Below are positions 1-35,904 of a stretch of 35,904 bases of DNA, piece after piece (position 1 is the stretch's first letter; every line of letters starts with the position of its first letter). A program made the translations under genes and the position numbers. The DNA is from Actinomycetota bacterium (lineage in GTDB: Bacteria; Actinomycetota; UBA4738). A model generated the notes under the pieces. The model did no database searches and was not told the DNA's origin. It was given only the letters and a program-made list of their open reading frames with translations. The DNA is taken from contig VAYJ01000004.1 in the NCBI GenBank assembly GCA_005888465.1, positions 2,524 through 38,427 on the forward strand, read 5' to 3'.

Positions 1-22
1 GGGGCGCTACGCTCTTCAATCG

Positions 23-892
23 ATGACCGACGAGGAAGAAGGTCGCTCGACTCCACCGCCTCGTATCGTCACGCCAAACCCAGAGGCGCCCACGGCTTCT
101 GAGCCTGCGACACCGTATGCCACCGTCGAGAAAACCGCATCCGATAAGGTAGCAGTTGGTGGGTCTGAAACGCTCACGTCGAAGACTATTGACACGCCCA
201 TCGTTCCGGCGTCGGGCAGCTTAGATACCGAAGGGAGTAAGCCCACGCCCGAGGGCACAGCGTACAAGACCGATCTTGGCAGCGGAAGCTACGAGAGCAA
301 GGGGCCTGATCTTGGAGGAGGACTGACAGCGGCTGATGTGCGAGCCAAGGTTCGTGAGCGTCCCGTCGATGAGATGCTCAATGATCCGCTCCGGGAAGTC
401 ACTCGCAAGGAACGACGTAGCCTCCTTGGCATCAGCGCCATAGCCATGCTGGTGGGATGGACTCATGCTCGCGTAATTCCCTCAAAGATCGAGAACTTCG
501 GTATCAACTTCACCCTACCAGATCGGAGCGTGCTGCTGTGGTTGTTCTTCTGGATTGTCGCCTATTACATCGTCGCCTTCGTCGCCTATGCGGCCACCGA
601 CGCTCTCAAGTACTTCCATACGATGGACGAAGGGGCTAAGACACTCAGAAAGCAGCGAGAAGAGGAAGCCGCCCGTTCTACGTCGCTCAGCGACGCCACT
701 CGGTCGGAAGCTCCGTGGCCACTCCTGCGATATGTGACCTTAATCATCACCTTGGTTATCGCTGGCGTCGCCATGTACTCCCTCTGGGGCGCCGTCCATG
801 ACGTTGTGCCGACCGTCCCAAGCGGGCCAGGAACACCGGGCGACTACCTCAAGGCAGTTCCTTCCAGCCAGGTTGCTACGCGAGTGCATTGA
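23..892 (+). CDS. Hypothetical membrane protein, Ser/Thr/Pro-rich N-terminal half and two hydrophobic segments
   Basis: 289-aa ORF; low-complexity N-terminus; hydrophobic stretches VLLWLFFWIVAYYIVAFVAYAA and LLRYVTLIITLVIAGVAMYSLWG; start may lie upstream of the window. Confidence 0.6.
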   Translation: MTDEEEGRSTPPPRIVTPNPEAPTASEPATPYATVEKTASDKVAVGGSETLTSKTIDTPIVPASGSLDTEGSKPTPEGTAYKTDLGSGSYESKGPDLGGGLTAADVRAKVRERPVDEMLNDPLREVTRKERRSLLGISAIAMLVGWTHARVIPSKIENFGINFTLPDRSVLLWLFFWIVAYYIVAFVAYAATDALKYFHTMDEGAKTLRKQREEEAARSTSLSDATRSEAPWPLLRYVTLIITLVIAGVAMYSLWGAVHDVVPTVPSGPGTPGDYLKAVPSSQVATRVH

Positions 893-1081
893 CGATTTGC
901 TACGAGGTCTGCTACGATCCGCTCAGCGCGTGGGAGAAAAGCTCACAAGATTTCAGCGCGTTACGAATAGGCGTGAGAGGGATGGTCGAATCCCTTACCC
1001 TCCACCGCCTCGCGGGACAGAGCCTGCAGTCCTGCCGCTTCGCCTCTAGACCGTCCAGACGGACCTCATGGCGCCTTGTGC

Positions 1082-1107
1082 TGTTCGTAACCGCACGGTT
1101 GTGAACA
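1082..1107 (+). repeat. Dispersed 26-bp near-palindrome, copy 1
   Basis: TGTTCGTAACCG CA CGGTTGTGAACA; matches copies at 22136 and 35593. Confidence 0.9.
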
Positions 1108-1310
1108 GCCCCGGGGGTGTCTTGAATTGCTCATCAGCAGGGACGAACGCCGAGATCAAGACCCGACCGACCGTGAGACCCATAGCGAAAAAGACGGTAC
1201 GGGTGCTGACGCGCGCCTAGCCGTGCTTCCAGGATTGGGCACATGATTCCGTGGGATAATCGCGAGAGCTTCCCGGCCAAAGTACGGACCTTCATCGAAG
1301 GAGACGGACG

Positions 1311-2495
1311 ATGATCGACATCCGCCAGTTAGACCCGATGCGACGGCCGCTCGACGAGGCCAGCCACGCGCCGGGCTGGCTCTACAGCTCGCCTGAGGTA
1401 TACCGCCTCGAGGTCGAGCAACTGTTCATGCGGAGCTGGCTCTTCGTCGGTCGCGAGGAGGAATTGCCTGGGGCCGGCGACTACCTGACGCTCCGCATCG
1501 CCGGCGAGCCGGTCGTGGTCGCCCGCACGCCGGAAGGGACCCTCAACGCCTTCTACAATATGTGCGTGCATCGCGGGGTGGAGGTGGCCCAGGGCTGCGG
1601 CAACGCCCACTCGTTCAAGTGCCCCTACCACGGCTGGATCTACGACCTCTCGGGGCGGCTCTCGGGCGCCGCCTACATGAAGGACAGCAAAGGCTTCGAG
1701 CGCGACCGCGAGCGGATGACGCCGTTGCGCCTGGACACGTGGGGCGGCTGCATCTTCGTGACCTTCGCCGCCGACGCCCCGCCGCTCGCCGAGTTCGTGG
1801 GGGGATGGGAGAAGGACTTCGCCTTCCTGCGCCCGGACAACTGCCGGCTGGGCAACCGCATCGACCTCGACCTGGCCTGCAACTGGAAGTTCGTGCCCGA
1901 GAACCTGATGGACTTCTACCATGTGGGCGTGCTGCACGCGAACACGTTCGGCGCCAAGTTCCGATGGGAGGACGAGCAGGTGCACCTGAAGCCCGGGGGC
2001 GGCATCTCGATCTTCTACAGCGCGGGACCGCCCACCCCTGGAGCCCAGCCCTTGCTCGGCAAGATGCCGTGGCTGGAAGACCGTCCCATCAGCTTCGCCT
2101 GCACGGGGTTTCTGTCGCCGAACTGCTCGCTGTTCGGCCGCATCGACTGCGTGCGGATGTTCGCGGCGTGGCCGGACGGCCCCGGCCGCTCGCGCACGAC
2201 CATCTATCACCTGTTCCCCGAGGAGTTCTTCGGCCGCCCCGGGTTCCGTGAGAAGCTCGAGGTCTACCGGGCCTACCAGCTCCAGGTGCTCGAAGAGGAT
2301 CGCTCGATGCTCGAATCGATGCAGATTGCCATGGCGTCGCCGGCCTACCGACCGGGCCGCATGTCCACGCTCGAAAAGCCTCTCCACCACTACCTGAACG
2401 GCTACGTCGACCGGCTCTTCGGAGGTAACGGTGCGGAGGTCGGCGAGCGCGAGGCACGCATGACGCGGCGGACAGCCGGCGGAGTCGCCCCATAA
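1311..2495 (+). CDS. Rieske [2Fe-2S] aromatic ring-hydroxylating oxygenase, alpha subunit
   Basis: Rieske motif CVHRGVEVAQGCGNAHSFKCPYHGW (CxH...CxxH) and catalytic-domain NLMDFYHVGVLHANTFG; AAGGAGACGG before the ATG. Confidence 0.93.
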   Translation: MIDIRQLDPMRRPLDEASHAPGWLYSSPEVYRLEVEQLFMRSWLFVGREEELPGAGDYLTLRIAGEPVVVARTPEGTLNAFYNMCVHRGVEVAQGCGNAHSFKCPYHGWIYDLSGRLSGAAYMKDSKGFERDRERMTPLRLDTWGGCIFVTFAADAPPLAEFVGGWEKDFAFLRPDNCRLGNRIDLDLACNWKFVPENLMDFYHVGVLHANTFGAKFRWEDEQVHLKPGGGISIFYSAGPPTPGAQPLLGKMPWLEDRPISFACTGFLSPNCSLFGRIDCVRMFAAWPDGPGRSRTTIYHLFPEEFFGRPGFREKLEVYRAYQLQVLEEDRSMLESMQIAMASPAYRPGRMSTLEKPLHHYLNGYVDRLFGGNGAEVGEREARMTRRTAGGVAP

Positions 2496-2548
2496 GTGCC
2501 CGTGGCGTCATCCCGCCCGCCGAACTCGCGGCCGCAGCCGACGTCCTT

Positions 2549-3547
2549 GTGCGCGACTACATGGCTGTCCGGCCGGGCGAGGACGTGCTGATCACCGCCG
2601 ATACCGCCACCGATCACGCTCTCATCCAGGTACTGACGACGGCCGTCGCCCAGGCGGACGCGCGGGGCTCTGTGCTGACGATTCCGCGCCTGCCATTCCA
2701 AGGCAAGCTCGCCGACCCCTACGTGCCGCAGGTGATTGATGGTGCGGCCCGAGGCTGCACGGTGTGGATCGATCTCACGTTCCCGTACCTGGCCGGCGCC
2801 CGCGTGTGCGACGAGGCCGTGCACGATGGCGGCGTGCGGTACCTACTCGGCGGCGACATGGGGGCGGCCGGCCTCGCCCGTCTCTTCGGCGGCGTCGACC
2901 TCGACGTCTATTATGCTGTCCACAAGGCCTTCGACGAAGCGACAGCGGCCGCCGTCGATCGCCCGGTGCGCATCACAGACGGCCTCGGCAGTGACGTCAC
3001 GTTTACCCTGGCCAAGCCCGCCTTTACCAAGCCGCGGCGGGCCCACCAGCCCGGCCTCTACTTCGTGCCGGGCTCGTGCACGATGTTCCCGAGTCCCGAG
3101 TCGGTCCAAGGCGTGTTGCACGTGGTGGCCAGCTTTCACGAATACTACGCGCGTTTCTCGGAGCCCGCCCGGCTCGTGATCGACGGGCGCATCCGGGAGG
3201 TCAGCGGGGGAGGCGCCGCGCGCGGTGCCTTGCAGCGCGCGCTACGGCGGGCGGCCGGCGGTGACTACGGCCACGTTATCCACTTCACCCACGGTATCCA
3301 TCCCGCGGCGCGGGTGACGGGTGAGTCGTTCATCGAAGACATGCGGGCGACGGGCAACGACGCCGTCGGGCTCGGCGTCCCGTTCTGGCTACCTGGCGGC
3401 GGCGAGAACCATCCCGACGCCATCCTCAGCCAGCAGTCGCTCTGGATCGACGGCCGCCCGGTGGTGCAGGATGGGGTCATCATCGCGCCTGCGCCACTCG
3501 CGACGCTCGCCGCCACGCTCGTGCCAAAGATCGGAGCCGGCCGATGA
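2549..3547 (+). CDS. M29 aminopeptidase / NicX-like metalloenzyme (paralogue 1)
   Basis: C-terminal half shares FTHGIHP ... NHPDAIL ... LWIDGRPVVQDGVIIAP layout with NicX-type proteins; GTG start. Confidence 0.65.
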   Translation: MRDYMAVRPGEDVLITADTATDHALIQVLTTAVAQADARGSVLTIPRLPFQGKLADPYVPQVIDGAARGCTVWIDLTFPYLAGARVCDEAVHDGGVRYLLGGDMGAAGLARLFGGVDLDVYYAVHKAFDEATAAAVDRPVRITDGLGSDVTFTLAKPAFTKPRRAHQPGLYFVPGSCTMFPSPESVQGVLHVVASFHEYYARFSEPARLVIDGRIREVSGGGAARGALQRALRRAAGGDYGHVIHFTHGIHPAARVTGESFIEDMRATGNDAVGLGVPFWLPGGGENHPDAILSQQSLWIDGRPVVQDGVIIAPAPLATLAATLVPKIGAGR

Positions 3548-4317
3548 TCGAGGTCCAGGGCGTCCACAAGATGTTCGACCTTGCCGACGGGGGCACCTAC
3601 GCGCTACGCGACGTGAGCTTCGACGTCCACGAGGGCGAGTTGGTCTCGCTCATCGGGCCCAGTGGCTGCGGCAAGACCACGCTGCTCTACTGCATCAGCG
3701 GACTCGAGCCCCTCGTGGAGGGCCGCATTCTTCTCGACGGTCGACCAGTGGAGGGCCCGCGCAGCGGCGAGGTGGGTTTGATCTTCCAGAAGGCGGTGCT
3801 ACTCGGCTGGCGCACGGTGATGGACAACGTGCTGTTGCCCATCGAGGTCTTCGGCCGGTCGCGGGCGAGCTACGCGAGCCGCGCCATGGAGCTGATCGAC
3901 TTTGTCGGCCTCACCGGCTTCGCTGACTACCTTCCCGGCAAGCTGTCGGGCGGCATGCAACAGCGCGCGGCCATCGTGCGATCGCTGATCTTCGAGCCCC
4001 GCGTGCTCCTGATGGACGAGCCATTTGGCGCTCTCGACGCGCAGACGCGTGAGCACATGAACATGTTGCTGCTACGCGTGTGGGAAGCAACGCGCAAGAC
4101 CATCGTCTTCGTCACCCACGACCTCGAGGAGGCCGCCTTCCTTTCCGACCGTGTCGTGGTGCTGACAGCGCGGCCGGGCACCGTGCGCGAGATCGTGGAC
4201 GTGCCGCTGCCGCGGCCCCGCACTATACAGATGCGCTACTCGGAGGACTTCGTCCGGCTCGCCCGCCGGCTGCGCGGACTACTGGACGTGGTTCTGTCGC
4301 CGGCCGCCATCGGGTAG
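3544..4317 (+). CDS. ABC transporter ATP-binding protein, SsuB/TauB type
   Basis: Walker A GPSGCGKTT, signature LSGGMQQRAAIVRSL, Walker B VLLMDEPFGALD; ATGA overlap with upstream gene. Confidence 0.93.
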   Translation: MIEVQGVHKMFDLADGGTYALRDVSFDVHEGELVSLIGPSGCGKTTLLYCISGLEPLVEGRILLDGRPVEGPRSGEVGLIFQKAVLLGWRTVMDNVLLPIEVFGRSRASYASRAMELIDFVGLTGFADYLPGKLSGGMQQRAAIVRSLIFEPRVLLMDEPFGALDAQTREHMNMLLLRVWEATRKTIVFVTHDLEEAAFLSDRVVVLTARPGTVREIVDVPLPRPRTIQMRYSEDFVRLARRLRGLLDVVLSPAAIG

Positions 4318-4327
4318 AGGCGCCTGC

Positions 4328-5206
4328 GTGGCCCAGCGCGCCGCTGAGATATCGCCGCTGACAGTGGGCGACGATCTCCACCTCGCCGTCGACGCCGCCC
4401 GCCGCGCCCGGCGCCGACGCCGTCGGCGCGACGCTCTCATCCTCAACGCCACCCGGACCGCTGTGCTGGTGGCAGCGCTGCTGGTGTGGCACCTGGCCTC
4501 GCTGGCCACTTCGCCGCTGATTCTGCCCGCGCCAGCCTTGGTGGCCGCCCAGCTCGTCCAAAGCTGGGGATTGATCGCGACGAACCTGTGGATCACGCTC
4601 GCCGAGATCGTACTGGGCTTCGTGGCGGGCAGCGCCATCGGCTTCGTCACCGGCACCGTCATCGCGCACTCGCGCCGGCTCGATGGGGTCCTGCGCCCAT
4701 ACATCGCGACCTCACAGGCCGTGCCCAAGGCTGCGCTGGCGCCGCTCTTCGTGCTCTGGCTCGGCTTTGGGCTCGGGCCCAAGGTCACCATCGCTGCCCT
4801 CATCTCGTTCTTCCCACTGCTGGAGAACACGATCGTGGGCCTGCGCCGCGTCGATCCCGACGCGCTCAAGCTGTTTGCGTCGCTCGGCGCCAGCCCCTGG
4901 CAGGTATTCGTCAAGCTGCGCCTGCCCCACGGACTGCCCTACATCCTGACGGGGCTCAAGGTGGGCGTCGTGTTCGCCACCGTGGGCGCCGTTATCGCGG
5001 AATTCGTGACCGCCAACAAGGGCCTGGGGGCTGTGATCATGCAGGCCCAGGGCAACTTCGACACCCGGCTGATGTTCGCCGTCATCATCGTGCTAACCGT
5101 GATGGGGGTGCTCCTTTACGAGGTGGTGCAGCAGGTGGAGCGGAGGGTGCTGCGCGCCTGGAACCTCGGCGAGGGGGAGCTCGATAACCGCCACACCGGG
5201 ACGTGA
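4328..5206 (+). CDS. ABC transporter permease, SsuC/TauC type
   Basis: Membrane protein with BPD-type region KLFASLGASPWQVFVKLRLPHGLPYILTGLKVG; GTG start. Confidence 0.9.
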   Translation: MAQRAAEISPLTVGDDLHLAVDAARRARRRRRRRDALILNATRTAVLVAALLVWHLASLATSPLILPAPALVAAQLVQSWGLIATNLWITLAEIVLGFVAGSAIGFVTGTVIAHSRRLDGVLRPYIATSQAVPKAALAPLFVLWLGFGLGPKVTIAALISFFPLLENTIVGLRRVDPDALKLFASLGASPWQVFVKLRLPHGLPYILTGLKVGVVFATVGAVIAEFVTANKGLGAVIMQAQGNFDTRLMFAVIIVLTVMGVLLYEVVQQVERRVLRAWNLGEGELDNRHTGT

Positions 5207-5255
5207 TGGACAATCGCCCGCCGACATCGTGATCGGCGAAAAGGGAGCCTAACCG

Positions 5256-6278
5256 ATGAGACGCCGCCTGCTGCTCGCCACCGTCGTGCTGTCGCTCGGC
5301 GCGCTCCTGGTGCCCGCCGTCGCCCCGCGGGCGCAGGTCCGGCCCAAGGTCCGCTACGTGCGACCGTTCCCGCCTGACGTCAGCATCGCGTGGTACTACG
5401 TGGCTCTCGACAAGGGCTACTTCCGCGACGCTGGCATCGAGACCGACATCGTGGTGGGCACGCTCGGTTCCGGGGGCGCGCTGCAGCAGGTCATCGCTGG
5501 CGCCGGCGAGTTCGCCAGCGGGCCGCCCGACGCCATGCTGAACGCAAACGCCCAGGGGGAACCGCTCGTGGGCTTCTGGCAGTGGATCAAGGTCGGGATC
5601 TTCGGCATCCAGGCCCGGAAGGATCGCGGCATCACCCGGATCGAGGACCTGAAGGGTAAGACCATCGGCGTGCTCGGGATGGCCAGCGCTACCCGCTACG
5701 CCCCCCTCATGATGCTGGCTCGCTCGGGCCTGAAGGAGGGCGACGTCAACATGGTTGTCCTCGGCGGCGGCGGTGCCGCCTACGGCCCCGCCCTCGCGCG
5801 CGGCCAGGTCGACGCGCTGGGCACCTGGGATGTACCGAAGTGGGTGGTGGAGACGACGGCAGGTGACGCGGCCTTCCGCACTCAGCTCGTCTACTTCCCG
5901 GCCTCCGACTACCTACCCGACATCTTCACCACCACGAAGAAGTACTACGACACGAACAAGGAGAATCTCGTGAAGTTCCTGGTGGCCATGCAGCGGGCCA
6001 ACGTCGATGTCGTCCGCGATATCGACGCCGCTGTGAAGATCACCGGGAAGTACTTGCCCACCGTGGCCAGTGCCGACCAGGCCGTCATGCGAAAGACCGT
6101 CGAGATCCGGGCGAGCTCACTGTCGCCGGACGGCCGCTTCGACTACGCAGCTTACGAGCGGGCCCTCCCGCTCTACAAGGAGGTCGGGCTCGTGAAGGCC
6201 GACCCGCAGGCCTTCAAGCTGCGCGAAATCCTTAGCAATGAGCTGGCGGAGTTGGTACAGAAGCAGCTCGCTCGCTGA
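5256..6278 (+). CDS. ABC transporter substrate-binding protein, NMT1/SsuA-like
   Basis: Signal peptide MRRRLLLATVVLSLGALLVPAVAPRAQ; WYYVALDKGYFRDAGIETDIV typical of NMT1/SsuA SBPs. Confidence 0.9.
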   Translation: MRRRLLLATVVLSLGALLVPAVAPRAQVRPKVRYVRPFPPDVSIAWYYVALDKGYFRDAGIETDIVVGTLGSGGALQQVIAGAGEFASGPPDAMLNANAQGEPLVGFWQWIKVGIFGIQARKDRGITRIEDLKGKTIGVLGMASATRYAPLMMLARSGLKEGDVNMVVLGGGGAAYGPALARGQVDALGTWDVPKWVVETTAGDAAFRTQLVYFPASDYLPDIFTTTKKYYDTNKENLVKFLVAMQRANVDVVRDIDAAVKITGKYLPTVASADQAVMRKTVEIRASSLSPDGRFDYAAYERALPLYKEVGLVKADPQAFKLREILSNELAELVQKQLAR

Positions 6279-8583
6279 CGCTGGCCCGCAGGGGGCAGAA
6301 GCGGTGGAGGTTCACGGGCAGGCTCGTGATCTCGACCTCGGGGCCCAGGGCGTGAGCAACCGCGTTAGCCAGCGCAGCACCGGCGCCCGATGTGCCCGTC
6401 TCGCCCACGCCTTTGACGCCAAGCGGGTTGGAGGTGACGCCGCCTTCCTCCAGGATGAGGACGTCGATCGACGGCACGCTGTCGGCGCGCGGTAGTGCGT
6501 AGTCCATGAGCGTGCCGGTCAGCAGCTGGCCGTCGGCGTCGTAGACCAGCTCCTGGAGCAGCGCCCCGCCCAGCCCGTGCACAACGCCGCCCACGAGCTG
6601 CCCCTCCACGAGCAGGGGATTGATGGCGCGGCCCACGTCGCACACGAGCACGTAGCGTAGGGGCGTCACCATCCCCGTCTGGGTGTCGACGGCCACCAGG
6701 GCGATGTGCACGGAGAACGAGAAGGTCATCTCGCTGGTGCGGTGGTACTCGAAGGCGTCGAGCGGCGCCACCAGGTCCGGTGCGATTGGCACAGCTGGCG
6801 GGGCCACCATTGCTGCCACGTCGCGCAGCGTGCAGCCATGGGCGGGTGAGCCGGTCACGGAGATATGCCCGTCCTTGACGACTAGGTCAGCCGGGCTCGC
6901 CTCCAGATGCGCGGCCGCCGCGCGCAGGATCTTGTCCTTCACGCGCTGCGCGGCTCGGTAGACGGCGCTGCCCGCCATGACCGTGGTGCGCGACGCGTAG
7001 GTGCCCTCGCCGTACGGCATGAGGCCGGTATCGCCGAGGTGGACCACCACGTCGCAGTGAGGGACGTCAAGAACGTCGGCGCAGATCTGGGCGAGTGTGG
7101 TGGCCTGCCCCTGCCCCTGGGAGCCGGCGCCCGTGTAGATGTGGACTTTGCCGGAGAGGCCAAGCTCGACGCGCGCGGTCTCGAACGGGCCGCGCCCGCT
7201 CGGCTCCGCGAAACACGTGAGTCCGACACCAAGCCGGATGGTACTGCCGCCGGCGTTGGCCTCGCGGCAGCGCACGAGCAGGCCTGCGTAGTCGGCGTGC
7301 GCGAGCGCTCGCTCGAAGATGTCGGGGAAGTCGCCGCTATCGAAGACGACGGGCACGCTCGCGCTGGCGGCGCCAACGCGATAGGGCATCTGCTCGCGCC
7401 GAACGAGATTCCGCCGGCGCATCTCGGCTGGGTCCAGCCCGAGCTCGGCGGCAAGCAGGTCGAACGCGCGCTCGCGCACGAAGCCAACCTCGAAGAGGCC
7501 AGGACCCCGTAGAGTCCCCGTGGGTGTCTTGTTCGTCATCACGCACGATACCCGACAGCGGTAGTGCGCGACGTGGTATGGGCCGGGCACGTGCGCGGCC
7601 GACGAGCTCGGCACCATGGTGCCGTGGGTGCGGATGTAGGCGCCCATGTCGTTGACGAAGGCGGCATCGATGGCGAGCAGGCGGCCGTCGCCGTCCGTGG
7701 CCAGGGTCAGGTCCCAATGCTGTTCGCGGGAGTGGTTGGTGGTCAGGAGGTGCTCGCGGCGGTCCTCGATCCAGCGCACCGGCCGGCCGAGCCGGCGCGC
7801 CAGGTAGGGAACGAGGAAGTCCTCGGGATAGAACTCGCCGCGGGCGCCGAAGCCGCCGCCCACGTCGCCCTCGATGAAGCGGATCTGGTCCTCGCCGATG
7901 TCCAGCAGGTCGGCCAGCACGCGCCGGTTGAAGTACGGAACCTTGGTCACACCCCACATCGTCATAGTCTCGCGACCGGCGTCCCACTCGGCAAGGAGAC
8001 CCCGGGTCTCCATGGGCAGCGCGGTGTCGCGGCCCACCGTGAACGTGCGGCGGAACACGCGCGGGGCGGCCCGGACGATGGTGTCGACGTCACCGAAGTT
8101 GACGACCCACGTGGAGGCCAGGTTGCCGTCGGCGTGAAGCGTTGGCGATCCCGGACGCATGGCCCCGAGCGCGTCGACCACAGCCGGCAGGGGTGCGTAG
8201 TCGACCTTGATAAGATCGCGTGCGTCCTCGGCCACGTACGCGTCGGTGGCGACGACTACGGCCACCGGTTCGCCGACGTAGCGCACGGTGTCGAAGGCGA
8301 GCGGTGTCTGCAGGTAACGATCCAACTCGGGGCGCCCGGCCATGCGTATCGGGATCACGCCTAGACGCGGGATGACGTCGTCGAAAGTGAGACAGTTGAG
8401 CACGCCGGGAACCGCGCGCGCTGCCCGCGTATCGATGCGCGCGATGCGGGCATGGGCGTGGGGGCTACGCACGACCACTGCGCTCACCATGCCGGGACGC
8501 CGGAGATCAGCCACGAACCGCCCGCCACCGGTGAGGAGTTGACGGTCCTCTACGCGCTTGATGCTCGCTCCGATCAGCTTCAC
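6232..8583 (-). CDS. Xanthine-dehydrogenase-family molybdenum hydroxylase, large (Moco) subunit
   Basis: IGASIKRVEDRQLLTGGGRFVADL..., GDVGGGFGARGEFYPED, C-terminal GVKGVGETGTSGAGAALANAVAHALG; GTG start at 8583 preferred to the ATG at 8778. Confidence 0.9.
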   Translation of the reverse strand: MKLIGASIKRVEDRQLLTGGGRFVADLRRPGMVSAVVVRSPHAHARIARIDTRAARAVPGVLNCLTFDDVIPRLGVIPIRMAGRPELDRYLQTPLAFDTVRYVGEPVAVVVATDAYVAEDARDLIKVDYAPLPAVVDALGAMRPGSPTLHADGNLASTWVVNFGDVDTIVRAAPRVFRRTFTVGRDTALPMETRGLLAEWDAGRETMTMWGVTKVPYFNRRVLADLLDIGEDQIRFIEGDVGGGFGARGEFYPEDFLVPYLARRLGRPVRWIEDRREHLLTTNHSREQHWDLTLATDGDGRLLAIDAAFVNDMGAYIRTHGTMVPSSSAAHVPGPYHVAHYRCRVSCVMTNKTPTGTLRGPGLFEVGFVRERAFDLLAAELGLDPAEMRRRNLVRREQMPYRVGAASASVPVVFDSGDFPDIFERALAHADYAGLLVRCREANAGGSTIRLGVGLTCFAEPSGRGPFETARVELGLSGKVHIYTGAGSQGQGQATTLAQICADVLDVPHCDVVVHLGDTGLMPYGEGTYASRTTVMAGSAVYRAAQRVKDKILRAAAAHLEASPADLVVKDGHISVTGSPAHGCTLRDVAAMVAPPAVPIAPDLVAPLDAFEYHRTSEMTFSFSVHIALVAVDTQTGMVTPLRYVLVCDVGRAINPLLVEGQLVGGVVHGLGGALLQELVYDADGQLLTGTLMDYALPRADSVPSIDVLILEEGGVTSNPLGVKGVGETGTSGAGAALANAVAHALGPEVEITSLPVNLHRFCPLRASVSERAASVPTPPAHC

Positions 8584-8633
8584 TCGACGCCCCCCTCCCG
8601 GCGCGACCGTCGGGCCCTCGCGAGTATATACTG

Positions 8634-8651
8634 GGCGGGTTCGAAACCGCC
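8634..8651. promoter_or_regulatory. 18-bp inverted repeat in divergent promoter region (candidate operator)
   Basis: GGCGGgTTCGAAaCCGCC with one mismatched pair, between divergent starts at 8583 (-) and 8675 (+). Confidence 0.5.
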
Positions 8652-8674
8652 TGGAGACACAGTGAAGGAGACGG

Positions 8675-9580
8675 ATGTCCGCCCTGAACGTCATGTTGTT
8701 CGGCACTGGTTCCAATGTCGTGGTCACAGCCGGCCTTGCGCGCGGCGTGTTCGCGCGGCACGGCCTGACCCTCGACATTGCCTATACGCAGGGCTCCGAG
8801 ATGTTATGCGAGACTCTGCGCACGGGCGGTTGTGACATCGGGGTGCTGGCCGCCGACGACGTGGTTTACGAGGTGGAGCGGCGTGGGCTCGACTTCTTCC
8901 TGTTCATGGGGATCCACACCGGGCTTCTGTCGCTGATGACACGCCCGGAGATCACGACGCTAGGCGCACTCGCCGGCCGCCGCTTCGGCGTCGACGACAC
9001 CGCCTCCGGCTTCGTGCTACTCGCCCGGCAGATCCTGCGCGACCACGGCCTCACCGAGGGCGGCTACGCACTCGTCAAGGCCAAGGGCATGAACCTACGC
9101 GCCCAGGCGCTCGAGAACGGGGAAATCGACGCCGCCCTACTCTCGCCGCCCTTCACGCTACGGCTGCGTGACCGGGGCTTCCGGGAGCTGGCGCGCGTGC
9201 ACGATTTCTTCCCACGCTACCAGGCCGGCTGCTGGGTGACCACCCGCGCCTGGGCGACGAAGCACGAGGAGGAGCTGACGACCTTCGTGCGCGCCTACCT
9301 CGAGAGTCTCGCCTGGACGCTCGACCGGAAGAACCGCGAGGAGGCGGCCGGCTATCTCGGCCAGGAGTTCAAGCTCGAGCCGGACATTGCCCGCCGGACC
9401 TATGACCTGCTCGCCGAGTCCGACGGCGGTGGTCTCTTTCGCGAGGCCGCCATCGACGCGGAGGGCATCCAGGTCGTGATCGACATGCGTGTGGAGGCGG
9501 GCCTGCTGCCGTCTCCGCCACCGCCCGCGTCGAAGTACTACGATGCTCGTTACCTCGAGCGCGCCCGCGGCGGCGCCTAG
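8675..9580 (+). CDS. NMT1/ThiY-like substrate-binding-fold protein without signal peptide
   Basis: TAGLARGVFARHGLTLDIAYTQGSEMLCETLRTGGCDIGVLAADD is an NMT1/SsuA-type N-terminus, but no hydrophobic leader; RBS AAGGAG. Confidence 0.8.
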   Translation: MSALNVMLFGTGSNVVVTAGLARGVFARHGLTLDIAYTQGSEMLCETLRTGGCDIGVLAADDVVYEVERRGLDFFLFMGIHTGLLSLMTRPEITTLGALAGRRFGVDDTASGFVLLARQILRDHGLTEGGYALVKAKGMNLRAQALENGEIDAALLSPPFTLRLRDRGFRELARVHDFFPRYQAGCWVTTRAWATKHEEELTTFVRAYLESLAWTLDRKNREEAAGYLGQEFKLEPDIARRTYDLLAESDGGGLFREAAIDAEGIQVVIDMRVEAGLLPSPPPPASKYYDARYLERARGGA

Positions 9581-9597
9581 CAGAAGGGGAAAAGGCA

Positions 9598-10647
9598 ATG
9601 GACAACGTCGCGCTGGCCTCGCTGTTCCGGAAAGAGTTCGAGTGGTGCTGCGTCGCCGCCGGTGAGTCGGTCGCCATCGTCACCGAGCCCGCGTCATCGC
9701 CCAGCTACGTGGCGGCCAGCCTGGCCAGTTTGGCTGGCATGGGCGCGCAGCCGTTTCAGGTGATGCTGCCCCTGACCCTCAGGACCGACGATATCGCCGT
9801 CGTCGCCCAGGGTTCCGGCGCCTCTACCATTCTGGCCGACTTCCCGCACGTGGTGGAACTACTCGGCAAGTGCGGCCTCGTCATTGATCTCACCCTCGAG
9901 GGGCTGGTCCACTCGCCGGAGACGAAGACCGTCCTCGCCGGCGGCGCCCGCATGCTGTGGATCCGCGAGCCCGCCGACGCGCTGGCCCGGCTTCTCCCCA
10001 CCGCCGAGCGGGTAGGACGCATCGACCGATCCGTGGAGCTCCTGCGGAGCGCGAAGGAGATGATCGTGACCTCCAAGGCTGGCACCCGCCTCCGCGCCAA
10101 CCTGGAGGGAGCGCTGCTGACCGGCTCGCGCGGGTTCTGCGCCGAGCGGGGCCGCTGGGCGCACTGGGGTCAGGGACTGGCCGCGGCCTACGTGGCGTCG
10201 CTCGACGTCGACGGCGAGATCGTGCTCGACATCGGCGACATCGTCTTCCCGTTCAACCGCTATGTTGACGGCCGCACCACTTTGCGATTTCGAGAGGGTT
10301 TCGTGGAAGCCATCGAGGGCGAAGGGCTCGACGCCGCGCTCATTCGCGATTACATGGCACGTTGGAACGACCGCAACGCGTACGGCATCTCGCACGTGGG
10401 CTGGGGCCTGCACGAGCGCGGTCTCTGGCACGCGCTGAGCCTCTACGGCAGCGTGGCCATGGGTCTCGACGGCCGAGTGTTCGAGGGCAACTTCCTCTTC
10501 TCGACGGGGCCCAACCACGCTGCGGGCCGGCAGTCGGGCTGCCACTTCGACATCCCCATGCGAAACTGCAGCATCTTCCTCGATGGCACGCCCGTCGTCA
10601 TCGACGGCGTCATCGTGGAGCCGTCGATCCGGCGCGCCGGGGCGTGA
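9598..10647 (+). CDS. NicX-like (2,5-dihydroxypyridine 5,6-dioxygenase / M29 family) enzyme
   Basis: IRDYMARWNDRNAYGISHVGWGLHERGLWHALSLYG...FEGNFLFSTGPN...CHFDIPMRNCSIFLDGTPVVIDGVIVEP closely resembles recalled NicX sequence. Confidence 0.8.
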   Translation: MDNVALASLFRKEFEWCCVAAGESVAIVTEPASSPSYVAASLASLAGMGAQPFQVMLPLTLRTDDIAVVAQGSGASTILADFPHVVELLGKCGLVIDLTLEGLVHSPETKTVLAGGARMLWIREPADALARLLPTAERVGRIDRSVELLRSAKEMIVTSKAGTRLRANLEGALLTGSRGFCAERGRWAHWGQGLAAAYVASLDVDGEIVLDIGDIVFPFNRYVDGRTTLRFREGFVEAIEGEGLDAALIRDYMARWNDRNAYGISHVGWGLHERGLWHALSLYGSVAMGLDGRVFEGNFLFSTGPNHAAGRQSGCHFDIPMRNCSIFLDGTPVVIDGVIVEPSIRRAGA

Positions 10648-10659
10648 TCCGGCTTCACC

Positions 10660-10766
10660 CGGCCGTGACCGCTCTTCGACTCGAATCCGCGTGTCTCGGC
10701 GGAGCGCGACATGAAGGCGACGTCGACGTTGTAGGCGGGCAGCGGCACCGACACCCCGATGTTCAT
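10660..10766 (-). pseudogene. 5' fragment of an LLM-class flavin-dependent oxidoreductase gene
   Basis: MNIGVSVPLPAYNVDVAFMSRSAETRGFES is a typical LLM N-terminus with AGGAGG RBS; homology ends near the NicX-like stop codon. Confidence 0.65.
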
Positions 10767-11242
10767 GACGTCCTCCTGTCGAAGGAGGAAAGCGATGGAT
10801 CCCGCACGCGGCCCCGAATCTCGGCCAGCGACCCATAGAGATCAGGACGCCGATCACGATAGTACCCCACATCGCGCGCAGCCCGGGCATGACCGAGACA
10901 TCGATGTCGGCGACCACCGTGTCTTCGCCGGTGTCTTTGGCTTGGGCGATGATCTCTCCCCGCAGACTGGCGACGAGACTGCTGCCGAAGTAGTTTCTGG
11001 TCGAGTCCCCACGTCCATACCGACCTTGTTCACGCAGCAGACGTAGAAGATGCTCGTCACCGCGTGAGCACGAAGCTCGAGGTCCGAGAGATGCCGCGTC
11101 ATTCCGCTCGTCACGGTGGGCCCGAACACGATATCGGCGCCGCCGAGACCGGGAATCGTGGGGAAAATGACGGTCATAGCAGATGAGGATGCCGATCCGC
11201 CCGCGCCCCGAACGGTCATCCGCGGACTGCAGTGCCGGCGCC
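10763..11242 (-). pseudogene. Nitrilase/carbon-nitrogen hydrolase family gene, 5'-truncated and frameshifted
   Basis: Frames joined: GRIGILICYDRHFP / PGLGGADIVFGPTVTSGMTRHLSDLELRAHAVTSIFYVCCVNKVGMDVG / DSTRNYFGSSLVASLRGEIIAQAKDTGEDTVVADIDVSVMPGLRAMWG / YYRDRRPDLYGSLAEIRGRVRDPS*. Confidence 0.75.
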
Positions 11243-11250
11243 GTGCGACG

Positions 11251-11973
11251 TCAGCTCGCGCCGAGGTACGCCTTCTGCACGTGCTCGCTGGCCGCAACCG
11301 CGGCCGATGGCCCCTCGAGCACGACCCGTCCCTGCTCCATCACGTAGACGAACCGAGCGAGCTTGAACGCCAGGCGGGCGTTCTGCTCCACGAGGAGGAT
11401 CGTCACGCCCTGGCGATTCACCTCGAGCAGGCGCCGATAGACCTCCTGCACGATCACCGGCGCGAGGCCCTGGGACATCTCGTCGGCCATGATGAGCCGC
11501 GGCGAGGCCATGAGCGCGCGCCCGATGGCGAGCATCTGCTGCTCGCCGCCGGACAGGCTTCCGGAGCGCTGCGCCTGGCGCTCCTGCAGGCGCGGGAAGG
11601 CCGCGAACACCATCTGGAGCGTACCCGCGACCTCCGCTCCGTTGGTGCGGAGATAGGCGCCGAGCCGGAGGTTCTCGAGCACCGTCATCTTCGCGAACAC
11701 GCGACGGCCCTCGGGCACGTGCGCGATGCCGAGCGCCGCGATCTCGCGCGAGGCGCGCCCGTCGATGCGGCCGCCCTCCCAGCGGATCTGGCCCGAGCGC
11801 AGCGGCTGCAGCCCGCACACCGCCTTGAGCAGCGAGGTCTTGCCGGCGCCATTCGGTCCGACGATGGCGGTGATGGACCCGCGCTCCACCCGGACCGTGG
11901 CCCCGTTCACGGCGCGCGCCTTGCCGTAGATCACCTCGATGTCCTCGACGTCGAGCAGCGTGCCGCCGGTCAT
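11251..11973 (-). CDS. livF: Branched-chain amino acid-type ABC transporter ATP-binding protein LivF
   Basis: GPNGAGKTSLLKAVCGL, SGGEQQMLAIGRALM, LIMADEMSQGLAP; ATGA overlap with livG. Confidence 0.93.
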   Translation of the reverse strand: MTGGTLLDVEDIEVIYGKARAVNGATVRVERGSITAIVGPNGAGKTSLLKAVCGLQPLRSGQIRWEGGRIDGRASREIAALGIAHVPEGRRVFAKMTVLENLRLGAYLRTNGAEVAGTLQMVFAAFPRLQERQAQRSGSLSGGEQQMLAIGRALMASPRLIMADEMSQGLAPVIVQEVYRRLLEVNRQGVTILLVEQNARLAFKLARFVYVMEQGRVVLEGPSAAVAASEHVQKAYLGAS

Positions 11974-12731
11974 GCGAGCTCCGCCACGCCGAGATAGGCG
12001 TCCACGACGCCCTGGTCTCGCGTCAGACCCTCCGGCGCGCCGTCGTAGATCTTTTGGCCGAAGTGGAGTACGAGGGCGCGGTCGCACCAGCCGGCCACGA
12101 TCCGCATGTTGTGCTCGACGAGGACGACGGTGCAGCGCTGCCGGATCTCGGAGGCCACGAGGTTCATCATCCGGGTAGCCTCGTCGCGCGAGAGCCCGGC
12201 GGCCGGCTCGTCCAGCAGGAGCAGGACGGGCTCGGTCGCGAGCGCGACCGCGACCGTGAGCAGCTTCTGGATGCCGAGCGGTAGGTCGGCGGCGACGGTG
12301 TCGCGGTAGGCGGCAATGCCGAGGAGCTCGAGCACGCCGAGGGCGCGCCGCGCGACCTCCCGCTGCTCCTTCCCGTAGGCCGGCGTGGCGAGCAGCCCCG
12401 CCACTACGCGCGCCGGCACGTGCCGGTGCAGGCCGTGCAGAACGTTCTCGAGCGCCGTCTGCTCGCCGAACAGCGTCGTCTGCTGGAACGTGCGCGCGAC
12501 GCCGAGGCGCGCGAGATCGTGGCTCGAGAGCCCGGTCACGTCCCGGCCGTTGAAGACGATCTGACCGCGCGTCGGCGGAAACGCGCCGGCGATGATGTTG
12601 AACAGCGTCGATTTGCCTGCGCCGTTCGGTCCCACGAGCGCAACCAGCTCGCCGCGGCCCACCGTGAACGCCACGTCCTGGAGCGCCGTGAGCCCGCCGA
12701 ATCGCTTGGTGATGGAGCGGATCTCCAGCAT
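11970..12731 (-). CDS. livG: Branched-chain amino acid-type ABC transporter ATP-binding protein LivG
   Basis: MLEIRSITKRFGGLTALQDVAFTVGRGELVALVGPNGAGKSTLFNIIAG; start set inside a longer ORF. Confidence 0.93.
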   Translation of the reverse strand: MLEIRSITKRFGGLTALQDVAFTVGRGELVALVGPNGAGKSTLFNIIAGAFPPTRGQIVFNGRDVTGLSSHDLARLGVARTFQQTTLFGEQTALENVLHGLHRHVPARVVAGLLATPAYGKEQREVARRALGVLELLGIAAYRDTVAADLPLGIQKLLTVAVALATEPVLLLLDEPAAGLSRDEATRMMNLVASEIRQRCTVVLVEHNMRIVAGWCDRALVLHFGQKIYDGAPEGLTRDQGVVDAYLGVAELA

Positions 12732-12733
12732 GC

Positions 12734-13708
12734 TTAACGCTCCCTGGCCGCGGTCACGTCCGCCGCCACCGGCAAGACGCGCTCGCGCGCCCCGCCCCGC
12801 CGGAGGATCCGCGGCAGTGAGATCAGGCCACCGGGCAGCGCGAGGATGACGACGAGCAGGACGACCGCGTAGACGAGGCTCTTGTAATAGCCGGCGGCGA
12901 AGAGCTGCTCGCCGAGCCCCGTGAGCAGCACCGTACCGAGCATTGGTCCCCAGTAGCTGCCGAGTCCACCAACCATGACGTAGATCATCAGGTCGTTCGA
13001 TAGGAAGAACGTGAAGACGAACGGGCTGACGAAGCGCAGGTAATGAACGTGCACGGCGCCCATGAGCCCGCAGAAGAAGCACGAGACGACGAACGCCAGC
13101 GTCTTGTAACGGGCGGCGTTGATGCCGAGGCTCTCCGCGAGCCGCTCCGTCTCCCGCGTGCGCAGGGCCAGGAGCGTGAACCCGAAGCGCGTCCACTGCA
13201 GCCGGTAGAGAAAGAACAACGAGACCAGGGCGACGGCTAGCACGACGTAATAGAATTGCAGGTGCGTGTTGAGCCGCGTGCCGAGCAGCGCGGGCCGCGG
13301 CACGCCCGCGATGCCGGCCGGCCCGCCGAACACCTCGAACGCGCGGAAGGCGGCGTTCACCACCTCCGCGAACGCGAACACGGACAGGCTGAAGTAGATG
13401 CCGCGCAGCTTCAGGGTCACGGCGCCGAGCGCCCACGCGAAGATGCCGGCGACGACGCCGCCGGCGAGGAAGCCGATCCACGGCGTGATGGCCAGCTTTG
13501 TCACTAACAGCGCCGAGGTGTAGCCGCCGAGCGCGATGTAGCCGGCGTGGCCGAACGACAGGTACCCCATCCGCATGATCACGTACAGCGCCTGCGCGTA
13601 TACGACGTTGATAAGGATGACGATCACCACGTGCAACACGTAGGGTTTGCCCAGCGGGGGCAGGAGCACCAGCGCCGCGATGAGGAGCCCGAGAAGGCCG
13701 CGCTTCAT
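12734..13708 (-). CDS. livM: Branched-chain amino acid-type ABC transporter permease LivM
   Basis: MKRGLLGLLIAALVLLPP...; GYLSFGHAGYIALGGYTSALL; MVGGLGSYWGPMLGTVLL. Confidence 0.92.
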   Translation of the reverse strand: MKRGLLGLLIAALVLLPPLGKPYVLHVVIVILINVVYAQALYVIMRMGYLSFGHAGYIALGGYTSALLVTKLAITPWIGFLAGGVVAGIFAWALGAVTLKLRGIYFSLSVFAFAEVVNAAFRAFEVFGGPAGIAGVPRPALLGTRLNTHLQFYYVVLAVALVSLFFLYRLQWTRFGFTLLALRTRETERLAESLGINAARYKTLAFVVSCFFCGLMGAVHVHYLRFVSPFVFTFFLSNDLMIYVMVGGLGSYWGPMLGTVLLTGLGEQLFAAGYYKSLVYAVVLLVVILALPGGLISLPRILRRGGARERVLPVAADVTAARER

Positions 13709-14571
13709 GCCTTCCCGAGGAGCCCCGCAGGACGAACGACGAGCACGACGATCATCACGATGAAGACCAGGCCGTAGGCTGCCTCCGCGCCGAGCAGCAC
13801 GCCGCCGACGGATTGCAGCACGCCGACGAGGAGCCCGGCGAGCACGGTGCCCGTGATGCTCCCGAGCCCGCCGACGATGATGATGAGGAAGGACATGAGA
13901 ATGGCCTCGAGCCCCATCCCGGGGTTCAGCGAGTAGATGGGCGCGACGAAGGCGCCGGCGAGCGCGGCGAGCGCGAAGCCGACCGCGCACGCGAGTGCCG
14001 CGACGCGGTCGGCGTCGATGCCGAGCATGCGCGCGGTCTCCTCGTCCTCCTCGATCGCCCGCATCGCGAGGCCCACCTTCGTCCGGTACACAAGCGCGTA
14101 GAGGAGCCCGACGAGGACCACGCCGACGGCGGCGGCGATCAGCCGCTGCGTGGGCAGGCGCACGCCGCCGAAGGCGACGACCCCGGTGAAGAACGAGGGG
14201 ACGTTCTTCTCCTGGATGCCGAACGCGATCCACCCGAGCGACTGGATGATGAGCGAGAGGCCCACGCTGGCCACCACCAGCTGCAGCCACTGGCCGCGCA
14301 GCGGGCGAAAGAACGCGCGCTCGACGCCGAGCCCGAGCAGGAGCGAGAGCAGGAGGATCACCACGAGCGTCGCCGCGAACGGCAGCTTGAAGACGACGTA
14401 GCAGTAGAACACGCCCATCGCGCCGAGCATGTAGATCTCACCGTGCGCGAAGTTGACGATGTGCAGGATGCCGTAGATCAGCGTGAGCCCGAGCGCGATG
14501 AGAACGTAGAGGATGCCCGTGAGCAGGCCGATGGCCAGGCCCTGCCCGATCAGATGAAGGTAAACGTCCAT
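13705..14571 (-). CDS. livH: Branched-chain amino acid-type ABC transporter permease LivH
   Basis: GILYVLIALGLTLIYGILHIVNFAHGEIYMLGA; GGLGSITGTVLAGLLVG; ATGA overlap with livM. Confidence 0.93.
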   Translation of the reverse strand: MDVYLHLIGQGLAIGLLTGILYVLIALGLTLIYGILHIVNFAHGEIYMLGAMGVFYCYVVFKLPFAATLVVILLLSLLLGLGVERAFFRPLRGQWLQLVVASVGLSLIIQSLGWIAFGIQEKNVPSFFTGVVAFGGVRLPTQRLIAAAVGVVLVGLLYALVYRTKVGLAMRAIEEDEETARMLGIDADRVAALACAVGFALAALAGAFVAPIYSLNPGMGLEAILMSFLIIIVGGLGSITGTVLAGLLVGVLQSVGGVLLGAEAAYGLVFIVMIVVLVVRPAGLLGKA

Positions 14572-14574
14572 TGG

Positions 14575-14640
14575 GAAGGGGGCCGCGAAGGAAGGCCCCC
14601 TTCACCCCCAAATGCTCGGAGCTCCCCGGCGAAGCCGGGG
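14575..14640 (-). promoter_or_regulatory. Two tandem inverted repeats between the SBP and livH
   Basis: GAAGGGGGCC-n9-GGCCCCCTTC (14575-14603) and CCCCGGC-gaa-GCCGGGG (14624-14640), both perfect stems. Confidence 0.7.
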
Positions 14641-14663
14641 CGCCCCTCGGTTACCCGCTTTGA

Positions 14664-15836
14664 TCACTCGAACTTTCCGGAGCGGACGTCGAAGGGCTCC
14701 CACTTGCCGTTCTTGAGAATGGCGGCCGGGATCGGCATGATGATCTGCCGCTTGATGCCGTAGGCCTTCTCCCCGCCCCACGACGCCGCGCCGAACGGAT
14801 GCGCCGCGTAGGTGGAGCCCGCGAGCGCGTCGGCCACCTTCATCGTGTCGAAGGTGCCGGCCTTGACGATGGTGTCGACCAGCCAGCGGGCGGCGCCGTA
14901 CGTCTCCCACAGCGTGCCCGGAGCCGCCTCGCCGTACTTCTTCTGGTGCCGCTCGGCGAGCTCCGTGTAGAGCTTCGTCGGCGGGCTCGCCCAGATGCGG
15001 AGCGCGATGATGTTCTCGCCCGCCTTGCCCGCGATGTCGGAGATGGCCTTGGCTTCGAGCACGGCGGTGGAGTTCACGAAGTAGCCGTTGTAGCCCAGCT
15101 CTCGCGCTTGCTTGGCGATCAGCGCGATCGATCCCGTCGGCGAGCCGTCGGTATCGATGATATCGGGCTTCTGCGCGATCAGGCGCAGCAGCGCCGGCCC
15201 GAAGTCGCGGGCGCCACGCTCGTAGTACTCGTCGCCGACGAAGGACACGCCCTTGGCCTTGAGCTTCTCCACCTCAGCCTTGATCGCCTTCGCGTCGTTC
15301 TTCCCCAGCTCGTCATTGGGGCCGAGGAAGGCGATGCGCTTGCCGCCGAGCTTCTCGGCGATGGCCACCGCGTACGCCTGGTATAGCTGGTCGGACGACG
15401 CCATGATGCGGAACGCGGTCGGGTTGTCCGGGTTCGTGATCTGCCGGCCGGCGGCGGCGAAGGCGAAGTCGAGGAACCCGGTCTCCCGGATGATCGGCAG
15501 GATCGGCGGGTGCACGCCGGCGCCGATGATGACGCCGTACTTGACGTTGTCGTTGTAGACGGCGCGGTTGATCGCGGCCACCGTCTTGTCCGGCGCGTAC
15601 ACGGTATCGTAGGTCACGACCTCCAGCTTGTATTTCTCCCCCGCCACGGCGAAGACGCCGACGTCCTCGGCGGCCAGCTCGAGACCGCGCTGCACACCGA
15701 GGCCGAACGCCGCCGCCGGCCCCGAGACGGGGACGATGGCGCCGACCTTGAACGACTTCTGCGCGTGGACTCCAGCCGGCAGGCCGACCACGGCGAGCGC
15801 AACCAGCAAGACGAGGGCAAGCATCGGACGTCTCAT
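14664..15836 (-). CDS. Branched-chain amino acid/amide-type ABC transporter substrate-binding protein
   Basis: Signal peptide MRRPMLALVLLVALAVVGLPAGVHAQ; KVGAIVPVSGPAAAFGLGVQRGLELAAEDV. Confidence 0.92.
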   Translation of the reverse strand: MRRPMLALVLLVALAVVGLPAGVHAQKSFKVGAIVPVSGPAAAFGLGVQRGLELAAEDVGVFAVAGEKYKLEVVTYDTVYAPDKTVAAINRAVYNDNVKYGVIIGAGVHPPILPIIRETGFLDFAFAAAGRQITNPDNPTAFRIMASSDQLYQAYAVAIAEKLGGKRIAFLGPNDELGKNDAKAIKAEVEKLKAKGVSFVGDEYYERGARDFGPALLRLIAQKPDIIDTDGSPTGSIALIAKQARELGYNGYFVNSTAVLEAKAISDIAGKAGENIIALRIWASPPTKLYTELAERHQKKYGEAAPGTLWETYGAARWLVDTIVKAGTFDTMKVADALAGSTYAAHPFGAASWGGEKAYGIKRQIIMPIPAAILKNGKWEPFDVRSGKFE

Positions 15837-16558
15837 GCGGAGTCTCCATTGTGGATGCATGCGTTCAGCACCTCGAGGAAGTACTCGATCTCGGCCTCGC
15901 CCACCGCCGTGGACAGGCACCCGAGCCCGGTCGGCGCCAGCAGGATGCCGTGGTCGATGAGCTCGCGATAGAGCTGGTCGGACGACGCCATGATGCGGAA
16001 CGCGGTCGGGTTGTCCGGGTTCGTGATCTGCCGGCCGGCGGCGGCGAAGGCGAAGTCGAGGAACCCGGTCTCCCGGATGATCGGCAGGATCGGCGGGTGC
16101 ACGCCGGCGCCGATGATGACGCCGTACTTGACGTTGTCGTTGTAGACGGCGCGGTTGATCGCGGCCACCGTCTTGTCCGGCGCGTACACGGTATCGTAGG
16201 TCACGACCTCCAGCTTGTATTTCTCCCCCGCCACGGCGAAGACGCCGACGTCCTCGGCGGCCAGCTCGAGACCGCGCTGCACACCGAGGCCGAACGCCGC
16301 CGCCGGCCCCGAGACGGGGACGATGGCGCCGACCTTGAACGACTTCTGCGCGTGGACTCCAGCCGGCAGGCCGACCACGGCGAGCGCAACCAGCAAGACG
16401 AGGGCAAGCATCGGACGTCTCATGCGGAGTCTCCATTGTGGATGCATGCGTTCAGCACCTCGAGGAAGTACTCGATCTCGGCCTCGCCCACCGCCGTGGA
16501 CAGGCACCCGAGCCCGGTCGGCGCCAGCAGGATGCCGTGGTCGATGAGCTTGCGATAG
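15385..16558. repeat. 587-bp near-identical tandem duplication (15385-15971 and 15972-16558)
   Basis: Constant offset of 587 (15391/15978, 15836/16423, 15841/16428); identical shadow ORFs in both copies; one difference noticed (15964 c vs 16551 t). Confidence 0.93.
15833..16423 (-). CDS. Chimeric ORF: SBP N-terminal half fused in frame to aminotransferase C-terminus
   Basis: MRRPMLALV...FRIMASSDQLY|RELIDHGILLAPTGLGCLSTAVGEAEIEYFLEVLNACIHNGDSA*. Confidence 0.75.
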   Translation of the reverse strand: MRRPMLALVLLVALAVVGLPAGVHAQKSFKVGAIVPVSGPAAAFGLGVQRGLELAAEDVGVFAVAGEKYKLEVVTYDTVYAPDKTVAAINRAVYNDNVKYGVIIGAGVHPPILPIIRETGFLDFAFAAAGRQITNPDNPTAFRIMASSDQLYRELIDHGILLAPTGLGCLSTAVGEAEIEYFLEVLNACIHNGDSA

Positions 16559-17766
16559 AGCCGGTCCAGCCGGGCGCGCTCGGCCTCCGAGGCGACGCCG
16601 CTGCGGTAGTCAACGAACGCGCGCTCGGCCGGGTGCAGACGGAAGAGCGAGCCCATGCCCGTCACGGCGCCTGGCACGCCGGCGCGCTCGAGACACGCCT
16701 GCACGCCGCTCCGGAGCTTGCCGCCCACCTCGTCGAGCCGGTCGAACGCCTTCTCGTCCATCAGCTGCATCGCGGCGAGACCGGCCGCCATCGTCACCGG
16801 GTTAGCGTTGAACGTGCCGCCGTGGGGGACGAGCGGCTTGCCGCCCCGCGGATCGAACACGGCCATCACGTCCGCGCGCCCGCCGACGGCGCCGACGGGA
16901 AAACCGCCGCCGATGATCTTGCCTAGGCTCGTGAGGTCCGGCCGGATACCGAACACGCCCTGGGCGCCGTGGTAGCCGAGCCGGAAGCTGATGACCTCGT
17001 CAAAGATGAGGCAGATCCCGTGCACCGCCGTCACCTCGCGGATCGCGCGGAGGAAGTCGGCGCGCGCGGGGATCAAGCCGACTCGATTCGGCATCGGGTC
17101 GATGAGGACGGCGGCGAGGTTCTTCGCCTCTCGCTCGATGCGCGCCACTGCCAGCTCGGTCCGGTTGAACGGCAGCACGACCACGTCCTCGAGCACCGAG
17201 GCGGGCGTCCCCTTCGAGTACGGTATGGACGCCGGCGCCTCCAGCGGTCCCCACTCGTCGGGTCCGGAGCCGAGGCTGACCTCCGCCCAGTCGTACGAGC
17301 CGTGGTACGCGCCCTCGAACTTCGCGATCTTGGGCCGGCCGGTGAACCCGCGCGCGGCCTTGATGGCCATCATCACGGCTTCGCTGCCGGAGTTCGCGAA
17401 GCGCACCTGGTCCACGCCGTCAAGGCGGTCGACGATGAGCGCGGCGAGATCGATCTCCTCCGCCGTGGGCAGGGGGAACGCCGAGCCGCGCGCCAGCCGG
17501 CGGGTGGCGGCCTCGGTCACGGCGGGGTGGGCGTGCCCGTGGATCAGTGCCGTGTAGTTGTTGAGGAGATCAAGGCGCCGGTCGCCGTCGACGTCGATGA
17601 TCCAGCAGCCCTCGCCCTCCGCCGCGTAGATCGGCCGGGGCGCCATGTAAACGGTCGTGCGGGAGTTGCCGCCGGGCAGCACGCCCTGCGCGCGCTCCCA
17701 CAGCTTCGCCGACCGGGAGTCCGGCCTCGCATACGCCCGCGTCTCGGTGATCGTCCTCAGCGCCAT
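16420..17766 (-). CDS. Class III (glutamate-1-semialdehyde-2,1-aminomutase-like) PLP aminotransferase
   Basis: NSGSEAVMMAIKAARGFTGRPKIAKFEGAYHG, LIFDEVISFRLGYHGAQ, SLGKIIGGGFPVGAVGG. Confidence 0.92.
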   Translation of the reverse strand: MALRTITETRAYARPDSRSAKLWERAQGVLPGGNSRTTVYMAPRPIYAAEGEGCWIIDVDGDRRLDLLNNYTALIHGHAHPAVTEAATRRLARGSAFPLPTAEEIDLAALIVDRLDGVDQVRFANSGSEAVMMAIKAARGFTGRPKIAKFEGAYHGSYDWAEVSLGSGPDEWGPLEAPASIPYSKGTPASVLEDVVVLPFNRTELAVARIEREAKNLAAVLIDPMPNRVGLIPARADFLRAIREVTAVHGICLIFDEVISFRLGYHGAQGVFGIRPDLTSLGKIIGGGFPVGAVGGRADVMAVFDPRGGKPLVPHGGTFNANPVTMAAGLAAMQLMDEKAFDRLDEVGGKLRSGVQACLERAGVPGAVTGMGSLFRLHPAERAFVDYRSGVASEAERARLDRLYRKLIDHGILLAPTGLGCLSTAVGEAEIEYFLEVLNACIHNGDSA

Positions 17767-17801
17767 CGTCTCTCCTCTCCTCGTTGACCCGATCGCGTCC
17801 G

Positions 17802-19556
17802 TCAGCGCCGGGCGCGCGACTCGCGCAGGCGCGCCGTGGCGCCGACGTCGACGGCGGGCGGAGCGCCTCGCAGCACCACGCCGTAGTCGCGCTCGGCGTC
17901 CTCCACCGTGAAGTATCCGCGCGCGACGTCGCGGCACACCAGCGCGGGGTCACGGTCGAGCGGATCACCGTAGCCGCCGCCGCCCGGCGTGCGCACCGTG
18001 ATCAGATCGCCCGCCTTCACGCGGATGTCTTCGTCCTTCGACCAGTGGGGCGATATGTACGTGCGCCCGTCCTGCTCCAGGACCACCTCGTTGCGCGCGC
18101 CGTCGTGACCGCCGAACAGACCGGGAGGAGCGACGCGCCCGTGGTCCATCAGGTACGACAGCAGCCCCTCGCCGCGGCAGATGCGGACGCGATAGTCGAC
18201 GCCGAACCCGCCGCGCGTCTTTCCGGCGCCGCCCGACCGCTCGCGCAGCGCGTACTGCTCGAAGCGCAAGGGATAGTGCTGCTCCAGCACCTCCGTCGGC
18301 TGTGTCTTCGAGATCCCGATCGTCGAGCAGCCGTTCGTGAGCCCGTCATTGTCCAGGTGGCCGCCGTACCCGCCGCCGGAGAACACGTACATGATGTAGT
18401 GCCGCTCCTTCAGCGGGTCGTAACCGCCGAGCGTGAGGTTGCCGCTCGTGCCGGCGGGCGCCGCGAACAGGTCGTCGGGGATCGCGCGCGCCAGCGTGGT
18501 GAAGACACTCTCGGCGATGCGCGCGCTGACCTCGGCCGCGCAGCCGGAGACGGGGCTCGGGTACCGCGCGTAGAGGAACGTCTTGTGCGGGTCCGCGATG
18601 TGGAGGGGCTCGAAGCACCCGGCATTGATCGGCACGTCGGGGAAGATGTGCTTGATGGCCAAGTACACCGCCGCCTTCGTCGTCGCGATGACGCTGTTGA
18701 GCGGCCCGCGGCACGGCGGGCTCGACTCCGAGAAGTCGAAGTGGAGATCGCTGCCGTTCTTCTTGATGCGCAAGCGGATCGCCAGCGGGTCGGGCCCGAT
18801 GCCGTCGGAATCGAGGAAGGCCTCGCCGCCGTAGATGCCATCGGGGATCTTCGCGATGTGCGCTCGCATCATCTGCTCGGAGCGGTGGCGCAGCTCCGTC
18901 ACGCACGCGGTCACGATGTCCTCGCCGTAGCGGTCGATCAGCGCCGTGAGCCGCTTCTCGCCCACCGTGAGAGCGGCCACCTGCGCCTTGATGTCGCCGA
19001 TCCGCTCCTCCGGGACGCGGATGTTCGCCAGGATGATCGACAGGATGTCCTCGTCCATCACGCCCTCGCGAAACAGCTTCACGGGGGGCAGGCGGAGGCC
19101 CTCCTGCTGGACTTCCGTGGCGCGCGACGAGAAGCCGCCCGGCACCGAGCCGCCGGTATCGGGCCAGTGGCCCGTGTTCGAGAGGTATGACCAGAGCCGG
19201 CCGCGATAGAAGAACGGCTTCACCATCTTGACATCCATCAGGTGCGTACCGCCCGCGTACGGGTCGTTGATGATGAAGATGTCGCCGGGCTGCAAGCTCT
19301 CGTCGCCGCGCTGGGCGACGTGCTCGATCACCGCTCGTGTCGTGAACTGCATGACGCCGACGAAAATCGGCAGCCCCAGCTCCCCCTGTGCGATGACCTC
19401 GCCGTTGTCCTTGGAGTAGATGCCGTCGGAGCGGTCGAAGCCCTCCGAGATGACAGGCGAAAACGCCGCCCGCTCGAAGGTGAGGTCCATCTCGGTCGCG
19501 ACCTGCTGCAGGCCGTTCTGGACGACGACGAGCGTGACCGGGTCGATCGGCTTCAT
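17802..19556 (-). CDS. hyuB: Hydantoinase B / oxoprolinase family protein
   Basis: MKPIDPVTLVVVQNGLQQVATEMDLTFERAAFSPVISEGFDRSDGIYS; GDIFIINDPYAGGTHLMDVKMVKPFF. Confidence 0.93.
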   Translation of the reverse strand: MKPIDPVTLVVVQNGLQQVATEMDLTFERAAFSPVISEGFDRSDGIYSKDNGEVIAQGELGLPIFVGVMQFTTRAVIEHVAQRGDESLQPGDIFIINDPYAGGTHLMDVKMVKPFFYRGRLWSYLSNTGHWPDTGGSVPGGFSSRATEVQQEGLRLPPVKLFREGVMDEDILSIILANIRVPEERIGDIKAQVAALTVGEKRLTALIDRYGEDIVTACVTELRHRSEQMMRAHIAKIPDGIYGGEAFLDSDGIGPDPLAIRLRIKKNGSDLHFDFSESSPPCRGPLNSVIATTKAAVYLAIKHIFPDVPINAGCFEPLHIADPHKTFLYARYPSPVSGCAAEVSARIAESVFTTLARAIPDDLFAAPAGTSGNLTLGGYDPLKERHYIMYVFSGGGYGGHLDNDGLTNGCSTIGISKTQPTEVLEQHYPLRFEQYALRERSGGAGKTRGGFGVDYRVRICRGEGLLSYLMDHGRVAPPGLFGGHDGARNEVVLEQDGRTYISPHWSKDEDIRVKAGDLITVRTPGGGGYGDPLDRDPALVCRDVARGYFTVEDAERDYGVVLRGAPPAVDVGATARLRESRARR

Positions 19557-21551
19557 GCGACTCCTCGCACGGAGATGATGAGGTTGCCTAACGCGTCGAC
19601 CTCGACCCGGTCGCCCGGCTCGACCACCGTGGTCGAGTCGAGCTGCTCCACGATGCGGCGTGTCGCGCCACGCGCCGTCGAACCACGCCCGGCGGCTCCC
19701 GGCTTTCGCGTCGGCCAGCGCGCCGCGTGCTGGTGCCGCCGCGAGCCCGTCCAGCGAGACCGGGGGACGGCGGCCGATGACCGCGGTGCGCAGGCTCATC
19801 ACGAGCGCGCGCATCTGCTTCAGCTCGACCTCGAAGCGTTCCCAGTACGCGCGCTCGAACCCCAGCAGGAGGTCGTCGCGCTCGAAGTTGGTGCGCGGGA
19901 TCGTGACCGTCAGCACGTGCGTCTGCCCGGCGAACTGCATGTCGGCCTGGTGCAGCACGCTGACCGTCTCGACCTCCACGCCCTCGGAGGCGAGCATGCG
20001 CTTGCCTTCCGCCACCTGCGCGGCCAGGATCGCGCGCGCCTCGTCGACGTCCATGCGGCCGACGTCCTGGTTGATCGTCCGCACGAAGTCGTGGCGGACG
20101 TCAGCCACGAGGCAGCCGAGCGCGGAGGTGATCCCGGGCCGCGCCGGCACCAGCACCTTGGGGATCACCAGCTCCCGCGCGAGCGCGACGGCGTGGAGCG
20201 GTCCGGCGCCGCCGAACGCGAACAGGATGAAGTCGCGCGGATCATAGCCGCGCTGCAACGACACGAGACGGATCGCGCCCGCCATTTTGTCGTTGGCCAC
20301 GCGGATGATGGCGGCGGCGACCTCGTCGGGGCCGAAGCCGAGGTGCGCGCCGATCTTCTTGTCGAAGATGTCCCGCACACGATCGAGCTCCGCCGCGCCC
20401 GCGACGCCGAGCAGCCCGTCCGGGTTCAGACGGCCGAGCAGGAGATTGGCGTCGGTCGTGGTCGGCTCGTCGCCACCGCGGCGGTAGCAGATCGGCCCCG
20501 GCTCGGCGCCGGCGCTCTCCGGTCCCACCTGCAGGATGCCGGCGGAGTTCACGCGCGCGATGGAGCCGCCGCCGGCGCCGATCGTGTGGATATCGATCAT
20601 CGGCACGCGGACGGGCAGCCCGTAGCCCATCTCCTTGTCGGCGGTCACGGCCGGCACGCCGTCGCGGATCACGCCGACATCGAAGCTGGTGCCGCCCATG
20701 TCGCACGAGATGACGTCGCGATAGCCCGCGGTGAGCGCGGTGTAGGCGGCGGCCTTGACCCCGGCCGCCGGCCCCGACATGAGCGTGTTGACGGCGTGGC
20801 GAGCGGCGACGTCGACCGACATGGTCCCGCCATTGCCTTGCATGACCAGCAGCTCGCGCCCGCAGCCCTCGCGCCGCAGCTCACCCGCGAGCGCTCGCAG
20901 GTACCGGTCGATCACCGGCTGCACGTAGCCGTTGATCGCCGCCGTGGAGCCGCGCTCGAACTCACGGTACTCGGGTAGAAGCTCCGCGCCGACGGTGACA
21001 TAAGCGTTCGGCCATACCGCGGCCGCGATCTCGCGCGCCCTCCGCTCGTGCCGGTCGTTGACGTAGGAGTGGATGAAGTGGATGACGAGCGCCTCGGCGC
21101 CGGCCGCGCGCAGCGCCTCGGCAGCGCGCCGCACCGCCTCCTCGTCGAGCGTGACCACCACTTCCCCTTCGGCATCCATGCGCTCGGGCACCTCGATGCG
21201 AAGATCGCGCGGGATGAGGGGCTCGAACGTTCCCTTGAGGCCGTACGGTGTGGGACGCGTGCGGCGTCCCAGCTCCAGCACGTCCCGGAAGCCGCCGGTG
21301 GTGATGAGCCCCACCACCGCGCCCTTGCGCTCGAGCAGCGCGTTCGTCGCCGTCGTCGTGCCGTGAACTAGGGCTTTGATCGCCGCCGGCGCGATGCCCA
21401 CCTCGCGCAGCGCGGCCAGCACGCCTTCCGCCTGATTGCGCACGGTCGTCGGGACCTTGGCGATGCGCACCTGCCCGGTAGCCTCGTCCATTAGGATGAG
21501 GTCGGTGAAGGTGCCGCCTACGTCGACGCCGATCAGATTCGTGGCGGCCAT
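19553..21551 (-). CDS. hyuA: Hydantoinase A / oxoprolinase family protein, C-terminus frameshifted into the hyuB frame
   Basis: LIGVDVGGTFTDLILMDEATGQVRIAKVPTT; DMGGTSFDVGV; FAFGGAGPLHA; the alternative frame encodes RIVEQLDSTTVVEPGDRVEVDALGNLIISVRGVA*. Confidence 0.85.
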
Positions 21552-21775
21552 GACTGCGGTGACCTCGTGGCTCATAGGAACCGGGAATTCCGATATGGAC
21601 CGATCGCCGCCCCGGTGACGGCGTCCACCGAGCTGGCAGCCACTCTGGAACCCCTGGCGCCGGTTCAGCCCGTTGCCTCCGAGTGTGGTCGCTCCGACCG
21701 TGTCGTGCAAAGACACCGCCGCCGCGGCCCCCTCTCGCTGCTCATTCCCCCCGCTCCCTGTGCAGGACTCAGGAA

Positions 21776-21943
21776 TCAGGTCGGATACGCCGCGAGCAGC
21801 TCGATACGCCCGAGGATCTTCCCAAAGAGGCGCTGCGTCAAGTGGCTTTCGGCCAGCTGGAGGATGAAGTACGGAGCATGCCGGATCAGGCGGCCGCCGG
21901 TCTTGAACGGCCGCTGTTGCGAGCTCGTCAGCGACCAATTCTG
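21776..21943 (-). pseudogene. IS1380-family-type transposase C-terminal remnant
   Basis: Reverse-strand reading gives QNWSLTSSQQRPFKTGGRLIRHAPYFILQLAESHLTQRLFGKILGRIELLAAYPT*, matching the remembered C-terminal pattern of IS1380-type transposases. Confidence 0.75.
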
Positions 21944-22135
21944 AAACCCCGATTGGCCGATGGGTCGAGCGAGATCCGAGCACGATGGGTACTGTGTATT
22001 TTAGGTCCGGCGGCTCCCGCAACCTCCCCGGGTTGAGCGGTGACACGGGGTGCACTCCAACGCGGTCGCATTCGCTCGCGCGAGCGTCGACATGGATCAT
22101 CGCCTCCTGGATCGACCTTAAGAGGGGCCGTGTAC

Positions 22136-22161
22136 TGTTCGTAACCGCTCGGTTGCGAACA
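22136..22161 (+). repeat. Dispersed 26-bp near-palindrome, copy 2
   Basis: TGTTCGTAACCG CT CGGTTGCGAACA. Confidence 0.9.
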
Positions 22162-22338
22162 ACCGGCGAGGCGGAGCCCGAATTAAGCGCCACGATTTCG
22201 GCGCCCTTCAGTCGGCCGCAAGCTTCTTTGACCGTTGGGGCAGTGACCCAAAGGTTGGCCTTCAGATGATCTTCAAAAGACCTATAACGCCGTTAGGCTA
22301 CGCTCCCAATCTCTGTGGCTTGACGGCGCCCGACCCGG

Positions 22339-23232
22339 ATGATAAATACGAAACTCAGTTTCCTCTTTATGATCTCCACGACAACCTCCCGGGCTAGCGC
22401 AGCCAGCGTCGCCTCCGTCTCGCGGGCCATGCGCGTGCTGGATGCTTTCGCGAGCCATCCTGCTGGCGTGGCGCTCACCTCTCTCAGCGCCGAGCTAGGC
22501 TACGGCAAGGCGAGCCTCTCGAAGATCCTCGCCACGATGGCCCGCGAGGGATTCGTGCGGCGCGATCCCGTGAGCGCGCACTTCCACCTGAGCTGGCGGC
22601 TCCTCGCTCTCGCCTTCGGTCATGCCCAACGGGTGGGCATCCACGGGCTCTGCTCGCCCGTCCTCCAGGCGCTCGCTGACCAGACGGACGAGCTCGTCCA
22701 ACTCGCCGTCGTGGAGGACAACCACGTGCTCTTTGTCGCCAAGGCAGAAGGGCCGGGCCAGCAGATGCGGATGATGCCCCTGGTGGGCGTGGTGGCGCCG
22801 GTTCACGCCACAGCGAGTGGCAAGGTGTGGCTCGCGAGCCTGCCCCGCCCGGAGGCAGCGGCGGTCCTGGCGCGCCAGGGGCTCCCGCGGCTCGCTTCGC
22901 ACACCATTACCTCGCGGGAGCGTCTGCTCGCCCAGCTCCGCAACGTCCGTGCCCGCGGCTACGCCGTGGTCGATGAAGAGCTCGTGGACGGCGGGCGCGC
23001 GGTGGCCGCGCCGATCCTCAAGGCCGGGCACGTCGTCGGAGCCGTGGCGGTGTCGGGGCCGACGTTCCGCCTGCCCGTGGCGAAGCTGCACCGTCTGGCG
23101 CCGATCGTCCGCCGTGCGGCCGCGGAGCTGGAGGCGGTCTGGGTCCAGCATGTGACCGCGCGCGACTTCGGGCTCGGAGTGCGGCCGCCGGAGGGCCACC
23201 GGCGGGCCCCCGCGTCGCAGGCCAGCCGATGA
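22339..23232 (+). CDS. IclR-family transcriptional regulator (start may be 22369)
   Basis: N-terminal wHTH SVSRAMRVLDAFASHPAGVALTSLSAELGYGKASLSKILATMAREGFVRRD and IclR effector domain (VHATASGKVWLA). Confidence 0.93.
   Translation: MINTKLSFLFMISTTTSRASAASVASVSRAMRVLDAFASHPAGVALTSLSAELGYGKASLSKILATMAREGFVRRDPVSAHFHLSWRLLALAFGHAQRVGIHGLCSPVLQALADQTDELVQLAVVEDNHVLFVAKAEGPGQQMRMMPLVGVVAPVHATASGKVWLASLPRPEAAAVLARQGLPRLASHTITSRERLLAQLRNVRARGYAVVDEELVDGGRAVAAPILKAGHVVGAVAVSGPTFRLPVAKLHRLAPIVRRAAAELEAVWVQHVTARDFGLGVRPPEGHRRAPASQASR
22350..22362. promoter_or_regulatory. Candidate IclR-type operator GAAAC-TCA-GTTTC
   Basis: Perfect 13-bp palindrome GAAACT-C-AGTTTC just upstream of the alternative ATG at 22369. 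Confidence 0.5.
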
Positions 23233-24101
23233 GTTTCGAGTACCACGAGCCGACGTCGCTGGCCGAGGCCGTCGACCTGGGCGCCCGCTTCGGCGCCGAC
23301 GGCCGCTTCCTCGCCGGCGGCACCGATCTCATTATCCAAATACGCCGGGGCAAGCTGCGCCTGCGCCACGTCGTGGGCCTGCACCGGGTCCCCGGTCTCG
23401 ACGGCATCGACGCCAACGGATCGGTGACCCTGGGGGCTCTCGTCACCCATCGAGCGCTGGAGCGCCATTCGGCCTTCCAGGGCCGCCTCCGCGCTCTCGT
23501 GGAGGGCGCGGAGGTCGTGGGGGGCCACCAGGTCCGGAACGTCGGCACCGTGGGCGGCAACATCGTCAACGCCTCACCCGCCGCCGATGTGACCCCCGTG
23601 CTCCTCACCCTCGACACCACGGTGACATGCGCGGGCCGGGGGGGGGAGCGTACGCTCCCCCTCGACGGCTTCCTTGTTGGTCCGGGCCAGACCGCGCTGC
23701 GCCCCGGGGAGCTCCTCACCGGTCTCCGTTTCTCCGCTCTCCCAGGACGCTCCGCCACGGCCTTTCTCAAGGCCGGCCGGCGCAAGGCTATGGAGATCTC
23801 CGTCGTCTGCGTGGCCGCGCGGCTCACGCTTGATGCGGCGGGCGAGCGCTGCGCCGAGGTCCGGATCGCCCTCGGCGCTGTCGCGCCGACGACGCGGCGC
23901 GCGCGGGCGGCCGAGCGAGCCCTCGAAGGCCGCGTACCGACGCCGGATGCGCTGCGAGCCGCGGGGAGACTCGCCGCGGCCGAGAGTCAGCCGATCAGTG
24001 ATGTCCGCGCCTCGGCGCGCTACCGCACCCTCGTCGTGGAGACGCTGGTGACCCGCGCGCTCACCCGCTGCCTCGAGCGCATCCGGGACGCGGCGTCGTG
24101 A
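23229..24101 (+). CDS. Molybdenum hydroxylase, FAD-binding medium subunit (CoxM-like)
   Basis: FEYHEPTSLAEAVDLGARFGADGRFLAGGTDLIIQIRRG; NVGTVGGNIVNASPAADVTPVLL. Confidence 0.93.
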   Translation: MSFEYHEPTSLAEAVDLGARFGADGRFLAGGTDLIIQIRRGKLRLRHVVGLHRVPGLDGIDANGSVTLGALVTHRALERHSAFQGRLRALVEGAEVVGGHQVRNVGTVGGNIVNASPAADVTPVLLTLDTTVTCAGRGGERTLPLDGFLVGPGQTALRPGELLTGLRFSALPGRSATAFLKAGRRKAMEISVVCVAARLTLDAAGERCAEVRIALGAVAPTTRRARAAERALEGRVPTPDALRAAGRLAAAESQPISDVRASARYRTLVVETLVTRALTRCLERIRDAAS

Positions 24102-24577
24102 CGAAGGTCGCGCTCACCCTCACCATCAACGGCCAGCGCCACGAGGTGCTGACCGAGCCGCACCGCACGCTCCTCGACGTGCTCCGGGCCGACCTCGGCT
24201 TGACCGGCACCAAGGAGAACTGCCTTGAGGCAGAATGTGGCGTCTGCACGGTCCTCCTCGATGGCCGGGCGGTGAATGCCTGCATCCTCCTCGCCGCCCA
24301 GTGCCAGGGGCGCCAGGTGCTCACGATCGAGGGACTGGGGCGCGATGGCCAGCTCCACCCGCTCCAGCAGGCGTTCATCGATCACGGTGCGGTGCAGTGC
24401 GGTTACTGCATCCCGGCTATGATCCTCTCCGCAAAGGCTTACCTCGACGAGCACCCCGCGCCGACTGAGGCCCACGTGCGAGAGGCGCTCGCCGGGAATC
24501 TCTGCCGCTGCACCGGGTACCAGAAGATTGCAGATGCGGTTCTCGCGGCCGCGCGCGAGCTCGCCCACCGGAGGTGA
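24098..24577 (+). CDS. Molybdenum hydroxylase, [2Fe-2S] small subunit (CoxS-like)
   Basis: CLEAECGVCTVLLDGRAVNAC and VQCGYCIPAMILSA...LAGNLCRCTGYQKI. Confidence 0.95.
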   Translation: MTKVALTLTINGQRHEVLTEPHRTLLDVLRADLGLTGTKENCLEAECGVCTVLLDGRAVNACILLAAQCQGRQVLTIEGLGRDGQLHPLQQAFIDHGAVQCGYCIPAMILSAKAYLDEHPAPTEAHVREALAGNLCRCTGYQKIADAVLAAARELAHRR

Positions 24578-26865
24578 TGGCTATGGCTGATCGGATGCGC
24601 GTGGTTGGCAAGTCGCTCGCGCGTGTCGACGCGCCGGGCAAGGTCAGCGGCACCGCCATCTACGCGGCGGACTTCGCGCTGCCTGGGATGCTCTGCGGCA
24701 AGGTGCTGCGCAGCACGCTGCCGCACGCCCGGATTACCCGTCTCGACGTCACGCGTGCCGCCGCGCTGCCCGGCGTGCGTGCCGTCATTACCGCTGCCGA
24801 TGTCCCCGACGTGCGCTACGGAGGCGGGCTCAAGGACGAGACGGCCTTCGCGAAGGACAAGGTGCGTTACATGGGCCAGCCCGTGGCGGCGGTCGCGGCG
24901 GCGACTCCCGAGGCGGCAGAGGCGGCCCTCGCCGCCATCGACGTGGTCTACGAGCCGCTCCCCGCGGTGCTGGACCTCGAGGCAGCCCTGGCGCCGGGGG
25001 CCCCGCTGATCCACGAGGCATGGGAGAGCTACACCGCGATTCCGATCCTCCACCGCGAGGGCAATGTCTGCAATCGCGCGCGGATCGTCGCGGGTGACGT
25101 GGAGCGCGGCTTCGAGGAGGCCGATCGTGTCTTCGAGCACCGTTTCCGCACCGGGATGGTCCATCAGGGCTATACGGAGCCTCGCGCGGCGGTGGCGTCG
25201 TGGGACAGTTCCGGACAGGTCACCGTCTGGTCGAACACCCAGCTCCCGTTCGAGGTTCAGAACACCCTCGCCGAGATCCTGCAGATGCCGCCCTCGAAGA
25301 TCCGGGTGGTGGTGCCGGGCGTTGGAGGCGGATTCGGCGGCAAGCTCAGGGTCGGCGTCGAGCACTTCGCCGCCTTTCTCGCAAGGAAGAGCGGGCGGCC
25401 GGTGAGGGTCGCGACGACGAGCGAGGAGGAGTTGACGGCCGCCTACCCGCGGCAGGGCTCCATCGTGGAGCTCAAGACCGGTGTCACGAAGGACGGGCGC
25501 ATCACCGCCAAGGCGGGTCGGATCTGGCTTGACACCGGCGCCTTTGCGGGATCGGGTCCGGGCGTCGCGTCGGTCGCCACCCTCGTTCTCGCCGGTCCCT
25601 ACAAGATTCCCAACCTCTACCTCGAGGGGTTCGCCGTCTACACCAACAAGACGAACTGCGGGTCGTTCCGGGCCCCGTCAGGCCCGCAGGCGAACTTCGC
25701 CGTCGAGTCGCAGATGGACATTATCGCCGACGCGCTTGACCTCGATCCTCTGGAGTTCCGGCTGAGGAACATCGTCCGCGAGGGCGACGAGGGCCCGACG
25801 GGACAGGTGCTCAACGGCGTCGGGCTTGAGGAGTGCCTCTTGAAGGCGACCGCGGCCATCGGCTGGAAGGACCGCCGGCCCGGGCCAGGCCGGGGTAAGG
25901 GCCTCGCCTGCGGCTGGTGGACGACGACGGGCGGCTCCTCCGGCGTCTACGTGAAGATCAACCCGGATGGAACAGTGGCGCTCAATACGGGTGCCGCGGA
26001 GATCGGCACCGCCGCCATCACCGGCGCCGCCCAGGTCCTTGCCGAGGAGCTGGGCATCGACCTCACGGACATCAGCGTGGTGGCGGCAGACACCTTCTCG
26101 ACGCCGTTCGACTTCGGGGCCCAGGGCAGCCGCACGGCCTTCGCCGTAGGCAATGCTTGTCTGGCCGCCGCGGCCGATCTCAAGCGCCAGATCTTCGCCC
26201 TCGCCGCCGGCCAGCTCGGCGTGGAACCGGATGCCCTCACGCTCGCCGACAAACACGTCGCCGCAGACGGCAAGCGGCTCTCGCTCGCGGACGTCGCGCG
26301 GCTGTCACAGCAGACGGGCGGCGGCCTCATCGCCCACGGCACGTTCATCGCGCCACCCACGCCGTACGACACCAAGCGGGTCGAGGGACATGTCTACCCG
26401 GCCTTCCACTCGCCGAGCTTCCATGCTCATGCGGTGGACCTCTCGGTGGACCCGCAGACGGGCGAAGTCACCATCCACAAGTACGTGGTTGCCCAGGACG
26501 TGGGCTTCGCCATAAACCCCACCTACATTGAGGGGCAGATCGAGGGCGGCGTGGCCCAAGGCCTGGGGCAGACGCTCTCGGAAGAGATCATCTACGAGGG
26601 CGGGCGAGTCCTGAACCCGAATCTCACCGACTACAAGATGCCAACCACGCTCGACGTGCCGCGCGTCGAATCGATCCTGGTCCAGCACCCCAGCCTGGTT
26701 GGGCCCCACGGTGCCAAAGGTGTGGGAGAGCCGCCCAACATCGAGCCGCCGGCGGCGGTGGCCAACGCGGTAGCCGCGGCGACGGGAGTGCGCATCACGT
26801 CCCTGCCCATCACCGCGGAGAAGATCGCGCTGGGCCTTGTGGATGCCAGAGCGGGAGGAGCCTGA
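24574..26865 (+). CDS. Molybdenum hydroxylase, Moco large subunit
   Basis: VVGKSLARVDAPGKVSGTAIYAADF; PGVGGGFGGKL; GAKGVGEPPNIEPPAAVANAV. Confidence 0.93.
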   Translation: MMAMADRMRVVGKSLARVDAPGKVSGTAIYAADFALPGMLCGKVLRSTLPHARITRLDVTRAAALPGVRAVITAADVPDVRYGGGLKDETAFAKDKVRYMGQPVAAVAAATPEAAEAALAAIDVVYEPLPAVLDLEAALAPGAPLIHEAWESYTAIPILHREGNVCNRARIVAGDVERGFEEADRVFEHRFRTGMVHQGYTEPRAAVASWDSSGQVTVWSNTQLPFEVQNTLAEILQMPPSKIRVVVPGVGGGFGGKLRVGVEHFAAFLARKSGRPVRVATTSEEELTAAYPRQGSIVELKTGVTKDGRITAKAGRIWLDTGAFAGSGPGVASVATLVLAGPYKIPNLYLEGFAVYTNKTNCGSFRAPSGPQANFAVESQMDIIADALDLDPLEFRLRNIVREGDEGPTGQVLNGVGLEECLLKATAAIGWKDRRPGPGRGKGLACGWWTTTGGSSGVYVKINPDGTVALNTGAAEIGTAAITGAAQVLAEELGIDLTDISVVAADTFSTPFDFGAQGSRTAFAVGNACLAAAADLKRQIFALAAGQLGVEPDALTLADKHVAADGKRLSLADVARLSQQTGGGLIAHGTFIAPPTPYDTKRVEGHVYPAFHSPSFHAHAVDLSVDPQTGEVTIHKYVVAQDVGFAINPTYIEGQIEGGVAQGLGQTLSEEIIYEGGRVLNPNLTDYKMPTTLDVPRVESILVQHPSLVGPHGAKGVGEPPNIEPPAAVANAVAAATGVRITSLPITAEKIALGLVDARAGGA

Positions 26866-26968
26866 GCGCGCATGGCCGGCGAAGCCTCCGTCGAGCTGCG
26901 GAGCCTCCGGAAGGGGTACGTTACCCTGCTGCCATCCGCGTTCCCATGAGCTGAGAGGAAAGGCCGTC

Positions 26969-28003
26969 ATGGCGCTCCGCACAGGACTCCTCATGCTGCC
27001 GGCGTACGAGCCGGCCCGGCTGGCCGCGCTGGCTGCGTTGGCCGAAGATACGGGCTACGACGATTTCTGGCTCGCGGACGAGCGCTTCTTCCGCGAGGTC
27101 TACGGGTGCCTGACGCTCTGCGCGCTGCGCACGCGCCGCATCCGGCTCGGCCCCTGCGTGACCGACCCGTACTCGCGACACCCCGCCCTCACGGCCATGG
27201 CCATCGCCACCCTCGACGAGATCTCGAACCATCGCGCCGTGCTCGGGCTCGGCGCCGGCGTGAGCGGCTTCCGCGAGCTGGGCGTGGACGCCAGCCGGTC
27301 GGCCGTGGCCCTCCGCGAGGCGGTGGAGCTGATCCGCCGGCTCCTCGCCGGGGAAACGGTGACGGTGAAAGGTTCCGAGATCAGCTTCACGGGTGGCCGT
27401 CTCGACTTCGCTCCGCCCCGCCCCGACCTGCCCATCTACGTCGCTTCGCAGCGGGCGGGGGGATGCCGGGTGGCGGGCCGGGTGGCGGACGGCGCCATCA
27501 TGCAGGGCGCGCTGTCGGACCCGCTCGTGCGGTTCCTCCGCGAGACCGTCCACGACGCTGCCCGGCAGGCAGGGCGCGACCCGGCTCGCGTCGCGCTGGT
27601 GGCGCGGCTCAACGTCTGCGTCGCCGACGACCGGACGGCCGCCCGCAATGTCATGCGCCCGACCATCGTGCGGAGCCTGAGTGCGCAGCGGCCCGACTTC
27701 TTTACCTTCGCGACGGCGGGGCTCACGCTGCCCGCCGGGCTTCGGGAGAAGGTGCTGGCGCTGCCCTATACGCACGACCCCGCGCCGCTTCGCGCGGTGG
27801 CTCCCGAGGTGCCCGATGAGTTCGTCGACGCGGTGACGCTGACGGGACCGCCCGACGCGATCGCCCCCGAGGTGGTCCGCCTCGCCCGCAGCGGCATCGC
27901 CGAGGTCATGGTGTACCCCCTCGCGCTGGATGGGCGGATCGAGACGACCATCGAGCGCTTCCAGAGCGAGGTCATGCCGCGGGTGCGGGCCGAGCTGCGA
28001 TGA
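26969..28003 (+). CDS. LLM-class flavin/F420-dependent oxidoreductase
   Basis: LAEDTGYDDFWLADERFFREVYGCLTLCALRTRRIRLGPCVTDPYSRHP; VLGLGAG. Confidence 0.9.
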   Translation: MALRTGLLMLPAYEPARLAALAALAEDTGYDDFWLADERFFREVYGCLTLCALRTRRIRLGPCVTDPYSRHPALTAMAIATLDEISNHRAVLGLGAGVSGFRELGVDASRSAVALREAVELIRRLLAGETVTVKGSEISFTGGRLDFAPPRPDLPIYVASQRAGGCRVAGRVADGAIMQGALSDPLVRFLRETVHDAARQAGRDPARVALVARLNVCVADDRTAARNVMRPTIVRSLSAQRPDFFTFATAGLTLPAGLREKVLALPYTHDPAPLRAVAPEVPDEFVDAVTLTGPPDAIAPEVVRLARSGIAEVMVYPLALDGRIETTIERFQSEVMPRVRAELR

Positions 28004-28230
28004 GCGTGACGGTGCACATGCACGGCAACCTCCGGCGGTTCCTGCCCGAGGGCCGGGACCGCACAGCGATGGAGGTGGCGCCGGCGACCACCATCGAGGC
28101 GCTCCTCACCGCGCTCGGGGCCGAGCGCGACACGTGGCTGGTCGCCGTGAACGGCGCCACCTGCGAGAAGGACCGTGTCCTGCAGGAAGGCGACCTGCTG
28201 GACTGTTTCGAACCCGTCGCCGGCGGATGA
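28000..28230 (+). CDS. MoaD/ThiS-family sulfur-carrier-like protein
   Basis: 76 aa, beta-grasp-like pattern, C-terminal ...LLDCFEPVAGG ending in GG; ATGA overlap with upstream gene. Confidence 0.85.
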   Translation: MSVTVHMHGNLRRFLPEGRDRTAMEVAPATTIEALLTALGAERDTWLVAVNGATCEKDRVLQEGDLLDCFEPVAGG

Positions 28231-28241
28231 GGGAGCGTGCG

Positions 28242-28565
28242 ATGAAAGTGCGGTATGTGATCACGACGCTGAAGAAGGGGGTTGACCCCGCCGCCTATGA
28301 GAAGTGGCTGCGCGAGTACGACTACAAGGTGGCGAAGACGCTGCCCAGCATCGTCAGCTACACGACGCACCGGATCGAGGGACCCATCAACGGGGCCGAG
28401 GACGCGGGCTGGCACTACATCGAGCGGATCGAGATTCGCGACGCCGAGCAGTACCAGAAGGACCTCGCCTCGCCGGCGGGGCAGGAGCTGATCCGCCAGC
28501 TCTACGAGAACTACCTAGAGCGGCCGAAGAATATCTTCTTCTGGACGGAGCCGATCGATGAGTAA
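28242..28565 (+). CDS. Small dimeric alpha/beta-barrel (RedY/EthD-like) protein
   Basis: MKVRYVITTLKKGVDPAAYEKWLREYDYKVAKTLPSIVSYTTHRIEG...YIERIEIRDAEQYQKDLAS. Confidence 0.6.
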   Translation: MKVRYVITTLKKGVDPAAYEKWLREYDYKVAKTLPSIVSYTTHRIEGPINGAEDAGWHYIERIEIRDAEQYQKDLASPAGQELIRQLYENYLERPKNIFFWTEPIDE

Positions 28566-28590
28566 TCCCGAGGCACGGAGGAGGCCCAGC

Positions 28591-30213
28591 ATGAGCAGGC
28601 GGATGGATCGCCGGTCGTTCCTGAAGGTCACCGCGGGGGCGGCCGCGCTCGGCGGCGCCGCGTTCCCCCCGCGCCGGTCGGAGGCCCAGGACAAGCGCAC
28701 CCTCGTCGTCGCGTGGGATACCGACATCGACACCCTCGACCCCGCCCACTTCAAGGCCATCGGCGGCTACGTCACCGTCGCCAACTGCTACGACACGCTC
28801 ATCGGCTGGAAGGTCCGGCCCATCAAGGACAAGCCGGGGTTCTTCCGCTCCCAGCCCGCCGAGTGGGAGCCGATGATCGCCGAGTCCTGGTCGACGGAGC
28901 GGGACGGGGCCACCCTCGTCTTCAAGATCCGCAAGGGCGCGAAGTTCCCCAGCGGGCGGCCCGTCACCGCCCACGCCGCCAAGTACTGCTTCGATCGGGG
29001 CCTCCAGTCGCCCGGCTACATGCGCCTCGTCATCCCGAGCTTGATCCAGGTGGGCTCGCCCGACCAGTTCGAGGTGCGCGACGACTACACCTTCGCCATC
29101 AAGATGAACGCGCCGAGCCCGATGGCCCTGGACGTCGTCACCCTCTCGAACAACGCCATCATGGACCCCGAGGAGGTCAAGGCGCACGCCACCAAGGACG
29201 ACCCATGGGCAGGAGAGTGGATGAAGCGCAACGTGGCCGGCGTCGGCCCCTACCGCCTCGCCAAGAACGAGCCCGGCGTGGAGGTCGTGCTGGAGTCGAG
29301 CAAGGGATACTGGCGGCCGGAGCCGTACTTCCAGCGGATCGCCCTCAAGTTCGTGCCCAACGAGGTCGACCGGGTGCTCCTCCTCAAGAAGAAGGCGATC
29401 GACATGGTCGTGGGCCGCCCGGGGCTCTCGCCCAAGAACGTGAAGAGCCTGGAGGCCGAGCCCGGGCTCAAGGTCTTCCAGGTCCCCGACACCACCTGCC
29501 ACTGGCTCTGCATGAACGGCAGCAAGCCGCCCTTCGACAACGTGAAGGTGCGGCAGGCCGTGAACTACGCCATCCCCATCCAGGCCATCCTGCCCAACGT
29601 GCTCTACGGGTACGGGACGCAGATGAAGAGCCCGCTCCCGCACCTCACCCCGGGGTACAGCGGGACGCTCTCGCCGTACAAGTACGACATCGAGAAGGCG
29701 AAGCAGCTCATGAAAGAGGCGGGCGTGACGGGGCCGATCGCCGTCGACCTTGCCATCCGCGTGGGTTTCACCACCCACGAGGCGGCCTCGGTCTGGATCC
29801 AGCGCGAGCTGGAGAAGATCGGCTTCAAGGTCAACATCGTGCGCGAGACGGACGCCACCTTCCGCCAGGTGGCCATCAAGGGCGGCCACACGCTCTCGAT
29901 GGAGTCGTTCCAGTCCTGGGTGAACGACCCCTGGTACCACCTCGTGTTCAACTTCCACACCAAGTCGAAATTCACCAACGCCTCGCTCTACTCGAACCCG
30001 GTGCTCGACAAGCTGATCGACGAGAGCATGCACGAGACCAACCAGGAGAAACGCCTCGGCTCCGCCCTCGTCGCCCAGAAGATCCTCATCGACGACGCGG
30101 TGTGGGGCTTCCTCTGGTACGACAGCTGGACGCGGGTCATGAAGGCGGACTTGAGCGGCATCGAGAAGCGCTGGGACACCTTCGAGCGGTACTACGCGGC
30201 GAAGCGCACCTAG
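28591..30213 (+). CDS. Peptide/nickel-type ABC transporter substrate-binding protein (family 5)
   Basis: Tat-like leader RRMDRRSFLKVTAGAAALGGAAF; family 5 SBP pattern (AESWSTERDGATLVFKIRKGAKFPSGRPVTA); RBS before 28591. Confidence 0.92.
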   Translation: MSRRMDRRSFLKVTAGAAALGGAAFPPRRSEAQDKRTLVVAWDTDIDTLDPAHFKAIGGYVTVANCYDTLIGWKVRPIKDKPGFFRSQPAEWEPMIAESWSTERDGATLVFKIRKGAKFPSGRPVTAHAAKYCFDRGLQSPGYMRLVIPSLIQVGSPDQFEVRDDYTFAIKMNAPSPMALDVVTLSNNAIMDPEEVKAHATKDDPWAGEWMKRNVAGVGPYRLAKNEPGVEVVLESSKGYWRPEPYFQRIALKFVPNEVDRVLLLKKKAIDMVVGRPGLSPKNVKSLEAEPGLKVFQVPDTTCHWLCMNGSKPPFDNVKVRQAVNYAIPIQAILPNVLYGYGTQMKSPLPHLTPGYSGTLSPYKYDIEKAKQLMKEAGVTGPIAVDLAIRVGFTTHEAASVWIQRELEKIGFKVNIVRETDATFRQVAIKGGHTLSMESFQSWVNDPWYHLVFNFHTKSKFTNASLYSNPVLDKLIDESMHETNQEKRLGSALVAQKILIDDAVWGFLWYDSWTRVMKADLSGIEKRWDTFERYYAAKRT

Positions 30214-30264
30214 ACGTGGGTGATTCCCGCCGGGTGGCCCGGGCCGCCCGGTGGGGCCTCGTAC

Positions 30265-31281
30265 ATGGGATTCGGCCGGTACGTCCTCCAGCGCCTGCTC
30301 CTCGTCATCCCGACGCTCTTCGGGGTGACGCTCATCGCGTTCACGCTGACCTATCTGTTGCCGGGCAACCCCGCCCTCGTCAAGGCAGGAGCGCTCGCCA
30401 CCCCCGAGCACGTGGCGGAGATCGAGCGCCGGATGGGGCTTGACCGACCCGTGCCAGTCCAGTACTGGCGCTATGTGACCGGCCTCCTCCGCGGCGACCT
30501 CGGCGAGAGCTCCTCGACCGGCCGCCCCGTGCTCGAGGACTTCCGGCAGCGCATCCCGGCCACCCTGGAGCTGACGCTGGCCAGCCTCATCGTCGCCGTG
30601 GCCATCGGCATCCCGTTCGGCGTACTGTCCGCCGTCCACCGCGACACCGTGCTCGACCACCTGAGCCGCCTCCTTGGCGTGGGAGGGGTGGCCATGCCGA
30701 GCTTCTGGACGGGCTTGCTCCTCCTCTACGTCTTCTTCTACCTGCTCGGGGTGGCACCGGCGCCCCTCGGCCGCATCGCCGCCGACGTCACGCCGCCCAC
30801 GCGGATCCTCGGTCTCTATGTGGTCGACGCGCTCCTCACCGCAAACGGGACGGCCCTCGTCTCGAGCCTCCACCACCTCATGCTGCCCGCCCTCACCCTC
30901 GGCTTCGCCGTCATGGCGCCCCTCACGCGCATGGTGCGGGCGACCATGCTGGAGATCCTCGAGTCCGACTACGTGACGGCGGCGTGGGCGGCGGGACTGC
31001 CTCGGCGCCGGGTCATCTACGGGGACGCCCTCCGCAACGCGCTCATCCCTGTCATCACGCTCCTCGGCGTCATCTTCGGCTTCCTCATGGCCGGCAACGT
31101 GGTGGTGGAGATGGTCTTCGCGTGGCCCGGGCTCGGCCACTACGCGGTCACCTCGCTGATGACAAAGGACCCAGGGCCCATCCAGTCCTTCGTGCTCTTC
31201 GTGGCCGTGATGTACGTCTTGGTCAATCTCGGCGTGGATCTGCTCTACGGCCTCGCCGACCCACGGATCCGGCTGCGCTGA
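30265..31281 (+). CDS. DppB-type ABC transporter permease
   Basis: YVLQRLLLVIPTLFGVTLIAFTLTYLLPGNPA...; ALRNALIPVITLLG. Confidence 0.93.
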   Translation: MGFGRYVLQRLLLVIPTLFGVTLIAFTLTYLLPGNPALVKAGALATPEHVAEIERRMGLDRPVPVQYWRYVTGLLRGDLGESSSTGRPVLEDFRQRIPATLELTLASLIVAVAIGIPFGVLSAVHRDTVLDHLSRLLGVGGVAMPSFWTGLLLLYVFFYLLGVAPAPLGRIAADVTPPTRILGLYVVDALLTANGTALVSSLHHLMLPALTLGFAVMAPLTRMVRATMLEILESDYVTAAWAAGLPRRRVIYGDALRNALIPVITLLGVIFGFLMAGNVVVEMVFAWPGLGHYAVTSLMTKDPGPIQSFVLFVAVMYVLVNLGVDLLYGLADPRIRLR

Positions 31282-32114
31282 TGCGCTGGCGCCGCCTCAC
31301 GCGAAACCGGCTGTCCTTCGGCGCCCTCTGCGTCATCCTCGCGGTCACGCTGACGTCGCTGCTCGCGCCGTGGGTGGCGCCCTACGACCCCGACAACCCG
31401 GACGCCGAGGCCACACTGGCGAGCGTGTCGATGCGCCATCCCCTCGGCACCGACGTCTACGGCCGCGACCAGCTGTCGCGCGTCATCCACGCCGGCCGGA
31501 TCGATCTCCTGGTCGCACTATGCGCCACGGCGATCGCGCTGACCCTCGGGTCGGCGCTGGGTGCGGGGGCGGGCTACCGTGGGGGCTGGGTGGACCAGCT
31601 CGTGATGCGCAGCGTGGACGCGATCATGGCGTTCCCCGCCTTCATCCTCGCCATGGCCATCACCGCCGCGCTCGGGAACAGCATCGCCAACGTGGTGGCC
31701 GCCATCGCCATCACCCATGTGCCGATCTACACGCGGCTCATCCGCGGGGAGATGCTGAGGGTGCGGGAGACGGAGTACGCGGAGGCCGCGCGCACGGTGG
31801 GCAACCGCCCGCACCAGATCGTGCTCTACCATCTCCTGCCCAACTGCGTCCCGCCGCTCGTCGTGCAGGCGACCCTGGCCATGGGCTTTGCCATCCTCAC
31901 CGTGGCCGCGCTGTCCTTCATCGGCCTCGGCATCCACCCCCCCCAGAGCGAGTGGGGGCAGATGACGGCGGAGGGCGCGGGCTACGTGGTCTCCGGCGAG
32001 TGGTGGCTCGTGCTCTTTCCCGGCTTCGCCATCATGCTGACCGTGCTCGCCTTCAACCTGGTGGGCGACACCCTGCGCGACCTCCTCGATCCGCGCATGC
32101 GGGGGGTGCGGTGA
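31281..32114 (+). CDS. DppC-type ABC transporter permease
   Basis: MRHPLGTDVYGRDQLSRVIHAGRIDLLVAL; EAARTVGNRPHQIVLYHLLPN. Confidence 0.93.
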   Translation: MRWRRLTRNRLSFGALCVILAVTLTSLLAPWVAPYDPDNPDAEATLASVSMRHPLGTDVYGRDQLSRVIHAGRIDLLVALCATAIALTLGSALGAGAGYRGGWVDQLVMRSVDAIMAFPAFILAMAITAALGNSIANVVAAIAITHVPIYTRLIRGEMLRVRETEYAEAARTVGNRPHQIVLYHLLPNCVPPLVVQATLAMGFAILTVAALSFIGLGIHPPQSEWGQMTAEGAGYVVSGEWWLVLFPGFAIMLTVLAFNLVGDTLRDLLDPRMRGVR

Positions 32115-33094
32115 CCGACCTGCTCGAGGTCCGCGATCTGACCGTCCACTTCGACACCGAGGCCGGGCTCGTGGAGGCCGTGGACGGCGTCACCTTCAAC
32201 GTGCGATCGGGGGAGATCCTGGGCGTGGTTGGGGAGTCCGGCTCCGGGAAGTCGGTGACAGCCCTCGCGCTCCTGCGGCTCATCCGGCCGCCGGGCCGCA
32301 TCGTACAGGGCGCCGTGCGGTTCGAGGGCACGGACCTTGTTGGGCTGTCGGAAGACGAGATGCGCGCGGTCCGTGGCACGCGGATCGCTATGGTCTTCCA
32401 AAGCCCCCGGACGGCGCTGAACCCCGTCCTCACCGTCGGCCGGCAGATCTCGCGCCTGTTCGAGCTGCACCAGGGCGCCTCGCGCGCTGAAGGGCGGACG
32501 CGCACCATCGGGATGCTGAAGCTGGTCGGGATCTCCGAGCCCGAGCGCCGCGCTCGGCAGTACGCCCATCAGCTCTCCGGTGGAATGTGTCAGCGCGTGA
32601 TGATCGCCATGGCCCTGGCCACCTCCCCGCGGCTCCTCCTCGCCGATGAGCCCACCACCGGCCTCGACGTCTCTATCGCCGCCCAGATCCTCGAACTCCT
32701 CCGCGACCTTGGCCGACGCACGGGTGCGTCGATCCTCCTCATCACCCACGATCTCGGCGTGGTGGCGGAGGTCTGCGACCGGGTGGCCGTGATGCATGCA
32801 GGCCAGATCGTGGAAGTCGGCGCCGTGAGAGCGATCTTCGCGCGCCCACTCCACCCCTACACGCAGGCGCTCGTCCGCTCGATCCCGCGGATCGACCGCG
32901 ACGTGACGATGGAGCCGATTCCCGGGATGGTGCCGTCGCTCCTCGCCCCGCCGCCCGGCTGCCGCTACGCCGACCGCTGCCCGCGCGTGCTCGACGTCTG
33001 CCGGCGTGACCGGCCGGCGCCGCGCGCGGCCGCCCCTGATCAGGAAGTCGCCTGCCACGCCGCCGAGGTCGAGGATGCCCCTGCTCGCGGTTGA
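32111..33094 (+). CDS. DppD-type oligopeptide ABC transporter ATP-binding protein
   Basis: VGESGSGKSVTALALLRL; LSGGMCQRVMIAMALA; LLLADEPTTGLDVSIAAQI; GTG start overlapping previous stop. Confidence 0.93.
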   Translation: MTDLLEVRDLTVHFDTEAGLVEAVDGVTFNVRSGEILGVVGESGSGKSVTALALLRLIRPPGRIVQGAVRFEGTDLVGLSEDEMRAVRGTRIAMVFQSPRTALNPVLTVGRQISRLFELHQGASRAEGRTRTIGMLKLVGISEPERRARQYAHQLSGGMCQRVMIAMALATSPRLLLADEPTTGLDVSIAAQILELLRDLGRRTGASILLITHDLGVVAEVCDRVAVMHAGQIVEVGAVRAIFARPLHPYTQALVRSIPRIDRDVTMEPIPGMVPSLLAPPPGCRYADRCPRVLDVCRRDRPAPRAAAPDQEVACHAAEVEDAPARG

Positions 33095-34049
33095 GGGGCT
33101 GGTCAAGCACTTTCCGCTCGGGGGGCCGGGGGAGTGGCTCGACCGCGTGCGCGGCCACGCGCCCAAGGCGGTGCGTGCCGTGGACGGCGTCTCCTTCGCC
33201 GTCGAGCCGGGCGAGACGCTCGGCCTCGTCGGGGAGTCCGGCTGCGGCAAGTCCACCGTCGCCCGGTTGATCCTCCGTCTCGTCGACCCCACCGGCGGCC
33301 ACGTGCGCTTCGGCGATGTGAACCTCACCGCGCTCGCTGGCGAGCCGCTGCGCCGCCAGCGCCGAAATCTCCAGATGGTCTTCCAGGACCCGACCGCCTC
33401 GCTGAACCCGCGGCTCAGCGTCCGCCGCGCCGTGGAGGAGCCGTTGCGCCGTCACAGCACGCTGAGGGCGGCGGAGCGGCGCGAACGGGCGGCGCAGGTA
33501 CTGGCTCGCGTCGGGCTCGAGCGCGAGCTCCTCGACCGCTACCCGCACGAGCTCTCGGGGGGCCAGCGCCAGCGGGTGAATATCGCGCGCGCCATTGTCA
33601 CCGAGCCCCGTTTCGTCGTGCTGGACGAGCCGACCTCCTCGCTCGACGTGTCGCTCCGCGCGAAGGCGATCCTCCTCCTCGCCGAGCTGCGCGCCACGCT
33701 CGGCATGAGCTACCTGTTCATCTCGCACGACCTCGCCACCGTGAAGTACCTCGCCGGCCGCGTCGCCGTCATGTACCTGGGGACAATCGTGGAGGAGGCG
33801 TCCACGGCGGAGCTATTCCGGCAGCCGCGCCACCCATATACGAAAGCGCTTCTGTCGGCCGTCCCCGTCCCCGACCCCACGGTCCAGCGGGAACGCTTGG
33901 TGCTGAGGGGCGAGGTCCCAAGCCCCATCGACATCCCCGCCGGCTGCCGGCTGCGCGGGCGCTGCCCGCTCGCGCAGCCCGTCTGCGCCGAGCCCGTGAC
34001 CCTGCGCGAGGTGGCGCCGCGGCATCGCGTCGCCTGCCATCTCGCCTGA
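33075..34049 (+). CDS. DppF-type oligopeptide ABC transporter ATP-binding protein
   Basis: GESGCGKSTVARLIL; MVFQDPTASLNPRLSV; LSGGQRQRVNIARAIV; FVVLDEPTSSLDVS. Confidence 0.93.
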   Translation: MPLLAVEGLVKHFPLGGPGEWLDRVRGHAPKAVRAVDGVSFAVEPGETLGLVGESGCGKSTVARLILRLVDPTGGHVRFGDVNLTALAGEPLRRQRRNLQMVFQDPTASLNPRLSVRRAVEEPLRRHSTLRAAERRERAAQVLARVGLERELLDRYPHELSGGQRQRVNIARAIVTEPRFVVLDEPTSSLDVSLRAKAILLLAELRATLGMSYLFISHDLATVKYLAGRVAVMYLGTIVEEASTAELFRQPRHPYTKALLSAVPVPDPTVQRERLVLRGEVPSPIDIPAGCRLRGRCPLAQPVCAEPVTLREVAPRHRVACHLA

Positions 34050-34140
34050 TCCGACAAAGGAGACCGATCGTATGGAAGAAGGGAAGAGCGATGCGGACGT
34101 CCCCCAGGCTAATCTCGCGAGGGGTGCCCGCCACGGACGC

Positions 34141-35106
34141 TCAACTCTCGCGAAGGGCCGGCCAGACCTCGCGGACGAAGAGCTCGAAGCTGCGCTGCTT
34201 GCGCTGCCCGTCCGGGCGCAGGAAGAACGTGGTGTTCAGGCCCGCGGTCTCCCGCGCGAGGGCGCGGAATCGCGCCAGCACCTCGGCGGGGGTGCCGGCG
34301 ATCCCCGCGACCTCCATCAGCGCGTCGCTCACCAGCGCGCTGTGGGCGACGTGCGACTTTAGGTGCTGCGTGTAGTCGTAGCCCCGCGCGAGCGCGTCGA
34401 CGTCAGGGCGCAGGTGCTCCAGCTCGGGCGGAAAGTGCTCGGGGTAGTACACGAAGTTGAGCAGACGCCGGGCCACGCCGCCCCGCGCGTCGTCCACCGC
34501 CTCGCCCCGATCGTGCGAGACGGCGAAGCCGACGTAGATGAGCACCGGCAGGTCGCGCAGGCTCCGGCCGGGCTCGCGCGCCGCGACCTCGACCCGATCG
34601 AGGGTGCGCCGCAGGTCCTGGGGCGTGCCGATGCAGGGCACGATGATGCCGTCGGCCGCCTCACAGGCGTAGGCGGCCAGTCGCGGCCCGTTGGCCGCCA
34701 CGTAGATCGGGATGTCGGCCTTCCGCTCGCGGAACTTCGCGCGGCAGATGTCCACCGCCTCCCGCACCTCGGCGATGCGCGCGGGCTGGCGGCCGAGCGT
34801 GCGCACCGCGTTGTCGCCGGCGCCGAGGCCCAGGATGCCGCGCCCGCCCGACAGCTCGTGGATGGTCAGCATGGCCCCGGCCGTCACGCGCGGGTGACGG
34901 GTCACGGGGTTGGTCACACCCGGACCAATGCGGACGCGGCCCGTGTTCACGGCGAGCAGGGCCGCCGTGGCCCAGGGATCGGGGAAGACGTCCTGCCCGT
35001 CGATGACCCACACGTTCTCGCACCCCGCGGCCTCGGCAAGCTGGGCCATCTCGATGTACCGGGGATGCGGGATGTCCTGCATCAGGAACAGATCGCACTT
35101 GACCAT
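34141..35106 (-). CDS. LLM-class flavin/F420-dependent oxidoreductase
   Basis: MAQLAEAAGCENVWVIDGQDVFPDPWATAALLAVNTGRVRIGPGVTNPVTRHP; ILGLGAGDNA. Confidence 0.9.
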   Translation of the reverse strand: MVKCDLFLMQDIPHPRYIEMAQLAEAAGCENVWVIDGQDVFPDPWATAALLAVNTGRVRIGPGVTNPVTRHPRVTAGAMLTIHELSGGRGILGLGAGDNAVRTLGRQPARIAEVREAVDICRAKFRERKADIPIYVAANGPRLAAYACEAADGIIVPCIGTPQDLRRTLDRVEVAAREPGRSLRDLPVLIYVGFAVSHDRGEAVDDARGGVARRLLNFVYYPEHFPPELEHLRPDVDALARGYDYTQHLKSHVAHSALVSDALMEVAGIAGTPAEVLARFRALARETAGLNTTFFLRPDGQRKQRSFELFVREVWPALRES

Positions 35107-35177
35107 GCCGCTACATATAGCACGGTGCGGGCGCGCCTTGACACGGTCGGAGGGGCCGGGTAGCGTCAGGCCCACCT

Positions 35178-35575
35178 GTGTACCGGAACGGTGTACCAGA
35201 CACGCCGACCACCTCGGGTCAGATCTTCGCGCGGCTCATGCGCGACATCCTCTCCGGCAGCCTGCGCCCGCGCGATCAGCTCAGCGAGCGTGAGGTCGTC
35301 CAGCGCTTCGGCGTCAGCCGCACGCCTGCCCGCGAGGCGATCACGGCCTCTTCGAGAAGGGCTTCCTCGCGCGAGGGACGCGCGGAGCCGCCGTGGTGCG
35401 AGACATCGACTGCGACGAGCTCCGCGAGCTCTACGCCCTCCCATCTCCACCTCGAGGGCTGAGCGGCCGGCCTCACTGTGAAGCACATCACGCCCACGGA
35501 GATCGCCCGTCTCCAGGAGATCAGTCGGCGGTTCGAGAAGGTGGTGGGCGAGGATCAGGTATGGGCCCACTCCGT
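35178..35575 (+). pseudogene. GntR-family regulator, frameshifted and 3'-truncated
   Basis: IFARLMRDILSGSLRPRDQLSEREVVQRFGVSRTPAREAIT then frame change to LFEKGFLARGTRGAAVVRDIDCDELRELYAL, then VKHITPTEIARLQEISRRFEKVVGEDQ. Confidence 0.8.
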
Positions 35576-35592
35576 TCAGGACTGCTCCGATG

Positions 35593-35618
35593 TGTTCGTA
35601 ACCGGTCGGTTGCGAACA
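35593..35618 (+). repeat. Dispersed 26-bp near-palindrome, copy 3
   Basis: TGTTCGTAACCG GT CGGTTGCGAACA. Confidence 0.9.
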
Positions 35619-35829
35619 GCTAGAGATATTCAGCTACGTGGTCTCTCCGAGAATCGGCGCTAGTAGCCAGTAGTCGGCCGGTTGAAGCGCCAATCAGACA
35701 GCCTTTCGAGATGCCACATCGAGGACGAAGAGTCCGAGACGACGGCACTGAGTTCACGCCCTAGGCCAGCCGGATCGCGAGGATTATTCACATTCTTCCT
35801 AACTCCTGAAAAGGGGGGACGTTAAAGGC

Positions 35830-35904
35830 TCAGCCCGCCTCCATGAACTCCAGCCCCAGGATCGCGTCGGCGAACTCGCTGGCGTCGATGCCGGCGATGT
35901 CGGA
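35830..35904 (-). CDS. C-terminal end of an unidentified CDS running off the window
   Basis: Reverse-strand reading ...SDIAGIDASEFADAILGLEFMEAG* with TGA at 35832-35830; open to the window edge. Confidence 0.45.
   Translation of the reverse strand, partial: SDIAGIDASEFADAILGLEFMEAG

Follow-up and report, generated by a model that had tools for sequence, protein, structure and literature searches.

A 587-bp stretch that crosses the junction between an aminotransferase gene and a periplasmic binding-protein gene stands twice, head to tail, in a metagenome-derived draft genome. With modest confidence, and judging from sequence comparisons, we attribute this repeat to a local assembly error in which paths from near-identical strains were left unmerged. 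The source genome, with 89.7% completeness and 4.0% contamination, comprises 296 contigs totalling 2.77 Mb, and the window, that is, the whole stretch of 35,904 nucleotides analysed here, corresponds to positions 2524-38427 of its contig C238.

The repeat unit and its two copies

The unit and the one position at which its copies differ are as follows:

15385..15971, copy 1 of the 587-bp unit, made of the N-terminal part of the binding-protein gene and the C-terminal end of the aminotransferase gene
15972..16558, copy 2 of the unit, defined by comparison at an offset of 587
15964, sole substitution between the copies, C here and T at 16551 (GAG, Glu, in the chimeric reading frame; AAG, Lys, in the aminotransferase)

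The near-identical tandem duplication with a single substitution, as claimed in an earlier note on this DNA, holds at all 587 positions (586/587 identical between the copies), and both the repeat and its substitution are established. The substitution had been placed about 8 nt from the breakpoint, and it does lie 7-8 nt from the joint; the AGC microhomology described at the breakpoint is likewise present, at 15385-15387, 15972-15974 and 16559-16561. Across the whole window, every repeated 25-mer (555/555) falls on the single offset of 587. Tandem Repeats Finder, run with a period limit of 500, did not list the unit because its period exceeds that limit. Within the source genome the unit matches only its own two copies (C238:17908-18494 and 18495-19081).

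Three candidate explanations could be set aside. A chance repeat is ruled out by the 586/587 identity of the copies and by a 25-mer agreement far past chance. An origin from a mobile element or plasmid is ruled out as well, given that plasmids show no match, that the genome holds a single locus and that the unit is ordinary coding sequence from two genes. Nor is the unit a repeated protein domain, since it crosses a gene junction.

The window also carries a 41-nt element in three dispersed copies that are 68-85% alike (1070-1110, 22124-22164 and 35581-35621). Its core, TGTTCGTAACCG..CGGTTG.GAACA, is an imperfect palindrome with the appearance of an operator site.

Genes at the repeat and the chimeric reading frame

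Three reading frames on the minus strand cover the repeat:

14664..15836, minus strand, intact periplasmic binding protein of the branched-chain-amino-acid type (Peripla_BP_6, PF13458), 390 aa
15833..16423, minus strand, chimeric ORF, 196 aa, an in-frame fusion of about 152 binding-protein residues followed by the last ~43 aminotransferase residues
16420..17766, minus strand, intact class-III aminotransferase, glutamate-1-semialdehyde-aminomutase-like (PF00202), 448 aa

The best NCBIfam matches of the aminotransferase are glutamate-1-semialdehyde aminomutase models, which score below their cut-off, and its next-best relative is from Rokuibacteriota, at 82%. The chimeric ORF opens with the binding protein's signal sequence and N-lobe and closes with the aminotransferase C-terminus. 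The ORF is bounded at both ends by ATGA overlaps; at 16420-16423 the aminotransferase TGA shares bases with the ATG of the frame that follows. A tandem duplication whose ends lie in two adjacent genes always keeps both whole and places a chimera between them. The chimera stays in frame because the joint lies in a segment that encodes D-[Q/R]-L-Y, with identical codon phase, in each of the two genes.

Among the aminotransferase loci of relatives that were compared, only the one on contig VBKO01000296.1 also carries this binding-protein gene, and no close homologue was found in genomes of the same order. At the residue affected by the substitution, a Rokubacteria homologue has Glu, as does the chimera. 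This Glu gives no polarity for 15964/16551, because the position is variable among 55 homologues and VBKO01000296.1 is gapped there.

A near-identical contig with a single copy

VBKO01000296.1 (7,689 bp; scaffold name 14_0927_12_40cm) belongs to the bin Deltaproteobacteria DP_11 and is 99.4-99.8% identical to window positions 12.7-21.05 kb over about 7.7 kb. Its binding protein agrees with that of the window at 390 of 390 residues, is present in a single copy and runs unbroken across the boundary at 15385; the single copy is established, as is a base difference next to that boundary, where the window has T at 15384 and the DP_11 contig has G. The joint between the copies was not found in this contig, in which a single N hides the following interval:

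16481..16598, 118 bases represented by a single N in the DP_11 contig, covering the aminotransferase-side boundary at 16558

The chance that such a gap would cover a given boundary is about 1.5%, which suggests something structurally odd at this place in the population. Folding of 16480-16596 was not unusual (z 0.6-0.7), so that the break seen in the two assemblies is not attributed to a DNA hairpin.

Outside 12.7-21.05 kb, nothing in the window has a near-identical counterpart in DP_11, and none was seen for a 15-kb piece of the longest sampled contig of the source genome, which indicates that the two bins are different organisms. At least one of them would thus carry the locus through misbinning or transfer, and one or both may be contaminated, given the presence of the locus in the bins of two organisms and the Rokuibacteriota relationship of the aminotransferase.

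Homology at the joint and boundaries

The sequence crossing from one copy into the next is GCGATAGAGCTGGTCGG, and the three sites compared are:

15382..15392, binding-protein-side boundary, TATAGCTGGTC; in the DP_11 contig TAGAGCTGGTC, with G for T at 15384
15969..15979, joint between the copies, TAGAGCTGGTC, with AGC (15972-15974) as exact common bases
16556..16566, aminotransferase-side boundary, TAGAGCCGGTC

Read on the plus strand, TATAGCTGGTC and TAGAGCCGGTC form an imperfect 11-nt match at 9 of 11 positions, or at 10 of 11 if the DP_11 base is used at 15384; with the same base the joint would have 6 exact common nt (TAGAGC) in place of 3. Among random pairs of positions in the window, at least 3 exact common bases occur in 7.7% and at least 6 in 0.36%, while the best 11-nt match reaches at least 9 in 0.39% and at least 10 in 0.04%. 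A short homology common to both boundaries and the joint is thus present, in its imperfect 9/11 form at p ~0.004.

Other local anomalies in the assembly

On the same contig, the window differs from its relative at one further place:

19655..19656, absence of 50 bp that the DP_11 contig has, with a frameshift in hydantoinase A and loss of the match to its C-terminal domain

The domain in question, Hydant_A_C, is found in the DP_11 contig and absent from the window. The missing bases probably reflect either an error of assembly or a genuine deletion. The frameshift fuses hydantoinase A into hydantoinase B (17802-22193, minus strand), so that the two are read as one frame of 1463 aa.

We surveyed about 1.13 Mb of the source genome, sampled as stretches, for local repeats, using 651 kb of other loci for comparison. 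The former yielded three direct repeats of more than 150 bp with near-identical copies and the latter none, numbers too small for significance. Besides the 587-bp repeat, contig C8 (stretch L150) has an exact 195-bp piece of fmt, the methionyl-tRNA formyltransferase gene, about 1 kb away from its other copy and within a damaged priA (copies at 16328-16522 and 17391-17585 of the stretch); the PriA match stops near position 500 of 708, which suggests wrong local joining. Contig C237 (stretch L195, 4873-5042 and 5876-6046) has a 171-bp copy, 98.8% identical and about 1 kb upstream of its source gene, that comprises the promoter and the first ~33 codons of that gene.

Origin of the repeat

Under the reading that we favour, near-identical strains in a soil population would have supplied two paths across this 587-bp unit. 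The first would have stopped just beyond a strain difference on the aminotransferase side, and the second would have begun right beside one on the binding-protein side. The paths would have been linked end to end through a few common bases without being merged, and the true locus would hold the aminotransferase, an ATGA overlap and the binding protein, in one copy each. If the strain paths began and broke off at variants, differences would be expected at both ends of the unit, and they are present there: position 15384 lies 1 nt outside the left boundary and 15964/16551 lies 7 nt inside the right. The near-identical DP_11 contig, with its single copy and no joint, argues in the same direction, as do the 50-bp absence in hydantoinase A on the same contig and, in the same assembly, the fmt piece in priA and the 171-bp copy; we infer that the assembler made the joint. 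Work on the curation of metagenome assemblies (PMC7111523, Genome Res. 2020) describes redundant sequence that persists at the junctions of overlapping contigs and, in rare cases, the artificial concatenation of identical segments hundreds of bases long. Against an error, however, the joint contains no Ns, whereas ordinary joins in this assembly are written as runs of N; it lies in a 9/11 imperfect repeat of a kind met at only about 0.4% of random joints (10/11 and 0.04% with the DP_11 base); the one-N gap of DP_11 coincides with a boundary of the unit; and the C at 15964 means that the joint side is not a plain copy.

These same features lend weight to a real and recent tandem duplication in vivo, which we regard as a serious possibility while doubting it. 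Illegitimate recombination or template slippage between the imperfect direct repeats TAGAGC[C/T]GGTC, 587 bp apart, would have duplicated the gene junction, left both genes whole and added the chimeric ORF between them, and the duplication would probably be polymorphic, because recombination readily removes perfect tandem repeats of this kind. A joint homology above chance is consistent with such an event, more so with the DP_11 base in place (6 exact nt, p ~0.0036; 10/11, p ~0.0004), as are the seamless joint, the break in the DP_11 contig at the aminotransferase-side boundary, a joint-adjacent substitution of the sort that error-prone repair could leave, and the lack of any other tandem repeat of such size in the 1.13 Mb sampled from the assembly. 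On the other hand, the near-identical DP_11 contig is single-copy, the assembly has other local errors or anomalies, and with the window's own bases the joint has no more than 3 exact common nt (p ~0.08). A chimeric library molecule, formed by template switching at the short repeat during amplification and followed by an assembler that walked the loop once, would also account for the short homology and for a substitution confined to the joint side, but it would require an infrequent chimera, linking two positions within a single locus, to pass the assembly filters, and no direct support for it emerged among the analyses, so that we consider it very improbable. Equally remote is the proposal that a real duplication, polymorphic in the soil population, gave rise only recently to a secreted chimera of binding-protein N-lobe and aminotransferase tail, translationally coupled and lying between the two intact genes, a new gene at birth whose register was provided by the common D-x-L-Y codon motif. 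The weights expressed here are a matter of judgement and were not computed.

The earlier note had left the choice between a real microhomology-mediated duplication and an artefact; both survive, with the balance moved slightly towards the artefact by the single-copy DP_11 contig, the deletion in hydantoinase A and the fmt copy in priA, while the in vivo event is kept alive by a joint homology better than chance. The repeat is thus most likely an assembly error and otherwise an ordinary tandem duplication at short homology, neither of which is remarkable. If it is an error, a false chimeric gene stands in a public genome, which calls for caution, and the damaged priA and frameshifted hydantoinase A of the same assembly should not be taken as biology. 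If it is real, it adds a further example, expected and ordinary, of a short-repeat duplication that spares both genes and adds a fusion ORF.

Comparison with known systems

Tandem duplications form at short direct repeats by illegitimate recombination and by RecA-independent slippage. The 587-bp repeat resembles them in its head-to-tail copies, its one novel joint with a few common bases, and its intact flanking genes with a chimeric ORF in the middle; it departs from them in that the near-identical DP_11 contig is single-copy and in that the repeat is known as assembled sequence. Chimeric genes can be born by duplication across a gene junction, and here too the N-terminal portion encoded by the downstream gene continues in frame into the C-terminal portion encoded by the upstream one. 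Unlike such newborn genes, however, the predicted product would join half a binding-protein lobe to ~43 aminotransferase residues and would contain no complete domain. Local errors of metagenome assemblies (PMC7111523) differ from the present case, whose joint is without Ns and has a short imperfect repeat, but they share with it the repetition of hundreds of near-identical bases where overlapping paths were joined, and the occurrence of another apparent local anomaly in the same contig.
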